Positions 1 through 64,000 of a stretch of DNA of 64,000 bases are shown one piece after another. The position numbers and the translations under genes are program-made. Under the pieces are notes generated by a model. The model saw nothing but the letters and a program-made list of their open reading frames with translations, was not told the origin of the DNA and did not search any database. Location: the NCBI RefSeq assembly GCF_030698125.1, contig NZ_JAUYNV010000032.1, positions 1 through 64,000 on the forward strand, in the 5' to 3' direction. Each line of letters begins with the position of its first letter. Position 1 is the stretch's first letter. Origin of the DNA: Methyloversatilis sp. (GTDB taxonomy: Bacteria; Pseudomonadota; Gammaproteobacteria; Burkholderiales; Rhodocyclaceae).

Positions 1-34
1 CCCCCCCTCCATGATGGATAGGTGCGTCCCGGCC

Positions 35-637
35 TCACGCCTGCCCCCCATGGGTCAGCCCCCGCTTGTACTGGTAGATCGTCTCCCGGCTCACGCCGAA
101 CTCCTGCGCCAAGGCGGACATATTGACCCTTTCGGGGCCGCTCAGGCGCGCGCGTAGGGCCTCTAGGCGCTCCCCAGTAAGGGCAGGCTTGCGGCCCTTA
201 TAGACGCCCTTCGCTTTGGCTAGTGTGATGCCCTCCCGCTGGCGCTCCCGGATCAGTTCCCGCTCGAACTCCGCGAAGGCACCCATGACGGACAGCATGA
301 GGCGCGCCATGGGGTCATCCTTCCCGGTGAAGTTCATTCCTTCCTTCACGAACTGGACAGCGACACCCCGCCCGGTCAGGTCATCCACGATGCGCCGCAG
401 ATCGTCAAGGTTGCGGGCTAGCCTGTCCATGCTGTGGCAGATGAACACATCCCCCGCCCGGGCATGCTTGAGTGCCGCCTGAAGCTGTGGGCGCTTGGCA
501 TCCTTCCCGCTGGCCTTGTCCTCGAACACGGTATCCAAGGGCACGCCGTCAAGCTGGCGGTCTGTGCTCTGGTCAAGGGTGGAGACGCGCCGGTACCCGA
601 TACGCTGTCCCGTGATGGTCTTGGTGGTGATGGTCAT
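35..637 (-). CDS. Serine recombinase (resolvase/invertase family)
   Basis: A 200-residue site-specific serine recombinase. The N-terminal catalytic domain (about 12-150) has the YRRVSTLDQ motif with the nucleophilic Ser at residue 19, then CHSMDRLARN and an EFERELIRERQREG segment typical of resolvases. The C-terminus (about 170-193, SALAQEFGVSRETIYQYKRG) is a helix-turn-helix. Length fits the Tn3/Pin type. An AAAGGAG ribosome-binding site sits 6 bases before the ATG. Its partner site may be the repeats just upstream. It could act in element dimer resolution or inversion; which one cannot be read from the sequence. Confidence 0.9.
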   Translation of the reverse strand: MTITTKTITGQRIGYRRVSTLDQSTDRQLDGVPLDTVFEDKASGKDAKRPQLQAALKHARAGDVFICHSMDRLARNLDDLRRIVDDLTGRGVAVQFVKEGMNFTGKDDPMARLMLSVMGAFAEFERELIRERQREGITLAKAKGVYKGRKPALTGERLEALRARLSGPERVNMSALAQEFGVSRETIYQYKRGLTHGGQA

Positions 638-673
638 GGCGCGCTCCTTTGTCCGACGAAACTGTCAAGCCGG

Positions 674-702
674 ACTCTAAGACCCTCCGTGCCGAATGTC
701 AA
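674..702 (-). promoter_or_regulatory. Candidate sigma-70 promoter of the resolvase gene
   Basis: On the minus strand there is TTGACA (697-702), 17 bases, then TAGAGT (674-679), about 36 bases ahead of the resolvase ATG. A second TTGACA lies closer to the gene. The upstream TGTCAA at 726-731 makes an inverted pair with this -35, so a resolvase could bind over its own promoter. Confidence 0.45.
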
Positions 703-742
703 GTAATACACAAATCGGCCCTATATTGACACCTTACCGGGG

Positions 743-783
743 CCAGCCTGACACAGGGTTAGGGTGTAGCCCAGCCTGACACA
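743..783. repeat. 13-bp direct repeat upstream of the resolvase
   Basis: CCAGCCTGACACA occurs at 743-755 and again at 771-783, 28 bp apart, in the 346-bp non-coding gap between the resolvase and the membrane protein gene. Resolvase recombination sites often contain spaced repeats next to the gene, so this may be part of a res site. No gene is credible in the rest of the gap. Confidence 0.4.
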
Positions 784-983
784 TGCCCAGCGGGCCCTAA
801 TGCCTCGCCAGTCCGCTTAAGGAAGTCGCAGACGATGCTTCCGGGGCCCAAGCGGGGCGCATGTGGGCCGGTACTGGGTAGATGCCGGGATGGGGCCGGG
901 AAGTGGTGCCCGTGAGGGGGGAACCGCGTAGGGCGAGGGGAGGGGATAGGGCCTTCGGAAAACTCCGGGAAATTTTCCCCGCG

Positions 984-1649
984 CTAGCTCTTAGGCCGCA
1001 TCCCCAAGAACAGCCCCAGATACGCCGCACCCGCGCAGAGGAGGAACACCACAGACCGGGGCGTGTATCCGGCAACGGCCTGCGCCTTCAAGTCAGCATA
1101 TTCAAGGGCGCTCTCACGGGACACGCTGAGGGCCACCCGGATATCCTGATCGAATTTTTTCAGTTCCTTCTGGTGGGTACCCTCAGAGAAGATGGCCGCA
1201 AACAGCGCGAGTCCAGCGGCCGCCACGAAAAGCAGCGCCCACGGGCTCCGGCGCTTCCTCTCGACTTGTGCCCCAAAAGAGAGGGCAAAGATTCCCCCGA
1301 CGACGGAAAGCGCCGCCAGTCCTCCGGGGAAGGGGTAGCCGTGGCGTTCCCAGGCAGCAAGCCGCGCCGTGTCGGCGTCCAGCAGTAGAAGAGCCGGTAT
1401 CCCGAGCGCCAAGCCTGACACGACAATCTGAGCACGCCGGCTCGCCGCTGGCGTCAGTTCATAGGCCAAGTGTTTGACCACTGCAATGCACAGCCAGAAG
1501 CCACCGCCCACCGCAGCCAGTCCGCCAACCACTGCCCACATCTTGTGCGAGGAATTCCAAAAGGCAGCAGCGACACCCCCGCCCGCAGCCGCTACCACAA
1601 GCAGCGTGACCAGCTCCCCCGCGCTCGGCCCCTTCTCGGAGTTTTCCAT
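984..1649 (-). CDS. Unknown multi-pass membrane protein
   Basis: A 221-residue protein I do not recognise. It has about six hydrophobic segments (roughly residues 12-32, 36-58, 72-90, 108-128, 137-157, 198-216), so it should be an inner-membrane protein. A hydrophilic stretch at about 160-195 (KELKKFDQDIRVALSVSRES) is the only sizeable soluble part. It lies between the resolvase and the integrase on the same strand and is probably cargo of the element. No catalytic motif is visible. The long plus-strand ORF at 882-1388 is its shadow. Confidence 0.6.
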   Translation of the reverse strand: MENSEKGPSAGELVTLLVVAAAGGGVAAAFWNSSHKMWAVVGGLAAVGGGFWLCIAVVKHLAYELTPAASRRAQIVVSGLALGIPALLLLDADTARLAAWERHGYPFPGGLAALSVVGGIFALSFGAQVERKRRSPWALLFVAAAGLALFAAIFSEGTHQKELKKFDQDIRVALSVSRESALEYADLKAQAVAGYTPRSVVFLLCAGAAYLGLFLGMRPKS

Positions 1650-1685
1650 GCTAGCCCCTTGGCATCGTCAGCCATGAGATTAGCA

Positions 1686-3014
1686 TCATGTGGGCCCGCC
1701 GCCATCCGGAAACGGATAGGAGACCTTCGCTAGGGCTTCCACCTTGTTCTCCAGCGAGTTACCACCGGAGTACAGGCCGTATGACATGGTCTTCTTCTCG
1801 TGCCCAAGGATGTCGGCCGCGATGCCCTCCGCTACCCCCGCGTTTTCAAGCTGAGTGGCGACGGTCTTGCGGATGGAATGGAAAACCCGTGTTGCGGGAA
1901 ACCCTGCTGTGGTCTTCAGGCGCCCGAACCGCTTCCCGATGGCGTTCGAGCGGTCGCCGTACTTATTGAAGCTGAGGCCGGAAAGGAGGTATTCATCGTC
2001 GGCCGTGGTCTTCAGTCGCTTCACAAGTCCCGCTATGGACGCATGGATGGGCACCTCCCGGACTCCGGCTTTGGTCTTAGCCTCCTCGATCCGAAACGCC
2101 TTTGTGGTCACGTCCGAAACCTTCATTGAGCAAAGCTCCTCGATGCGCGCCCCGGTGTAGGCAGCAAGGGCGATGAGGTCGGCCAGCTTGTTGTCTCCGA
2201 CGGTCGCGGCACGCTGCCACAGTGTGACCACCTCCAAGGGCTCGAAATGCGCCCGCTTGTCCGGCCTGCCCGCCTTCTTCTGGACGTGCCCTTGAGGGCC
2301 AGCGGGGACATGGAATGCACGTTCATCCGCTCCACCCTGCTCATCATGACAAACCGTGTTCCAGAAGCTCCGGCAGGAGTACAGGATGCGTTTCCGGCTG
2401 CTCAAGGTCGCGCCCTCATCTGCGAGGAGTCGCATCCACCCCTTCACGGCCTTCGGGCTGATCTCTTCCACGGTAGCGAACTGCTGCACCATCCGGGCAA
2501 CGTCCTTGCGCTGCTGGTCGATGTTCTTCTTCCCAAGTCCCGACCCATCAAGGGCTGCGGACCACGCCTCATAAACTGGAAGGGAGGGGGTAACCACTCC
2601 CAGTGCTACACGGGCAAACATTACGGCCTCTGCCTCAGGCAAGCCCGCGTCCTCCAGCCCTTCCGCGCGGTCGGCTAGAAGGCCCTCCACCGCCTCCCGT
2701 TGATCGCCCCCATCGGGGAGGGATCGGATAGCCTCGCGCCAGCGTTGTGCCTCTTGCAACACCGCGTTGGGTTGCCCGCCTGCCTGCCGTATCTGGGCCT
2801 TCCAGCCCGCAATGAGGGGCCGTGCGAGGTCTTCGGCCTCCCGCTTGTTCGCTGTGTGGAGCGACTGGATGAACTTCACCCGTCCGAGTTGCCCCCGATG
2901 CTTGGCGGGTATGTGGAGGGTTGCGTACCAGAGGTTTCCGCGCTTCTCAATGTAGCTCGCCAATCTGGGCCGCCCGTGGAAGGAATGAGGGGCACACTGT
3001 ATCAGCTTCACCAC
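1686..3014 (-). CDS. Tyrosine recombinase / phage-type integrase
   Basis: A 442-residue tyrosine integrase. The N-terminus (about 20-90, YIEKRGNLWYATLHIP) resembles the arm-binding domain of prophage integrases, followed by a core-binding helical domain (about 140-250). The catalytic domain shows the Arg in AAYTGARIEELC (about 290), HSIR (about 379-382), LGHEKKT (His about 405) and a C-terminal Tyr in SYGLYSGG (412 or 415). It reads away from the tRNA-Ser fragment at 3094-3109, so its start lies about 80 bp from the attachment core. It should integrate and excise this element. All catalytic residues look intact. Confidence 0.93.
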   Translation of the reverse strand: MVKLIQCAPHSFHGRPRLASYIEKRGNLWYATLHIPAKHRGQLGRVKFIQSLHTANKREAEDLARPLIAGWKAQIRQAGGQPNAVLQEAQRWREAIRSLPDGGDQREAVEGLLADRAEGLEDAGLPEAEAVMFARVALGVVTPSLPVYEAWSAALDGSGLGKKNIDQQRKDVARMVQQFATVEEISPKAVKGWMRLLADEGATLSSRKRILYSCRSFWNTVCHDEQGGADERAFHVPAGPQGHVQKKAGRPDKRAHFEPLEVVTLWQRAATVGDNKLADLIALAAYTGARIEELCSMKVSDVTTKAFRIEEAKTKAGVREVPIHASIAGLVKRLKTTADDEYLLSGLSFNKYGDRSNAIGKRFGRLKTTAGFPATRVFHSIRKTVATQLENAGVAEGIAADILGHEKKTMSYGLYSGGNSLENKVEALAKVSYPFPDGGGPT

Positions 3015-3080
3015 ATGCCTTCACCACATCAAACAGACCGGAAAACCTTTGAATACGGTACATAGGTCGTTTCAGGTCAA

Positions 3081-3111
3081 TCTGGCGGAATTTCCCACCC
3101 TCTCCGCCAGA
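3081..3111 (+). other. Attachment site: displaced tRNA-Ser 3' end inside an inverted repeat
   Basis: CCCACCCTCTCCGCCA (3094-3109) matches the T-arm, acceptor strand and encoded CCA of bacterial tRNA-Ser genes. Nothing upstream folds as the rest of a tRNA, so only the 3' end is present. A perfect 9-bp inverted repeat, TCTGGCGGA (3081-3089) and TCCGCCAGA (3103-3111), brackets it, as expected for core binding arms of a tyrosine integrase. A terminator follows directly. The tRNA identity is by recognition, not by alignment. Confidence 0.65.
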
Positions 3112-3124
3112 CATCAAGCATTCA

Positions 3125-3147
3125 AGCGCCCTGCGGGGCGCTTTTTT
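3125..3147 (+). terminator. Intrinsic terminator after the tRNA-Ser fragment
   Basis: A perfect 7-bp stem AGCGCCC/GGGCGCT with a 4-base loop, followed by six T. It sits 15 bases after the tRNA 3' fragment and was probably the original terminator of that tRNA gene. Confidence 0.75.
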
Positions 3148-3463
3148 GTTGTCCCTGCAGTATCCCTGAAGCCCTTTCCCCGACGCTTTTCCCCGAATCA
3201 AGCTGCACTCCTTGCGCGCTCGGCTGGCCATCGCTGTTCGATCCTCGCATCAAGCTTGCGATGCCGGTGCGGCAAACGCAGCTGGCACGGTTGCTGCAAA
3301 GGAGAGTCCGTCACCGGCCGCAAACGGCCACCGGTGGCGGCGCTCCGGTCACCGGCGGCCAGTTTCCGGCAGATGTTGCCGGCAAACCTGATCCGACGGC
3401 TGCTTCGACCGGCAAAGGAGCGCCGATCCAGGCCGAACCAACGATTTCGTGAAGGGGCTCGAC
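3148..3463. other. Intergenic stretch without a recognisable gene
   Basis: About 316 GC-rich bases between the tRNA terminator and the methyltransferase gene. Several short CCGGT/ACCGG palindromes lie at about 3313-3360. No convincing promoter or RNA was recognised. Short plus-strand ORFs here have no family features. Confidence 0.4.
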
Positions 3464-4429
3464 ATGTCTTTGATGGAACCTGCAGTCCGATTCCTGCGCC
3501 CGCAGGCCGATTCCTCGTCAGAGGCCGTGCTGCGCGAGGAGATTGCCGAGCCGCATTACCTGGGCCAGTTCATTCCGCTGCATTACCACCACAACATGTT
3601 GATGGACGCCAACCGGATGGCCAATTTCAAGGCGGCCATCGACCACGTGGTGTTCCCGGGGGCGCGCGTGCTCGAACTGGGTGGCGGCACCGGCGTGCTG
3701 TCGTGCTTCGCCGCGGCACACGCGAGCAAGGTGTGGTGTGTGGAATACAACCCGGACATGGTGACCGAGGCGCGCCGACTGCTGGCGCATAACGCCAACG
3801 GACACAAGGTCGAAGTGGTACATGGCGACGCCTTCGAGTACCTGCCGCCGGAGCCGGTCGATGTCGTGATCTGCGAAATGATCCACGTCGGCATGCTGCG
3901 CGAGAAACAGGTCGAGGTGATCAATGCCTTCAAGGCACGCTACCGCGCCCGTTTCGGCGACCGCCTGCCGGTATTCATTCCGACCGCAGCCGTGATGGCG
4001 GTGCAGCCGCTGCAGCAGACCTATGATTTTTTCGGTTTCCAGGCGCCGATCATGCAGTTCCAGCGCGTGGGCGCGGTGCATGAGGGGTCGCTGGAACTGG
4101 CCGCACCGCAGGTCTACAGCGTGCTCGACTTCGACGACAGCGTGTCGCCGGACATCCGCTGGGCCGGCTGCTTCACCATGGAGCAGGAGGGCACGGTGAA
4201 TGCATTGCGCTTCGTCACCAAGAACATTCTGGCGATCCGCGCCGCTGAAGGCGACACGGTGGACTGGCTGAATGACTACCTCGTGCTGCCGCTCGATGCG
4301 CCGATCAGCCTGAAGGCGGGCGAGGCGCTCGATGTGAGCTTCAGTTATCAGGCGGGCGGCTCGCTGCAGTCGCTGGCGCGCACGCTGCGCGCCACGGTGG
4401 CTTGCCGCGCGGCCCTGCAGGTGGCGTGA
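3464..4429 (+). CDS. PRMT-like class I SAM-dependent methyltransferase
   Basis: A 321-residue methyltransferase. The SAM-binding motif I is VLELGGGTGVL (about 68-78), followed by an acidic VEYNPDM (motif II) and VVHGDAFEYL. Two further features recall protein arginine methyltransferases: an HHNMLMDANRMANFKAAI segment before motif I (PRMTs have a similar YHxMLxDxxR helix), and CEMIHVGMLREKQ, where PRMTs have the double-E loop. Only one of the two loop glutamates is evident. The C-terminal half (about 170-321) is beta-rich, as in PRMTs. I chose the ATG at 3464 because GAAGGGG lies 6 bases upstream; a GTG at 3449 is also possible. The substrate is unknown. It stands alone, beside the integrated element. 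Confidence 0.7.
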   Translation: MSLMEPAVRFLRPQADSSSEAVLREEIAEPHYLGQFIPLHYHHNMLMDANRMANFKAAIDHVVFPGARVLELGGGTGVLSCFAAAHASKVWCVEYNPDMVTEARRLLAHNANGHKVEVVHGDAFEYLPPEPVDVVICEMIHVGMLREKQVEVINAFKARYRARFGDRLPVFIPTAAVMAVQPLQQTYDFFGFQAPIMQFQRVGAVHEGSLELAAPQVYSVLDFDDSVSPDIRWAGCFTMEQEGTVNALRFVTKNILAIRAAEGDTVDWLNDYLVLPLDAPISLKAGEALDVSFSYQAGGSLQSLARTLRATVACRAALQVA

Positions 4430-4457
4430 GCGACGGCTGTTCCGGGGCGGTCGCGGC

Positions 4458-6608
4458 TCAGCCGCCGGCCGGCCGGCCGTTGTCCTGCGCGATCAGTATT
4501 TCGCAGCGGTTGCGTCCATTGTGCTTGGCGCGGTACAGCGCATCGTCGGCGCATCGCAGAAGGGCTGAAAAATCCTTGCTGTTGGCGCCGATTTCGCTGA
4601 TGCCGATGCTCAGCGTGTAGGGCGCGAGGGTGCCGTCGATATCCGGCGGCGTCGTCGCGATGCATTCCATCAGCCGTTCGGCGAACGCCTGTGCGCCATC
4701 AAGCGAGGTGTGCGGCAGCAGTACTGCAAACTCTTCGCCGCCCACGCGCCCGGCCGAATCGGAATCGCGCAGCAGGCTGGACAAGGTGATCGCGAAGTGT
4801 CGCAGTACGGTGTCGCCGCCAGCGTGACCGTAGCGGTCATTGATCGCCTTGAAGAAGTCGAGATCGGCCATCAGCACCGCGAGTGGCGTGTTGTAGCGCT
4901 GCGCACGCGCAAATTCCTCTTCCGCGATTTCGAGAAAATGCCGCCGGTTCGCGAGGCCGGTCAGCGCATCGGTGTTAGCCAGAATGCGGATCGCTTCTTC
5001 GGCCAGTTTGATGCTGGTGATGTTTTCGTGGCTGACCAGCACGCGCTCGCGCTGCGCGTCCATCGGGGTCACCTTCATGGCAAACCACTGCCGCTCGCTC
5101 GGGCAATGACAGGGGTAGTCCATCTGGAACAGCGGACTGCGCCCGGCCATGACGGCTTTGATGCCTTCGCCCGCGGCTTTGGCAAATGCCTCGTCCGGCC
5201 CGGTCACGTGCGCCAGCACGTCGAGGTAGTTCACGCCGTTGAACGACGTGCCGCCGCCGTAACCGCCCCGCTCGGCAAAGCGCCCCCAGCTGGCATTGGT
5301 TTCGACGATGACGCCCTGCCGGTCGAGTACCGCGACATGCGAGGTCATGGCATCGAGTGCAGCCGCCTTCATCTGCCGGTCGGCCAGCAATTCGGCTTCC
5401 AGCCGCTTGCGATCGGTGATGTCGATGAACATCAGCACGATGCGCGAGAAGCGGCGTGAGGTGTCGAACTCGGGATAGGCATGTACCAGCGCCCAGACAG
5501 GCGGGACGTCGACCGAACGATGGATGCTCATCACCAGATCGGTCAGTTCGCGGCCGGAATGTCGCACGCGCTGGATCAGGTCGTTTTCCAGTGACAGCGG
5601 GTTGCCGTGCTCGTCGCGGAAGGTGCAGCCCAGTTCCGGGACAGACTTGCCGATCAGCGCCTTGGGGTCGGCGCGCAGCATGCGCGAGACTTCCGGATTG
5701 CCGTAGGTGATGCGGGCGTCGGGCGCGCAGATCAGCAGTCCGGCGTGCAGGTTGTGCATCAGCAGGCGATGGCGCAATTCGCTGTCGGCCAGCGCCGCCT
5801 GCGCCATGCGTTGATCGTGGATGTCCTCGATCACGGCGATGAAGTGCGAGGGCGTGTCATCGGCCTCGCGCATCAGCGATACGGTCAGCCTTGCCCAGCG
5901 CACGCTGCCGTCGCCGCGCAGGTAGCGCTTTTCCATCGTGTAGGTGGCATGGTCGCCGCGCAGCACGCCATTCATCAGCTCGACATCGGCGTCGAGGTCG
6001 TCCGGATGCGTGATCTGCTGGAAAGTGAGTTCGTGCAGCGCGGTGGCCGGATAGTCGAGGATGTTGCACAGCTTCGGATTCACGCTGAGAAAGCGGCCGT
6101 CCAGATCCACCATCGCCATGCCGACAGCAGCCTGTTCGAAACTGCCGCGAAAGCGGTCTTCGCTTTCGCGCAGGGCCTCCTGGGTGCGCTTGCGGCTTGA
6201 AATGTCGCGCACGATGCCCAGTACGCTGCGCTGACCGCCGAACATCAGGCGGTTGGCAGTCAGTTCGATCGGCAACGTTCGCTGGCCGCTCTTGTACAGG
6301 AAGCGGAACTCGTAGGTGTTCGGCGGCTCCTCGCCTTCGCCGATGCGGGCGCGGAAGCGTTCGTTCCAGAGTTCGAGCATTTCGGGCGGGATCACTGCCG
6401 CGAAGGGCAGACCGACGAATTCGTCGTGCGTATAGCCCAGCATGCGGGGCAGGGCGGCGTTGGCAAAGACGAAGCGGTAGTCCTGCGCGACGAACACGCC
6501 GTCGGGCATCTTGTCGAGCAGGGTACGGAAGAGCAAGCCGTCCGGATCCTGATCGTCCAAGCCGACCGGGGTGTTGTCTGCTGTGCCTTCGTGAAGCTTC
6601 GTAGCCAC
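4458..6608 (-). CDS. Diguanylate cyclase with four PAS domains
   Basis: A sensor diguanylate cyclase that would make cyclic di-GMP from two GTP. From the GTG at 6608 it is 716 residues: PAS domains at about 20-135, 150-265, 275-390 and 405-525, then a GGDEF domain (about 540-700) with an intact RVGGEEF active site. RDSD lies five residues before GGEEF, so the product-inhibition I-site (RxxD) is present. No membrane segment is seen, so it should be cytoplasmic. The frame stays open to an ATG at 6809, but the extra 67 residues are low-complexity and lack PAS features, and a GAGGA box sits 11 bases before the GTG. The start is uncertain. Confidence 0.88.
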   Translation of the reverse strand: MATKLHEGTADNTPVGLDDQDPDGLLFRTLLDKMPDGVFVAQDYRFVFANAALPRMLGYTHDEFVGLPFAAVIPPEMLELWNERFRARIGEGEEPPNTYEFRFLYKSGQRTLPIELTANRLMFGGQRSVLGIVRDISSRKRTQEALRESEDRFRGSFEQAAVGMAMVDLDGRFLSVNPKLCNILDYPATALHELTFQQITHPDDLDADVELMNGVLRGDHATYTMEKRYLRGDGSVRWARLTVSLMREADDTPSHFIAVIEDIHDQRMAQAALADSELRHRLLMHNLHAGLLICAPDARITYGNPEVSRMLRADPKALIGKSVPELGCTFRDEHGNPLSLENDLIQRVRHSGRELTDLVMSIHRSVDVPPVWALVHAYPEFDTSRRFSRIVLMFIDITDRKRLEAELLADRQMKAAALDAMTSHVAVLDRQGVIVETNASWGRFAERGGYGGGTSFNGVNYLDVLAHVTGPDEAFAKAAGEGIKAVMAGRSPLFQMDYPCHCPSERQWFAMKVTPMDAQRERVLVSHENITSIKLAEEAIRILANTDALTGLANRRHFLEIAEEEFARAQRYNTPLAVLMADLDFFKAINDRYGHAGGDTVLRHFAITLSSLLRDSDSAGRVGGEEFAVLLPHTSLDGAQAFAERLMECIATTPPDIDGTLAPYTLSIGISEIGANSKDFSALLRCADDALYRAKHNGRNRCEILIAQDNGRPAGG

Positions 6609-6896
6609 GGCGTCCGGTGTCCTCTGGTCGTCGTGCGGCGGCCGCGCGCAAGCTCCGGCGGACACCGCATGTGTCAGGTGGCATGCGTACCGGGCCTGTG
6701 CATCTACCGATACGGCGCCACGATGCAATGCCATGGTGCATCCGTATCCGTTACGAACACAAGGGCCGGGCAGCCGATCGGGCGCGTCGGCAAGCGGATC
6801 TGATGGCAATCACGCGCTGCTGCGTCCCGCACGGAACACACGCATGGGCGATTCGCGCTACGCTTGCCGCATTGCGAAATTCCCGGGAGTCGAACC

Positions 6897-7136
6897 ATGT
6901 CGAAACACCAGAAGTCGTTCCAGCTGACGATTCAACAGATCGATCTCATCGAAGAGGCAGTGCGCGAGCGGATCGGCAACCTGGCGCATGTCGTGCTGGC
7001 CAGCGCTGACGCCAGCACTGAAGAAAGCCGCGCCAACGATGACCAGATACGCGATTTGAACGAGTTGCTCGGCAGCCTGCACAACCAGAAGATTTTCTAC
7101 AGCCAGGTCAATCGTACCGGCGTGCCGGGGGGCTGA
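6897..7136 (+). CDS. Small unknown protein, 79 residues
   Basis: A short, mostly helical, polar protein starting MSKHQKSFQLTIQQIDLIEE. The ATG at 6897 has GGGAG seven bases upstream, which favours it over the in-frame ATG at 6864. It has no cysteines, signal peptide or membrane segment, and I do not recognise a family. It is divergent from the diguanylate cyclase and ends four bases from the stop of the convergent GTPase gene. The ribosome-binding site and third-position GC suggest a real gene. Confidence 0.55.
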   Translation: MSKHQKSFQLTIQQIDLIEEAVRERIGNLAHVVLASADASTEESRANDDQIRDLNELLGSLHNQKIFYSQVNRTGVPGG

Positions 7137-7140
7137 CCCG

Positions 7141-8337
7141 TCAGTGGCGATCTGGCCCGGAGGCGTCGCCCGGTTGGTCGCCGTGCCCGCCTTCATCGTG
7201 ATCCTCGTGCCACGCCGGCAGCGGATCGGTCAGATTGGCCCAGGCGTCTTCGCCAAAACCCATCTCTTCGTCGGTCAGCAGGCATTCTTCGAAGCGGCGC
7301 TTGAGTGCGGCCTCATCCATGCCCATGCCGATGAACACGAGATCCTGCCGGCGATCGCCCCAGGTTTCGTCCCAGCGTGAGCGGATGTGGGCGAGGTGAC
7401 CCGCGTCCTTCGGCCACTCCTCTTCGCGCGTGAAACACCACCAGTGCCCGCCCGAGCGCAGGCGGCTGATCGCGCCACCCTGTTCCCACTCGCCGATGTG
7501 ACCGTTCCGGCTGGCGAGCCAGAAATAGCCCTTGCTGCGCAGCACGCCGCGCCACTTTTCGTGGATCAGCTGCGCAAAGCGCATCGGATGAAAGGGCCGG
7601 CGCGCCTGCCAGGTGAAGCTGCGGATGCCGAAGGCCGGTGTTTCGGGAACGGGTGTGCCGCGCATCAGCTGCGTCCAGCCGGCGGCACGGGCCGTGGCGT
7701 CGGGGTCGAAACGTCCGGTGCCGAGCACGCTCGCCGCGCTTACCCGGCCGTGAGTGGCCTCGATCAGTTCCGCCCGCGGATTGAGTGCGCGCAGCATGCC
7801 CAGCAGGATGCCGCGTTGCTGGTCATTCACCAGATCGCACTTGTTCAACACGATCACGTCGGCGAATTCCACCTGGTCGAGCAGTACGTCGATCACCGTG
7901 CGCTGATCGTTGCCCGCAGGGGCGCCCTGGGCGGCGACCCGTTGCGCGACGGTGTCGCGGCTGAAATAGTCGCGGTAGAAATTCCATGCGTCGATCACCG
8001 TGACCAGCGTGTCGAAGCGGGCGTGCTCGCCCAGTCCGGCACGGAAGGTTTCGACCATGCCGGTCGGTTCGGAAAAACCCGAAGGTTCGACGACCAGCGC
8101 GTCGAAGCCGGCTTGCGCGAAGTGCGCTGCAGCGGCCTGCATGTCTTGCGGCGACAGGCAGACAAGTACGTCGTCCGGTGCCGCGCCGGTTGCCGCGTCG
8201 ATATCCACGCTGCGCAGTTCGTTGACGATGAGGCCGATGCGCCGCCCGTCGGACGGTGCGCGAAGCTGCCTGAGCAGGGTGGTTTTGCCTGCGCCGGGCA
8301 GTCCGGACAGCAGGGTGACGGGAAGGATGGCGGGCAT
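7141..8337 (-). CDS. COG0523 (CobW/P47K) GTPase, zinc-linked subtype lacking CxCC
   Basis: A 398-residue G3E-family GTPase, a likely metal metallochaperone. Seen: Walker A GLPGAGKTTLL (about 11-21), EPSGFSEPTG, the NKCD guanine-specificity motif (about 170-173), a CobW C-terminal domain (about 245-365) and a His/Asp-rich tail (EDHDEGGHGD). Most family members have a CxCC zinc site after Walker A. Here the matching stretch reads VLVCLSPQDM, with a single Cys, and is shorter. The frame is open to 8763, but that part is a shadow of the DUF1826 gene, so the ATG at 8337 is chosen. It follows the DUF1826 gene on the same strand, an association reported for Zur-regulated COG0523 genes. Confidence 0.88.
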   Translation of the reverse strand: MPAILPVTLLSGLPGAGKTTLLRQLRAPSDGRRIGLIVNELRSVDIDAATGAAPDDVLVCLSPQDMQAAAAHFAQAGFDALVVEPSGFSEPTGMVETFRAGLGEHARFDTLVTVIDAWNFYRDYFSRDTVAQRVAAQGAPAGNDQRTVIDVLLDQVEFADVIVLNKCDLVNDQQRGILLGMLRALNPRAELIEATHGRVSAASVLGTGRFDPDATARAAGWTQLMRGTPVPETPAFGIRSFTWQARRPFHPMRFAQLIHEKWRGVLRSKGYFWLASRNGHIGEWEQGGAISRLRSGGHWWCFTREEEWPKDAGHLAHIRSRWDETWGDRRQDLVFIGMGMDEAALKRRFEECLLTDEEMGFGEDAWANLTDPLPAWHEDHDEGGHGDQPGDASGPDRH

Positions 8338-8423
8338 GTCGGTCGTCCGGGCAGTGGGTCGGGTGACGGCCCCTGACCCATCCGGACATCGTCCGGCGTC
8401 TGTCGGGCAGACCGCGGGCGATG

Positions 8424-9071
8424 TCAGGGCACGGGGAAGAGCGCGTCGAGCGCCGCGATGATACGCAGCGGTTGCGCCGGTGTCAGCGCCGGCGACCGGT
8501 GGATCACGCCATGGCCGGCATTGCCCGGCCAGCCTTCGCCCTTCAGGACGAGGATGTTGCCGGCGTCGGCACGGCGCAGCGCCGACGGATCCGGCATCAC
8601 GGCATCGGTGCCGAGCCGGCTGCGGTCGGCGTCGGCATCGGCCAGCCATTCGGTGGCCGGCCCGATCCAGCTGCACAGCAGGCGCAGACCCACGTGATCG
8701 ACATGCAGGCGCGGGCACATGGCGCGTTCGAGTACTTCGATGCGAACGGCCACTTTCGGGCAATCGGTGAGATCGGCCAGCAGTGATGCGAGCTGTCGCA
8801 CCTCTTCGCGCAGGGCGTCGCGTCCCGGCAGATCGGGCAGGGTGTCGGCGGCCAGGGTTTCGCCGGGCTCGAGTTCGGCACGCAGGCCGCTACCCAGTGC
8901 GCCTGCTGCGTATGCCGCCTGCAGATAGTCGGTCAGCCCGGCCGGCACCGGCCGGGCAAGACGGACCAGATTGCAGTCCGGATCGAGCACGAGCGCCAGA
9001 TCCGCCGGTTCGCTGACGTCGCGCGTGACCGGACAGGGCGGCGTGACGGGGATGTACACACGTTGGTTCAT
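8424..9071 (-). CDS. DUF1826 protein
   Basis: A 215-residue cytosolic protein of the DUF1826 family, recognised by the central PRLHVDHVGLRLLCSWIGP and TEWLADAD segments and the GNILVLKGEGWPGNAGHGVIHRSP region (about 170-190). Several conserved His, Cys and Asp residues suggest metal binding, but the biochemistry is not known. It lies 86 bases upstream of the COG0523 GTPase and 78 bases downstream of a PEP-CTERM gene, all on the minus strand, so the three are probably one transcript. DUF1826 genes are known neighbours of COG0523 genes under zinc control. Confidence 0.85.
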   Translation of the reverse strand: MNQRVYIPVTPPCPVTRDVSEPADLALVLDPDCNLVRLARPVPAGLTDYLQAAYAAGALGSGLRAELEPGETLAADTLPDLPGRDALREEVRQLASLLADLTDCPKVAVRIEVLERAMCPRLHVDHVGLRLLCSWIGPATEWLADADADRSRLGTDAVMPDPSALRRADAGNILVLKGEGWPGNAGHGVIHRSPALTPAQPLRIIAALDALFPVP

Positions 9072-9149
9072 GGTGGGCGTGCAGGCAAAGGGGTGTTGTT
9101 CGGGTACCGCGTGCGGGCAGGTTCAGCGGGCTGACCTGCCCGGCCGGGT

Positions 9150-9989
9150 TCAGCGGGCGCGGCGAGCGGCGGTCAGACCGATCATGAACAGGCCGCCGAG
9201 CAGCATGGCCCAGGTGCCGGGTTCGGGCACCGGTGCCGCGACGGCAAAGTCGAAATGGAACGTGCCGCTGTCGCGCACGGCCAGATTGCTGCCCAGGTTG
9301 ACCAGCGAAAACTGTGCGCTGTAGGTGCCGGGGGCGGCGTCGGCGGCGGTCCAGAACACCGGCAGGAAGTCGAAGCTGTTGCCGGCGCCGAGCAGATAGA
9401 GGTTGCCGGTGTCGAACAGGTCGGCGTCGCCGTTGGCGGCCACTTTCAGGCCCGGCGTGATCGATTCGAGCTTGAGCGCAACGCTCACGTTGTCGAGCGT
9501 GCCGTTCCAGCGGCCGCTGCTGCTGTTGAACAGCACATCACGTTCGCTGCCGGCCGGATTGCCGGCCAGCGACTGGATCGATGACAGGCCGAGATAGCTG
9601 TATTCATGCTGCAGGGCGGCTTCGGGCAACACGCTGCTGACCAGCAGACCGGCATCGCTGCCGCTGCCCGGAGTCAGGGGCAGGGGGGCGGCCAGCGTGT
9701 AGGTTTCCGGGATGCGGTTGTTGGCGTTGGTGCCATTGACCACGGGCGCGCTGCCCGGGCCGGTGTAGCTGTAGGTGCCGATGCCGTGGAAGTGATTGCC
9801 GTGGTCGAACAGCACGGTCAGGCGTCCGTAATTCGGATTGGCCTGTCCGGCATAGGTGCCGGACGCGATGGTCGCCAGAGAATCCACGGCAACGTAATAA
9901 CCGATGCCTTCGTCGCCGCGCAGCGGCTCGCTGGCCTGCGCACCCAGCGACAGCACGCCGGCCAGCACCAGCAGACTTGATCTGATCAT
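9150..9989 (-). CDS. PEP-CTERM exported protein, likely Zur-repressed all3515 type
   Basis: A 279-residue exported protein: signal peptide (about 1-19, cut after GAQAS), a middle domain with an HGNHFHGIGTYSYTGPG segment rich in His, and a C-terminal PEP-CTERM signal VPEPGTWAML, a hydrophobic helix and AARRAR. PEP-CTERM proteins are processed by exosortase and placed at the cell surface. The YYVAVDSLATIASGTYAG start and the His segment recall, from memory, a family named after cyanobacterial all3515 and described as Zur-repressed; I could not verify this. It is the first gene of the minus-strand run ahead of DUF1826 and the COG0523 GTPase. Confidence 0.8.
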   Translation of the reverse strand: MIRSSLLVLAGVLSLGAQASEPLRGDEGIGYYVAVDSLATIASGTYAGQANPNYGRLTVLFDHGNHFHGIGTYSYTGPGSAPVVNGTNANNRIPETYTLAAPLPLTPGSGSDAGLLVSSVLPEAALQHEYSYLGLSSIQSLAGNPAGSERDVLFNSSSGRWNGTLDNVSVALKLESITPGLKVAANGDADLFDTGNLYLLGAGNSFDFLPVFWTAADAAPGTYSAQFSLVNLGSNLAVRDSGTFHFDFAVAAPVPEPGTWAMLLGGLFMIGLTAARRAR

Positions 9990-10043
9990 GAAACAGCTCC
10001 TTCAGGGGTGGGGTGGGGATGCGTACTCACTAACGAGAACGTA

Positions 10044-10095
10044 TTATCAAGATAAGCCGCTTGCGCACTGTTGTAAATAGCAATGCGTTATCATC
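10044..10095. promoter_or_regulatory. Candidate metal-regulator operator region between divergent PEP-CTERM genes
   Basis: The 133-bp gap between the divergent PEP-CTERM genes is AT-rich in a GC-rich setting. It holds a perfect palindrome TTATCAAGATAA (10044-10055) and GTTATCATC (10087-10095). Zur operators are AT-rich dyads built on GTTAT/ATAAC half-sites. The match is partial, so this is a proposal based mainly on the neighbouring zinc genes. Confidence 0.35.
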
Positions 10096-10122
10096 AGTCA
10101 TCATCCTGATCGGAGTTCCCCC

Positions 10123-10968
10123 ATGTCCGTCCTGCCCCGCCTTGCTGTCGGCTTGCTGATGCTGCATGCCGTGTCGGCCCACGCCATCCATTTCGATGTG
10201 TCGATCAGCCTCGACAACGGCCCGGTGGCCGGCAGCAAGCTGATCACCGGCGCCTTCGGCGATCTGCCCTTCGACACCCAGCCCTTTGATCACCTGACCG
10301 GCCATGCACTGTTTCCGGGCGATTTCGGCGATTTCGAGGGCGGGCCGAGAAGCACCGACGATCCGGGTTTCCAGGCCTTTGCGGGCGCGCTGTCCGGCAG
10401 CGCCGGTGCGCGTGACTACATCGGCTTCCGCGCGCTGGGTACGCTGCAGCAATGGACGCCGTCGTCAGGTGCCTGGACGACGGCCGACAGCGGCGTCGGG
10501 GTGCGCCTGTTCGGTGCCGTGCCGCCGGCGGTAGCCAATGCCTACATCCAGTCGCTCATCAATCCGCGATTCGCACCACCGGGTGCGGCGGCTGCGTTCA
10601 ACCTCTATTCCGCCGGCACGCTGTTTACCGGCAGCGGCATCACCGGCCCGGTGACCGCCACCATCGATGACGCCGGCAGCAATGGCGCCTTCCACGCCCA
10701 TCTCGACTGGTATATCGAAGGTGCGGCGGCGAGCGGGGCCTACATGGTGACGCTGCAGCTGACCGACGATGCGTCGGTGGGCGGTCGCGGCCTGTATGTC
10801 GATTCCGATCCTTTTAACGTGGTGTTCAACTACGGGCTGAGCGCGGCGCAGTACGAAACTGCCTTCTTCGCGCGGGCGCTGGCGCCGGTACCCGAACCGG
10901 CCGCCTGGATGGCGATGCTGGCCGGGCTGTGCCTGTGTGCCGCAGCGGCGCGCCGCGCCCGGGGTTGA
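10123..10968 (+). CDS. PEP-CTERM exported protein with HxHxD motif (paralogue A)
   Basis: A 281-residue exported protein with a signal peptide (about 1-21, ending SAHA) and a C-terminal VPEPAAWMAML, hydrophobic helix and RRARG sorting signal. It is a clear paralogue of the protein at 13243-13959: both have GDF(G/R)DFxGGxxSTDDPGF near residue 65-85, a (R/Y)RxLGxLQxW block, and an (F/I)HxHxD segment (here FHAHLDWYIEG, about 190). The His-x-His-x-Asp could bind metal. It begins divergently from another PEP-CTERM gene and converges on the TonB receptor gene. The function is unknown; surface zinc capture is an inference from context. Confidence 0.78.
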   Translation: MSVLPRLAVGLLMLHAVSAHAIHFDVSISLDNGPVAGSKLITGAFGDLPFDTQPFDHLTGHALFPGDFGDFEGGPRSTDDPGFQAFAGALSGSAGARDYIGFRALGTLQQWTPSSGAWTTADSGVGVRLFGAVPPAVANAYIQSLINPRFAPPGAAAAFNLYSAGTLFTGSGITGPVTATIDDAGSNGAFHAHLDWYIEGAAASGAYMVTLQLTDDASVGGRGLYVDSDPFNVVFNYGLSAAQYETAFFARALAPVPEPAAWMAMLAGLCLCAAAARRARG

Positions 10969-10983
10969 GCGTCGGCGTCGGGC

Positions 10984-13098
10984 TCAGAAGGTCACGCTGA
11001 GCCCGACTTCGACGCTGCGCCCGGGTTCGGGCGAAAAGCTGCGCAGGAAGGACGTGGCGTTGCGCGCTTCGCGGTCGAGCAGATTGCGGCCGCGCGCGAA
11101 CAGCGTCAGCGTGCGGCCGTCGCCGAGCGGGCGGACGTGGTTCAGATTGGCGCTGACCAGCGTATAGGCGTCGGTTGCGGTTTCGTTGGCGCCCGGGCGG
11201 TCCTGCGCCGCGTGGTGGGTCACCCGCACGCGGCCGGACCAGGCGCCCTGGCGCAACGCGAGCTGGCTGCCCACGCGGAACGCCGGCAGGCGTGGCACAT
11301 CCTCGTTCAGTTCGGTCAGCCGCCCGCGTGTGCGGTCGCCAAACACCGACCACTCGATGTCGCCCAGTTTCGTGGCTGTCCACTTGAGCGCGGCTTCCGC
11401 TTCGAAGCCGCGAAAGCGCGCGCGGCTTTGCGTGTACTGCACGACCGTCAGGCATTCCTCCAGCCGCACGCAGGCGAAGCGGAACTGCTCCTCGTCGGTG
11501 TCGTAGAACACCGGCAGCGTGCGCTGGAACATGTAGTCGTCGATGTCGTTGGCGAACAGGTTTGCCGACAGCCTGAGCCGATCCGATTCGTACCGCCCGC
11601 CCAGCTCGATCGAGCGCGCGGTTTCGGGCTTCAGGTCCGGGTCGCCGATGTCGTAGGTGCGGGTCGCGAAATGCGGCCCGAGCGAATACAGCTCGTGGAT
11701 GTCGGGCGCGCGCCGCGCATTCGAGCCGGTCAGCGTCAGCGACATCGGTTCGCTCAGTTGCCAGCTCAGCGCAGCCGACGAGCTCTGCGTGTTGAAGCGG
11801 CGCGCTGGAAAGCTCACCGCGAAGCCGCCGGCGAGCTCGCGATCGCCGGCCTGCACGCGGGTAACTTCGCCGCGCCAGCCCAGATCGAGCGTCCAGTCCG
11901 ACCACTTGAGCCGCTGCACCGCATAGACCGCCGAACTGCGCAGCCCGGTCTGCGGGATGAACGCTTCTTCGCCGAGCGCCGAAAAATCGCGCCGCAGGTG
12001 ATGCACGCCGAGCGTGCCGCTCAGATGTCTGCCGAAGGCATGCTCCAGCTCCACTCGTTGTTCGATCGCCTTGTTGCGGAAGGTCGTCGCCACCACGCCG
12101 TCGTCGACTTCATCGTGCCGGTAGTCGATGTGGCCGCCGGTGTAGCGCAACGCCTGCAGCCAGCCTTCGCCCAGCCACTCGGCGCGCGTGTCCACGCGTC
12201 GGTTGTCCATGCGGATGCGTACCCGGTCGTCGCCGCCGTGGCTGTGCCCGGGCGCCGGCGGAATGCCGTACTCGTTCGACGCGTTGTTCACGGCGGCGCC
12301 GAACAGCGCATTGCCGATGAACACGCTGCCGCCCAGCGTGCCGGACGCCGACTGCGCGTCGCTGTTGTAGAGCCGGCCGCAGCTGTTGCGCGTATTGATC
12401 AGCCCGAACTGCTGTTCGACCGCGGCGTCGTCGATGGCGCAGCCGGCGATGCGGCTGTCGCCGCGGTCGCGGCTGAGCGCGCTGCCGTGCAGCGCAAACA
12501 GCGAATTTCCGCCGTCGAGCCGCAGCGCATGCACGCGCTCGGCGCCATTGCGGTTGAAGCTCGTGTCGAGCGTGCCGTTGATCGGACGGGCCGGCACCCG
12601 GGTCGGAATGCGTTCGTCGCTGACGTCAACCACGCCGCCGATGGCACCGCCGCCATACCGGATGGTGGCCGGGCCACGCAGGATGCGGATGCTTTCGGCC
12701 AGCGTCGCATCGGCGGTCGATGCGTGGTCAGGACTGAAGGTGGTGGCGTCATGCGTGCCGCCGCCGTTGTTCAGCACCTTCACCCGTGCGCCGCCCAATC
12801 CGCGGATCACCGGCAGGCCGACGCCGGTGCCGAAGGATGCGTTATGCACGCCGGCTTCTTCGCTCAGCGTTTCGCCCAGCGTGCCCGCCTTGCGGTCGCG
12901 CAGCGCTTCACCGCGCAGCGTGCTGGCGCGGCCAGTCGGTTCGGTCGGGATATCGGGCAAACGCTCGGCCTCGATTTTCACGTCCGGCAGTTCGACCTGG
13001 GCGGTGGCCTGCGGGCTGGGCAGGCAGACCAGAGGGAGGTGGGCGAACAGCAACCAGCGCAGACGCACGCTGCGCGATGGAACGGGGTTTCGGAACAT
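10984..13098 (-). CDS. ZnuD-like TonB-dependent outer-membrane receptor
   Basis: A 704-residue TonB-dependent receptor. It has a signal peptide (about 1-34), a TonB-box/plug region (about 36-165, with TLGETLSEEAG and PVIRGLGGARVKVL) and a 22-strand-type barrel ending in the terminal Phe expected for Omp85-assembled proteins (GLSVTF). A loop with PPAPGHSHGGDDRVRIR (about 285-300) and two Cys flanking an acidic segment (AGCAIDDAA ... RNSCGRL) resemble the His-rich zinc-capturing loop of ZnuD. The upstream gap to the divergent PEP-CTERM gene contains an AT-rich dyad. Zinc uptake is the likely role; another divalent metal is possible. The plus-strand ORF of 680 codons opposite is a shadow. Confidence 0.85.
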   Translation of the reverse strand: MFRNPVPSRSVRLRWLLFAHLPLVCLPSPQATAQVELPDVKIEAERLPDIPTEPTGRASTLRGEALRDRKAGTLGETLSEEAGVHNASFGTGVGLPVIRGLGGARVKVLNNGGGTHDATTFSPDHASTADATLAESIRILRGPATIRYGGGAIGGVVDVSDERIPTRVPARPINGTLDTSFNRNGAERVHALRLDGGNSLFALHGSALSRDRGDSRIAGCAIDDAAVEQQFGLINTRNSCGRLYNSDAQSASGTLGGSVFIGNALFGAAVNNASNEYGIPPAPGHSHGGDDRVRIRMDNRRVDTRAEWLGEGWLQALRYTGGHIDYRHDEVDDGVVATTFRNKAIEQRVELEHAFGRHLSGTLGVHHLRRDFSALGEEAFIPQTGLRSSAVYAVQRLKWSDWTLDLGWRGEVTRVQAGDRELAGGFAVSFPARRFNTQSSSAALSWQLSEPMSLTLTGSNARRAPDIHELYSLGPHFATRTYDIGDPDLKPETARSIELGGRYESDRLRLSANLFANDIDDYMFQRTLPVFYDTDEEQFRFACVRLEECLTVVQYTQSRARFRGFEAEAALKWTATKLGDIEWSVFGDRTRGRLTELNEDVPRLPAFRVGSQLALRQGAWSGRVRVTHHAAQDRPGANETATDAYTLVSANLNHVRPLGDGRTLTLFARGRNLLDREARNATSFLRSFSPEPGRSVEVGLSVTF

Positions 13099-13133
13099 GG
13101 TGGACCGGAAGGGGATGCGCGGCGACGAAAGTA

Positions 13134-13155
13134 TGATAATAATAACGCGGTATCA
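13134..13155. promoter_or_regulatory. Candidate Zur operator between the TonB receptor and a PEP-CTERM gene
   Basis: TGATAATAATAAC (13134-13146) followed by GCGGTATCA forms an imperfect TGATA...TATCA dyad, 36 bp before the receptor ATG and in the divergent gap. It contains an ATAAC half-site as in Zur boxes. It is the only AT-rich block in the gap. Regulator identity is inferred from the zur-like gene nearby. Confidence 0.38.
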
Positions 13156-13242
13156 ACAAAGGGCGAATGCGGACTGTAATCGATCGCCGTCCCCGTCCGC
13201 GCTTGCACCCCTTTCCTTTCATTCCTGCCGGGAGTTTTAATC

Positions 13243-13959
13243 ATGTCTCTGCCGTTCGCCCCCCTGTTTCGTGCCGTCGGCTTGTCCGCGGCGATCTTCC
13301 TGACCGCCGGTGTCGCACAGGCGCAGCATCTTCACGCCGGTGATGTCGAACTGGGCACGTCCGGCGGTGTCATCGTCGTCGATCCGGAAGGCCTGGCCGA
13401 GCGCGCCGCCAATGGTTACGTGCTGTATGAAGGCGATTTCCGCGACTTCGCCGGCGGCCTGTTCTCCACCGACGACCCGGGCTTCGTTTCGGAAGAGGAT
13501 GCCCTGCCGGTCGGCGCCATCATTCGCTACCGTGGCCTCGGCGTGCTGCAGGCGTGGGATGGTTCTGCGTGGTCGACCGCCGCATCCGGCGTGACGCTGG
13601 GCATTCTCGATGTGCTGGGCATGAACACGCTGTTCAGCTCGACCGGCGTGACCGATCCGGTCGGTGCGATCGCTCTGGTATCGGGTGCAGGCGACATCCA
13701 CACCCACATCGATTTCACGATTTCGGGTGACGGCGCCGCCACGGCAGCCGCCTATCTGATCACGCTGGAAATCGGCGCCCCGGACGCTGCGGGCTTCTCG
13801 ACGCCGTTCTACCTGGCGTTCAACAGCGGTCTGGATGAAGAGGTGTTCGAAGGTGCGGTGGGGACGCTGCTGGCACCGGTGCCGGAACCTGGCACCTGGG
13901 CGATGCTGGCCGCCGGCCTGGGACTGATCGGCGTGATGCGCCGCCGCCGGCAGAGCTGA
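13243..13959 (+). CDS. PEP-CTERM exported protein with HxHxD motif (paralogue B)
   Basis: A 238-residue exported protein: signal peptide (about 1-26, ending VAQAQ), mature start HLHAGDVELG, an IHTHIDFTISG segment at about 151, and a C-terminal VPEPGTWAML, hydrophobic helix and MRRRRQS. It shares the GDFxDFxGGxxSTDDPGF and RGLGVLQAW blocks with paralogue A at 10123-10968, so the two arose by duplication. It is divergent from the TonB receptor and points toward the Zur gene. The HxH motifs at both ends could bind a metal ion. Function otherwise unknown. Confidence 0.78.
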   Translation: MSLPFAPLFRAVGLSAAIFLTAGVAQAQHLHAGDVELGTSGGVIVVDPEGLAERAANGYVLYEGDFRDFAGGLFSTDDPGFVSEEDALPVGAIIRYRGLGVLQAWDGSAWSTAASGVTLGILDVLGMNTLFSSTGVTDPVGAIALVSGAGDIHTHIDFTISGDGAATAAAYLITLEIGAPDAAGFSTPFYLAFNSGLDEEVFEGAVGTLLAPVPEPGTWAMLAAGLGLIGVMRRRRQS

Positions 13960-13995
13960 TCCTGCGCGCCGGGCGGGGCGGCGTGTGCCGGCCCG

Positions 13996-14427
13996 TCAGT
14001 CGTGCGTATGACCGGGGTGATGCACGTGCGCGGGCACGGCATCACCCTCTTTTTGTTCACCGCTGCACTGGTCGCAGCGGCCGAACAGCGTCACGTCATG
14101 TGCTTCGACCGAAAAGCCGGCCGGGGCGAGCCGGCTCCAGTCGGTGGCACATTCCACGATGTCGAACACGCGATCGCACTGACGACACTTGAAGTGGTGG
14201 TGATGACCCAGATTGGCAAGTTCATAGCGCGGCGGCTCGCCGGGCAGATCGACTTCACGGAGCCGGCCATCGTCGATCAGCATGCGGATGTTGCGATAGA
14301 CGGTCGCCAGCCCGAGTGCAGGAATGTCGGTCCGTGCCAGCGCGTGGATTTCCGCCGGCGACAGCGGCCGGGCGGCGGTTTCGATCGATCCCAGTATGGC
14401 GCTGCGCTGGCGCGTATTGCGTTCCAT
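13996..14427 (-). CDS. zur: Fur-family regulator, probably Zur
   Basis: A 143-residue Fur-superfamily repressor. The winged helix is at about 1-80 (LGLATVYRNIRMLIDDG is the recognition region), followed by a dimerisation domain with HHHHFKCRQC and RCDQC, the two CxxC pairs of the structural zinc site. A His-rich tail (HVHHPGHTHD) is an extra. Fur, Zur and PerR share this fold. I call it Zur because the neighbouring genes are zinc-type (COG0523, DUF1826, ZnuD-like receptor). It is downstream of the HAD phosphatase gene on the same strand, 63 bases away. Confidence 0.85.
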   Translation of the reverse strand: MERNTRQRSAILGSIETAARPLSPAEIHALARTDIPALGLATVYRNIRMLIDDGRLREVDLPGEPPRYELANLGHHHHFKCRQCDRVFDIVECATDWSRLAPAGFSVEAHDVTLFGRCDQCSGEQKEGDAVPAHVHHPGHTHD

Positions 14428-14490
14428 GGCAATTTTCCGGTCGTGGCTGCTGCAGTATAGCGACGGCGCAAACAGTCGCGCGGTGATCGC

Positions 14491-15192
14491 TCAGTGATCG
14501 TTCTCGGTACTGCCGTCGGTGGCGCCCGCAGTGTGCAGATGCATGATCGGCCAGCCTTTCGAGCGCGCGTGGGCGTCCAGTGTCGGATCCGGATCGACCG
14601 CAACCGGGTGGCTGACCCGGCTCAGCAGAGGCAGGTCGTTCAGCGAATCGCTGTAGAAAGAGGTGCGGCGGAAACTGCCCATGTAGAGACCCAGTTCTTC
14701 GAGCCAGCGCTCGACGCGTTCGACCTTGCCTTCGCGAAAGGCCGGCGTGCCGCGCGGCTGACCCGTGAATTCGCCATTCACCTGCGCCGGCACCGTGGCG
14801 ATCAGATGCGGAATGTCGAGTTCGCGCGCGATCGGCCCGGTGATGAAGCTGTTGGTCGCGGTGACGATGGCGCACAGCGCACCGGTTTCGAGATGCCCAT
14901 TGACCAGGGCGCGGGCGCCGTCGGTCAGGCGCGGACGAATCTGCTGCACCATGAATTCCGCGTGCCAGGCATCGAGTTCCTCACGCCGGTGGCGCGCCAG
15001 CGGGGCCAGCTGGAAGTTCAGGAATTCGTGAATGTCCAGCGTGCCGGCCTTGTACTGCTCGAAGAAGGTGGCATTGCGCGCTTCATACAGTTCGCGGTCG
15101 AGCACGCCTCTGGAGATCAGGAATTGCGCCCACTCGAAATCGGAATCTCCGGCGAGCAGCGTGTTGTCGAGGTCGAAAAGCACCAGTTCCAT
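14491..15192 (-). CDS. HAD-IB family phosphatase (SerB-like)
   Basis: A 233-residue HAD-superfamily hydrolase. Motif I is LFDLDNTLLAGDS (nucleophile Asp at about 7), motif II is VTATNSF, the Lys of motif III lies in GKVERVERW, and motif IV is YSDSLNDLPLL. The helical cap after motif I fits the SerB/CicA-like subclass IB. It should remove phosphate from a small metabolite; the substrate cannot be assigned, though histidinol-phosphate or phosphoserine are common in this group. It starts 15 bases after hda and may be co-transcribed with perM-like, hda and zur. Confidence 0.85.
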   Translation of the reverse strand: MELVLFDLDNTLLAGDSDFEWAQFLISRGVLDRELYEARNATFFEQYKAGTLDIHEFLNFQLAPLARHRREELDAWHAEFMVQQIRPRLTDGARALVNGHLETGALCAIVTATNSFITGPIARELDIPHLIATVPAQVNGEFTGQPRGTPAFREGKVERVERWLEELGLYMGSFRRTSFYSDSLNDLPLLSRVSHPVAVDPDPTLDAHARSKGWPIMHLHTAGATDGSTENDH

Positions 15193-15207
15193 CGTCGTAA
15201 GTCCAGT

Positions 15208-15897
15208 TCAGAGAAGTCGGGTCTGCATGATTTCGCGCAGCAGCGGCAAGGTCACCGGCCGCTGGCGGGTCAGCGAATGTTCGTCCAGCAGGTCGAGGAT
15301 GCCCAGCAGCGAGCGGATGTCGCGTCGGCCGTGGCGCATCAGGTAATCGAATACGTCGACATCGACTTTCATGCCGCGTGCCGCGGCATGCGCCTGCAGC
15401 AGTTCCAGGCGCTCCTCATCCTGCAGCGGCTGGATGCGGAAGGCCAGCATCTGGCCGATACGCGTGCGCAGGTCTTCGCGCAGCGGCAATTCGCGCGGCG
15501 CGCTGTCGGCTGCGGCCACCACGGTGATGCCGCGCGTGGCGGCCAGATTGATCGCACGGAACAGCGCGCCCTGCGCGTCCGGCTCGAGCAGCCGGATGTC
15601 GTCGAACAGCCACACTCCAGCGCAGGTCGCCTGCAGCGCGGCAATCAGCGTGTCGGCCGCCGTGTTGTTCACCTGGTCAGCGTCGAGGTACAGACCGCGT
15701 TCCGTGGCTTCGGCCGCCAGCGCGCGCAGCAGGTGGGTGCGGCCGCTGCCGGATTCGCCCCACAGATAGATGGACGGTCCGGGTTCGCCGGCGGCCGTGC
15801 TGCGCAGCCGGGCCAGCAGTTCGCGATTGGCCCCGGCAACGAAGTTGTTCAGGCTGGGCGCGGCAATCGGGCGGATATCGAGCAGAAGCTGGCGCAT
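15208..15897 (-). CDS. hda: DnaA regulatory inactivator Hda
   Basis: A 229-residue DnaA-related AAA+ protein that, with the DNA-loaded sliding clamp, promotes hydrolysis of DnaA-bound ATP. The N-terminus MRQLLLDI contains the QLxLxI clamp-binding peptide. Walker A is LWGESGSGRTHLLRAL (the Lys replaced by Arg, as in other Hda proteins), Walker B is VWLFDDI, and sensor motifs are present. There is no DNA-binding domain, unlike DnaA. The reading frame extends far upstream, but the ATG at 15897 overlaps the stop of the AI-2E exporter gene (TGATG), indicating translational coupling. Confidence 0.93.
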   Translation of the reverse strand: MRQLLLDIRPIAAPSLNNFVAGANRELLARLRSTAAGEPGPSIYLWGESGSGRTHLLRALAAEATERGLYLDADQVNNTAADTLIAALQATCAGVWLFDDIRLLEPDAQGALFRAINLAATRGITVVAAADSAPRELPLREDLRTRIGQMLAFRIQPLQDEERLELLQAHAAARGMKVDVDVFDYLMRHGRRDIRSLLGILDLLDEHSLTRQRPVTLPLLREIMQTRLL

Positions 15898-16982
15898 CAC
15901 TCGATGATTTTCGGCGAGTCGCCCTGGTAAAGCTGGCTGGCCAGATAGTGCCGGCGCACCTCGCGCAGCCCGACCAGCAGCGCGGCCGATGCCGGCAGCG
16001 CCACCAGCACGCCGACGAAACCGAACAGCTGGCCGAAGGCCATCAGTGCGAAGATGACGGCCAGCGGATGCAGGCCGATGCGTTCGCCGACCAGCCAGGG
16101 CGTCAGCAGGAAGCTTTCCAGCACCTGGCCGACGCCGTACACGATGGCCACGCCGATCACCGGCGGCCAGCCCTGGAACTGCAATGCGGCCACCATCAGC
16201 GACAGCAGCAATCCGGCCGAGAAACCGACATAGGGAATGAAGCCGAGCAGGCCGGACAGCAGCCCGAGCGGCAGCGCGTAGTCGACGCCGGCCAGCCACA
16301 GACCGACGCAATAAAAGGCGGCCAGCGCGGCCATCACCGACAGCTGACCGCGCAGGAATTCGGCCAGCACGACGTCGATTTCGTCGGCCATTCTCAGCGT
16401 GCGATCGAGCCACGGCCGCGGGATGAAGCTGCTGACTCGTTCGCGCAGGCTGTACCAGTCGCGCATCAGGTAGAACATGACGACTGGTGTCAGCAGCACG
16501 TTGGCGAGTACGCCGACGATGACTGCGCCCTGACTGGTGACGTATTCCAGCGCCACCATCGCGAAGTCCTGCGCGCTCGTCCAGTTCTTCGTGATGAAGC
16601 CGCGCAGGCTGGCCACGTCGAACCGCAGCGTGATGCCCAGATGCTCTTTCACCCACGGCACCAGCTGGTCATGCGCGGCCGTCAGGTAGGAGGGCAGGCG
16701 CTCGATCAGCATGCGCACTTCCTGCTGGATGACCGGTATCAGGATGAGGATGAGGCCGATCACCAGACCGATCACCAACAGGATGACCAGTACCACGGCC
16801 AGCGTGCGCGGCACGCCGCGCCGGCACAGCCGCTCGACCAGCGGTTCGAAGATATAGGCCAGCACCAGACCCAGCATGAAGGGCGACAGGACCGGGCCGA
16901 GCAGCCACAGCAGTGCAAGGATGGCGAGGCCCACGCCGGCCCACAGCAGGGTTTGTTTGCGGTCGATGCCAGGAGAGGTCAT
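15897..16982 (-). CDS. AI-2E family transporter (PerM-like)
   Basis: A 361-residue polytopic membrane protein with about eight hydrophobic segments, a PF01594-type layout with a soluble loop around residues 90-160, and the conserved GLLSGLLGFIPYVG segment (about 240-253) near the C-terminal helices. Members of this family are proposed exporters (autoinducer-2, or Na+/H+ in some cases); the substrate here is unknown. It is the first gene of a minus-strand run with hda, as is common in betaproteobacteria, and is divergent from purM. Confidence 0.9.
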   Translation of the reverse strand: MTSPGIDRKQTLLWAGVGLAILALLWLLGPVLSPFMLGLVLAYIFEPLVERLCRRGVPRTLAVVLVILLVIGLVIGLILILIPVIQQEVRMLIERLPSYLTAAHDQLVPWVKEHLGITLRFDVASLRGFITKNWTSAQDFAMVALEYVTSQGAVIVGVLANVLLTPVVMFYLMRDWYSLRERVSSFIPRPWLDRTLRMADEIDVVLAEFLRGQLSVMAALAAFYCVGLWLAGVDYALPLGLLSGLLGFIPYVGFSAGLLLSLMVAALQFQGWPPVIGVAIVYGVGQVLESFLLTPWLVGERIGLHPLAVIFALMAFGQLFGFVGVLVALPASAALLVGLREVRRHYLASQLYQGDSPKIIE

Positions 16983-17167
16983 GAGGTGGTGCGGTCAGGG
17001 GTAGAATGCGCACCCTTGAAGAGCGTGCGCCGACGCAAAACGAACGCTGTCGAAAAAACTTACGATACAACTTTCGATTCGCGACGAAATCGGCCACGAG
17101 TGTAGCAAGTTTCGCTTTACGTCCCGTCCCGTCCTCATCTTTTCCGGCGCTGTGCGCCCCGCATGTC

Positions 17168-18223
17168 ATGACCGCTTCCAAGGATTCACGCCCCCCTCTG
17201 AGCTACGCCGCCGCCGGTGTGGATATCGACGCCGGTGATGCACTGGTCGAACGCATCAAGCCGCTGGCGAAACGCACGATGCGACCCGAGGTGCTGGGCG
17301 GCATCGGCGGCTTCGGTGCGCTGTTCGAAGTGTCGAAGAGCTACAAGGAACCGGTGCTGGTGTCCGGCACCGATGGCGTCGGTACCAAGCTCAGGCTTGC
17401 GTTCCAGCTCGACGGTCACGACACGGTGGGCCAGGACCTGGTGGCAATGAGCGTGAACGACATTCTGGTGCAGGGTGCCGAACCGGTGTTCTTCCTCGAC
17501 TATTTCGCCTGCGGCAAGCTTGATGTCGATACCGCGGCGCGCGTCGTCGGCGGCATCGCCCGCGGCTGCGAACTGGCTGGTTGTGCGTTGATCGGCGGCG
17601 AAACCGCCGAAATGCCGGGCATGTACCCGGCCGGCGAATACGATCTGGCGGGTTTCGCCGTCGGCATCGCCGAAAAGTCGGCGCTGATCACCGGCGAAAC
17701 CATTGCCGAGGGCGACGTGGTGCTCGGGCTGGCCTCCAGCGGCGCGCACTCGAATGGCTATTCGCTGCTGCGCAAGATTCTCGAGCGCGACGCACCGGAT
17801 CTGGATGCCGACTTCCACGGCCGCAGTCTGCGCGATACCGTGCTCGAACCGACCCGCATCTACGTGAAGCCGCTGCTGGCGCTGATGAAGGAGGCGCCCG
17901 GCCTGGTGAAGGGCATGGCGCACATCACCGGCGGCGGCCTGCTCGACAACGTGCCGCGCGTGCTGCCGGCCGGGCTGTCGGCGCACATCGACGCCTCGTC
18001 CTGGACGCTGCCGCCGCTGTTCGCCTGGCTGCGCGAGGCCGGCAACGTGGCCGAACAGGAAATGTATCGCGTGTTCAACTGCGGCATCGGCATGGTGGTC
18101 ATCGTGGCCGCGGCCGACGCCGACCGTGCCGCGACATCGCTGTCCGGCGCCGGTGAAACCGTGTATCGCATCGGCCACATCGCGCGCTGCGGCGACGGCG
18201 AAGCGCAGACCGTGGTGCGCTAA
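17168..18223 (+). CDS. purM: Phosphoribosylformylglycinamidine cyclo-ligase
   Basis: A 351-residue AIR synthetase, the fifth step of purine synthesis, using ATP to close the imidazole ring of FGAM. Seen: [21 protein letters not shown] at the start, [14 protein letters not shown] (about 60-73), the [19 protein letters not shown] signature, [11 protein letters not shown] and [14 protein letters not shown]. Length fits. The frame is open upstream to 17006, but the family start is the ATG at 17168. It is divergent from the perM-like gene, and a strong terminator follows 67 bases later. Confidence 0.97.
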
Positions 18224-18290
18224 TCTATACCTTCGGTGGTTTCGGCAGGCGGTGTATCGCGTTGTAGCTGATTTCCGCCAGCAAATCGCA

Positions 18291-18328
18291 AGCAATAAAA
18301 AACCCGCTTCAAGCGGGTTTTTTATTGC
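18291..18328. terminator. Bidirectional terminator between purM and rpmG
   Basis: A perfect long inverted repeat, AGCAATAAAAAACCCGCTT and its complement, with A-runs and T-runs on both sides. It would stop purM on the plus strand and rpmG on the minus strand. Confidence 0.85.
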
Positions 18329-18373
18329 TTCGAAGGTGGTGCGGGCTGGCACAGCCTCGCGCCGACTCAAGCC

Positions 18374-18541
18374 TTACTTCAGCTTGGTTTCCTTGTAGAT
18401 CACGTGCTTGCGCGCCTTCGGATCGAACTTCATGATTTCCATCTTCTCTGGCTTGGTGCGCTTGTTCTTCGTGGTCGTGTAGAAATGACCGGTGCCGGCA
18501 GTGGATTCCAGCTTGATCTTGTCGCGTCCGCCCTTGGCCAT
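18374..18541 (-). CDS. rpmG: 50S ribosomal protein L33
   Basis: A 55-residue protein starting [20 protein letters not shown] and ending [10 protein letters not shown], the classical L33 of the large ribosomal subunit. The zinc-binding Cys pairs found in some L33 proteins are absent, so this is the zinc-independent form, in keeping with the zinc-economy genes nearby. It follows rpmB by 50 bases on the same strand, the usual rpmB-rpmG operon, and ends at a bidirectional terminator. Confidence 0.96.
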
Positions 18542-18591
18542 GACGTATTCCCTTCGTGTCGAGTCCGGCGCGGCCGGAACTGAATGCGTTG

Positions 18592-18828
18592 TTAGATTTT
18601 CTCGCCGCGTGCGCGGATTTCGGCGAGTACGGTTTCAATGCCCTTCTTGTCTATCGTCCTGAGCCCCTTGGTGCTTACACGCAGGCTGACGAAACGACCT
18701 TCGGACTCCAGCCAGAAACGGCGTTGCTGGAGATTGGGCAGGAAGCGGCGCTTGGTTCTGTTGTTGGCATGGGAAACGTGGTTACCCACCATCGGCGACT
18801 TCCCGGTAACTTGGCAAACGCGGGACAT
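18592..18828 (-). CDS. rpmB: 50S ribosomal protein L28
   Basis: A 78-residue L28 protein ([20 protein letters not shown], then [18 protein letters not shown]). Only one Cys is present, so this is the form without the zinc ribbon. First gene of the rpmB-rpmG operon. The radC stop lies 65 bases upstream on the same strand. Confidence 0.97.
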
Positions 18829-18893
18829 GTTCTGGCTCCAGAAGCGGAAAAGCTCGCGATTATAGCGGACTGTTCAATTCCTGCTCAAGTATT

Positions 18894-19571
18894 TCACAAC
18901 AAGCCCCGCTCGGCGAACGAGCAGGTGGCACCGCTGCCGACGATCACATGGTCCAGTACGCGCACGTCTACGAGCGCCAGCGCCTGTTTGAGTGACTGCG
19001 TAAGAAAGTCGTCGGCACGCGACGGTTCGGCAACGCCGGACGGGTGGTTGTGCGCAAGGATGACACCGGCCGCGTTGTGCGCCAGTGCCAGTTTCACGAC
19101 CTCGCGCGGATACACGCTGGTTTGCGTCAGGGTGCCGCGGAACAGTTCGACCGCCTGCACCAGACGGTTCTGTGCATCGAGCAACAGCACCATGAACACT
19201 TCGTGGCCGAGTCCGCCAAGGCGCAACTTCAGCCAGTTGCGCACCGCCTCCGGCGAACCCAGCGCGTCGCGAGCTTTCAGCTGTTCGGACAGCGCGCGGC
19301 GAGCCAGTTCGATCGTGGCCTTGAGTTGTACCGATTTCGCCGTTCCCATGCCCTTGACGCGGCACAGCTCTTCGAGCGGAGCGGTGCTCAGCTTCAGCAC
19401 GCTGTTGTCGAAGTGATCGAGCAGATCGCGCGCCAGATCGACCGCCGACTTGCCGGTCACGCCGACGCGCAGGAAGATGGCCAGCAATTCGGCCGGCGAC
19501 AGTGATTCCGCGCCGTGTGCCAGCAGGCGCTCGCGCGGACGCTGGTCTTCGCTCCAGTCCTTGATCGCCAT
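18894..19571 (-). CDS. radC: RadC family JAB-domain protein
   Basis: A 225-residue RadC-type protein. The N-terminal helix-hairpin-helix region (about 20-85, with [16 protein letters not shown]) is followed by an MPN/JAB domain (about 105-225) with the intact metal motif AHNHPSG and the downstream Ser/Asp (PSRADDF). The old DNA-repair assignment is doubtful; a metal-dependent nuclease or peptidase role is not proven. It is divergent from coaBC, a neighbour in many proteobacteria. Confidence 0.93.
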
Positions 19572-19617
19572 CGCGTTACAATCCTTGAGTTCAACCGGAT
19601 CAGGATACTACATCGTC

Positions 19618-20820
19618 ATGAAATCCGTCTCCGAACTGTCCGGGCGTACCGTGGTGCTCGGTGTCAGCGGTGGTGTGGCGGCCTACAAGTCGGCCGAGCT
19701 GGCGCGGCTGCTGGTGAAAGCTGGCGCGGAGGTGCGTGTCGTGATGACCGGGTCCGCGATGCATTTCGTCGGGCCGGCCACCTTCCAGGCCATCACCGGC
19801 CAAGCGGTGTGGTCCGACCCGTGGGACGCGCGCATGCCCAACGGCATGGCGCACATCGATCTGACGCGCGGCGCGCAGCTCATATTGATTGCGCCCGCGA
19901 CGGCCGATTGCATCGCACGACTGGCGCAGGGCAGGGCGGACGATCTGCTGAGCACCTTGTGCCTCGCCCGTGACGAAGGCTGCGCGTTGATGGTTGCACC
20001 CGCGATGAACCGCCAGATGTGGGAACACCCGGCAACCCGACGCAATGTTGCAACGCTGGTGGGCGACGGTACATATATGGAGGGCCCGGAGGCCGGCGAG
20101 CAGGCCTGTGGCGAAATCGGTGCCGGGCGCATGGTCGAGCCAGCGGATCTGCTGGACGCCGTGCTGTCGCATTTCACGCCGAAGTCACTGGCCGGCAGGC
20201 AGGTGTTGATCACCGCGGGGCCGACGTCCGAGGCGATCGATCCGGTGCGTGTCATCACCAATCTGAGTTCCGGACGCATGGGTTATGCGCTTGCGCAGGC
20301 GGCTGTGCGGGCCGGGGCCCGTGTCACGCTGGTCAGCGGCCCGACGGCGCTCGCCTTGCCCCGCGGTGTTCGTCGCATCGACGTGGCGAGCGCCTGTGAC
20401 ATGCGCGACGCGGTGCTGAACAACCTGTCCGGTACGGACGTTTTCGTTTCGGTGGCTGCGGTGGCCGATTACCGGCCCGCCAGCCCGAGTGGACGCAAGA
20501 TCAAGAAGTCTGCCGATTCGATGTCACTGGAACTGGTGCGCAATCCCGACATCCTCGCCGAGGTGGCGGCGCGCGCCGATGCGCCGTTCTGCGTCGGCTT
20601 CGCCGCGGAAAGCCACGATCTCGACACCTACGCGCAGGACAAGCGACGCAGCAAGCGGCTGCCGCTGGTTGTCGGCAATCTGGTGTCGGACGGCCTCGGC
20701 AGCGAAGACAATCTGGTTGTGCTGTATGACGACGAAGGCCGCCACCCGCTGGAACGCGCGCCCAAGCCGGCGGTGGCGCGCGCCATCCTGGAACACATTT
20801 CCCGACTGCTGAAGGGCTGA
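19618..20820 (+). CDS. coaBC: Bifunctional PPC decarboxylase / PPC synthetase CoaBC
   Basis: A 400-residue enzyme of coenzyme A synthesis. The N-terminal half (about 8-185) is the FMN-dependent decarboxylase, with [35 protein letters not shown] and the flap Cys in [12 protein letters not shown]. The C-terminal half (about 190-400) is the CTP-dependent synthetase, with [28 protein letters not shown] and the GRKIKK lysines. The start is the ATG at 19618; the longer frame from 19450 is antisense to radC. It is followed 7 bases later by dut, an old and common pairing. Confidence 0.97.
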
Positions 20821-20827
20821 AACCGCA

Positions 20828-21277
20828 ATGTCCGTGCTCGACTACAAGATCCTTGACCCACGTCTGAACGATGCCCTGCCTGCGTATGCGACGGCCGGCT
20901 CGGCCGGCCTCGACCTGCGTGCCTGCATCGAGGCGACGACCACGGTCCATCCGGGTGACACGCTGCTCGTGCCGAGCGGCATCGCCATCCATCTGGCCGA
21001 TCCTGGCCTGGCGGCGATCGTGCTGCCGCGTTCCGGTCTGGGTCACAAGCATGGCATCGTGCTGGGCAATCTGGTCGGGCTGATCGATTCCGACTACCAG
21101 GGGCAGATTTTCGTGTCGCTGTGGAACCGGGGTGACACGCCGTTTGTCCTTCAACCGATGGAACGCATCGCACAGCTCGTGGTTGTACCTGTCGTGCAGG
21201 TGCAACTGCGCCGCGTTGACACGTTCGATGCGTCGTTACGCGGTGAAGGCGGCTTCGGTTCGACCGGAAGCCTTTGA
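20828..21277 (+). CDS. dut: dUTP diphosphatase
   Basis: A 149-residue trimeric dUTPase that turns dUTP into dUMP and pyrophosphate, keeping uracil out of DNA and feeding thymidylate synthesis. All five motifs are visible: [45 protein letters not shown] and the C-terminal [10 protein letters not shown] arm. It lies 7 bases after coaBC in the same operon. Confidence 0.97.
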
Positions 21278-21459
21278 TTATTTGAAAGTTTGTGCCATCC
21301 CTTTTTTTCACGGGAGTCACGCGATAGTATTATGAGTTAGATGGGTTAAAGCCATAAGCGGATACTTGTCCCTTGTTTATCGCAGGTCATGTAATCCTTT
21401 TGACCCGAACATTCGTTTTCCCAACTGCAGCATCACACATTATTCGAGGAGAGTTGATC

Positions 21460-21843
21460 GTGATTCGCAAACAATTGGTAGGCATCGTGCTCGCTGCAAT
21501 GGCGGCTACAGCCATGGCGCAGGACGCAGCCCCCTACACCGTTGCCGACGGCAACAAGGTTGACGCCAAGACGATGACCGGCTGGCGTACCTGGCGTGCC
21601 GCGGCGTGTGAGCGCTGCCACGGCGCGAACCAGGAAGGCATGGTCGGTCCGTCGCTGATCGAAAGCCTGAAGAAGGTTCCAAAGGAAGAGTTTCTCCAGA
21701 TCGTGGTTGAAGGTTCGCACGCCGATCGCGGCATGCCTCCGCACCCTTTTCTGAAGGGCGAAAAGGCTGACGGCCTGTACGCCTACCTCAAGGGGCGCTC
21801 CGACGGCAAGATCGCCCCGGGCAAGGTTTTCCCGATGGAGTAA
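21460..21843 (+). CDS. Periplasmic monohaem c-type cytochrome
   Basis: A 127-residue exported class I cytochrome c. The signal peptide is about 1-20 (ending AMAQD). The haem site is ACERCHG (about 48-54), and a Met in the RGMPPHPF segment (about 89) is the likely sixth ligand. The KVDAKTMTGWRTWRAA part before the haem recalls cytochromes tied to PQQ-dependent alcohol dehydrogenases in methylotrophs, but no such dehydrogenase is in the window. The GTG at 21460 is chosen because GAGGAGAG lies just upstream; the frame opens at 21373. It stands alone, with its own terminator. Confidence 0.83.
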   Translation: MIRKQLVGIVLAAMAATAMAQDAAPYTVADGNKVDAKTMTGWRTWRAAACERCHGANQEGMVGPSLIESLKKVPKEEFLQIVVEGSHADRGMPPHPFLKGEKADGLYAYLKGRSDGKIAPGKVFPME

Positions 21844-21872
21844 GTGCGCACAGACGCACTTCAGGAATGTCA

Positions 21873-21896
21873 AAGGCCCGGTTTCCGGGCCTTTTT
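21873..21896 (+). terminator. Intrinsic terminator of the cytochrome c gene
   Basis: AAGGCCCGG, TTT loop, CCGGGCCTT, then a T-run, 30 bases after the stop codon. Confidence 0.85.
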
Positions 21897-21931
21897 GTTT
21901 CCGCTCCCGCTGTCTGGGGCTGAAAGGAAAA

Positions 21932-21954
21932 ACGGCACCCTTGTGGGGTGCCGT
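21932..21954 (-). terminator. Intrinsic terminator of aceB
   Basis: Read on the minus strand, an ACGGCACCC stem with a short loop followed by TTTTT, 25 bases after the aceB stop. Confidence 0.8.
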
Positions 21955-21978
21955 CAGTGATGCTGCGGTGGGTATGGC

Positions 21979-23604
21979 TTACTCCATGCGTTCGTAAGCC
22001 GGCAGCGTCAGAAAGTCGGCCAGTTCCGTGGCCACGCACATGTCGCCGAACAGGTTGGCGGCGCGCATGTAGGTGTCCTTGTAGCCGGCGCCAAGCAGCG
22101 CCTTGATCTTGTCCAGTTCCTGCGGGATCAGCGCGCGCACCATGTCTGCCGTGACCTTGCGGCCGTCGTCCAGAATGCCCTTGGGGCTGCGGATCCAGGA
22201 CCACACTTGTGCCCGGCTGATTTCTGCCGTCGCGGCATCTTCCATCAGACCGTGGATGGGCACGCAGCCGTTGCCGTCCATCCAGGCGCCCAGATAGTGG
22301 ATGCCGACGTTGATGTTCGTACGCAGGCCGGTTTCCGTGATCGGGCCCTCGGGACGGAAGTCGAGCAGGTCCGCCGCACCGTAATTGACGTCCGGCAGTT
22401 GCTTGTCGAACTGGTTCGGCCGGTCGCCCAGCACGGCGACGAATTCCGCCAGCGCCGGTGCGACCAGACCCGGGTGGGCCACCCAGCCGCCGTCGTAACC
22501 GTCGGTCACGTCGCGATGCTTGTCGGCGCGGATGCCGGCAAGCGCCTTTTCGTTGGCTTCCGGATCCTTCTTGTTCGGAATCAGCGCGCTCATGCCGCCG
22601 ATCGCCGGGGCACCGCGCCTGTGGCAGGTCTTGATCAGCGACAATGCATAGGCGCGCATGAACGGCACGGTCATCAGGATCTTGCTGCGGTCAGCCAGAC
22701 AGAAGTCACGGTTGTTGCGCATCGCCTTGATGCACGAAAAGATGTAATCCCAGCGGCCTGCGTTCAGGCCGGCGCTGTGTTCGCGCAGTTCGTACAGGAT
22801 TTCATCCATCTCGAACGCGGCGTGCAGCGTTTCGATCAGCACCGTGGCCTTGATCGTGCCGCGCGGGATGCCGAGGGCGTCCTGGGCGGCGACGAACACG
22901 TCGTTCCACAGCCGGGCTTCGCGATGGCTCTGCAGCTTCGGCAGATAGAAGAACGGGCCGGCGCCACGGGCGATCAATTCCTTCGCGTTGTGGAAGAAGT
23001 AGAGCGTGAAATCGAACAGGCCGCCGGACACGCGCTGACCATCGATCAGCACATGCTTCTCGTCGAGGTGCCAGCCGCGCGGACGCACCTGAAGCACAGC
23101 CACTTCATCGTTCAGCGCGTAGGTCTTACCGTCCTTCTCGACACTTATGGTGCGGCGGATTGCGTCACGCAGGTTGATCTGCCCGGTGATCTGGTTGTCC
23201 CACGACGGCGAATTCGAATCTTCGAAATCGCTCATGTAGCTGTCCGCGCCCGCATTCAGTGCGTTGATAACCATCTTGCGCTCGGTCGGCCCGGTGATTT
23301 CGATGCGCCGGCGCTGGAGCGCCTGGGGCAGCGGTGCGATCTTCCAGTTGCCTTCGCGGATGTGCAGCGTGTCGGGCAGGAAGTCCATCGGCATGCCGGC
23401 GTCGAGTTCGGCCGCGCGCTTGACGCGGGCAGCGAGCGCTTCACGACGACGGGGCTCGAACTGACGGTGGAGCTCGGCGAGCAGCGCAAGGGCTTCGTGC
23501 GTCAGGATGGTGCGGTACTCGGCACTGACCGGCGCGGTGATGATCACGCCTTCCGGCAGTTCCGCTGTGCGGTCGAGCTTCTGGGTCGATTCAGCAATAG
23601 TCAT
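21979..23604 (-). CDS. aceB: Malate synthase A
   Basis: A 541-residue malate synthase that condenses glyoxylate with acetyl-CoA to malate, the second step of the glyoxylate bypass. Family marks: MSDFEDSNSPSWDNQITGQ (about 116-134), RPRGWHLDEKHVL, the active-site IETLHAAFEMDEILYELREH segment (about 268-287) and DGYDGGWVAHPGL. Length matches the A isoform. The frame runs to 23835, but the ATG at 23604 gives the family start. A divergent LysR regulator lies 300 bases upstream, and the isocitrate lyase gene is beyond it. Confidence 0.96.
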   Translation of the reverse strand: MTIAESTQKLDRTAELPEGVIITAPVSAEYRTILTHEALALLAELHRQFEPRRREALAARVKRAAELDAGMPMDFLPDTLHIREGNWKIAPLPQALQRRRIEITGPTERKMVINALNAGADSYMSDFEDSNSPSWDNQITGQINLRDAIRRTISVEKDGKTYALNDEVAVLQVRPRGWHLDEKHVLIDGQRVSGGLFDFTLYFFHNAKELIARGAGPFFYLPKLQSHREARLWNDVFVAAQDALGIPRGTIKATVLIETLHAAFEMDEILYELREHSAGLNAGRWDYIFSCIKAMRNNRDFCLADRSKILMTVPFMRAYALSLIKTCHRRGAPAIGGMSALIPNKKDPEANEKALAGIRADKHRDVTDGYDGGWVAHPGLVAPALAEFVAVLGDRPNQFDKQLPDVNYGAADLLDFRPEGPITETGLRTNINVGIHYLGAWMDGNGCVPIHGLMEDAATAEISRAQVWSWIRSPKGILDDGRKVTADMVRALIPQELDKIKALLGAGYKDTYMRAANLFGDMCVATELADFLTLPAYERME

Positions 23605-23904
23605 AAGCGTGCGCTCCGATGGCAGTTCGCGAGCCGGTGTGACGTGAGCGGAAGTGCTACGTGCTCCGGACCAGAGGTGGCCGTCCCTCACATCCAGCCG
23701 GTCAGCGGTGGTGCCGTCGCCGGAGGGATGTGCCGCAGAAGTCGGGTTGCGCCATCTGCAGACGGGAGGACCGAGGTCTAACGTCCGATGCATCAGACCG
23801 GCTTGTGCCCGGCGTGAATTGCTGCATCTGCACAAATACTAGACTTTCCTTATGTAATAGTTAAGCTCCGCTTAAGTACATTTATCTTTTACTAAAAGTA
23901 CAAA
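23605..23904. promoter_or_regulatory. Divergent promoter region of aceB and its LysR neighbour
   Basis: A 300-bp gap. The LysR-proximal 70 bases (23838-23904) are AT-rich and contain TTATGTAATAGTTAAG and CTTTTACTAAAAGTAC, with several T-N11-A matches as LysR-type regulators prefer. The remainder is GC-rich with no recognised signal. Control of aceB by the adjacent regulator is inferred from the arrangement. Confidence 0.4.
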
Positions 23905-24855
23905 ATGGACCGCTTTAAAGAGATTGAATCCTTCGTTTCGGTTGCTGCTCAGGGCAGCCTGTCGGCAGTAGCCAAGCTTGAAGGGGTACAGCCGGCCGTG
24001 ATCGGAAGGCGCATTGACTCGCTGGAAGAGCGGCTGGGCGTGAAATTGATGCTGCGCACGACCCGCAAGCTCACGCTCACTCATGAAGGCACGGCCTACC
24101 TCGAAGATTGCCAGCGCATCCTGAACGAGATGGCCAGCGCCGATGCTGCTGTGGGCGCCGGTGGGGCGCGTGCCACGGGTCTGCTGCGCGTCAGCGCACC
24201 AGCCGGCTTCGGTCGCCGTCATGTCGCGCCTCTGGTGAAGCGCTTCATGGGCCTCAATCCGGAGGTCAAGATTTCGCTCGACCTGACCGATCGCATGGTC
24301 GATCTGGTGAACGAGAACGTGGACTGCGCAGTCCGGATCGGAAGTCTTCCGGATTCCAGCATGATCAGTATCAAATTGGGCGAGACGCGGCGCGTCGTCG
24401 TCGCGAGCCCGGAATATCTGCAGCGCTTCGGCAAGCCGGGCCATCCCTACGACCTTCTGCAGCACCGTTGCCTTGGACTCGGGCCGAACCGCGCGCAGTC
24501 GCGCGGCTGGAATTTCATGGCGCATGGCGAGCCGCTGACCTTGCGCATCACGCATCTGGTCGAATGCAATGACGGGGCCGTGCTGCGCGATTGGGCGGTC
24601 AGCGGACTCGGACTGGCCTGGCGGTCTTACTGGGAGGTGCGCGAGGACCTGGCCTCGGGCGCGCTGATGGAGGTGCTGCACGACTTCGCCGCGCCGCCGA
24701 TGGGCATCTTTGCGCTGTTTCCACAGCGCCGCCATCTGCCGCTGCGCGTCCGGCTGTTCGTGGATCTGCTGAAACTGACGTACGGCGATCTGGCTTACTG
24801 GGAATCCGGCGGTACTCACATCCCTGAGTTGCCCCAGTCGGGTGACGATGAGTAA
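23905..24855 (+). CDS. LysR-family transcriptional regulator, probably of aceB
   Basis: A 316-residue LysR-type regulator. The helix-turn-helix is at about 1-60 (FVSVAAQGSLSAVAKLEGVQPAVIG... with RIDSLEERLGVKLMLRTTRK), followed by a two-lobed effector domain (about 90-295). It is divergent from aceB, and its 3' end faces the aceA terminator, so it sits between the two glyoxylate-bypass genes. The effector is unknown. It resembles the CrgA/PA2220-like LysR subgroup with a VRIGxLxDSSM segment. Confidence 0.9.
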   Translation: MDRFKEIESFVSVAAQGSLSAVAKLEGVQPAVIGRRIDSLEERLGVKLMLRTTRKLTLTHEGTAYLEDCQRILNEMASADAAVGAGGARATGLLRVSAPAGFGRRHVAPLVKRFMGLNPEVKISLDLTDRMVDLVNENVDCAVRIGSLPDSSMISIKLGETRRVVVASPEYLQRFGKPGHPYDLLQHRCLGLGPNRAQSRGWNFMAHGEPLTLRITHLVECNDGAVLRDWAVSGLGLAWRSYWEVREDLASGALMEVLHDFAAPPMGIFALFPQRRHLPLRVRLFVDLLKLTYGDLAYWESGGTHIPELPQSGDDE

Positions 24856-24890
24856 GCGCGGGCAAACTTGAGCGAACGCACGTAAAAAAA

Positions 24891-24918
24891 AAGCCGCCGG
24901 ACCTGCATCCGGCGGCTT
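24891..24918. terminator. Bidirectional terminator between the LysR gene and aceA
   Basis: AAGCCGCCGGA and TCCGGCGGCTT with a 6-base loop, an A-run on the left and a T-rich stretch on the right. It serves the convergent LysR and aceA genes. Confidence 0.85.
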
Positions 24919-24945
24919 CTTCTTTCCGCTTGCGCGGGGGCAAAC

Positions 24946-26244
24946 TCAGTGGAACTGTTCTTCTTCGGTCGAACCGGTCAGCGCGGTCACCGACGAAGCA
25001 CCACCCTGGATCGTGGTGGTCACGTCGTCGAAGTAACCGGTACCGACTTCCTGCTGGTGCGACACGAAGGTGTAGCCGCGGTCGCGAGCCGCGAATTCCG
25101 GCTCCTGCACCTTCTCGACGTAGGCCGACATGCCGCGGGCGACGTAGTCCTGCGCCAGATCGAACATGTGGTACCACATGTTGTGGATGCCGGCGAGCGT
25201 GATGAACTGGTACTTGTAACCCATCGCGCCCAGTTCGCGCTGGAACTTGGCGATGGTCGCATCGTCCAGATTCTTCTTCCAGTTGAACGACGGCGAGCAG
25301 TTGTAGGCCAGCAGCTTGCCCGGGAACTTGGCGTGGATCGCGTCGGCGAAAGCCTTGGCAAATGCCAGGTCCGGCGTGCCGGTTTCGCACCAGATCAGGT
25401 CGGCATACGGTGCGTAGGCCAGGCCGCGCGAGATCGCCTGATCCAGACCCTTGTTGGTCTTGTAGAAGCCTTCGGCCGTGCGCTCGCCGGTGACGAAGGG
25501 CTTGTCGTTGGCGTCGCAGTCGCTGGTCAGCAGATCAGCGGCTTCCGCATCGGTGCGGGCCAGAATCAGGGTCGGCACGCCGTAGACGTCGGCGGCCAGA
25601 CGGGCAGCGATCAGCTTCTGCACGGCTTCCTGCGTCGGCACGAGGACCTTGCCACCCATGTGACCGCACTTCTTCACGGACGCCAGCTGGTCCTCGAAAT
25701 GCACGCCGCCGGCGCCGGCGCGGATCATCGCCTTCATCAGTTCGTGGGCATTGAGCACGCCGCCGAAACCGGCTTCCGCGTCTGCCACGATCGGGGCGAA
25801 GTAGTCGATGTAGCCCTTGCCGCCTTCGTAAATGCCCTTGGCGTGCTGGATTTCGTCAGCGCGCTTGAAGCTGTTGTTGATGCGGCTCACGACCGTCGGC
25901 ACCGAATCAACCGGGTACAGCGACTGGTCGGGGTACATCGCTTCGTACGAATTGTTGTCCGCGGCAACTTGCCAGCCCGACAGATAGATCGCCTTCACGC
26001 CGGCCTTCACCTGCTGCATGGCCTGACCGCCGGTCAGTGCGCCGAGGCAGTTGATGAACGGCTCGTTGTTGACCAGATCCCACAGCTTTTCAGCGCCGCG
26101 GCGGGCCAGCGAGTACTCGACCGGGAACGAACCGCGCAGGCGATAGACGTCGGCGGCCGTGTAGCCGCGCTTGATGCCCTTCCAGCGGGGGTTCTCGTCC
26201 CAGTCCTTCTGAATCTTGGCGATTTCCTGATCTTTCGTGCTCAT
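24946..26244 (-). CDS. aceA: Isocitrate lyase
   Basis: A 432-residue isocitrate lyase that splits isocitrate into glyoxylate and succinate. The catalytic loop signature [13 protein letters not shown] (about 191-203) is intact, as are [20 protein letters not shown], the DAEAGFGG metal site and the C-terminal [15 protein letters not shown]. Length fits the short proteobacterial form. The frame extends to 26412, but the ATG at 26244 gives the family N-terminus ([15 protein letters not shown]). It reads toward the LysR gene. Confidence 0.97.
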
Positions 26245-26653
26245 TGCGCATCCTCGGAGAAAAAACAAAAAACGGTCGCTCAGTGCATGCGCACCGAGCG
26301 GCCTGCATCTGAATCTGAAGCGGCTTGACGCCCCTGTCCGGTTGCGTTGTCCGGACATCCTTTCGGCCATCGAGTGCTGATGCGGGCCGAACCACGAAAT
26401 CCGCGTTGGCATGACGTCATGGGTGGTGACATGCAGGCCGGGCGTCCGGAAACCGACTGACAGCAGCGTCAGGCGACGATCGTGACAGGCGAAGTATAAA
26501 GACCCTTGGGCAAAGCAACAAGAGGTCTTCTATAAGATATAAGAAATACCTAATTGTTTAAAAACAATGGCTTGATGTTTTATTGAACCACAGGGTGTGA
26601 AATAAATCCGGAAAATGCACAGATTTTGGTGCGCTGCGATACCCGGATTTACT
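26245..26653. promoter_or_regulatory. aceA upstream region
   Basis: A 409-bp gap between aceA and the RraA gene. 26510-26600 is strikingly AT-rich and contains TTCTATAAGATATAAGAA (near 26528), an imperfect dyad. This is where the aceA promoter and operator probably lie. No gene is seen. Confidence 0.4.
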
Positions 26654-27133
26654 TCAGATCAGCGCGCGTGTGCTCACGATGACGCCGTCGCCATCCGCAT
26701 ACAGATAATGTCCGGGAACGAAGTCGATGCCGCCGAAGCTGATCGTGATGTCGCTCTGGCCTTCATTGCGTTTCACGGTTTTGAGCGGATGGGTGCCGAG
26801 CGCCATCACCCCGATATTCATCTGCGAAATGGCGGCCGAGTCGCGGATGCAGCCATAGACGACGATACCTGCCCAGCCGTTTTTCACTGCCAGTGCCGCG
26901 ATCTGGTCACCGACCAGCGCCCGGCGCATCGATCCGCCGCCATCGACCACCAGCACCTTGCCGTTGCCTGGAGTCTCGAGTGCCTTGCGCACCAGCCCGT
27001 TGTCCTCGTACAGTTTCAAGGTGCTGATCGGACCACCAAACGCGCTGTGCCCGCCGAAGCAGCGGAACATTGGCGCGCAGACCCGCAGTTCGGCTTCGAA
27101 TTGATCGCACAGATCTGCTGTTTGAATCGTCAT
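26654..27133 (-). CDS. rraA: RraA family protein (RNase E inhibitor-like / HMG aldolase-like)
   Basis: A 159-residue RraA-fold protein. Key segments are [36 protein letters not shown] and [15 protein letters not shown] (about 89-103), the last with the Arg-Asp pair that binds substrate and metal in HMG/CHA aldolases. E. coli RraA inhibits RNase E; close relatives cleave 4-hydroxy-4-methyl-2-oxoglutarate. Sequence alone does not decide between the two. The ATG at 27133 is chosen over the longer frame to 27175. It stands alone between aceA and clpA. Confidence 0.9.
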
Positions 27134-27193
27134 GCTGTGTCCTTTCCCATTGGAAACACGGTTGAAGTCGGGCAAGAAAACCGGACGAAAAAA

Positions 27194-27217
27194 AGAGGCG
27201 GCCCGTGGGCCGCCTCT
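27194..27217 (-). terminator. Intrinsic terminator of clpA
   Basis: AGAGGCGGCCC and its complement with a 2-base centre. Read on the minus strand it is followed by seven T, 17 bases after the clpA stop. Confidence 0.85.
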
Positions 27218-27233
27218 GCTGTAACGGCCGGGA

Positions 27234-29504
27234 TCACACCGGCGCGACAGCTTCCTCTTCGTCGAATACCAGTTTCACCTTCTTGTCCGCATCGATCTCG
27301 ATGGTCACCTTGCCGCCATTGGTCAGGCGGCCGAACAGCAGCTCGTCGGCCAGTGCCGAGCGGATTGTGTCCTGGATAAGACGCGCCATCGGGCGCGCGC
27401 CCATCAGTGGATCGAAGCCCGACTCGGCAAGCCAGCTGCGCAGCGTGTCCGAGAAAACCACTTCGACCTTCTTTTCCTGCAGTTGCCCTTCCAGTTGCAT
27501 CAGGAACTTGTCGACCACGCGAAGGATGATTTCGCGGTCGAGCGCCTTGAAGGAAATGATGGCGTCAAGACGGTTACGGAACTCCGGCGTGAACAGGCGC
27601 TTGATGTCGATCATTTCGTCGCCGGGCTTGCGGTCGTCAGTAAAGCCGATTACCGACTTCTGCAGTGTTTCCTGACCGGCGTTGGTCGTCATGATGATGA
27701 CCACATTGCGGAAGTCGGCCTGACGCCCGTTGTTGTCGGTCAGGGTACCGTGATCCATCACCTGCAGCAGAATGTTGTAGATGTCCGGGTGCGCTTTTTC
27801 GATCTCGTCGAGCAACAGCACGCAATGCGGCTTTTTCGTGACCGCCTCGGTCAGAAGACCGCCCTGGTCGAAGCCGACATAGCCCGGCGGTGCGCCGATC
27901 AGCCGGCTGACCGCGTGGCGTTCCATGTACTCGGACATGTCGAAACGAACCAGTTCGATGCCCATGCAATAGGCGAGCTGACGCGCAACTTCCGTCTTGC
28001 CGACGCCGGTCGGGCCGCTGAACAGGAAACTGCCGATCGGCTTCTGCGGGTTGCCCAGACCGGATCTCGACATCTTGATCGCCGTCGCCAGCGCGTCGAT
28101 GGCCTTGTCCTGACCGAACACCACGTTCCGAAGATCGCGGTCGAGGTTGCGCAGCGCGGAGCGATCGTCGTTGGACACGTGCTGCGAAGGAACACGCGCG
28201 ATCTTCGCGACGATCTCTTCGATCTCGGTCTTGCCGATGACCTTCTTCTGTTTCGACTTGGGCAGTACGCGCTGGGCTGCTCCGGCTTCATCGATCACGT
28301 CGATTGCCTTGTCGGGCAGGTGACGGTCGTTGATGTAGCGCGCCGACAGTTCAGCCGCCGACGACAGTGCCGTCGCAGAATACTTGACGCCGTGATGCTG
28401 TTCGAAGCGCGATTTCAGGCCCTTCAGGATCGATACGGTTTCCTGAACGCTTGGCTCATTGACGTCGATCTTCTGGAACCGGCGCGACAGCGCGTGATCT
28501 TTTTCGAACACGCCACGGTACTCGGTGTAGGTCGTCGCCCCGATGCACTTCAACTGGCCGGAAGACAGCGCTGGCTTCAACAGGTTGGACGCATCAAGTG
28601 TGCCGCCGGACGCAGCGCCCGCCCCGATCAGCGTGTGAATCTCGTCAATGAACAGGATTGCGTTTGCATTGTCGAGCAGCTGCTTCAGCACGGACTTCAA
28701 CCGCTGTTCAAAATCGCCGCGATACTTCGTGCCGGCGAGCAGCGCACCCATGTCCAGCGCGTAGATCGTTGCGTCGGCAAGAATGTCGGGAACACGGCCT
28801 TCGATAATGCGGCGCGCGAGTCCTTCGGCGATGGCGGTCTTGCCAACGCCTGCTTCACCCACGAGCAGCGGGTTGTTCTTGCGCCGGCGGCACAGCGTCT
28901 GGATGACGCGCTCAAGTTCATCGTCACGGCCGATCAACGGGTCGATCTTGCCCATCAGCGCTTGCGCGTTCAGATTCTGCGTGAAGCTGTCGAGCGCACC
29001 GCCGGCCTGGCTGCCTTCCGGTTCCTGCTCGGACTGTTCGGTCTCGGGCTTGTTCGCTGCTGCGGGCTGTGCCGACTTGGTGATTCCGTGCGATATGAAA
29101 TTGACGATATCGAGGCGCGTGACGCCCTGACGCTGCAGGAAATACACCGCATGCGAATCCTTTTCGCCGAAGATCGCGACCAGCACGTTCGCGCCGGTGA
29201 CTTCCTTCTTGCCCGACGACTGGACATGCAGGATGGCGCGCTGGATTACGCGCTGGAATCCGAGCGTCGGCTGCGTATCGATTTCTTCGCTTCCATCGAC
29301 CACGGGCGTGTGCTCGTTGATGAAGGCCGACAGCTCCTTGCGCAGGTCGTCGATGTTGACGGCGCAGGCGCGCAGAACCTCGGCGGCCGATGGATTGTCG
29401 AGCAGTGCGAGCAGCAGGTGCTCGACCGTGATGAATTCATGGCGCTTCTGCCGTGCTTCGACGAATGCCATGTGAAGACTGACTTCCAACTCCTGCGCGA
29501 TCAT
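27234..29504 (-). CDS. clpA: ATP-dependent Clp protease ATP-binding subunit ClpA
   Basis: A 756-residue AAA+ unfoldase that feeds substrates, including N-end-rule proteins brought by ClpS, to ClpP. It has two N-terminal Clp repeats (about 1-145), an AAA-1 module with Walker [14 protein letters not shown] (about 215), and an AAA-2 module with [14 protein letters not shown] (about 495) and the IGL/IGF ClpP-contact loop (VIGFTDD, about 615). Length equals the E. coli protein. The start is the ATG at 29504, one base beyond the clpS stop codon. A terminator follows the gene. Confidence 0.97.
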
Positions 29505-29505
29505 T

Positions 29506-29814
<309 letters not shown>

Positions 29815-30198
29815 GGCCTCATTCTAATCACAATCAACCGCTCTGCAACACGGGAATGCTACGGCTTTAAGGGGTCTTTTCCGGGGCATCTACAGGTGCC
29901 TGATCCGCGCGGCTGGCGCTCATTCCAGAGGCACCACGAGCGATGCCTTCATCGCGGACCGGGCCCGGATAGCGGCCATGGTGAAGTGCCGTACTGCACA
30001 ATGAAAACGTCTTGACCGCTTGGTACATCTGGGCTAAAAGCCGATTTGTACCTGGTTCAGGCTCTTGCATGATCGGATTCCCGGTCCGTTGCGGAGTTCC
30101 CGCAGGGTCGGCAGTTCCCGGAGTCGGAGCATCAGAACTGGAAGTGCACACGCAACGGGGGATTTCGGGTCATTCGAGCGGTTGAGAGGAAAACATCA
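29815..30198. promoter_or_regulatory. Divergent clpS / cold-shock gene upstream region
   Basis: A 384-bp gap. It should hold the clpS promoter and the promoter plus leader of the cold-shock gene; leaders of csp genes are often long. GAGAGGAAAA precedes the csp start. A minus-strand ORF at 29867-30151 is open but has no family features or ribosome-binding site. Confidence 0.4.
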
Positions 30199-30402
30199 AT
30201 GGCAACTGGCACTGTGAAGTGGTTCAACGATTCCAAAGGTTACGGCTTCATCACTCCGGACGACGGCAGCGAGGATTTGTTCGCACACTTTTCCGCGATC
30301 CAGATGGGGGGCTTCAAGACTCTCAAGGAAGGTCAGAAAGTGAGTTTTGAAGTGACGCAGGGCCCGAAAGGCAAACAGGCGGCCAACATCCAGGCGGCTT
30401 GA
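30199..30402 (+). CDS. Cold-shock-domain protein (CspA family)
   Basis: A 67-residue nucleic-acid-binding protein with both RNA-binding motifs: [10 protein letters not shown] (about 13-22) and DLFAHFSAI (about 26-34). Length and composition are standard for the family. It probably acts as an RNA chaperone; whether it is cold-induced or constitutive cannot be read here. GAGAGGAAAACATCA precedes the ATG. It converges on icd across a strong terminator. Confidence 0.95.
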
Positions 30403-30420
30403 TCGCGTTACAGGAGGTAC

Positions 30421-30460
30421 ACAACAAAAAACCCGGTCCAGGACCGGGTTTTTTGTTGTG
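30421..30460. terminator. Bidirectional terminator between csp and icd
   Basis: ACAACAAAAAACCCGGTCC and its complement around a 2-base centre, with A-run and T-run. It serves csp on the plus strand and icd on the minus strand. Confidence 0.85.
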
Positions 30461-30464
30461 TACC

Positions 30465-30499
30465 GCCGTGCGCCCGAAACTTCGCTTCGGGCGCACGGC
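30465..30499. repeat. Second long hairpin next to the csp/icd terminator
   Basis: GCCGTGCGCCCGAA (30465-30478) and TTCGGGCGCACGGC (30486-30499) are perfect 14-bp arms with a 7-base loop. There is no T-run. It lies 10 bases from the icd stop and could protect the 3' end of the icd transcript. Confidence 0.6.
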
Positions 30500-30509
30500 G
30501 CGCGCCGGA

Positions 30510-31754
30510 CTACATGCGCGCAATCATTGCGCGACCGAATTCCGAGCAGGACACCTCATTCGCGCCATCCATCAGACGGGCAAAGTCGTAGGTCACCTGC
30601 CGGTCGCCGATGGCGCGCTCCATGGACGCGATGATCAGGTCAGCGGCTTCGAGCCAGCCCATGTGGCGCAGCATCATTTCGGCCGACAGGATCAGCGAAC
30701 CCGGATTCACCTTGTCCAGCCCGGCGTACTTCGGTGCCGTGCCATGCGTGGCTTCGAACACGGCGTACTGATCCGAAATGTTGGCGCCCGGTGCAATGCC
30801 GATGCCGCCGACCTGTGCAGCCAGCGCGTCGGAGATGTAGTCGCCGTTCAGGTTCAGCGTGGCGATCACGTCGTAATCGGCCGGGCGCAGCAGGATCTGC
30901 TGCAGGAAAGCGTCGGCGATCGCATCCTTGACGATGATGTCGCGGCCAGTCTTGGGATTCTTGAACTTGCACCACGGGCCGCCATCAATCGGCTCGGCAC
31001 CGAACTCGTTCTGCGCCAGTCCGTAGCCGAAGTCGCGGAAGCCGCCTTCCGTGTACTTCATGATGTTGCCCTTGTGCACGAAGGTGACCGACTTGCGATC
31101 ATTGTCCACCGCGTACTGCAGCGCCTTGCGGATCAGGCGTTCCGAGCCTTCGCGCGACACCGGCTTGATACCGATGGCCGATGTTTCCGGGAAGCGGATC
31201 TTCTTGACACCCATTTCGTCGCGCAGGAACTTGATAACCTTGCGTGCGCCATCCGACTCGGCCTGCCACTCGATGCCGGCGTAGATGTCTTCCGTGTTCT
31301 CGCGGAAGATCACCATATTGATCTGCTCGGGGTGCTTGACCGGGCTGGGTACGCCCTGGAAGTAGCATACCGGGCGCAGGCAGACATACAGATCAAGCTC
31401 CTGACGCAGCGCGACGTTCAGCGAGCGGATGCCGCCACCGACCGGCGTCGTCATCGGGCCCTTGATCGACACCACGTATTCCTTCAGCGCTGCCAGCGTG
31501 TCTTCGGGCAGCCATACGTCGGGGCCGTACATCCGGGTGGCCTTCTCGCCTGCATACACCTCCATCCACGTGATCTTGCGCTTGCCGCCGTAGGCCTTGG
31601 CCACCGCTGCATCGACGACGTCCTTCATGACCGGCGTGATGTCCACGCCGATGCCGTCGCCTTCGATGAACGGAATGATGGGGTTGTCCGGGACCGGTTT
31701 GCCCGCGACGATCTTTGTCCCCTCGGCGGGAATCTTGATGTGAGTTGTACTCAT
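30510..31754 (-). CDS. icd: NADP-dependent isocitrate dehydrogenase
   Basis: A 414-residue homodimeric isocitrate dehydrogenase of the E. coli type, making 2-oxoglutarate and NADPH. Seen: [17 protein letters not shown] (about 26-42), [20 protein letters not shown] with the regulatory Ser that AceK phosphorylates in E. coli (about 110), [14 protein letters not shown], and the C-terminal [21 protein letters not shown]. Its regulator gene aceK is divergent, about 200 bases away, so the target site and its kinase are encoded side by side. Confidence 0.97.
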
Positions 31755-31952
31755 GCCATCCAGCTCCTTGGTGTGTTGTCTGGTTATAGTCCCTGCGGCG
31801 GGGTTGCCGCCAGCAGGCCAGCGCGATTATCCCCCAATCGCGATTTGATGCGACACCTGCTGCGCCTGCCGGGCGCGATTGTGCGGCGCGGGTGCCCGTC
31901 AGGCGGCCTCCCGCAATAGAATCCAGACCTTCACAGACAGGGCGGACAGCAC

Positions 31953-33731
31953 ATGAATCTTCCGGCAGGCCAGAACCGGGTCGCCCAGGCCATTGCGCAG
32001 GCGCTGATCGACGGCTTCGACAAGCACTATCGGCTTTTCCGCATGGTCAGCGGCAATGCCAAGGAGCGTTTCGAACAGGCGGACTGGCAAGGCCAGCACC
32101 GCTGCATCCGCGAACGCATCCAGTATTACGACGACCGGGTGCGCGAGTGCGTCGATCGGCTGCACAACGAGTTTCATGCCGATTCGCTGGACGACAACAC
32201 CTGGCAGCAGGCCAAGCTGCTGTACATCGGTCTGCTCGTGAATCACCAGCAGCCGGAGCTGGCCGAAACCTTCTTCAATTCGGTCACGACCAAGATCCTG
32301 CACCGGCAGTATTTCCACAACGACTTCATCTTCGTCCGGCCGGCCATTTCGACCGAACTGATCGAAAGCTCGCCGCCGACCTGGCGCAGTTACTACCCGA
32401 ACCAGTCAGGCCTGCGGGTGGCGATGAAAACCATCTTCAGCGACTTCGGCTGGAAGCGGCCCTACACCGACCTCGACCGCGACGTCGATTATGTGATGCG
32501 CGCCGTGCAGTCACATCTGGGCGGTGAGTGGCCGCAGCGGGAAGCCAACTTCCAGCTGCAGGTGCTCGGTTCGGCCTTCTACCGCAACAAGGCGGCCTAC
32601 GTGATCGGCAAGGCGATCAACGGTCACCAGGAGTATCCGTTCATGGTGTCGGTGCTGCATGACCGCAAGGGCGGGCTGTTCCTCGACGCCATCCTGCTCG
32701 AACCCTGGCGGGTCAGCGTCATGTTCTCGCTGTCGCGCGCCTACTTCATGGCCGACATGCAGGTGCCGTCCGCCAACGTGCATTTCCTGCGCGCGCTGAT
32801 GCCGAAGAAGCCGCGCTCCGAGATCTACACGATGCTGGGGCTGGGCAAGCAGGGCAAGACCATGTTCTTCCGCGACCTGATCAATCACCTGCGCCACTCG
32901 AACGACAATTTCGTCGAGGCACCCGGCATCCGCGGTCTGGTCATGCTGGTGTTCATGCTGCCGTCCTACCCTTACGTATTCAAGATCATCAAGGACAAGT
33001 TCGGCAGCTCGAAGGACACCGACCGGGCAACGGTGAAGCGCAAGTTCCTGATGGTGAAGCAGGTGGACCGCGTCGGCCGTATGGCTGACACCATCGAGTT
33101 TTCCGACATCGCGCTGCCGGCGCACCGCTTCACGCCCGAGTTGCTGGAGCAGCTCGAAGAGCTGGCGCCGTCGATGATCGAACGCGACGGCGACACGCTG
33201 GTGATCCGCCACTGCTACATCGAGCGGCGCATGATTCCGCTGAACATCTACCTCGAAACCGCCAGCGAGGAACAGATCGATCACGCGGTGTACGAGTACG
33301 GCAATGCGATCCGCGAACTGGCGGTCGCCAACATCTTCCCGGGCGACCTGCTGTGGAAGAACTTCGGCGTCACCCGTTACGGCCGGGTCGTGTTCTACGA
33401 CTACGACGAGATCGAATTCCTGACCGACTGCAACTTCCGCCGCATCCCGCCGGCACCCAGCTTCGAGCATGAAATGTCGGGCGAGGTCTGGTATTCGGTG
33501 GCGCGCAACGACATCTTTCCGGAAGAATTCGCCACCTTCCTGCTGTCGACGCCCAAGGTGCGGGCCGCCTTCCTGAAGTATCACCGCGACCTGCTGGACG
33601 TGAAGTTCTGGCAGGAAACGCAGCAGCGCATCCGCGACGGTCACATACAGGACTTCTTTCCGTATCCGGAGCAGCTGCGTTTCTCGCGCCGTTTCGGGCA
33701 TGCGGATGCGCCGTCCGGCGTGCCTGCGTGA
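31953..33731 (+). CDS. aceK: Isocitrate dehydrogenase kinase/phosphatase
   Basis: A 592-residue bifunctional AceK. It phosphorylates and dephosphorylates isocitrate dehydrogenase, diverting isocitrate to the glyoxylate bypass on acetate-type substrates. The N-terminal regulatory half (about 1-315) precedes a kinase-like half with the loop MLVFMLPSYPYVFKIIKDKF (ATP-binding Lys in VFKIIKD, about 345) and DLLWKNFGVTRYGRVVFYDYDE (catalytic Asp region, about 460-480). Length fits. It begins divergently from icd and overlaps rluE by 4 bases. Confidence 0.96.
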   Translation: MNLPAGQNRVAQAIAQALIDGFDKHYRLFRMVSGNAKERFEQADWQGQHRCIRERIQYYDDRVRECVDRLHNEFHADSLDDNTWQQAKLLYIGLLVNHQQPELAETFFNSVTTKILHRQYFHNDFIFVRPAISTELIESSPPTWRSYYPNQSGLRVAMKTIFSDFGWKRPYTDLDRDVDYVMRAVQSHLGGEWPQREANFQLQVLGSAFYRNKAAYVIGKAINGHQEYPFMVSVLHDRKGGLFLDAILLEPWRVSVMFSLSRAYFMADMQVPSANVHFLRALMPKKPRSEIYTMLGLGKQGKTMFFRDLINHLRHSNDNFVEAPGIRGLVMLVFMLPSYPYVFKIIKDKFGSSKDTDRATVKRKFLMVKQVDRVGRMADTIEFSDIALPAHRFTPELLEQLEELAPSMIERDGDTLVIRHCYIERRMIPLNIYLETASEEQIDHAVYEYGNAIRELAVANIFPGDLLWKNFGVTRYGRVVFYDYDEIEFLTDCNFRRIPPAPSFEHEMSGEVWYSVARNDIFPEEFATFLLSTPKVRAAFLKYHRDLLDVKFWQETQQRIRDGHIQDFFPYPEQLRFSRRFGHADAPSGVPA

Positions 33732-34273
33732 GTCGTCTTCTGCTGCTGAACAAGCCGTTCGGCGTGATCTGTCAATTTTCCGCCGACGGCTTGCACCCGA
33801 CACTGGCCGACTGGGTCGCCGTACCCGGCGTCTATCCGGCCGGACGCCTGGATACGGACAGCGAAGGCCTGCTGCTGCTGACCGACGACGGCGCACTGCA
33901 GCATCGCATCACCGATCCGAAACACAAGATGATCAAGCGCTACCGGGTGCAGGTCGAACGTGTGCCGGACGAGGCGGCGCTGGATCGTCTGCGCACGGGC
34001 GTGACGCTGAAGGACGGTCCGACGCGCCCGTGCGCGGTGCGCCGCATCGACGAACCAGCCGGCCTTTGGCCGCGCGACCCGCCAGTGCGCCACCGCATCG
34101 CGGTGCCCACCTGCTGGCTCGAACTCGACATCAGCGAAGGACGCAACCGCCAGGTTCGCCGGATGACGGCCGCGATCGGCCATCCGACGCTGCGACTGAT
34201 CCGCATCGCCATCGGTCCGTGGCAACTTGGCGGCCTGCAACCAGGTCAATGGCGGGAGGCCGAGCCCGACTGA
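33728..34273 (+). CDS. rluE: 23S rRNA pseudouridine(2457) synthase RluE-type
   Basis: A 181-residue RsuA-family pseudouridine synthase without an S4 domain, as in RluE. The catalytic motif is AGRLDTDSEGLLLLTDDG (Asp at about 40); the later EGRNRQVRRMTAAIGHPTLRLIRI segment (about 137-160) is the second family signature. It starts with GTG inside the aceK stop (GTGA overlap), so it is translationally coupled. Assignment to the 23S site rather than another rRNA site is by subfamily resemblance. Confidence 0.9.
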   Translation: MSRLLLLNKPFGVICQFSADGLHPTLADWVAVPGVYPAGRLDTDSEGLLLLTDDGALQHRITDPKHKMIKRYRVQVERVPDEAALDRLRTGVTLKDGPTRPCAVRRIDEPAGLWPRDPPVRHRIAVPTCWLELDISEGRNRQVRRMTAAIGHPTLRLIRIAIGPWQLGGLQPGQWREAEPD

Positions 34274-34380
34274 TGTGCGCCGCCCCTTGTGCGCAATCCC
34301 GTTCGATCAAGCGCAGACTGATGTCGATCAATACGTACAGTTCCATTTCCGGCACCATCCATCTCTCCCGACCGCCTGCC

Positions 34381-34815
34381 ATGACCCGAAGACTGTTTTG
34401 CCTGCTGTGGATTGCTCTGTGCACTGGCGCTCAGGCCGCGCCGCCCCCGGTCGATCTGGCGGTCGGCATGTATCGCGTCAAGGTTGAAGTCGCGCGTACG
34501 CAATCGACGCGCATGACCGGTCTGATGCACCGTACCGAAATGCCGGCCGATGCGGGCATGCTGTTCGTTTTTCCGCAAGTGCAGACGCACTGCATGTGGA
34601 TGCGCAACACGCTGATTCCGCTCAGCGTCGCCTTCATCGACGCGCAGGGCGTGGTCATCAACATTGCCGACATGACGCCGCACGACGAAACAGCCCATTG
34701 CGCGACCCGTCCGGCGCGTTACGCGCTCGAAACCAATGCGGGCTGGTTTGCGTCACGCAAGCTCACCGCCGGCGCAAAAGTCGCCGGCCTCGAACGCATT
34801 CCTGCACCCGAATGA
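34381..34815 (+). CDS. Exported DUF192 protein
   Basis: A 144-residue protein with a signal peptide (about 1-20, ending GAQAA) and a DUF192 domain: RMTGLMHRTEMPADAGMLFVF, THCMWMRNTLIPLSVAFID and the C-terminal LETNAGWFA. The fold is known but the function is not; secreted members occur widely. The in-frame region upstream (from 33700) is out of phase with rluE coding and is ignored; the ATG at 34381 gives the signal peptide. pdxH follows 11 bases later. Confidence 0.88.
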   Translation: MTRRLFCLLWIALCTGAQAAPPPVDLAVGMYRVKVEVARTQSTRMTGLMHRTEMPADAGMLFVFPQVQTHCMWMRNTLIPLSVAFIDAQGVVINIADMTPHDETAHCATRPARYALETNAGWFASRKLTAGAKVAGLERIPAPE

Positions 34816-34826
34816 AGGAGACTTTG

Positions 34827-35465
34827 ATGGATCCGACCCAGCACCGAATCGACTACACCCTTGGCAGCCTCGACGAGACGAGCGCACCGGACGATCCGAT
34901 CGTGCAGTTCCGCAACTGGTTCGAGGACGCCGGCCGTGTGGTCGAGCGTGATCCGAATGCGATGACGCTGGCCACCGTCGGCGCCGATGGTCGCCCCAGT
35001 GCCCGCATCGTGCTGCTGCGCGGCTATGGCGATGACGGATTCGTCTTCTTCACGAACTACGACAGTCGCAAGGGCGACGAGCTTGCCGGCAATCCGCACG
35101 CCAGCCTGCTGCTGTTCTGGGCGGTGCTGGAACGGCAGATCCGCATCGAGGGGCGGGTGAGCCGGGTCAGCGCGGAAGAGTCCGACGCCTATTTTTCGCT
35201 GCGCCCGCTCGGCAACCGTCTCGGCGCATGGGCATCACCACAGAGCCGCGAAATACCGAGCCGCGAATCGCTGGCCGAGCGCGTCCGGCAGTTCGAAGCG
35301 AAATTCGGTACGGCACCCCCGCGGCCGGAGAACTGGGGCGGCTACCGCCTGCAGCCCGATGCGATCGAGTTCTGGCAGGGCAGGTCGGATCGCCTGCACG
35401 ACCGACTGCTGTACCGGCGCAGCCAACCGGATGCGGCGTGGTCGCGCGTCAGGCTGGCGCCGTAG
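34827..35465 (+). CDS. pdxH: Pyridoxamine 5'-phosphate oxidase
   Basis: A 212-residue FMN-dependent oxidase that makes pyridoxal 5'-phosphate from PNP or PMP. Seen: ARIVLLRGYGDDGFVFFTNY (about 53-72, FMN binding), SLLLFWAVLERQIRIEG, SQSRE-like PQSREIPSR (about 138) and the C-terminal IEFWQGRSDRLHDR ... VRLAP, where the terminal RLxP is diagnostic. GAAGGAG lies 6 bases before the ATG at 34827. Confidence 0.97.
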   Translation: MDPTQHRIDYTLGSLDETSAPDDPIVQFRNWFEDAGRVVERDPNAMTLATVGADGRPSARIVLLRGYGDDGFVFFTNYDSRKGDELAGNPHASLLLFWAVLERQIRIEGRVSRVSAEESDAYFSLRPLGNRLGAWASPQSREIPSRESLAERVRQFEAKFGTAPPRPENWGGYRLQPDAIEFWQGRSDRLHDRLLYRRSQPDAAWSRVRLAP

Positions 35466-35520
35466 GCAACTCCCGCCGTTAACCCGGCAGCGGCGCCAGC
35501 GATCATGCCGGCGACATATG

Positions 35521-37110
35521 TCAGCCCGGCTTGCCGAGCGCGGCGTGCAGACCGCGGGTGGATGCATCGGCATCGGCCGGCAGGTTTCCGCTGGCAAGGG
35601 CGCGCGCCATCTGCTTGCCGTATTCAACGCCATACTGGTCGAAGCTGTTGATGCCCAGCAGCCAGCCCTGCACAAACACCTTGTGTTCATACATCGCAAG
35701 CAGCTGACCCAGCGTGCGCGGGTTCAGTTGCGGCATCAGCAGTGTGGTGCTGGGCTGGTTGCCCGGGCAGGCGACATGAGGTGACAGCCGGGTGGCTTCC
35801 TGCTCCGACAGCCCGCTGCGCCGCAGTTCATCCAGCGCCTCGTCGCGTGTCTTGCCGCGCATCAGCGCTGCACTTTGTGCGAGCGCGTTCAGCTGCACCA
35901 GGCGCGTGCGCTCGTCGGGTGCATTACGCGGCACGATGAAATGCATCGGCATCATGCGCGTACCCTGATAGAACTGCTGGTGATAGGCGTGCTGACCGAC
36001 GATGCCCGAACCGCCCCACACGACCGGTGCGCTCGGCGCCCGGCTCAGCTCCCCGGTCGACGTGCAGCGCTTGCCGTTGCTTTCCATCTCCAGCTGCTGG
36101 AGATAGGCCGGCAGGCTGCGCAGCAGATGGCTGTAGGGCAGCACGGCCAGCGTTTCCAGACCCATGCCGCTGGCGTTCCAGAAGTCGATCAGGCCCATCA
36201 TGACCGGCAGGTTGCTGCTCATCGGCGCCTGGGTGAAATGCTCGTCCATCGAGCGTGCGCCATCCAGCATTTCGCGGAAGGCCGGCATGCCGATCGCGCA
36301 GGCCAGCGGCAACGCGATCGATGACCAGACCGAGTAGCGGCCGCCGACCCACTCCGGCAGAAACAGGCAGCGTTCTGCCGGCACCCCGAGTTCCTGCGCC
36401 GCCGCGGGGCGGTTGGTCACCGCAAAAAGATGCTGGCCGACCCCCGCGCTGCCCAGCCCGTCTGCCAGCCACTTCATCGCCACCTTCGCGTTGGCCAGCG
36501 TTTCCTGCGTGGTGAAGCTTTTCGACGACAGCACAAACGCGGTGTGCGCGGGCTTGCAGTCGCGCAAGGCCAGGTCGAGCGCCACCGGATCGAGGTTGGC
36601 CACCAGCTTGACCACCGGGCCGTCGCACTGCGGTTCGAGCGTTTCCATGGCGAGCCGCGGACCCAGATCCGAACCGCCGATACCCAGATTGATCACGTGA
36701 GTAATGGTCTGGCCGGTTGCGCCGAGCAACTCGCGTCGACGGATCAGGCCCACCCAGTGTTCGAGTGCGCCGAGGCAGTCGCGCACCAGCTCGGCGTGAG
36801 CGCCGTCGCGCGCGCGCAGTGCCATGTGCAGCGCGGCGCGGCGCTCGGTGAAATTCACCTGGTCTCCGGCGGCCAGCGCGCGGATGCCGCGCGGAAGGTC
36901 AAGCGCATGCACCAGTTCCATCAGCAGCGACAGGGTTTCGTCGTCGACGCGCTGCTTCGAGTAGTCCATCAGCCAGCCATCGTGCGCGAGCGAATAGCGT
37001 GCAAAACGCTCGCTGTCCTGTTCGAAGAAATTCCGCAGGTGCACGCGCGACAACTGGATCGCCTTGGACCTCAGGGCCGGCCATGCGGACGTCTGCATCA
37101 GCAGGTTCAT
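35521..37110 (-). CDS. pgi: Glucose-6-phosphate isomerase
   Basis: A 529-residue phosphoglucose isomerase that interconverts glucose-6-phosphate and fructose-6-phosphate. Both signatures are present: VGGRYSVWSSIALPLA (about 258-273) and SFDQYGVEYGK (about 488-498), along with GIGGSDLGPRL and SKSFTTQETLANA. The start at 37110 is favoured, though an in-frame ATG lies four codons later. A glycosyltransferase gene is 35 bases upstream on the same strand. Confidence 0.96.
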   Translation of the reverse strand: MNLLMQTSAWPALRSKAIQLSRVHLRNFFEQDSERFARYSLAHDGWLMDYSKQRVDDETLSLLMELVHALDLPRGIRALAAGDQVNFTERRAALHMALRARDGAHAELVRDCLGALEHWVGLIRRRELLGATGQTITHVINLGIGGSDLGPRLAMETLEPQCDGPVVKLVANLDPVALDLALRDCKPAHTAFVLSSKSFTTQETLANAKVAMKWLADGLGSAGVGQHLFAVTNRPAAAQELGVPAERCLFLPEWVGGRYSVWSSIALPLACAIGMPAFREMLDGARSMDEHFTQAPMSSNLPVMMGLIDFWNASGMGLETLAVLPYSHLLRSLPAYLQQLEMESNGKRCTSTGELSRAPSAPVVWGGSGIVGQHAYHQQFYQGTRMMPMHFIVPRNAPDERTRLVQLNALAQSAALMRGKTRDEALDELRRSGLSEQEATRLSPHVACPGNQPSTTLLMPQLNPRTLGQLLAMYEHKVFVQGWLLGINSFDQYGVEYGKQMARALASGNLPADADASTRGLHAALGKPG

Positions 37111-37145
37111 GTCTTCCGCTTTCTTCTATCGGTAGATGCGTCGGT

Positions 37146-38801
37146 TCAGCTTCGCCTGTACAGCATGAATCGTTCGTGCCGGTCGCCCGGCCGCCGACCT
37201 TCCCACACGATCGACCAGCTCGCGTCGAGTACGGGGCGTTGACCGCCCCGCCCATGGTACGCAAGCAGGGTGTCACATTGTCGGCCGGCTTTGCTCATCG
37301 CATTGACCGGCTTCAGACCGGCGAAATAATAGAACGCAGCCCGGTGACTGTCCTGCAACCCGCTGAACGCAATGCACCCGCCGTTTGCTGGCAACGCCCG
37401 TGCGATCTGGCCGGCGACGTCGCGATAGCTGCGACCGTAGTCGATCCAGGGCAACCACAGGCTGCTCAGCAGGAACCATATCAGCAATACACCGCATCCC
37501 CAGGTGAGCGCTCCACGCGTCGGCGTTCTGGGGGAGCGCCACAGCATCCACAGCCAGGCCAGCGACACGATGGTCGCGAGGATGAACGGCCCCCACGACA
37601 GCGCCATGACGAAACCCGGTTCAAGCTTCGAGAAGGTACGCGCGAAACGTTCAGGCCAGCCGGTCAGCATGGCGACCCAGCCCAGCCAGATGACGAAGCC
37701 GAGCAGCGAAAAGGTCATCACGCCGAACCAGTCCAGTGCGTTTGCCGCCCCGCGGCGCAGGGTCGGCAGGCCCGCGCTGCCCAGTACGACCAGCGGTGCC
37801 AGCAGTGGCAGTGCGCGCTGATTGCGCACGATGCCGTCGCCGCTGACTTGAACGAACAGCAGCACGAACAGCAGCAGCGGCAGCGAAAACACCGGCGACC
37901 GCCACTGATGCCGTCGCTTCCACAGCGCCCAGCCCGCCAGCGGCAGTGCCGGCCAGGCAAACCAGGCGAGCACCTTGATCCATTCCGCGGCATCGGCGAC
38001 GATCCGGGGGCCGTCTGGGATCAGGCGGTCGATATCGTGCTGCCAGACGCGGGCTGCATGGGCCGGGTCGAGCAGCAGGACCCAGCTGGCCGCGATCAGC
38101 GCACCGATCGCCATCGCCAGCGGCAGCGCCACCATGCGTGACGGGGTGCCGGCGACGCTGCGCCACACAGGCAGCAGCGGCATCGCTGCCGCGGCGATCA
38201 GCAGGATGGCAGCCAGCCACAGCCCGGTACCCAGTCCGGCGATCGCAAGGGCGAGCACCAGTGCGGCACCGCCATGCCAGGGTTTGCGCGCCACCAGCGC
38301 CAGCGCCCACATGCCGATGCCGAGCGCGGCCAGCATGGTGGTGGCCGGTTGCGCATCGTGCAGATGCACCACGACGCCGAGGTTGGCGAGCGCCAGAAGC
38401 GGCGCGATTCGCGCCGCGGGTGGTCCGTAGAGCTCGCGTGCGGCACCGGCGCTGCCCCATACCCACAGCGCAGCGAAGAAGGCGCTGGCCACGCGTGCGC
38501 TGTCTGCGAAGCTCAAGCCGAGCCAGCTGCCGATCTGCCCGGTGACGGCCGCCATCCAGTGGAACAGTGGCGGGCTGTCCAGCCAGACCTGTCCCGCCAG
38601 TCGGGGCAGCAGCCAGTCGCCTTCGCGTGCGAACGCCAGCGCGATGCCGATGTGCAGCGCGTCGTCGCCCTTCCACGGGTCGCGGCCGAACAATCCGGTG
38701 AACAGGTAGACCAGCACGACAGCCATGACGAAGGCGGTTTGCGGCGGATCACCGATCAGGAAGTTTCGCGGGGTCTGGCGCAGCAACGGCGGGAGCGTCA
38801 T
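37146..38801 (-). CDS. ArnT-like membrane glycosyltransferase (GT39/GT83 type)
   Basis: A 551-residue polytopic inner-membrane protein with about twelve hydrophobic segments. The first periplasmic loop has GRDPWKGDDALHIGIALAFAREGDWLLP, then LAGQVWLDSPPLFHWMAA, matching the PMT/ArnT pattern of an acidic catalytic residue and a PPxxxW motif. Such enzymes move a sugar from an undecaprenyl carrier to lipid A, protein or another acceptor. Donor and acceptor are unknown. It is upstream of pgi and probably independent of it. Confidence 0.83.
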   Translation of the reverse strand: MTLPPLLRQTPRNFLIGDPPQTAFVMAVVLVYLFTGLFGRDPWKGDDALHIGIALAFAREGDWLLPRLAGQVWLDSPPLFHWMAAVTGQIGSWLGLSFADSARVASAFFAALWVWGSAGAARELYGPPAARIAPLLALANLGVVVHLHDAQPATTMLAALGIGMWALALVARKPWHGGAALVLALAIAGLGTGLWLAAILLIAAAAMPLLPVWRSVAGTPSRMVALPLAMAIGALIAASWVLLLDPAHAARVWQHDIDRLIPDGPRIVADAAEWIKVLAWFAWPALPLAGWALWKRRHQWRSPVFSLPLLLFVLLFVQVSGDGIVRNQRALPLLAPLVVLGSAGLPTLRRGAANALDWFGVMTFSLLGFVIWLGWVAMLTGWPERFARTFSKLEPGFVMALSWGPFILATIVSLAWLWMLWRSPRTPTRGALTWGCGVLLIWFLLSSLWLPWIDYGRSYRDVAGQIARALPANGGCIAFSGLQDSHRAAFYYFAGLKPVNAMSKAGRQCDTLLAYHGRGGQRPVLDASWSIVWEGRRPGDRHERFMLYRRS

Positions 38802-38942
38802 CGGAACGATCAGTCAGGGTGGCGGGCGGATTTTAGGGGCAGTCGGGCCTGCAGTGTTCGCCACCCTGCGAGGTGCGGGCGCTTCACTCCATCCGGTGCG
38901 TGCGTCGGGAGGCCTCCTTGGAAAGCGCAACCGGAAATGAAA

Positions 38943-38964
38943 AAAGGCAGCCATTGGCTGCCTT
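38943..38964 (-). terminator. Intrinsic terminator of rpmE
   Basis: A GGCAGCC stem with a 3-base loop; on the minus strand it ends in a T-run, 21 bases after the rpmE stop. Confidence 0.85.
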
Positions 38965-38984
38965 TCAGCGTGCGTGCGGCCCGA

Positions 38985-39197
38985 TCAGCTGCGCGGCACG
39001 TTGGCGTATTTCTGACGGAAGCGCTCGACGCGACCTGCGGTGTCGATGATCTTCTGCTTGCCGGTGTAGAACGGGTGGCACTGCGAGCACACTTCAACGT
39101 GCAGCGGCTTGCCGAGCGTCGAACGCGTTTCGAAGGAGTTGCCGCATGAGCAGGTGACGGCAACGGCGACGTAGTTCGGGTGGATAGCTTGTTTCAT
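38985..39197 (-). CDS. rpmE: 50S ribosomal protein L31, zinc-binding form
   Basis: A 70-residue L31 starting [16 protein letters not shown]. The Cys residues in TCSCGNSF and [12 protein letters not shown] form the zinc site, so this is the zinc-containing type rather than the Zur-induced zinc-free YkgM type. The frame extends upstream to 39281 but the ATG at 39197 is the family start. It has its own terminator. Confidence 0.96.
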
Positions 39198-39328
39198 GCC
39201 TGTACTTTCACTGATGCAGTGCCGCCAGTCGGCGCAACTGCTGGACATCGAACCCCGGGTCGGCTGCGCCATGTTCGGCAACTGCAGACGGTGCCCGCGG
39301 AGGAAAAACCAGCATTATGGATGGGAAT

Positions 39329-40255
39329 TCATTCCGGTTCAAGCGATCGAGCACTGGTCGTCCGATCGGCCGGCGCCTCGGGTGTGACAGTGACGCACAC
39401 CTCGATGGTGTGCTCGCCGCCGCCGAGGATGACGCCGCGCATTGGTGTGACGTCACTGAAGTCACGACCCCAGCCGACGGTGATGTGCTGATCGTCTGGC
39501 TGCACGCAGTTGGTCGGGTCGAAGTCGATCCAGCCGGTGCCCGGACAGAACACGGACACCCAGGCATGCGAGGCGTCGGCACCGATGAGCCGGGGCTTGC
39601 CGGGTGGCGGTCGTGTCAGCAGATAGCCGCTGACATAGCGCGCCGGCAGACCGAGTGCGCGCAGGCAACCGATCATGAAGTGCGCAAAGTCCTGACACAC
39701 GCCGCGCTTTTCCTTCAACAGCGTCTCCAGCGGCGTGCTGACTGTCGTTGCCTCCGGATCGAATTCGAAGTCGCGGTGAATCCGTTGCATCAGTGCGCTG
39801 GCCGCCTCGAACAGTGGCCGGCCCCGATGAAAATCGAGTCGTGCATAGCGGCCGAGCACGGGCAAAGGTTCGATGTGCGGGCTGGCATACAGAAACTGGC
39901 AAGGTTCGAGCAGTGGTGCCGGCCCGACCTGATGCAGGCGGTCCCGCACACGTTCCCAGGAGGGCGACGCCGGACTGTCGGCCACTTCGCGACCGATTAC
40001 CTCGACGGTTGAATCGGCCACCACGACCAGCTCGTCATGAGCGGCGCTGACCGTGAAACTGTCCACCAGATTGCCGAAATAGTCCTGCCGGGCGCGCCGC
40101 TCGGCGGGCACGGGATCGATGTCGACGCCATGCTCGAGCGTGATCTGGCGCGGTGTTTCGCGCGGCGTGAGATGCAGCGTCTGGCGCGACAGCGACACCG
40201 GGCGCGCATAGGCGTAACGCGTTTCGTGCAGCACGTTGTAGCGCAGACGCGCCAT
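39329..40255 (-). CDS. Transglutaminase-like cysteine protease family protein
   Basis: A 308-residue cytosolic transglutaminase-like protein: an N-terminal beta domain (about 1-90, RYNVLHETRYAYARPVSLSR) and a papain-fold core with the triad Cys in EKRGVCQDFAHF (about 175), His in ASHAWVSVF (about 220) and Asp in IDFDPTN (about 236). No signal peptide. It starts two bases after the ATP-grasp/alpha-E gene stop, and this gene pairing is widespread in bacteria. It may cleave or make isopeptide-type bonds in a small peptide modified by the partner; not proven. Confidence 0.9.
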   Translation of the reverse strand: MARLRYNVLHETRYAYARPVSLSRQTLHLTPRETPRQITLEHGVDIDPVPAERRARQDYFGNLVDSFTVSAAHDELVVVADSTVEVIGREVADSPASPSWERVRDRLHQVGPAPLLEPCQFLYASPHIEPLPVLGRYARLDFHRGRPLFEAASALMQRIHRDFEFDPEATTVSTPLETLLKEKRGVCQDFAHFMIGCLRALGLPARYVSGYLLTRPPPGKPRLIGADASHAWVSVFCPGTGWIDFDPTNCVQPDDQHITVGWGRDFSDVTPMRGVILGGGEHTIEVCVTVTPEAPADRTTSARSLEPE

Positions 40256-40257
40256 GA

Positions 40258-42711
40258 TCAGCTGTTGCTGCCCGGCCACGGCGTCGCGGCGTGGCTGAAG
40301 AAGCGGCGCCCGAGCTGTTCCGAAAGCATGTAGGCGGCCTCGCCCAAGGCGCTGAGCACCGCGACCAGGCGCGGCGAACCGACGCGGAAATCGGTGTCGG
40401 CGCGCAGTGCGAGCATGTCGGCCGCCGCATCCGACAGTGCCGCCGATTCGATGCTGCCGAAATGCGCGGCCAGGCGTGCCAGATAGTCGGTCAGCCCGAG
40501 TGCCTGATAGGCGATGGAGCGCGGATTGGTTTCGTCGGCGACCAGCAGATCGATCACCGGCAGCCACTGCGGCCGCGTCATGTAGCGCGAGCGATAGGTG
40601 ATCGTGCTGTCGGCCAGTTCGAGCAGCCAGTCAGGCGTGTCTCCGCCGTCGGCGAGCGCCTCGCGCAGCACCCGGCTCATGAACTGCAGCCGTTCGATGC
40701 GCCGGCCGACCGACAGGAAGCGCCAGCCCTGGTCGCGCGTCATGCCGTCGAGCGCGAAGCCGGACAGGGTCATCATCGCCAGTACGCTATGGTCCAGCCG
40801 CTCGAGCACTTCACCCAGTTCGGTCGGTACGTCGTTCAGGTCATCGGCCAGCCGGCTGATGATGCGCCAGTTGTCGATCGACAGCCGCTCGCGCAGGCTG
40901 AAGGCGACATTCGACAGCTGATGCAGACCCGATGCCAGCGATCCGGGCTGCTCGGCATCCAGTGCCGCGGCGCGCAGGGCCTCCTCAAGATCGCTGATCG
41001 ACGCCTCTTCGAGGTCCTTCGGCAGGATGCCCTTCTGCTGGCACAGCCGGGTCAGTGCATGGTCTGCGATGTCGCCATGTTCGATGTGCTGTGCGATGAG
41101 TGCGCGGAGCAGGCGCGCCGTGTTGTCGCAGCGTTCGCAGTAGCGGCCGAACCAGAACAGGTTCTCGACCACGCGGCTCGACAGCTTGGTGCCCGCTCGG
41201 ACCAGCTCCGACGGACCGACCGACCGGCGCAGCAGGCTGAAGGTATTCACGGTGCCGTGCGTCAGCACCCAGGTGTCCTTGCTCGACCCGCCGCGCTGCA
41301 TCGCGATCACGCGCGCGTCGCGCTCCGAGGCGACGCGGGTCAGGCCACCCGGCATCACGACATAGCCGTCCGGCGACGCACAGGCAAACACGCGCAGACC
41401 GACTGCGCGTGCCGCCAGCCGTCGCGGATGCTGGGTATCCCACACCGGTGCCTGCGACAGCTGCACCAGTTCCTGCGCCACGTAATGGTGCGGTCGCGCG
41501 CGCATGCGGGCGATCAGTGCGGCGCGCTCGCGCCGGTCCAGATCCTGGCCGAACACCGACTGGATACGCAGCTGCGGAAAGGCCGGCTTGATCACCAGCT
41601 TGTCGAGCTTCTCGATCGCGTCTTCGAGCGCCGCCTCCTCGCCGCACCACCAGGTGGCGAGCGACGGCATGGCCAGTTCCTGGCCCAGCAGGCGCCGGCA
41701 CAGGCGTGGCAGAAAGCCGAGCAGGGCGCCCGATTCGAGCAGGTTCGAGCCGAGCGAATTGGCGATCAGCACATTGCCCTGACGGGCCGCTTCGACCAGG
41801 CCCGGTACCCCGATCGCCGATTCACCATCCAGTTCCAGCGGGTCGCAGAAGTCGTCGTCGAGCCGCCGCAGGATCACGTGCACGCGACGCAGGCCGGACA
41901 GGTTCTTCAGCCAGACACAGCCGTCGCGCACCATCAGGTCGGAACCTTCGACCAGCGGAAAACCCAGGTAACGCGCCAGGTAGGCGTGCTCGAAATAGGT
42001 TTCGTTGTACGGCCCCGGCGTCAGCAGCACGATCAGCGGCGGACCATCGCTCTGTGGCGCGTGCAGTGCCAGCGTGTCGCGCAGCGCAGCGAAGAAACTC
42101 GCCAGGTGCTCGACGCGCAGGTCGCGGAACTGTTCCGAAAAGATGCGTGAAATGACCAGCCGGTTTTCCAGCGAATAGCCGGCGCCCGACGGCGCCTGCG
42201 TACGGTCGTTCAGCACCCACCAGCGGCCATCGGGCGAGCGCGCCAGATCGGCCGCATACAGGTGCAGGTGGATGTTGCCCGGTACCGCCATGCCGTGACA
42301 CGGTCGCAGGAAACCCGAGTGGCCGTAGATCAGCGCTGGCGGAAGCAGGCCTTCCTCCAGCATCTGCTGCGGGCCGTACACGTCGAGCAGGATGCGGTTC
42401 AGCAGTTCGGCACGTTGCGCGATGGCGCTGGAGATCTGCTCCCACTCGTCCGGCGGGATGATCAGCGGCAGGGCGTCAAGCTCCCACGGCCGCTCGACGC
42501 CGCGCGGGTCGGCATACACGTTGTAGGTGACGCCGTTTTCACGGATCTGCCGGTGCATCGAGCTCAGGCGCTCCTGCATCTGCTCCGGGCGGGCGCGCAC
42601 GAGGGTGTCGAACAGGCTGCGCCAGTGCGGACGAAGGGCCCACGGTCCGGACAGCAATTCGTCGTAGCGCGTTTCGGTTTGCGGGTAGTGGGCGAGCAGT
42701 TGGCGGGGCAT
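40258..42711 (-). CDS. Fused circularly permuted ATP-grasp and alpha-E protein
   Basis: An 817-residue fusion. Residues about 1-480 form a circularly permuted type 2 ATP-grasp domain (VLNDRTQAPSGAGYSLENR, LVIKPAFPQLRIQSVFG). About 495-817 is an alpha-E (DUF403) helical domain starting LSSRVVENLFWFGRYCERC. In many bacteria these are two genes; here they are one. ATP-grasp enzymes join a carboxylate to an amine, so a peptide ligase activity is likely, working with the downstream transglutaminase-like protein. The frame starts at 42837, but the ATG at 42711 (MPRQLLAHYPQTETRYDELL) looks native. Confidence 0.88.
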   Translation of the reverse strand: MPRQLLAHYPQTETRYDELLSGPWALRPHWRSLFDTLVRARPEQMQERLSSMHRQIRENGVTYNVYADPRGVERPWELDALPLIIPPDEWEQISSAIAQRAELLNRILLDVYGPQQMLEEGLLPPALIYGHSGFLRPCHGMAVPGNIHLHLYAADLARSPDGRWWVLNDRTQAPSGAGYSLENRLVISRIFSEQFRDLRVEHLASFFAALRDTLALHAPQSDGPPLIVLLTPGPYNETYFEHAYLARYLGFPLVEGSDLMVRDGCVWLKNLSGLRRVHVILRRLDDDFCDPLELDGESAIGVPGLVEAARQGNVLIANSLGSNLLESGALLGFLPRLCRRLLGQELAMPSLATWWCGEEAALEDAIEKLDKLVIKPAFPQLRIQSVFGQDLDRRERAALIARMRARPHHYVAQELVQLSQAPVWDTQHPRRLAARAVGLRVFACASPDGYVVMPGGLTRVASERDARVIAMQRGGSSKDTWVLTHGTVNTFSLLRRSVGPSELVRAGTKLSSRVVENLFWFGRYCERCDNTARLLRALIAQHIEHGDIADHALTRLCQQKGILPKDLEEASISDLEEALRAAALDAEQPGSLASGLHQLSNVAFSLRERLSIDNWRIISRLADDLNDVPTELGEVLERLDHSVLAMMTLSGFALDGMTRDQGWRFLSVGRRIERLQFMSRVLREALADGGDTPDWLLELADSTITYRSRYMTRPQWLPVIDLLVADETNPRSIAYQALGLTDYLARLAAHFGSIESAALSDAAADMLALRADTDFRVGSPRLVAVLSALGEAAYMLSEQLGRRFFSHAATPWPGSNS

Positions 42712-42934
42712 GGGCAGAGCGATTGTGTGTGCGCGGCAGTCATCGCTCGCCGACGCACAATTCTGTTTCAATCGCACCCTAGCACAGAGCGCGTGTGCGC
42801 CGGCTTCGGGGGCGGCCGGCCAGGAGAGGCGCGTCACCTTTCACGTCCGGCGCCAGCGCGCCGCAAACGCCGGTCACGATTCGATGTCGACACGGGTGAA
42901 GGAACGGATATCACCGGAACGGGAGATTGCAAAA

Positions 42935-43897
42935 GTGCGTGACATTGCAGTGATTGGAGCCGGCATGGCCGGCTGCGCGCTGGCCCGCCGGCTGGTCGAC
43001 GCCGGCCTGAACGTGCAGGTGTTCGACAAGGGACGCGCTGCCGGCGGACGCATGGCAACGCGGCGCGCCGACCGGCTCCAGTTTGACCACGGTGTGCAGT
43101 ACATGACGGTGCGCGGCGAAGCCATGACGGCGCAGCTCGCCGACTGGCAGCGCGCCGGTGTCGCCACCGCATGGGCGCCGATCGGGCTGGACGCATCGCC
43201 GCGCTGGGTCGGCGTGCCCGGCATGAATGCCATCGCACCCCGCATGCTGTGGGGCGCCGAAGTGCATACGGAAACCGCGATCGTGGGCTTCGGTCGCGAT
43301 CATCTTGGGTGGTGGCTGGAAACCCCGCAGGGCCGCCTGCCGGCCTGCTTCGATGCGGTGCTGGTGACGCTGCCCGCACCGCAGGCGGCGGCGCTGTTCG
43401 GGCGCTGCACGGACGTGGACGTCACGGTCTTTGCCGACGCAATGCCGCGCATCCGCTATGCGCCGTGCTGGGCGCTGATGCTGTCGTTCGACACGCGGCT
43501 CGATGCCGCCGACTGCCTGCGCCCGGCAGCGGGTGGCGTGCTGGGCTGGGCGGCGCGTGACAGCAGCAAACCCCAGCGCGACAGTGCGCACGACTGCTGG
43601 GTGATCCATGCCGATCCGACGTGGTCGCAGCAGCACCTTGAACGGAGTGCCGAGCAGGTCCAGCCATTGCTGCTCGATGCCTTCCTGTCGGCAGTCGGGG
43701 TGACTGTCGCACCGTCGCTGTGCCGAGCGCATCGCTGGCGGTATGCGAGGGTGATCGAAGCACTGGGGCGCGATTGTCTGTGGGACGCGGACAGCAACCT
43801 GGGTTACGCGTCGGACGGTTGCCTCGGCGAACGCGTCGAGGACGCCTTCGACAGCGCCACGGCGCTGGCCGACCGGGTGTTGCGGGGCGGCGCATGA
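42935..43897 (+). CDS. Renalase-like FAD-dependent oxidoreductase
   Basis: A 320-residue flavoprotein of the amine-oxidase/renalase-like group. The Rossmann motif IAVIGAGMAGCALARRLVDAG (here split across residues 4-24) is followed by VFDKGRAAGGRMATRR and FDHGVQYMTVRG (about 55-66), typical of bacterial renalases. The substrate is unknown; renalase relatives oxidise non-standard NAD(P)H isomers. The GTG at 42935 is chosen because GGGAG lies 9 bases upstream and the Rossmann fold starts at once; an ATG at 42884 would add 17 residues. It is divergent from the ATP-grasp gene. Confidence 0.8.
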   Translation: MRDIAVIGAGMAGCALARRLVDAGLNVQVFDKGRAAGGRMATRRADRLQFDHGVQYMTVRGEAMTAQLADWQRAGVATAWAPIGLDASPRWVGVPGMNAIAPRMLWGAEVHTETAIVGFGRDHLGWWLETPQGRLPACFDAVLVTLPAPQAAALFGRCTDVDVTVFADAMPRIRYAPCWALMLSFDTRLDAADCLRPAAGGVLGWAARDSSKPQRDSAHDCWVIHADPTWSQQHLERSAEQVQPLLLDAFLSAVGVTVAPSLCRAHRWRYARVIEALGRDCLWDADSNLGYASDGCLGERVEDAFDSATALADRVLRGGA

Positions 43898-44089
43898 GCA
43901 CTTGTCGCCGCACAGGACAAAGCGTTACAAACGAGTGCATGTGATTCAAAGGAAAGAACAATACGTCCATATTCTGGACATCAGCCAAAATGTTTCCCTG
44001 ACGCACTCTCAAGTGCGAAGAAGCCCTCCCGTAAGTCCGATACTTACATGGCCATACGGCTTTGTATCCGCACTCAAGGGAGACAGCAC

Positions 44090-46126
44090 ATGAAGCTTTT
44101 CGGACGCCGGGCAGTCACCGGTCAGGGGGGCGTCGACACCGTCCAGACGCGGGTCGCGGAGCTGGATTCCCGGCTCGCCGCCGTCGGCGGTACGCCTTCT
44201 TTCATCAGCGGTTATGTGGCGCCCGATGTCGATATCGACAGCGTGGCGCGCAGCGTGCGCGCCCGCTTCCCGGGGGTCGCGCTGACCCTTAGCACGACCG
44301 CAGGCGAACTGTGCAGCACCGGCGGCGGATCGCTTTACTGCGATGCGACCGACGGTCGTGACCGGGTCGTACTGCAGCTTTTCGATCGCAGCGTGATCGG
44401 CGAAGCGCGAGTGGTCGCCATTCCGCTGTCCAGCGAAGATCTTCGGAAGAGCGGTCCGGTGATGGATTATCGCGAGCGCATCGATCGTCTGGTGCGCAGC
44501 ATCCAGGCCACCCAGGTCGATCTCGACATCGATCATCGCGACACCTTCGCCTACGTGCTGTTCGACGGGCTGTCGAATTCCGAATCCTTTTTCATGGAAG
44601 CGCTGTACGAGTCGGGGCGATTTCCGTGCCTGTTCGTCGGCGGCTCGGCCGGCGGCAAGCTCGATTTCCGCGACACCTGGCTGCATGACGGTTCGCGCCG
44701 CCTCAACAACCACGTGCTGGTGGCCTTCCTGAAGATGGCGCCAAAAGTGCGTTTCGGTGTGTTCAAGAGCCAGAACTTCGAGCCGGCCGGTACCAGCTTC
44801 CAGATATTCAGTGCGTCGGTCGAGCGCCGGCAGGTCAGCCTGGTGATCAACGGCGAAGGGCGCGTGGTGTCGCTGATCGAGGCACTGTGCAAGACGTTTG
44901 ACTGCGACCGCAAACAGCTGTCGGCCAAGCTCGACAGCCACTCGTTCGCCATCCGGGTCAACAACGAGCTGTTCGTGCGCTCGGTGGCACGGCTCGATTT
45001 CGATAACGACCGCGTCGATTTCTACTGCGACGTGGCGCCGGGCGAAGAGCTGGTGCTGGTACGCCGCACGCCTTTTGCCAGCACAACCGAACGCGACTAC
45101 CGTACCTTCATGGCGAACAAGCCCGGTGAACCGCTGGCCGGCATGTTCAACGACTGCGTGCTGCGCCGCCTGTACAACAGCGCCGAACTGGCAGGGCTGG
45201 ACCGGATCTTCGGTGGCGGCAACATTGCCGGCTTCTCGACCTTCGGCGAAATTCTCGGCCTGAACCTGAATCAGACGCTGACCGCCGTGTTCTTCTTCCG
45301 CATGCAGCCTGCCGACACGTTCCGTGACGAATACGTCGACAACTTCGTCGCCCACTACGGCGAGTTCAAGGCCTTCTTCCTGCGTCGGCACAATGCCAAG
45401 CTGGCTGGCATGTCGCGCGTGATGGTGCAGCAGATTTCCGACTACCGTTCCGGCAATTTCAGCAGCCGGCTCGATCCGGCCAACGTCGATGTCAGCATGG
45501 TGCCGGTGGTGCGCGACCTCAACCAACTGGGCGAAATCATGCTTGCCGCCGAACAGACGCGCGACGCGACGGCCCGGCAGCTGGAATCCTGTTCAACCGA
45601 TCTGTATGCGTCGGTCGGCGACCTGACCACGCGGCTGTCGGATCAGCAGGGGGTGATCAAGCAGGCGGTGGGAACGGTGGACACGCTCGCTGGCCAGGCC
45701 AGTGAAGTCGGCGGCAGCGCGCGCGACTTGTCGCGCGCCAGCGAACGCATCCAGCGCGTGGTCGAAATGATCCAGCAGATCGCCGACCAGACCAACCTGC
45801 TGGCGCTCAACGCAGCGATCGAGGCGGCACGCGCCGGCGAAGCCGGCCGCGGCTTCGCGGTGGTGGCCGACGAGGTGCGCATGCTGGCCGAGAAGTCGCG
45901 CAACAGCGCGGGCGAGATCGGCAAGGACATTTCCGCGCTGGCGATCGAGATCGTGCGCGTGGCGCAGATGATCGAAAACCAGTCGAAGGCGGTGTCGAGC
46001 CTGACCGGGGTGCTGGAAACGATAGAGTCCTACAGCACCGGAACGGCCACGGTCGCCGGCCACACGCGGGGCGTGGCCGATGTGCTGCAGGGATTGACCG
46101 GGGCGCAGGCACCGATTCGTGCCTGA
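44090..46126 (+). CDS. Soluble chemoreceptor with FIST sensor domains
   Basis: A 678-residue methyl-accepting chemotaxis protein with no membrane segment. The N-terminal half carries FIST_N (about 35-230) and FIST_C (about 245-390, with [14 protein letters not shown] near its end), sensor domains thought to bind small ligands such as amino acids. A linker leads to the MCP signalling hairpin (about 470-670), whose tip [20 protein letters not shown] (about 564) contacts CheA and CheW. It should sense a cytoplasmic signal. AGGGAGAC precedes the ATG. An Aer-like receptor gene lies 377 bases downstream, on the opposite strand. Confidence 0.9.
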
Positions 46127-46218
46127 TCGGCGCGACGCGGACCGCCGGCCCCACTCATGAACCTGAAAACCTCAGTTGGCTGCGTCCGTCCCGACCTGCG
46201 GTGTGGTGGCGGGGCTTC

Positions 46219-46321
46219 GTAGGTTGGGGTGAGCGAAGCGATGCCCAACATCGCCTGTTGCGCCCGCGCGGTACCTTCGTTGGGGGTGTCGTTGGGCATC
46301 GCTTCGCTCACCCCAACCTAC
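46219..46321. repeat. REP-like inverted repeat, GTAGGTTGGGGTGAGC family, copy 1
   Basis: A perfect 31-bp inverted repeat: arms at 46219-46249 and 46291-46321, beginning GTAGGTTGGGGTGAGCGAAG and separated by 41 bases. A related pair is at 63652-63749. It lies between two convergent chemoreceptor genes. Similar intergenic palindromes are common in proteobacteria as REP/BIME units moved by RAYT enzymes; no RAYT gene is in the window. Confidence 0.85.
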
Positions 46322-46406
46322 GGGTAGGGCGGTCCTCGCGCCTTGCCGGACACCCTGCCAACTCTGCACGCAATGCCGATCGACCGAGGTTTTCAGGACA
46401 AAAAAA

Positions 46407-46437
46407 GCGACCGCCCCACGTTGTGCGGGACGGTCGC
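46407..46437 (-). terminator. Intrinsic terminator of the Aer-like receptor gene
   Basis: GCGACCG/CGGTCGC stem with further CCC/GGG pairing; read on the minus strand it ends in seven T, 67 bases after the receptor stop. Confidence 0.8.
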
Positions 46438-46503
46438 CTGGGGGTGAATGCCGGAAGGTGCGTGCCCGTTTCGGGGCGGGCACGTCGACTCAGTGGGGTG
46501 CCA

Positions 46504-48093
46504 TCAGTTCAGCGCCTGTTCCAGGTGCTTCACCAGTGCGCGCAGTTCGCTCGACGTCCCATGCAGTCTGCTCGCGGCGTCGCCGACCGACTGCACGCTG
46601 GCAGTGGTCTGTTCGACCGAACCCGAAATGCGCTCCATGCTGGATGCCACCTCGTGTGACGCGAGCGATTGCTGGCGCAGCATCTGGGTGATTTCTTCCG
46701 AGTAGGTGGCTGCTTCGCGGCTGGCGTCCCAGATGGCCTGCAGGCCGGTGCTGCTGGCTTCGATGTCGCCGGTCGAACGGGCGACCTCACCGGCCGTGGC
46801 ACTCATGGTATCGACGGCCGAACCGGCGAGCTGGATGATGTCGGTCACGGCGAGCGCAATGTCCTTCGTGCTGGTGCGCGTGCGTTCGGCCAGTTTGCGC
46901 ACCTCGTCGGCAACCACCGCAAAGCCGCGGCCCTGTTCGCCGGCGCGTGCCGCCTCGATCGCGGCATTGAGCGCCAGCAGATTGGTCTGCTCGGCAATGT
47001 CGTTGATCACCTGCGACACGGCGCTGATCTTCTCGACCGATGCATTCACTTCCGAAATGCGCGTCTGCGACTGGGTCACCACGCCGACGACGCGATGGCT
47101 GCTGGCAATGCCCGCTTCCATCGTCTGCATGGCGTCGTGAGCGCTGGTTTCGGTCCGCCGCACGGCTTCGAGGCTGCGGTCGGTATTGCTCGACACTTCG
47201 TTGATCGACACGCTCATTTCTTCCATTGCAGCGGCAACCTGCATGACGTTTTCTCCCTGGGCACCTGCCGAGGTGATGAGCGCACGCATCGCATTGTCGA
47301 GTTCCTTTGACCGTTCATCGACCTCGCGCGCGCTGACCAGCACGTCGGCGAAGATGGCCCGCAGATGGATGCGCATCACTTCCATGCCGACGAACAGCTC
47401 GCGCAGCGGTCCTTTCGGTGCATCGATCCGGGTTGCCAGCTTGCCTTCGTCGAGTGCAACGATGGTCGCCTGCAGGGTGTTCAGCCGTGACACGACGCCA
47501 CGGCTCAGATACCAGGCGCCGCCCAGTGCGATCAGTGCGGCCAGACCCGCCATCAGCAAGCCCCACAGGCCGCCCAGTGCCGCGCCGCCGATGGCCAGCA
47601 GACTGCTGACGCCGGCGCTCAGCCAGATTCGGGCAGCGAGCCCGAACTTTTCCTTGTGACGGGGGGGGTTCGGGAATTTCACGCTCTTGTCTCGCACCGC
47701 GCGGTACAGCGACTCTGCGCTGGCCACGTCTTCGCGCTTCGGAATGTTGCGCACCGACTGGTAGCCGACGGTACGGCCATCGAGTGTCGTCGGCGTGACG
47801 AAGGCTTCGACCCAGTAATGGTCGCCATTTTTGGCGCGGTTCTTCACCAGTCCACGCCACGGCTGGCCGGCCTTGATCGTGGTCCACAGGTCTTCGAACG
47901 CTTCCGGAGGCATGTCCGGATGACGCACCACATTGTGGCTCTCGCCGATCAGCTCGTCACGGTTGAAGCCGCTGATGGCGACAAACGATTCGTTGACGTA
48001 GGTGATCCGGCCCTGCAGATCCGTCTTGGTGACGATCGGTTTTCCGGGTTCGAGGAAAACTTCTTTCTGGGTGACCGGCATGTTCGTTTTCAC
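46504..48093 (-). CDS. Aer-like PAS chemoreceptor
   Basis: A 529-residue methyl-accepting protein. The N-terminal PAS domain (about 15-125) has [20 protein letters not shown] and [13 protein letters not shown], as in the FAD-binding redox sensor Aer. Two hydrophobic segments lie together at about 150-195, so the protein is anchored with no periplasmic sensor. The MCP signalling domain has the hairpin tip [20 protein letters not shown] (about 363). It probably guides taxis by redox or energy state. The GTG start at 48093 has AGGAG seven bases upstream; an in-frame ATG (MPVTQKEV) is four codons later. Confidence 0.9.
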
Positions 48094-48250
48094 AACTTCT
48101 CTCCTGATGTATCAAATATGACTGCACAGGGCCGCTGAGCGGAGGTGCCGGGAAGGCTCGCCGCATTGCGCAATGCAAGTGTGTGACTTACGGCGCCCAC
48201 GAAGCAACCTTCAGGAAATTAACCTGAATCGGCTGGAGACTTGCTTTGGG

Positions 48251-50122
48251 TCAGATTTCTGCGAAAAAGCGCCGCGGATCGATTGCGGATGCGAGCTCGT
48301 TCTCGACAGGTATCGGGTCGCCGCACAGTTGTGCCGCGAGGACCTCGGCAGCCAGCGGCGACCACACGAGCCCGCGCGAACCCAGCCCGGTGAAGGCGTA
48401 CAGACCGGGCTGGCCGGGCAGTTCGCCGATCAGCGGCATGCGGTCGGGTGTCGCGGTGCGGAATGCGACCCGACCAGCGAGCTTGCGCACGTCGGGCATC
48501 AGCACCGTGTCCGGCAGCAGCCGCTCAAGCCGGGCCAGATTGCCGGCATGGCTGTCGCTGCGCACGCTGCAGTCTTCGTCGCCGACGTCGAAGCTGGCGC
48601 CCAGATTCAGGTCGCCGTCCGGTGTCGGGCAAAGATAACCGTCGCAGCATAGCGTGACGTGCAACTGCGGCAGCAGCGCACGCGGCAGGCGGGTGACCTG
48701 GCCGCGGATGCGGATCAGCGGCAGCGCCAGCGGCGACAGCGCAGCCGCGTCCGATGCATTGGCCAGCACGACGGCGTCGGCGCTGACCAGCGAGCGATCG
48801 CCGGCGCTCACCTGCCAGGCGGCGCCGTCATGTGCAAGACCGATGACTTCGCTGGAAAACAGCCGGGTCACGGCGTCGCCGGCCCGCTCGAGATTGGCTT
48901 CGCACAGGCTGGGTGGATTGACCCAGGCGCCGCGCGGAAACCACCAGCCGCCGCGCGGCACGGTGTAGCCGACGCGCCGCGTCATTTCCCAGTCGGACAG
49001 ATGGCGGACCAGCGCATCGGGCAAGGCGTGCGACGCCCAAAGCGCGTGCTGCATCTGTTCCTGTTCGGCGTCCTGCGCGATCTGCATGACGCCGGTCGGG
49101 CCCCATTTCAGCGGCCGTCCTTCGCCGTCGAGGCGCCGCAGATGGCTGGATGCATGCAGGAAGGCGGCACGCGAAAAGCGCGCGGCGAAGCTGTCGTCGC
49201 GCGCCACCATCGGGCGCAGCACGCCGGCCGGATTGCCCGATGCCTCCTGCGCCGGTGCGGCGTGGCGCTCGATCAGTACCACTTCGATGCCGCGTGCCGC
49301 CAGCCGCTCGGCCAGCGCGCAGCCGGCCAGCCCGGCACCGATCACCGCCACGCGCCGGGGCGTGCCGGCTTGCGGTCGGTGGCGTAGCGCGGCCGCCTGC
49401 GCCTGGGAATGCAGCGCGCCGGTCAGCATGTCACGCTTGGGTTTCAGTCCGAGCCGCTTTTCGGTGACGAAACTGTGGTCGGACAGGGCCCGGCGCAGCG
49501 CCGCCGATACCGTCCAGGTCGCCAGCGTCACGTCGTCCGCGCTCAGGCGCTTCAGGTGCCGGCAGATGCGCTCGGACCACATGTCCGGATTGCGCGTTGG
49601 CGAAAAGCCATCGAGATACAGCGCATTGGCACGCAGCGTGAGTTGCGGCAGCAGCGCGTCGGCGTCGCCGAAGGCCAGCGTCAGCACGACGCGGCCGCCG
49701 TCGAATTCGATGCGATGAACGCCCGCCACCGGCAGCGGCCAGCGTTCGACCAGCCGCTGCGCCATGTCGCTCATGTCCTGCGGCAGCGCGCGCTGGTAGT
49801 AGGTTGCGAGGTCGTACTGGGCGACCGGATGCTTTTCGACCGACACGAAGTGCAGCCGGTCGCAGCGTGCCGGGTCGTCGCGCCAGGCGCGCCAGGTGGC
49901 GAGGAAGTTCAGGCCGAGGCCGAATCCGGTCTCCAGCACGACGAAGCGTTCGCGTCCGGCCCAACGCCCGGGCAGGCCATTGCCGCCGAGAAATACGAAC
50001 TGGGCCTGGGCGAGCGGCCCTTCGCAGGAGTGATAGCGGTCGTCGAACAGCGACGAACGCGGCGTGCCTTCATCATCGAAGGTCAGCGTGGCGGGCTGCA
50101 GGGGTTGAAGCGGGCGCGACAT
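48251..50122 (-). CDS. mnmC: Bifunctional tRNA mnm5s2U biosynthesis protein MnmC
   Basis: A 623-residue enzyme that finishes the mnm5s2U modification at the wobble base of tRNAs for Lys, Glu and Gln. The N-terminal MnmD methyltransferase (about 1-235) has the SAM site VLETGFGLGLNFL (about 58-70) and YLDGFSPTRNPDMW. The C-terminal FAD oxidoreductase (about 255-623) has VAVIGAGLAGCALAERLAA and ends with GSRGLVWSPLAAEVLA. Length matches the fused enzyme. It was probably just downstream of lysS before the island at 50270-55043 inserted. Confidence 0.95.
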   Translation of the reverse strand: MSRPLQPLQPATLTFDDEGTPRSSLFDDRYHSCEGPLAQAQFVFLGGNGLPGRWAGRERFVVLETGFGLGLNFLATWRAWRDDPARCDRLHFVSVEKHPVAQYDLATYYQRALPQDMSDMAQRLVERWPLPVAGVHRIEFDGGRVVLTLAFGDADALLPQLTLRANALYLDGFSPTRNPDMWSERICRHLKRLSADDVTLATWTVSAALRRALSDHSFVTEKRLGLKPKRDMLTGALHSQAQAAALRHRPQAGTPRRVAVIGAGLAGCALAERLAARGIEVVLIERHAAPAQEASGNPAGVLRPMVARDDSFAARFSRAAFLHASSHLRRLDGEGRPLKWGPTGVMQIAQDAEQEQMQHALWASHALPDALVRHLSDWEMTRRVGYTVPRGGWWFPRGAWVNPPSLCEANLERAGDAVTRLFSSEVIGLAHDGAAWQVSAGDRSLVSADAVVLANASDAAALSPLALPLIRIRGQVTRLPRALLPQLHVTLCCDGYLCPTPDGDLNLGASFDVGDEDCSVRSDSHAGNLARLERLLPDTVLMPDVRKLAGRVAFRTATPDRMPLIGELPGQPGLYAFTGLGSRGLVWSPLAAEVLAAQLCGDPIPVENELASAIDPRRFFAEI

Positions 50123-50259
50123 TCAGGATCAATTTTCCGGGCAGACACACCGCAAGCGTGATGAAGGCGGGGCGCCGGCGTTCCTGTTGCGGCCGGAGCG
50201 ACTTGCGGGAGCGATTCCCGGGGCCGCTCCCGCCTCCACGGCTCCCGAAGCAGATACGG

Positions 50260-50280
50260 CTACTCGCGGCGCATCTGAGG
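50260..50280 (-). other. Displaced 3' end of lysS (attachment site copy)
   Basis: On the minus strand 50280-50260 reads CCT CAG ATG CGC CGC GAG TAG, encoding PQMRRE-stop. The present lysS ends with the same peptide, encoded as CCT CAG ATG CGA AGG GAA TGA (55043-55023). The two share an identical 11-bp core, CCTCAGATGCG (50270-50280 and 55033-55043), then differ in synonymous codons. This is what integration into a gene's 3' end leaves behind: the original tail displaced, and a replacement tail supplied by the incoming element. Confidence 0.85.
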
Positions 50281-50335
50281 CGGAGTGAAAGATTATATAA
50301 AACTTTGTTTTTAAGTTTTTTCTTCTCATTCCTCT

Positions 50336-50656
50336 CTATTTTGTACCCCCACTTGTACCCCCTGTTTTCTTTCGCGCTCGAGCCTTCTCTCTGCTTGCTT
50401 GAAGGTTTGCGAGAAAGCGCTCCTTGTCGGGCACAGATCTACGGATTACCTCGTGTGGTTCGCTCTCCTTGAGCTTGCCACCAGAGAGTACGAATGCTGC
50501 GTGGTCGCGCACAACCAACGGACGTCCGTTTGGCTTCGCCTGCACAACCATACCAAGAGAGCGAAGGTATCTGATTTGCGCCGCAGGTTGTTTCAGCGGC
50601 CGGCAAATATCGGCGATCTCGTCGGACGTCAGGAAAAGAGATTTCTCACCGGTCAC
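50336..50656 (-). CDS. DUF4224 protein
   Basis: About 106 residues from a GTG at 50656 (the frame is open to 50755 with a TTG). The core LFLTSDEIADICRPLKQPAAQIRYLRSLGM and the following NGRPLVVRD match DUF4224, a small domain found next to phage integrase genes and thought to work as an excisionase or regulator. The C-terminus is basic (KARARKKTGGTSGG). It is the leftmost gene of the lysS island. No cognate integrase follows it, so it may be orphaned. Confidence 0.7.
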   Translation of the reverse strand: MTGEKSLFLTSDEIADICRPLKQPAAQIRYLRSLGMVVQAKPNGRPLVVRDHAAFVLSGGKLKESEPHEVIRRSVPDKERFLANLQASREKARARKKTGGTSGGTK

Positions 50657-50802
50657 TATCTCGTGGCGCCATCCAGTGTGAAGCGGACTCTCATTGGTGG
50701 TTCTTCTGCCGTGGATTGCGGGACGTACCGATGGGACTCTCCAGCAACGCCTCAATTTTCTTTACCGCAGACTGAGAATTGTCCGTTTGGTGAGTAAGAA
50801 AA

Positions 50803-50822
50803 AGGCTCGCCGTGGCGAGCCT
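50803..50822 (-). terminator. Intrinsic terminator of the toxin-antitoxin operon
   Basis: AGGCTCGCC and its complement with a 2-base centre. On the minus strand it runs into TTTTT, 20 bases after the antitoxin stop. Confidence 0.8.
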
Positions 50823-50842
50823 CTGATGTCTCCGAAGAGGGT

Positions 50843-51244
50843 TTAAGCGGCTTTCTTCTTCGCCGCAGGCTTGGGGGCTGGCTTGCATTCAGTGGCCTTC
50901 GTCGCCGCCCCTGCAGCCGAGGCTTGCTCAAGTTCCAGTTCGTGCCGCGCGCGCTCGGCGACCAGTTCATTCACAATGCGCTTCAGTTCGCACGAAGCGA
51001 AACGATGCAGTGCTTGGCGCATGAGCGGCTGATAGCCCATGTTGTGCAGCGATGCGATGTTCTTGAAGTCCTGAATCAGCGATTTCTCCAGCCGGATCGA
51101 GATCGGTTGCAGGTCGCATGCTTCGTCGATGCGCGCTTCCAAATCGGGGTTCTGTTTGGCAACTGCTACATAGTCTTCATCCCGTCCGAGAGATCCTTCG
51201 TCCCAGGCTTCATCCGTTCCGGGGATGACGGGTAGGGTGCTCAT
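50843..51244 (-). CDS. Antitoxin-like protein (BrnA/CopG-like)
   Basis: A 133-residue protein. The core DLQPISIRLEKSLIQDFKNIASLHNMGYQPLMRQALHRF (quoted in part; about 45-85) resembles the ribbon-helix-helix of BrnA and CopG-type antitoxins, which bind DNA and neutralise the partner toxin. The C-terminal tail is Lys/Ala/Pro-rich (PKPAAKKKAA). It starts 26 bases after the toxin-like gene on the same strand, and a terminator follows. The assignment is by fold-like pattern and pairing. Confidence 0.7.
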   Translation of the reverse strand: MSTLPVIPGTDEAWDEGSLGRDEDYVAVAKQNPDLEARIDEACDLQPISIRLEKSLIQDFKNIASLHNMGYQPLMRQALHRFASCELKRIVNELVAERARHELELEQASAAGAATKATECKPAPKPAAKKKAA

Positions 51245-51270
51245 ATCAAGCCTCCGTTATATGTGGGTGA

Positions 51271-51552
51271 TCAAGCAAACTTTGCGTATATACGAATCTC
51301 ATCAGCATTCGGCACGTAGGCGCTCTTGATGACGATATCTGTGCCTGTGTCGATAAAACAGACCTTGAGCCTCTTGCCTTTATTGGTCTCGGCGATGAAC
51401 CAGAGCGTCGGCGGGTTGGTCGCGTGCTCTTCTCGCCTGTCCATGAGGTAGTTGCCTTCCCTGTTGGCAAATGCCTGCTTGATCTCTTCCTCCGTCACTG
51501 GGGGGTTTTTCTTCGAGATCTTCAGGCGAACGGCTGTCGAGATGATGAGCAT
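51271..51552 (-). CDS. Toxin-like protein (BrnT-related family)
   Basis: A 93-residue protein starting MLIISTAVRLKISKK; a GTG three codons upstream (51561) is also possible. The pattern VTEEEIKQAFANREG, DRREEHATNPPTLWFIAET and GKRLKVCF with a C-terminal YVPNADEIRIYAKFA recalls BrnT, a RelE-fold ribonuclease toxin. Some databases label such proteins ADP-ribosyl-(dinitrogen reductase) hydrolase, which I think is a propagated error given the small size. It precedes an antitoxin-like gene, as in toxin-first TA operons. Confidence 0.7.
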   Translation of the reverse strand: MLIISTAVRLKISKKNPPVTEEEIKQAFANREGNYLMDRREEHATNPPTLWFIAETNKGKRLKVCFIDTGTDIVIKSAYVPNADEIRIYAKFA

Positions 51553-51594
51553 GCGTATCACACGCGCTGTTCAGAACACTATTGTATATACGAT

Positions 51595-51611
51595 CGCACA
51601 ACTGTTGTGCG
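51595..51611. promoter_or_regulatory. Palindrome upstream of the toxin-antitoxin genes
   Basis: CGCACAAC-T-GTTGTGCG is a perfect 8+1+8 palindrome, 43 bases ahead of the toxin ATG, next to an AT-rich ATTGTATATAC stretch. Ribbon-helix-helix antitoxins bind such sites to repress their own operon. Confidence 0.6.
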
Positions 51612-51727
51612 CTGATGGAGCAACTATTTCACGGTGATTGTATGTACATCGTGTGGTCTTTAAAGTGTGACCAAGGTGCGAGACGTGAGTTCGCGCCCTT
51701 TGCTCCCCGCCGTCGCCATCGACGGCT

Positions 51728-51990
51728 CTAGTCCACGTCGCTAAGCCGGCTTCGTCCTCTCGCTGCAGTGGCCCGTTCTCGGGCGTCCAATTGCCGTTGA
51801 ACCTCCGCAGCAAGGTCTTTCCCGGACTGTCCAGGCTGCTGGGTGATGTAGATCGGGCCTGTGTTGGTAGTGAAGCTTGAGCCACTACCTGCGGCAAGGA
51901 TTGGCGCCGCAGCTGCTGAGCTGGGACTGTCGCCGATACCGAATCGCGCAGCCAATTGCTGGGCCGCACGAACCTTTTCGAGCACCCACC
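51728..51990 (-). pseudogene. C-terminal remnant of a phage tail tape-measure protein
   Basis: On the minus strand the last 85 or so codons before the TAG at 51728 encode VLEKVRAAQQLAARFGIGDS ... TNTGPIYITQQPGQSGKDLA ... ARGRSRLSDVD. An ITQ-PG-S-DLA-x-VQRQL pattern close to a basic RxRS-D-D ending is typical of tape-measure C-termini in phages and prophages. Upstream of about 51990 the frame passes into antisense of the IS66 transposase, so the rest is gone. It is evidence that the island once carried tail genes. Confidence 0.6.
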
Positions 51991-53524
51991 TTATTTTCGA
52001 ATTGAAGTACCGCTCAATGCCCGTCTGGCCGAGATCGAACACCTGAAGCTGCTCGTGGCCAAGCTGCGTCGCGCGCAGTTCGGCCGCCGCTCGGAACGCC
52101 TGGGCGCGCTGTCTGGCCAACTCGATCTGGCGCTGAACACGACAAAGGATGTCGGTTCGGAGGGCGCGAACGAAGCAGCAATGGCAGCAATGGCAGCAAC
52201 CGCCACGCTCGCCGACCTCATCCCGATCGACGCCGCCCCGCGACACCCGGGCCGCAATCGGCTGCCCGATCACCTGCCGCGCAGCCGCGAAGAACATCTG
52301 CCGGCGAACACGCACTGCGGCAGCGACTGCCCGCAGTGCGGTGGCGCTCTGAAGCGTCTCGGCGAGGACGTGTCCGAAGAACTCGAGTACATCCCGGCGC
52401 GCTTCCGCGTGGTGCGCCATGTGCGTCCGAAGTTTGCCTGCGGCCGATGCGAGACCATCGTGCAGGCGCCGGCCCCCAGCCGCGCGATCATGGGCGGCTT
52501 GCCCGGCCCCGGGCTGCTTGCCCACGTGCTCACCGCCAAGTACTGCGACCACCTGCCGCTGTATCGGCAAAGTGTCATCTACGCGCGCGAGGGCGTGCGG
52601 CTGGAGCGCTCGACCCTGGCCGACTGGGTAGCCAGCTCGGCGGATCTGCTTGACCCGCTGGTGCAGGCGCTGTCGCGCTACGTGAGAGCGGGCGAGAAGA
52701 TCCACGCCGACGACACACCGCTGCCGGTGCTCGCCCCGGGGCGCGGGCGCACGCGCACCGGGCGGCTGTGGGTGTATGTGCGCGATGATCGGCCGGCGGC
52801 CGACACGGCTGCGCCCGCCGTGTGGTTTGCCTACTCGCCCAACCGGCGCGGTGCGCATCCGCAACAGCACCTGCGCGACTTCAGCGGCATCGTGCAGGCG
52901 GACGCCTTCGCGGGCTTCGATGCGCTGTTTGCCGGTGGGCAGATGCAGGAAGCCGGTTGCTGGGCACATGTGCGACGCAAGTTCTTTGATCTCGTGCGCG
53001 CCCACGATTCACCCATCGCCAAAGAGGCGCTGGTGCGTATCGGCGCCCTGTATGCCGTCGAAGCTGCGGTGCGTGGTGCGCCGCCGCCGATCAGGTGCGA
53101 AGCGCGCCAGATGCGCGCTCGTCCGCTGCTCGATGAACTGCACACCTGGCTCGATACCCAGAGCCGGCGCGTGCCGCGCAAGTCCGGTCTCGGTGCGGCG
53201 ATCCGGTACGCGCTCAACCACTGGCGGGCGCTGGTGCGCTACGCTGGCGACGGGCGTATCGAAATCGACAACAATGCGGCCGAACGTGCGCTGCGCGCCG
53301 TTGCCGTGGGGCGCAAGAACTATCTGTTCGCCGGCTCCGACGCCGGAGGTGAGCGCGCGGCTGTGATCTATAGCCTGATCGGCTCGGCCAAACTGAACGG
53401 GCTGGACCCGCAGGCCTATCTGCGCGAGGTACTCGGGCGCATTGCGGATCACCCGATCAATCGCATCGAGGAATTGTTGCCATGGAACATTGCCCGAACG
53501 ACTGTCGTGCGCGAGGCCGACTGA
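51956..53524 (+). CDS. tnpC: IS66-family transposase, 5'-truncated
   Basis: An open frame of 522 codons. From about residue 22 (NARLAEIEHLKLLVAKLRRAQFGRRSERLG) it matches IS66 TnpC: zinc-finger region CPQCGGALKRLGEDVSEELE, catalytic DDE core with IHADDTPLPVLAPG and VQADAFAGFD, and the C-terminal EIDNNAAERALRAVAVGRKNYLFAGSD, which includes the catalytic Glu. The first 20 or so residues do not belong to the family and are read from the fused flank. IS66 elements need TnpA and TnpB, which are absent, so transposition is unlikely. Confidence 0.85.
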   Translation: MLGRTNLFEHPPYFRIEVPLNARLAEIEHLKLLVAKLRRAQFGRRSERLGALSGQLDLALNTTKDVGSEGANEAAMAAMAATATLADLIPIDAAPRHPGRNRLPDHLPRSREEHLPANTHCGSDCPQCGGALKRLGEDVSEELEYIPARFRVVRHVRPKFACGRCETIVQAPAPSRAIMGGLPGPGLLAHVLTAKYCDHLPLYRQSVIYAREGVRLERSTLADWVASSADLLDPLVQALSRYVRAGEKIHADDTPLPVLAPGRGRTRTGRLWVYVRDDRPAADTAAPAVWFAYSPNRRGAHPQQHLRDFSGIVQADAFAGFDALFAGGQMQEAGCWAHVRRKFFDLVRAHDSPIAKEALVRIGALYAVEAAVRGAPPPIRCEARQMRARPLLDELHTWLDTQSRRVPRKSGLGAAIRYALNHWRALVRYAGDGRIEIDNNAAERALRAVAVGRKNYLFAGSDAGGERAAVIYSLIGSAKLNGLDPQAYLREVLGRIADHPINRIEELLPWNIARTTVVREAD

Positions 53525-54143
53525 GATGAGCAAGGTGGTGCCACTCAAGAAGGTGCGAACGCCACCTCATCTGCTGCAACTGAAGGTCGAACTGGCCGGC
53601 ATCAAGCCGCTGATCTGGCGCAGGGTGGTGCTGCCGGAGACGATCACGCTGCCCAAGCTGCATCAGGTCATTCAGATCGTGATGGGTTGGCAGGACTACC
53701 ACTTGCACGAGTTCGAGATTGCCGGCGAACGCTACGGCATCCCCGACCCGGACTATGACTTTGGCGAGCCGGCCAAAAACGAACAGCGCGTGCGCCTGGC
53801 AGCCGCGCTCAGCACAGCCAGCTCGTTCCGCTATATCTATGACTTCGGCGACAACTGGGATCACCGCATCAAGGTCGAGCGCCGTTTGCCTCCCGACCCG
53901 GTGTTCGACATTGCACTGTGCGTAGCGGGCGCCAATGCGGCACCGCCCGAAGATGTCGGGGGCGCGCCTGGCTACGCCGCCTTCGTCGAGGCAATCACCC
54001 AGCCCTACCACCCGGACCATCAACAGATGCTCGAATGGTTCGGCGCCTCCTTCGATCCAACTGCCTTCGATCTCTCGGCAACCGATCTGCCGCTCACTCG
54101 AATCAAGCTCTGAACGTCAAGACGGGGGCGGTCGGACGCTTAC
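52000..54143 (+). mobile_element. Left-truncated IS66-type insertion sequence
   Basis: The right terminal inverted repeat is seen as GGTCGGACGCTTAC, ending at 54143; IS66 ends read GTAAGCGTC inward. The transposase gene and a passenger gene lie inside. The left end, tnpA and tnpB are missing: sequence changes at about 52000 into phage tape-measure coding. The right end cuts an integrase gene. An adjacent deletion running out of the IS would explain the left edge. Confidence 0.75.
53526..54113 (+). CDS. Plasmid pRiA4b ORF-3 family protein
   Basis: A 195-residue protein of the pRiA4b ORF-3 family: LLQLKVELAGIKPLIWRRVV at the N-terminus, QIVMGWQDYHLHEFEI, and FRYIYDFGDNWDHRIKVE (about 100-117). 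The family is common beside IS66-type transposases and on plasmids; the function is unknown. The ATG is one base after the IS66 transposase stop, and the gene ends 30 bases before the IS end, so it is part of this IS copy. Confidence 0.88.
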   Translation: MSKVVPLKKVRTPPHLLQLKVELAGIKPLIWRRVVLPETITLPKLHQVIQIVMGWQDYHLHEFEIAGERYGIPDPDYDFGEPAKNEQRVRLAAALSTASSFRYIYDFGDNWDHRIKVERRLPPDPVFDIALCVAGANAAPPEDVGGAPGYAAFVEAITQPYHPDHQQMLEWFGASFDPTAFDLSATDLPLTRIKL

Positions 54144-54853
54144 ATCACGGCGAAGAGGACGCGCGTCTGAGGCGTCAGGTCGATGGTCTTGAGTGCCGCG
54201 AGAAAGTCAGGAAGTTGATTCAGTGTCAATGCCACACGTGGCTGCGAAACTGCAGCTTGCAGAGCATCGGTCAGTTCCGCCGCAGGGTTGTACTTGGCCC
54301 GGCCGGTCTGGATGGCCAGGCGGAAGATGGCCTGAGTACGTTCGCGAAGGCGCTTTGCAGTGTCCAGCTTGCCAGTGCGCTCAACTTTGCGGAGCACCTC
54401 CAGCAGTGCCATGGGCTCGATATCGGCAACAGGTAGCGCCCCGAGATCTGGGAACAGGTAGATTTCGAGGGTCTTGAGGACGCTCTCGGCATGCCGCGGC
54501 GCCCAGCCGGATGCTTTTGTTCGGTGCCATTCCAAAGCGAGCGCCTTGAAACTTGATTCGGCGGCGAAACGCGCGGCCAGTCGATCGCTTCGGCGTTTTG
54601 TGGACGGATCGATGTGGTCGACTAAAAGCGTTCGCGCGGCGTCACGCTTTGTTCGCGCCTCCTTGAGAGACACCTCGGGGAAGACTCCAAGCGCCAATAG
54701 CTTCTCCTTACCTGCCCATCGGTACTTCATTCGCCAGTACTTCCCCCCAGCCGGAGTGATCAGCAGGAAAAGGCCATTCGAATCGAAGAGCTTCAGTTGC
54801 CTACCATCCGATCGAGGTTTTGAATTTGTGGCAACAAGGTTCGTCAGGGGCGT
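54140..54853 (-). pseudogene. Integrase interrupted by IS66
   Basis: A P4-type tyrosine integrase lacking its catalytic part. The N-terminal domain reads LTNLVATNSKPRSDGRQLKL, then FDSNGLFLLITPAGGKYWRM; the central domain continues to LTPQTRVLFAVM, where the IS66 end begins (54143). In relatives the next residues lead into the catalytic Arg motif, so the break is just before the active site. At the expected start the codon is ACG (54851-54853) before CCC CTG ACG, probably a decayed ATG. The gene is adjacent to the lysS att site and was probably the island's integrase. Confidence 0.85.
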
Positions 54854-54921
54854 GGGGCCAGTGTGTCTTCTATGACGTCTGATATACGCCCAAATATACC
54901 CCCGGTTGGGTGCGGTAGACC

Positions 54922-54947
54922 GTGGAATCCCGTGGAACTCGGTGGAA
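54922..54947. repeat. Three GTGGAA repeats at 10-bp spacing by the lysS att site
   Basis: GTGGAA at 54922, 54932 and 54942, and a fourth at 55016, between the integrase and lysS. The exact 10-bp phasing puts them on one face of the helix. Arm-type binding sites of tyrosine integrases look like this. Confidence 0.5.
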
Positions 54948-54954
54948 AATGAAA

Positions 54955-54983
54955 AACCCGCTAATCCTTTGGGAAAGCGGGTT
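54955..54983 (-). terminator. Intrinsic terminator downstream of lysS
   Basis: AACCCGCT and AGCGGGTT arms with a 13-base loop; on the minus strand it ends TTTTTC, 40 bases after the lysS stop. It lies inside the island, so the element brings its own terminator for lysS. Confidence 0.75.
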
Positions 54984-55022
54984 TGGCGTCGTTTTGTGGC
55001 ACTTAAGGGAATTCCGTGGAAG

Positions 55023-56522
55023 TCATTCCCTTCGCATCTGAGGAAACAGGATGACGTCGCGGATATTGGACGAATCGGTCAGCAGCATGACCAGCCGGTC
55101 GATGCCGATGCCGCAGCCGCCGGTCGGCGGCAGGCCGTGCTCGAGCGCGCGGATGTAGTCGGCGTCGAAAAACATCGCTTCCTCATCGCCGGCGTCCTTG
55201 GCTTTTGCCTGGTCGAGAAAGCGCGCCGCCTGGTCTTCCGGGTCGTTCAGTTCGGAGAAACCGTTGGCGATTTCGCGCCCGACGATGAACAGTTCGAAGC
55301 GCTCGGTAATGTCCGGCTGGGTGTCGGAGCGGCGCGCCAGCGGGCTCACTTCGGCCGGGTAGTCGATGATGTAGGTCGGCTCCCACAGCTGCGCCTCGGC
55401 GCAGGCTTCGAACAGCTGCAACTGCAGCGAACCGAGGCCGCCCGGCTTGACCGTTTCGCCATGCGTGTTGATCGCCTTCTTCACGAAGGCTTCGTCAGCC
55501 AGATCGGCGTCGGAGTACTGCGGGTTGTATTTCTGGATCGCCTGCACGATGGTCAGCCGGTGGAAAGGCTGGCCGAGATCGAGTTCGCGGCCCTGGTACA
55601 TGAACTTCGTCGTGCCCAGCGCCTGCTCGGCGCAGTGGCGCAGCAGGTATTCGGTGAAATCCATCAGCTGCCGGTAGTCGGCATAGGCCTGATAGAACTC
55701 CATCATCGTGAATTCGGGGTTGTGGCGCGGGCTGATGCCTTCATTGCGGAAGTTGCGGTTCACCTCGAACACCTTCTCGAAGCCACCGACCACCAGGCGC
55801 TTCAGGTACAGCTCGGGCGCGATGCGCAGGAACAGCTCCATGTCGAGCGCGTTGTGGTGCGTCTTGAACGGCTTGGCCGCCGCGCCGCCGGGGATGGGAT
55901 GCATCATCGGCGTTTCGACCTCGAGAAAGCCCTGACGCGTCATTTCGGCACGCAGCGAACTCATCAGCCGGCTGCGCGCGATGAAGGTGTTGCGCGAGGC
56001 ATCGTTGGTGATCAGGTCGAGGTAGCGAAAGCGGTACTTCGTTTCCTGATCAGCCAGGCCGTGGAATTTCTCCGGCAGCGGGCGCAGCGCCTTCGACAGC
56101 AGGCGCACGCTGTCGCACTTGATCGTCAGCTCACCCGTGCGGGTGCGGAACAGCACGCCGGAACAGCCGACGATGTCGCCCAGATCCCAGTGCTTGAACG
56201 CGCCATGCGCCGCTTCGCCCACGCCGTCATTCGTGATGTAGAGCTGGATGCGGCCCGACATGTCCTGCAGCGTCGCGAAACTGGCCTTGCCCATGACGCG
56301 CTTGAGCATCATGCGACCGGCCAGCTGCACGTGTTCCGGCGTCGCCTCCAGCGCTTCACCACTCGTCGAGGCGTGCTGCGCGGTCAGCTCGCCCGCGTAG
56401 TGCGTGCGGCTGAAATCGTTCGGATAGGCCGCGCCGCCTTCGCGCCACTGGCGCAGTTTTTCGCGCCGCTCCGCGATGATGTGGTTTTCGTCGTCGGGCG
56501 GCAGTGCGGCTGAATCGGTCAT
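55023..56522 (-). CDS. lysS: Lysyl-tRNA synthetase (class II)
   Basis: A 499-residue class II LysRS that charges tRNA-Lys. The OB-fold anticodon domain (about 60-160) precedes the class II core with motif 2 ([24 protein letters not shown] in parts, about 260-285) and motif 3 ([14 protein letters not shown], about 465-478). Length fits. The last six codons (PQMRRE) use CGA AGG GAA TGA, unlike the rest of the gene, because the island at 50270-55043 supplied them; the original tail is at 50260-50280. The protein is unchanged by the insertion. Confidence 0.97.
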
Positions 56523-56696
56523 GGCGGGCTCGGATGGATGAAGCCTGCACGCAGGTCACGTACAGGCCAAAGGCGCGGATTTTCGCCGATTGCTGGCAGG
56601 CGGCACAAGTGCGGTCTTTGTCGGACGGCCAGGTTCGCCTGATCAAGAGCGGTGTCGCTGTGGGAATGGCTGCCTGGTGGGAGCGGCGGTGTGTGA

Positions 56697-56769
56697 GAGC
56701 GGCGGCCTCGCCGCGATCGAGCAGCGATGGTCGATGATCAGCGTGCGTATCGCGGCGGGGCCGCCGCTC
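56697..56769. repeat. REP-like inverted repeat, GAGCGGCGGCCTCGCCGCGAT family
   Basis: 21-bp arms at 56697-56717 and 56749-56769 with one mismatch, separated by 31 bases, in the 289-bp gap between lysS and the guanidinium exporter gene. A further GGGAGCGGCGG lies just upstream (56679). It looks like a BIME-type pair of a REP family different from the one at 46219 and 63652. Nothing else is recognised in the gap. Confidence 0.75.
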
Positions 56770-56811
56770 CCATAGCCAGAACTCCCACAGCCGGAACTCC
56801 CGCCGCGGTAC

Positions 56812-57129
56812 TCAGGCCGACGTGAGCTTCAGTCCCAGTATGCCGGCGACGATGAGTGCGACGCAGGCCAGACGCGCCGCATTGGCCGGATCGCCGAACA
56901 GCACGATGCCCAGGATGACGGTGCCGACTGCGCCGATGCCGGTCCACACCGCATAGGCCGTGCCGACCGGCAGCGTGCGCATGGCCAGTCCGAGCAGCAC
57001 CACGCTGATCAGCATGGCAGCCGCGGTGCCGACCGACGGCCACAGCTTGCTGAAGCCGTCGGTGTGTTTCAGACCGATCGCCCAGGCGACCTCGAACAGA
57101 CCTGCGATGAACAGGATGACCCACGCCAT
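56812..57129 (-). CDS. gdx: Guanidinium exporter (SugE/Gdx, SMR family)
   Basis: A 105-residue small multidrug resistance protein with four membrane helices. [20 protein letters not shown] carries the central Glu of the transport site (about 13), followed by [20 protein letters not shown] (about 58-77). The Gdx subgroup exports guanidinium in exchange for protons. The subgroup is supported by the guanidine-II riboswitch just upstream. The ATG at 57129 has GGAG 8 bases ahead; an ATG six codons earlier is also in frame. Confidence 0.93.
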
Positions 57130-57146
57130 GATGAATGCTCCGGACA

Positions 57147-57192
57147 TCCGGGGTCGTCCCCGGAAGAATGAAGGCGACCGGGTCGTCCCGGT
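57147..57192 (-). promoter_or_regulatory. Guanidine-II (mini-ykkC) riboswitch
   Basis: On the minus strand there are two hairpins with identical ACGA tetraloops: ACCGGG-ACGA-CCCGGT (57192-57177) and TCCGGGG-ACGA-CCCCGGA (57164-57147), 12 bases apart. Two GC-rich stems with ACGR loops are the hallmark of guanidine-II riboswitches, where guanidine makes the loops kiss and frees the ribosome-binding site. The gdx ribosome-binding site GGAG starts about 6 bases after the second stem, so translational control is expected. Confidence 0.93.
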
Positions 57193-57294
57193 GCAATGTT
57201 GCATGGAGTGAATATTGGTTTCATTCAATGCGCGGGTCAAGCCTGGTAGCGCCGCGCCATGGTGCCTATATATATGCACCATGGCGTGCCGGGC

Positions 57295-57678
57295 TCAGCG
57301 TTTGTCCAGCCAGACCGGCGCACCTGATTTGAACCGGCCTTCGAGCCGGGTCGGCGATACCCGGGTCAGTTGCAGCCGAAGGTCCTTGCACAGCGGCAAG
57401 GCCTGGCTGGCCTTCACCCACAGCGACAGTGCGCCATCAGGCCCGCCTTCGATCAGCACCGCAAAGGCGCGGTTGAAGCACGGGTTCTGCCGGCCGGCGC
57501 TGCCCTTGGGTCTGCCGGTCCAGGTCGCGCCGTTTTCGGTCACGACGAACTCTGCTTCGCGGTCGATGCCTTCGTCGGTCTTGTAGTCACCCGCCCAGCG
57601 TCCGGTCGGCGAAGCGTCGGCGCTCGCGTTCGAACAGTGCAGGGCGACCAGCGTCGCGGCGATCAGAAGGCGGATCAT
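57295..57678 (-). CDS. Exported protein of unknown function
   Basis: A 127-residue protein with a signal peptide (about 1-20, MIRLLIAATLVALHCSNASA). The mature part is beta-rich (GRWAGDYKTDEGIDREAEFVV) with two Cys (about 67 and 96) that could form a disulfide. I do not recognise a family. The ATG at 57678 is chosen because it gives the signal peptide; the frame extends to 57738. It lies 52 bases downstream of mltB on the same strand and could be the last gene of that operon. Confidence 0.6.
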   Translation of the reverse strand: MIRLLIAATLVALHCSNASADASPTGRWAGDYKTDEGIDREAEFVVTENGATWTGRPKGSAGRQNPCFNRAFAVLIEGGPDGALSLWVKASQALPLCKDLRLQLTRVSPTRLEGRFKSGAPVWLDKR

Positions 57679-57730
57679 GTTCGAGTCCAGGTTCGGGGTC
57701 GAGTGCAGAGAGCGAGTGCACAGGCTGCGG

Positions 57731-58753
57731 TCAGCCACGCGCCAGCGCCTCGCTCAGCTGATGCACCGCCATCGCGTAGAAGCTCGATTTGTTGTAGCGC
57801 GTGATCACGTAGAAATTCCTGAAGCCCAGCCAGTATTCGGTCGGCGCATCCGGCGTGATCAGATCGACCACGGCCGCCGGCTTGGCAATCAGTTCGCGGC
57901 CGAGCGGGCGGATGCCGCTGGCCAGCAGCCGGTCGGTATCGAGTATCGGCTCGATGCCGGATTCGATCAGCGGCGCAACCGTGCTGCTGTCGACCAGGAT
58001 GCGCTGCACCACCGGTTCGCCCGGCTCCCAGCCGTGTTCCTTCAGGTAGGCGGCGACGCTGCCGATGGCGTCGATCGGGCTGTCGATCAGGTCGACGCGG
58101 CCGTCGTTGTCGAAATCGACCGCATAACGGCGCCAGCTACTGGGCAGGAATTGCGGGTAACCGAGCGCGCCGGCGTAGGAGCCGCGATAGCTGGCCACAT
58201 CGCGGTTCTGGTCGCGCGCCAGCAGGAACAGCTCGCCCAGTTCGCGCCGGAACAGTTCGGCGCGCGGTGGATAGTCGAACGCCAGCGTGGCCAGAGCGCC
58301 GATGACCGGGAAGTTGCCGGTGTGGCGGCCATAGATCGTTTCGACGCCGATGATGGCGGTGACCACATGCGGCGGCACGCCGTACTGCTGTTCGGCGCGC
58401 GCCAGCGTTGTGACGTATTCGTCCATGAAGGCACGGCCTTCACGGATGCGCAGCGGTTCCACAAAGCGGCCGCGGTAGCGTTGCCACGAGCGCACGCCCG
58501 GCTTCGTCGGCGGGCGGATAAGTTCGATCACCCTGGGTTGCGGCTGTACCGGTTCGAATTGCGTCAGCAGCCAGCCCGCGTCGAAGCCGTGCGCGTCGGC
58601 CAGTTCGGCGCAGAAGGCGCGCACGTCGTCACGGCCGGCAAAGCCGCCAGTACCGGTTGTCTGCGCCGGCAAACGGCCGGCGGCAATCAGTGCCGCGCTG
58701 CCGAGCATGAAATGGCGCCGTGAAAAGGCGTCGGTAGTGAAGCGTGAGGTCAT
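57731..58753 (-). CDS. mltB: Lytic murein transglycosylase B family
   Basis: A 340-residue MltB-type transglycosylase that cuts peptidoglycan glycan strands with 1,6-anhydro ends. The N-terminus SRRHFMLGSAALIAAG looks like a Tat signal rather than a lipoprotein signal; no lipobox Cys is seen. The catalytic Glu is in IIGVETIYGRHTGNFPVIGAL (in parts, about 135), and GALGYPQFLPSSWRRYAVDFDNDG marks the SLT_2 fold. It overlaps the tgpA-like gene by 4 bases, so the two are co-translated. Confidence 0.92.
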   Translation of the reverse strand: MTSRFTTDAFSRRHFMLGSAALIAAGRLPAQTTGTGGFAGRDDVRAFCAELADAHGFDAGWLLTQFEPVQPQPRVIELIRPPTKPGVRSWQRYRGRFVEPLRIREGRAFMDEYVTTLARAEQQYGVPPHVVTAIIGVETIYGRHTGNFPVIGALATLAFDYPPRAELFRRELGELFLLARDQNRDVASYRGSYAGALGYPQFLPSSWRRYAVDFDNDGRVDLIDSPIDAIGSVAAYLKEHGWEPGEPVVQRILVDSSTVAPLIESGIEPILDTDRLLASGIRPLGRELIAKPAAVVDLITPDAPTEYWLGFRNFYVITRYNKSSFYAMAVHQLSEALARG

Positions 58754-60738
58754 TGGTGGGGCGGAGTGCGTTGGCGGCGCAGCGCGCGGGCGCAGGCCTT
58801 GAGTTCGCGGGTCGCAGCGGCGGGCGGGGCCGCGCCATAGCGGGCGTCGGCATAAAGTCTACACGCCTGAGAAAGCACGGGTGCCAGATCGGGGCGCAGC
58901 CGGCCGATCCGTGCCGCGTAGTCGAGCGGCCCTTCCCATGTTTCGCGGCCCAGGCCGGCCGGGCGCAATGCGCGGTCGACCCCGCTCCACGCGCGCGCCA
59001 GCGCATCGGCCGATCCGCTGCGGCGCATTGCCCACAATGTCAGCGCGATGGCAAACAGCGCGCACAGCGATGCCAGCCAGATCGTCATCAGCCGCCAGTC
59101 GGGCTGCGACATGCCGAGCCGGCTCAGCAGTTCGCGCTGTTTCTGCTGGTCGTACGACAGCACCCACTGGTTCCACGCATTGTTCGCGGCCTCCCACTGG
59201 TGGCGCAGCGAGCGTAGCCAGCCCAGATCGACGCGCGCCACGAAGGGCACCGGTTCGCCGGCCGGCAGGTCGGCCAGGCCGCGTTCGATGCGCGACGGCA
59301 GGATGGCGGCGGTCGGATCGACGCGCCGCCAGCCTTCGCCCTCGAGCCACACCTCGGCCCACGCGTGGGCGTCGGACTGGCGCACCACGACGTAGTCGTC
59401 GACCTCGTTGCGCTCGCCGCCCTGATAGCCGGTCACGACGCGCGCCGGCAGGCCTGCGGCGCGCATCAGGAACACGAAGGCGCCGGCGTAGTGCTCGCAG
59501 AAACCGCGCCGGGTGTCGAACAGGAAGGCGTCGATGCCGTCTTCGCCGAGCAGCGGCGGCGTCAGCGTGTAGACGAAGGCTTCGCGCCGGAACAGCCGCA
59601 GGCCGGCCTCCACGGTGTCGGCCGGCGAGGCGGCGCGCAGCGTCTGCGCCAGTTGCCGGGCGCGCGGATTTCCGTCGCGCGGCAACTGGCGGGCTGCGTC
59701 GAGATGACCGCTCCACTCCTCGATGCCCGGTCGCGCGCCGAGCACCGATTCGAAACGGTCGCGCCGTCGGGTGCGCACGCCGTCGCGACCGAGCAACTGC
59801 CAGTCGTCGCTCACCCGCACGTCGGCCGGCAGGGTGCTGACGGTTTCGAGTGCGAACAGCCAGTTCCGGTTGTGCGGCTCCAGCGTGACTTCATAAGCCA
59901 GCGCACGCCCGGGTACCGGGTGTGGCACGCCATCGCCGATGCGCTGCGCGCTGCTGCCCTGCCGCCAGGTGCGGCCGTCGAAGGCGCTCAGCACCGGCCC
60001 GCGCCAGTACAGATCGCGTGCCGGCGGCGCATCGCCTTCGAAGCGCGCGCGGAAGGCGATGGCGCCGGACAGGCTCAACTGCGAAATCGAGCCCGGCGAC
60101 ATGGAGTCGGACAGCCCCGACGTGCCGCTCCAGGCGTCGAGCGGCAGGCCCCACAGCGGGCCGGGCACACGCGGGAACAGCACGAACAGCACCAGCATGA
60201 AGGGCAGCGCCTGCGCCAGCAGCCATACGGCGTGGCGCAGCAATGCGCGCGGCGCGGCCGGCGGGCCGGTCAGCGCGATCAGCGCCGCGGTGATGACCGT
60301 CATCGACACGCCAAGCGTGGCTGCCATGGCCGGTGTCTGCGAGTACAGGAAGGCGGTGAGCAACATGAAATAGCCGAGCAGCACGACGGTGTGGCCGTCG
60401 CGCGTGCTGCGCAATTCGTGCAGCTTGAGTACCAGCATCAGTGTCAGCAGTGCCACGCCGGGCTCGCGGCCGAACAGGCGGCCGAACGTGAGCGACACGC
60501 CGGCGCAGCAGGCGATCACCACCAGCAGCTTGACCAGGCCGCTGGCACCCGGCCAGCCCAGCTTCCACTGCGCCACCCGCCAGGTGAACAGCAGGGCTGC
60601 CACCGCGATGAGCCAGCCCGGCAGGTGCGAGCCGTGCGGCACCAGCGCACAGGCGGCGACCGCCATCAGCCAGGCGATGCGCGACTGATCGAGCGGTTCG
60701 GCGGCCACCCTGGGGGCGGTCGTGCGGCGCCACTTCAT
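58750..60738 (-). CDS. tgpA: TgpA-type membrane transglutaminase-like protein (DUF3488)
   Basis: A 662-residue protein. About seven membrane helices fill residues 20-200 (DUF3488), then a large periplasmic transglutaminase domain with Cys in TRRGFCEHYAGAF (about 400), His in SDAHAWAEVWL (about 443) and Asp in RRVDPTAAI (about 458), and a last helix at about 550-570 before a DUF4129-like cytosolic tail. TgpA is essential in Pseudomonas aeruginosa; its substrate is unknown. The start ATG overlaps the DUF58 stop (ATGA). Confidence 0.92.
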   Translation of the reverse strand: MKWRRTTAPRVAAEPLDQSRIAWLMAVAACALVPHGSHLPGWLIAVAALLFTWRVAQWKLGWPGASGLVKLLVVIACCAGVSLTFGRLFGREPGVALLTLMLVLKLHELRSTRDGHTVVLLGYFMLLTAFLYSQTPAMAATLGVSMTVITAALIALTGPPAAPRALLRHAVWLLAQALPFMLVLFVLFPRVPGPLWGLPLDAWSGTSGLSDSMSPGSISQLSLSGAIAFRARFEGDAPPARDLYWRGPVLSAFDGRTWRQGSSAQRIGDGVPHPVPGRALAYEVTLEPHNRNWLFALETVSTLPADVRVSDDWQLLGRDGVRTRRRDRFESVLGARPGIEEWSGHLDAARQLPRDGNPRARQLAQTLRAASPADTVEAGLRLFRREAFVYTLTPPLLGEDGIDAFLFDTRRGFCEHYAGAFVFLMRAAGLPARVVTGYQGGERNEVDDYVVVRQSDAHAWAEVWLEGEGWRRVDPTAAILPSRIERGLADLPAGEPVPFVARVDLGWLRSLRHQWEAANNAWNQWVLSYDQQKQRELLSRLGMSQPDWRLMTIWLASLCALFAIALTLWAMRRSGSADALARAWSGVDRALRPAGLGRETWEGPLDYAARIGRLRPDLAPVLSQACRLYADARYGAAPPAAATRELKACARALRRQRTPPHQ

Positions 60739-61688
60739 GCCGGCAACCCGTGAAGTGCCAGCGCGCGCAGCACGCGCGCGCGATGTGCCGGTCCGCTGGC
60801 CGGCGCGATGCGCGTGCCCGGCAACGCCAGCCCGTAATGCAGGCCGGCGGCGTCGGCGTCGATCACCCAGCCGGTCAGCCGCGACAACTGCTGTTCGAGC
60901 GACAGCGTGGCGGGCAGCTGGGCGAGGTCCAGCCACAGGTCGCCGCCGTCGCTGCCTTCGAACTGTTTGGTCAGCAGCGGCGCATCCGGCGTGCGCGCCG
61001 AGGTTTTCCACGCCACGTGGCGCGGCGAATCGGCCGCGCGGTGGTCGCGCAGGCTGGCAAATTCCTCGCTGCCTTCGCCACGCGGGCGCACCCCCGCCTC
61101 ACCGGCCGCCGTGGCCGGCAGCGGCGGCCTGCCGCTTTCCGGCTGCGGCAGCACCAGACAGCGCTGGGCCGGCTTCGCGTACGACCAGGCGCGGATCAGG
61201 CCGAGCGGGTAGCGGGTGTCCAGCGTGACGCGCGCCGGCGACAGCCAGCCGCGCCGTGTCGTTGGCACGCGCAGCATGACCGCCCGGCTCTGCTGCGGCG
61301 CCAGATCAATCGTGACCGGATCGGCACCGGCCATGGTCAGCTGCAGCGCCGGCCGCGGCCGGCTGGCATCGTTGTCCAGCCACAGCGGGAAGCTCGCGTG
61401 CTGGCCGGCGAACACCGGCTCCGGCATCGTTTCGCGCAGCTTCAGCGCGTACAGGTTGCGAAAGGCATGCAGCAGCGCGACCTGACCCAGGCCAGCCAGC
61501 ATGAATACCAGTGCGAAGCCCAGGCTCAGCGTGTAGTTGATCGCGGTCAGCAGCATGGCAAGCAGCGCACAGCCGAAGGCCAGACCCGGCCCGGTCGGCA
61601 GCACGAAAATGCGGCGACGATCAAGGGTCAGCGGCAGCGCGGGCGAGCCGCCCAAGGTGGCCAGCCAGCGGCGGATCGCTTCCCGCAT
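60735..61688 (-). CDS. DUF58 (von Willebrand A-like) protein
   Basis: A 317-residue protein with two N-terminal membrane helices (about 25-70) and a DUF58 core, HVAWKTSARTPDAPLLTKQFEG (in parts, about 228-248), with a vWA-like tail. DUF58 proteins are partners of MoxR ATPases and may act as substrate adaptors for cell-envelope targets. It overlaps moxR by one base and tgpA by four. Confidence 0.92.
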   Translation of the reverse strand: MREAIRRWLATLGGSPALPLTLDRRRIFVLPTGPGLAFGCALLAMLLTAINYTLSLGFALVFMLAGLGQVALLHAFRNLYALKLRETMPEPVFAGQHASFPLWLDNDASRPRPALQLTMAGADPVTIDLAPQQSRAVMLRVPTTRRGWLSPARVTLDTRYPLGLIRAWSYAKPAQRCLVLPQPESGRPPLPATAAGEAGVRPRGEGSEEFASLRDHRAADSPRHVAWKTSARTPDAPLLTKQFEGSDGGDLWLDLAQLPATLSLEQQLSRLTGWVIDADAAGLHYGLALPGTRIAPASGPAHRARVLRALALHGLPA

Positions 61689-62599
61689 CAGACCGGCAGC
61701 GCGACCGCCTGCAGCAGATGGCGGGCGGCATCGTCGTGACTGGCTGGCTGCTCAAGCATCGGCAGCCGGTGCAGCGCAACCGCCGGCATCACCGCCTGCA
61801 CGTCTTCCGGCAGCACGTGGTTGCGTGCATTGAGCAGCGCGCGGGCGCGCGCCGCGGCCAGCAGCGCCAGCCCGGCCCGCGGACTCAGACCGAGCCGGTA
61901 GGCACCGCCGGTGCGCGTGTAGGCGATCAGCGCCTGCACGTAATCGATCAGCGCATCGCTGACATGGATAGCTTCGGCCTGCGTGCGCCAGGCGGTCAGC
62001 GTCGCGGCGTCGGCCACCGGCGCCAGGTCGGCCAGCAGGCTGCGCCGGTCGCGGCCGGTCAGCAGTGCGCGTTCGGCCGCCGGATCGGGATAGCCCATGG
62101 TGATGCGCATCATGAAGCGGTCGAGCTGCGATTCGGGTAGCGGATAGGTGCCGATCTGGCTGGCCGGGTTCTGCGTGGCGATGACGAAGAAGGGCTCGGG
62201 CAGCGGGCGCGTTTCGCCTTCGACGCTGACCTGGTGTTCTTCCATCGCTTCGAGCAGCGCACTCTGCGTGCGCGGTGTGGCGCGGTTCACCTCGTCGGCC
62301 AGCAGCACCTGGGTAAATACCGGGCCGGGGTGGAAGCGGAAGGCGCCGGTTTCGCGTTCGAACACCGATACACCGAGAATGTCGGCCGGCAGCAGGTCGC
62401 TGGTGAATTGCACGCGGCGGAAATCGAGCCCGAGCAGGCGCGCCATCACGTGGGCGAGGGTGGTCTTGCCGGTGCCGGGAACATCCTCGATCAACAGGTG
62501 ACCGCCGGCAATCAGGCAGGTCAGCGCCAGTTCGAGCCGGCTGCGCTTGCCGAGTATGAGGGTGGACGCGGCATCGACGACAGCACGGGGATCAGACAT
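61688..62599 (-). CDS. MoxR-family AAA+ ATPase
   Basis: A 303-residue MoxR chaperone-like ATPase: Walker A EDVPGTGKTTLAHVMA (about 39-54), Walker B LLADEVNRATP, sensor 1 ATQNPASQIGTYPLPE and the C-terminal lid. It should remodel a client, probably together with the DUF58 protein. First gene of the moxR-DUF58-tgpA-mltB run. The start ATG at 62599 (MSDPRAVVDAAS) is preferred over 62641. It is divergent from the deacetylase-like gene. Confidence 0.93.
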   Translation of the reverse strand: MSDPRAVVDAASTLILGKRSRLELALTCLIAGGHLLIEDVPGTGKTTLAHVMARLLGLDFRRVQFTSDLLPADILGVSVFERETGAFRFHPGPVFTQVLLADEVNRATPRTQSALLEAMEEHQVSVEGETRPLPEPFFVIATQNPASQIGTYPLPESQLDRFMMRITMGYPDPAAERALLTGRDRRSLLADLAPVADAATLTAWRTQAEAIHVSDALIDYVQALIAYTRTGGAYRLGLSPRAGLALLAAARARALLNARNHVLPEDVQAVMPAVALHRLPMLEQPASHDDAARHLLQAVALPV

Positions 62600-62715
62600 G
62601 GCTTGAGGTGGGTTAAGGTGTGGCGGGATAATGCAGGGCACGATTCAATTCACGCGGTGTGACACGGCACGCAGAGGCACGGTTGCATATACGCCGCAAA
62701 AATGGAGGAGGCGCG

Positions 62716-63639
62716 GTGACCACCGCATACATTACACATCCCGAGTGCGCGCTGCATGACATGGGCTCGCACCATCCTGAATGCCCGGACCGGCTGTGCG
62801 CGATACAGGACCGCCTGATCGCCAGCGGGCTCGACATCTGCCTGGCGCACCACGACGCGCCGCTGGCCGGCGTCGAAGCGCTCGAGCGGGCGCATTCGGC
62901 CGCCCATGTGCGGCAGGTGTTCGATCAGTCACCCGCCAGCGGCATCGTGCACCTCGATCCGGACACCGCCATGTGCCCCGGCACGCTGCGTGCCGCGTTG
63001 CGTGCCGCCGGTGCCGGCATCCATGCCACCGATCTGGTGCTGTCGGGGCAGGCCAGCAACGCCTTCTGCGCCGTGCGCCCGCCCGGCCACCATGCCGAAT
63101 TCGGGCGTGCGATGGGCTTCTGCTTCTTCAACAACATTGCCGTCGCCGCCCGCCATGCGCTTGAAGTGCATGGGCTGGAGCGGGTCGCCATCATCGATTT
63201 CGACGTGCATCACGGCAACGGCACCGAAAACATCGTCGCCGGCGACGAACGCATGCTGATGGTGAGCATCTTCCAGCACCCGTTCTATCCCTACTCGGGC
63301 GACAAACCTCTCGCCGGCAATCTGTGTAACGTGCCGCTGCCCGCCGGCACCCGCGGCGAGGCCTTCCGCGAGGCGGTCAGTACGCGCTGGCTGCCGCGGC
63401 TGCAGGAATTCGCCCCGCAGATGCTGTTCATTTCGGCCGGCTTCGATGCGCACTACGAAGACGACATGGCGTCGCTCGGTCTGGTCGAGGCGGATTACGC
63501 GTGGGTGACCACGCAACTGCTGAAGTTCGCGCAGGTGCACTGCCAGGGCCGCGTCGTGTCGATGCTCGAGGGTGGCTACGCGCTGTCGGCACTGGGCCGC
63601 AGCGTGACCGAGCACGTGAGGGCACTGGCCGAACTGTAG
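62716..63639 (+). CDS. Histone-deacetylase-superfamily amidohydrolase
   Basis: A 307-residue zinc-dependent deacetylase-like enzyme. The active site is present: RPPGHHAEFGRAMGFCFFNN (His-His pair at about 121-122), IIDFDVHHGNGTENI (zinc Asp and His, about 158-166), SAGFDAHYEDDM (zinc Asp, about 241) and LEGGYALSALG. Bacterial relatives act on polyamines, acetoin-type or other acetylated amides; the substrate here is unknown. The GTG at 62716 has GGAGGAG a few bases upstream and is preferred over the ATG at 62659. Confidence 0.92.
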   Translation: MTTAYITHPECALHDMGSHHPECPDRLCAIQDRLIASGLDICLAHHDAPLAGVEALERAHSAAHVRQVFDQSPASGIVHLDPDTAMCPGTLRAALRAAGAGIHATDLVLSGQASNAFCAVRPPGHHAEFGRAMGFCFFNNIAVAARHALEVHGLERVAIIDFDVHHGNGTENIVAGDERMLMVSIFQHPFYPYSGDKPLAGNLCNVPLPAGTRGEAFREAVSTRWLPRLQEFAPQMLFISAGFDAHYEDDMASLGLVEADYAWVTTQLLKFAQVHCQGRVVSMLEGGYALSALGRSVTEHVRALAEL

Positions 63640-63651
63640 TCACGACCCGGA

Positions 63652-63749
63652 TGTTGGGCATCGCCTGCGGCTCACCCCAACCTACGGGCTGGCATCGCAA
63701 AAGAAATCGCCCTCCGCAGGTTGGGGTGAGCCGCAGGCGATGCCCAACA
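63652..63749. repeat. REP-like inverted repeat, GTAGGTTGGGGTGAGC family, copy 2
   Basis: 34-bp arms at 63652-63685 and 63716-63749 with one mismatch, separated by 30 bases, starting TGTTGGGCATCGCCTGCGGC. It shares the outer TTGGGCATCGC and CTCACCCCAACCT blocks with the pair at 46219-46321 but differs in the centre of each arm (GCCTGCGG against GCTTCG). It lies in the gap between the deacetylase-like gene and the receptor fragment. Confidence 0.85.
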
Positions 63750-63787
63750 AGCCCGCACCCTGAAGTCGCCTACCGGCCCCTGACCCG

Positions 63788-64000
63788 TCAGGCGGTGATG
63801 CGGAAGCGTTTCACCGCGCCAAGTACGTCTTCGGCGAGTTTTTCGATGCCCACGGCCGATTCGGCGACGCGTGCGGCAGCAGCGCTGTTGTGCTCCACCA
63901 TGTCGGCCACGGTTTCGACGGCGCGCGATATTTCGGTGCTGGCACGGCCCTGTTCGCCGATCGAGGCCGAAATGTCGGCAATGCGCCGCACCACCTGGCC
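63788..64000 (-). CDS. Chemoreceptor C-terminal fragment, runs off the window
   Basis: The last 70 codons of a gene entering from the right: VVRRIADISASIGEQGRAST, then EISRAVETVADMVEHNSAAA and VESAV-type repeats. Heptad patterns of small and polar residues and the AxISxSIGEQ motif are those of the C-terminal helix of an MCP signalling domain. The sensor part is outside the window. Confidence 0.85.
   Translation of the reverse strand, partial: GQVVRRIADISASIGEQGRASTEISRAVETVADMVEHNSAAAARVAESAVGIEKLAEDVLGAVKRFRITA

Follow-up and report, generated by a model that had tools for sequence, protein, structure and literature searches.

HasA/HasR, HpuA/HpuB and TbpB/TbpA are pairs made up of an exported binder and a TonB receptor. 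ZnuD of Neisseria, a zinc piracy receptor, is not known to depend on genetically linked surface partners. For copper, azurin/OprC has been named as a pair (PMC10957091). The closest described zinc system is that of ZepA (all3515), which the text of the same paper presents as a Zur-repressed exoprotein of zinc uptake (Sarasa-Buisan et al. 2024), with zinc-specific effects of its homologues in assays and with COG0523, TonB-receptor, Fur and other PEP-CTERM genes in the zepA neighbourhoods. The outer-membrane partner of ZepA, or its delivery step, is left open in that text. DUF1826 genes have likewise been placed in or near Zur regulons in the relevant passages of two papers (PMC2770081, PMC5786701).

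We analyzed a window of 64,000 nucleotides from Methyloversatilis, a genus probably with cultured members, where a sequence-only reading had proposed a zinc-starvation locus at positions 7141–14427. Pfam and NCBIfam models together with a box scan recovered all seven genes and the AT-rich dyads in both divergent gaps (Table 1). We consider it fairly probable that this locus is a Zur-controlled zinc-acquisition island, the core of which is formed by P2, the receptor and P3, with ZepA, the DUF1826 protein and the COG0523 chaperone as accessory components. The zepA, DUF1826 and COG0523 genes likely constitute one operon in which the COG0523 gene is last; its product contains the COG0523 domains and scored 389.9 bits against the ZigA model NF038288, under the cut-off of 600.

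Table 1 Genes and putative regulatory palindromes of the locus.
Feature	Coordinates	Strand	Basis
COG0523 GTPase (CobW/CobW_C), ZigA-like metallochaperone	7141–8337	-	PF02492 7.7e-27, PF07683 1.6e-22
DUF1826 protein	8424–9071	-	PF08856 9.9e-49
ZepA (all3515 family), PEP-CTERM tail	9150–9989	-	NF040463 290.3 bits (cut-off 75)
Zur-type palindrome 1, zepA/P2 gap	10031–10049	.	out-of-genus model, 21.6 bits
Zur-type palindrome 2, zepA/P2 gap	10078–10096	.	out-of-genus model, 21.1 bits
P2, HxH-family surface protein, PEP-CTERM tail	10123–10968	+	homology to P3
ZnuD-like TonB-dependent receptor, GHSHGGDD loop	10984–13098	-	nearest solved relative ZnuD 4rdr
Zur-type palindrome, receptor/P3 gap	13137–13158	.	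17.3 bits; overlapping registers 13137, 13140
P3, P2 paralogue, PEP-CTERM tail	13243–13959	+	homology to P2
Fur-family regulator, probable Zur by context	13996–14427	-	Fur fold, PF01475 3.4e-20

The locus resembles the published ZepA system in its Zur link, its PEP-CTERM protein and the proximity of COG0523, TonB-receptor and Fur genes. ZepA itself exhibits the zinc motif H-X2-9-H-F/Y-H as HGNHFH (His63, His66 and His68), and HxxH[FY]H was found in all 14 aligned homologues; its signal peptide was recognised by eye and its tail by model. The earlier statement that the all3515 family is Zur-repressed applies here to a member of a family whose role is already in the literature (PMC10957091, text). 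The relevant passages of that paper do not describe the P2/P3 family. The ZepA part and its type of neighbourhood are already known, and the P2/P3 pair beside the receptor is apparently new. ZepA, P2 and P3 each exceeded the cut-off of at least one of two PEP-CTERM models, with 20.1, 24.2 and 36.6 bits, respectively, for the Pfam model (cut-off 20.7, ZepA marginally below) and 19.6, 15.0 and 26.7 bits for TIGR02595 (cut-off 16, P2 marginally below). All three qualify as exosortase substrates, with PEP motif, transmembrane stretch and basic end. The genome contains 64 PEP-CTERM matches and two exosortase genes with PF09721 matches over the cut-off.

Treating the three PEP-CTERM proteins as a single family was rejected, as BLAST showed that ZepA has only the tail in common with P2 and P3, and NF040463 matched neither of the two at an E-value of 0.1. 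P2 and P3 are homologous to each other (E 2e-29) and, judged by their sequences, are old paralogues in a family that has no name as yet. Its HxH motif is almost always kept, in 36 of 38 aligned rows (near-copies counted); the P3-like protein of genome G274 is without it. In P2 the motif corresponds to His191 and His193, and the histidines of P3 number exactly four, arranged as the HxH pairs 29/31 and 153/155. Alignment of the ZepA profile with that of P2/P3 by hhalign (probability 31.8%, pairwise E 0.0005) tentatively hints at a pattern of strands shared at the C terminus. Besides the PEP-CTERM tail, no Pfam or NCBIfam family model exceeded its cut-off for P2 or P3. AlphaFold2 models of both proteins reached a pLDDT of 90.7, and the assignment of a known fold was dropped, since with neither model did Foldseek find a PDB entry at an E-value under 0.001; among the listed matches TM-scores were about 0.4 at most, with FimA-like sandwiches ranked best. 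A tail-free profile matched only the P2 and P3 places in the genome of the window, and a plasmid search with P2 gave zero matches. In a phylogenetic tree, a branch with support of 100/99 separated P2 from P3.

The closest solved relative of the receptor (4rdr; 2.1e-62) and its score against the ZnuD model NF038289 (329 bits, below the cut-off of 950) characterize it, at the level of sequence comparison, as ZnuD-like and not as ZnuD itself. It resembles the Neisseria protein as a TonB-dependent receptor with a His-rich loop, a loop that is not retained throughout 17 aligned receptors.

Our survey, the reach of which was the Pseudomonadota, identified P2/P3 in 14 and ZepA in 12 of 399 genomes sampled from the order of the window, both together in 11 (Fisher p 4.9e-18, kinship ignored). 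A homologous receptor adjoined at least one P2/P3 copy in 14/14 of these genomes. Loci L019–L024 overlap this sample partly, L022 and L024 apparently belonging to G005 and L023 to G272. In a second order, P2/P3 were present in 10 of 341 genomes, with the receptor adjoining in eight and the contig ending in the other two. Adjacency of receptor and family thus extends over 22 genomes of two orders. It is seen even without ZepA or without PEP-CTERM tails, and it is kept while gene order and orientation of the unit vary. Every locus showing both genes has at least one P2 and at least one P3. As to the question of whether homologues are scattered without zinc genes, the answer is mostly no; for the P3 copy G005c (L057), the surrounding 20 kb contain no receptor, and the P2 of G254 lies beside ZepA and apart from the receptor. 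Some loci also have the COG0523 and DUF1826 genes alongside the unit.

With respect to the receptor, the three surface proteins differ in their linkage: P2 and P3 are its tight partners, and ZepA is not, being absent from 3 of the 14 P2/P3 genomes and gone from locus L020, which retains the receptor with P2 and P3. Among the 11 genomes having ZepA as well as P2/P3, four (G029, G052, G272 and G284) carry zepA at another place. The original interpretation is supported in part: the idea of one coherent, zinc-linked surface system is well supported, with the amendment that its three PEP-CTERM proteins are not equivalent and consist of ZepA and a paralogous pair. Anchoring by exosortase agrees with the tails on all three window proteins and is evidently not essential, as some P2/P3 pairs are tailless and one P2 sits on an autotransporter barrel. 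In this last case (L024), a single frame of 2134 amino acids comprises a P2 domain, a PATR passenger, an autotransporter barrel, a Plug domain and a TonB barrel, a fusion of P2 and receptor known from one metagenome-assembled genome. The sorting tail is accordingly a replaceable anchor in the P2/P3 family.

The second-order copies located after the receptor group with P2 (100/96) in a second tree, from which L019, L020, both G274 rows and the fragment L071 were left out, and for which G516 was retaken; for G774 (after_TBDT) and G782 (before_TBDT), with no receptor beside them on the contig, the position labels were guessed. The second-order operon follows a Fur gene, the product of which, in one genus, had Zur (NF008646) as its best match in 5/5 cases with 87–94.5 bits (cut-off 167). 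Since ZepA, COG0523 and DUF1826 were not seen in the second-order regions, the zinc link in this order comes solely from the Zur match and the receptor.

The regulator of the window contains the structural CxxC pairs C81–C84 and C118–C121 and a His-rich C terminus. Its match to the Zur model NF008646 is weak (14.0 bits, E 0.03; cut-off 167), and its top NCBIfam match is a PerR model, under the cut-off. The closest solved structures include Zur of Mycobacterium and Streptomyces entries, the top ones of the latter being Zur as well; the window protein has Leu at the position of a Streptomyces Zur Cys that presumably belongs to a regulatory site. Based on its context, the regulator is probably Zur.

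For the dyads, we built a palindromic model of 19 bases from six gaps of three genomes outside the genus of the window; these genomes were picked for a window-type Fur gene adjoining the unit after inspection of their gaps. In a scan of the 64 kb, the top three distinct sites were all located inside the two gaps (277 of 64,000 bases), the next score being 10.8. As the gaps are AT-rich and the window is GC-rich, we compared the result with 1000 column permutations of the model that preserved its composition and symmetry. Five of these 1000 placed all three top sites in the gaps, and none attained the summed score. The dyads exceed chance, since the top sites of an out-of-genus model fall in the gaps. 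Among four aligned congeneric genomes, the TATCAA half of palindrome 1 is invariant with the other half varying, as is the TTATCAT part of palindrome 2, and ATGCGTTATNATNA with at most one mismatch occurs once in the genome, at palindrome 2. With same-genus gaps excluded, the 13-mer and 19-mer model shapes agreed, and the 15-mer shape, in which a palindrome was not forced, yielded a different motif with only the first gap clear. An inverted-repeat search and a promoter scan of both gaps yielded nothing useful.

The idea that one Zur box serves every genome was rejected, as three box types were found across genomes (L019 and L020 excluded as near-copies). The type TGCAACTNAGTTGCA reached a log-likelihood of 174 compared with 38–53 in eight resampled sets (genome kinship ignored), and by manual count on the training set itself its model scored at least 15 bits in 19 of 36 gaps, covering 11/14 genomes of the order. 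For the window box type the values were 46–73 compared with 22–44 over four model shapes (genome kinship ignored), and AAATGATATGTTGTATCAT was present in 6/6 Fur–P3 gaps of one second-order genus. Given these three types in different genomes, the boxes are linked to zinc by context.

Observed here are the genes of the locus, the paralogy of P2 and P3, their adjacency to the receptor in two orders, a single fusion and conserved upstream palindromes; beyond these, we infer zinc binding, Zur repression, physical contact and the direction of transfer. At low zinc, the Fur-family repressor would come off its boxes in the two divergent gaps. P2, P3 and ZepA would be exported and, with exosortase acting on the PEP-CTERM tails, be retained on the outer surface or close to it. 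P2 and P3 could then catch zinc, likely through the HxH pair and N-terminal His/Asp residues, and keep or pass it at the receptor mouth in analogy to hemophores and to surface lipoproteins at heme and transferrin receptors, while ZepA may scavenge at greater distance. The receptor, energised by TonB, would take zinc in and the COG0523 protein would allocate it inside the cell. More tentatively, and with a little less than even confidence, we suggest that P2 and P3 act as "zinc hemophores": the two proteins together would cap a ZnuD-type receptor, hold zinc via paired HxH motifs, load the receptor directly and use exchangeable anchors, be it an exosortase tail, an autotransporter barrel fused to the receptor, or neither. 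Such a cap would explain the outer-membrane passage of protein-bound zinc in ZepA-type bacteria. Like HasA/HasR, HpuA/HpuB, TbpB/TbpA and azurin/OprC, it would combine a TonB receptor with an exported binder of its own, and it would differ from them, in a comparison by description only, in its two paralogous partners, its exosortase or autotransporter anchoring and its zinc context. The locus supplies a receptor and two companion proteins, linked across two orders, that make the question of zinc delivery testable, and it points to what one PEP-CTERM protein family may do.

An unlikely alternative is that P2 and P3 serve as a zinc store or buffer within the matrix, or as a shield for the receptor, without any hand-over, their adjacency reflecting co-regulation only. 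In its favor, divergent promoters and boxes in common would yield equal clustering, and ZepA, with the same upstream box types, sits elsewhere in four of eleven genomes. The persistence of receptor adjacency through changes of order and orientation in two orders, the presence of both paralogues wherever both genes are in view and the P2-receptor fusion of one genome speak against it. Even less probable, in our view, is a system for another metal or metal complex (nickel, manganese, copper, heme or a metallophore), controlled by a member of the Fur family other than Zur. The regulator of the window, lacking a significant Zur-model match and the Streptomyces-Zur Cys, would fit it, as would the TGCAAC-N3-GTTGCA boxes of other genomes, which look no less like a Nur box than like a Zur box. 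Evidence to the contrary comes from ZnuD as the top solved relative of the receptor, Zur as the best match of the second-order regulators, COG0523 and DUF1826 beside the unit in some loci, and the zinc specificity of ZepA homologues in assays described in the text of PMC10957091.

The survey already disfavours a plain ZepA neighbourhood in which P2 and P3 are ordinary PEP-CTERM proteins near the receptor by chance. The many PEP-CTERM matches in the genome and the further PEP-CTERM genes near zepA mentioned in the text of PMC10957091 would make such a coincidence easier, but a tail-free profile confined to the P2 and P3 places and receptor adjacency across both orders, even without tails or ZepA, render it highly improbable. 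Dependence on the P2–receptor–P3 unit through missing ZnuABC was dropped as an explanation, with ZnuA present in 6 and missing in 9 of the 15 P2/P3 genomes checked out of 24, several of them incomplete; the genome of the window has no ZnuA and one ZIP gene. P3 shows some likeness to flocculation-associated PepA (NF033554), with 33.4 bits over residues 112–236, i.e. reaching past the tail, far under the cut-off of 80 bits. In locus L022, tonB and a TolQ/ExbB-like gene adjoin the receptor.

All seven genes that the sequence-only reading had assigned to the locus were present at the positions it gave, and are compiled below with the other features discussed. The gene order suggests that zepA, DUF1826 and COG0523 form one minus-strand unit. 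The closest relatives of the locus were Methyloversatilis MAGs.

Coordinates of the locus and of related features (positions in the window unless a genome or locus is named)
Feature	Position	Strand	Remark
COG0523 GTPase	7141-8337	-	
DUF1826	8424-9071	-	
zepA	9150-9989	-	all3515-family PEP-CTERM protein
zepA-DUF1826-COG0523	9989 to 7141	-	unit proposed from gene order
zepA/P2 gap	9990-10122		A+T 50%; richest 40 bases 62%
Model site	10031-10049		21.6 bits
Model site	10078-10096		21.1 bits
P2	10123-10968	+	divergent from zepA unit
ZnuD-like receptor	10984-13098	-	end 15 bases from P2
receptor/P3 gap	13099-13242		A+T 45%; richest 40 bases 65%
Model site	13137-13158		17.3 bits
P3	13243-13959	+	divergent from receptor
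Fur gene	13996-14427	-	downstream of P3, behind HAD-type phosphatase gene
HAD-type phosphatase	14491-15192		adjacent to Fur gene
Small membrane-protein frame	56812-57282	-	actual start likely downstream
Guanidine-II riboswitch	57149-57192	-	Rfam RF01068, 44.1 bits
ZIP transporter	G000:C17:38332-39186		window's own genome
DUF1826/P2 junction	L020:9086-9998		zepA not between
RTX-type repeats	L023:124-1350, 5689-8454		flank P2-receptor-P3 unit
Fused P2-receptor frame	L024:9743-16147		2134 residues
Beta-helix gene	L098:8110-9663		second order

The Zur-repressed all3515 family, invoked in the sequence-only reading, is represented here by ZepA, which scored 290.3 bits against NF040463 (all3515 family, Zur-repressed PEP-CTERM; cut-off 75). 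PMC10957091 shows All3515 of Anabaena, named ZepA in 2024, to be exported, zinc-handling and under Zur, lists genes for COG0523, TonB receptors, Fur and further PEP-CTERM proteins as neighbours of zepA, and reports a 16-bp palindrome at proteobacterial zepA genes. The paper leaves the route of zinc delivery by ZepA unexplained and names an outer-membrane receptor as a plausible partner. The ZepA part of the locus is therefore one more member of an already published family.

The grouping of the three PEP-CTERM proteins held for P2 and P3, which are homologous (35% identity over most of the mature region, E 2e-29), and failed for ZepA, whose similarity to them is confined to the tail. Judged by sequence, P2 and P3 are a separate family without a name, distinct from ZepA. 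Apart from the PEP-CTERM tail, no Pfam or NCBIfam model exceeded its cut-off in P2, P3 or their scanned relatives, save for additional barrel domains in the fused protein of L024; the nearest model for P3 was the flocculation protein PepA, sub-threshold at 33.4 of 80 bits (residues 112-236). The window's genome contains 64 PEP-CTERM matches; from the whole genome a tail-less P2/P3 profile retrieved only P2 and P3, and the profile with tail added weak matches, all below 38 bits. Across 12 aligned domains an HxH pair was invariant and TDDPGF near-invariant, accompanied by a C-terminal S-PF-N-L pattern; the four histidines of the window's P3 are exactly two HxH pairs. HxH occurred in 36/38 rows of the family alignment, near-copies counted, the two remaining rows being one cut by a contig end and one divergent P3-like protein (genome G274). 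AlphaFold models of P2 and P3 were mostly beta (pLDDT 90.7 each, pTM 0.89 and 0.88), with no close relative among solved structures. A profile comparison of the hhalign type aligned the C-terminal strands of P2/P3 and ZepA with a probability of 31.8% (E 0.0005, pairwise), and the two families may possibly descend from a shared ancestor. The literature searched, with subscription papers and preprints outside its coverage, yielded no description of P2/P3, no match for PEP-CTERM with ZnuD or for Methyloversatilis with zinc and Zur, and only PMC10957091 for PEP-CTERM, zinc, Zur and TonB since 2024; among the matches listed for the broader zinc-uptake, TonB-dependent, Zur and exosortase literature, PEP-CTERM appeared in that paper only.

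The proposed neighbourhood survey of homologues was run, and it tied P2 and P3 to the receptor. Of 399 evenly sampled genomes of the order, 14 carried the P2/P3 domain, 12 ZepA and 11 both (Fisher p 4.9e-18, kinship of genomes ignored). A receptor homologous to that of the window adjoined at least one P2/P3 copy in 14/14 of these P2/P3 genomes. Gene order and orientation around the receptor varied: P2-receptor-P3 in the window, receptor-P3-P2 in G025 and G072, P3-P2-receptor at locus L022, where tonB and a TolQ/ExbB-like gene adjoin the receptor, and P3-receptor-P2, all in one direction, in G274. Two copies departed from this adjacency: G005 has a solitary P3 (L057), and in G254 a P2 stands with ZepA, apart from the receptor. 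Locus L020, from a near relative of the window, kept P2, receptor, P3, Fur, DUF1826 and COG0523 and lacked zepA; DUF1826 and P2 are adjacent there, and the upstream boxes were retained in part. In the MAG of L023, frames rich in RTX-type calcium-binding repeats, as judged by eye, lie on either side of the P2-receptor-P3 unit.

In an even phylum sample, P2/P3 matches were found in 3/398 genomes, one of which (G516) belongs to another order, and 10/341 genomes sampled from that second order matched, G516 among them. Five complete loci of the second order, all from one genus and with all genes in the same direction, read Fur, P3, P3-like gene, beta-helix protein, receptor, P2. In L098 this is a right-handed beta-helix protein (PF13229) with a lipoprotein-like start, and each of the four remaining loci has a homologue at the corresponding position; homologous genes were seen in L099-L102, L104, L106 and L083, within the operon (L098-L102) or beside it (L083). 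The receptor was found in 8/10 genomes, with contig ends in G774 and G1001, and none of ZepA, COG0523 and DUF1826 occurred in the P2/P3 regions searched. In a tree of 38 rows P2 and P3 fell on two sides of one branch (support 100/99). In a tree extended to the second order, the copies that follow the receptor there grouped with P2 (100/96), which argues that the duplication probably predates the split of the two orders.

Palindromes of three types were seen among the upstream gaps. ATGCAACTNAGTTGCAT preceded P2, P3, receptor or ZepA in 11/14 genomes of the order (our count, at least 15 bits), its model reaching a log-likelihood of 174 versus 38-53 in 8 Markov-resampled sets. Genomes whose unit has a window-type Fur gene next to it shared TAATGATAACGCATT or its palindromic form (46-73 vs 22-44, four model shapes). 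AT-rich dyads had been noticed in both divergent gaps, within a window of 64% G+C; a 19-base palindromic model trained on three of the genomes with that Fur arrangement, all from other genera, placed its three best window sites there, the next scoring 10.8 bits. Column permutation at constant composition (1000 models) put all three top sites into the gaps in 5 cases and reached the summed score in 0. In one second-order genus AAATGATATGTTGTATCAT occurred in 6/6 Fur-P3 gaps (without shuffle control; L098 and L099 being near-copies), and the Fur protein by the operon had the Zur model as top match in 5/5 scanned, at 87.3-94.5 bits versus a 167-bit cut-off. Against the Zur model the window's Fur protein, one of three of this family in its genome, gave no match (14.0 bits). 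Among solved structures it comes closest to metal-uptake regulators of Streptomyces and to FurB/Zur of Mycobacterium, and it lacks one Cys of the Streptomyces regulators. By context it is a probable Zur. The translation of the Fur-family protein on contig C35 has no CxxC pair. Genome G052 (L076, L060) combined two box types: a TGCAAC-type box in the ZepA gap, with a Fur gene of 31% identity next to it, and a window-type box in the P3/receptor gap, on whose contig lies a Fur gene of 49% identity; G175 (L062) had a TGCAAC box in the P2/ZepA gap, yet a window-type local Fur.

At L024, in a Burkholderiales MAG, a single frame encodes a P2 domain and six PATR repeats together with an autotransporter barrel (2.7e-57), Plug and TonB barrel, with a P3 gene divergent beside it. 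In this one assembly the fusion links P2 physically to the receptor and suggests that P2 is located at the cell surface. By eye, the receptor's N-terminal segment appears repeated about three times before the receptor. The window's genome has two exosortases. As read by eye, the pairs of G516 and G274 have no PEP-CTERM tails, other second-order P3 proteins carry VPxP-type tails, and other second-order P2 proteins (L098-L104, L106, L083) carry a conserved LPAAGILIMTGP-like C-terminal end where a PEP-CTERM tail would be expected, which might be a different signal for sorting or contact. These pairs argue that the sorting tail is a replaceable anchor.

P2 and P3 may store zinc in the matrix, and the unit may possibly serve another metal. 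Most economically, the locus is read as a capture unit under Zur control, with two zinc-binding surface proteins per receptor and ZepA as an additional scavenger. Presence, paralogy, adjacency, fusion and conserved boxes are observed; zinc binding, repression, contact and transfer are inferred. By analogy, P2/P3 and receptor might work like hemophore-receptor pairs, without assignment to any such family. ZnuA (PF01297) had no match in the window's genome, rated 99.98% complete, which encodes one ZIP transporter. Elsewhere in the window, the small membrane-protein frame that the guanidine-II riboswitch precedes looks like a candidate SMR-type transporter.
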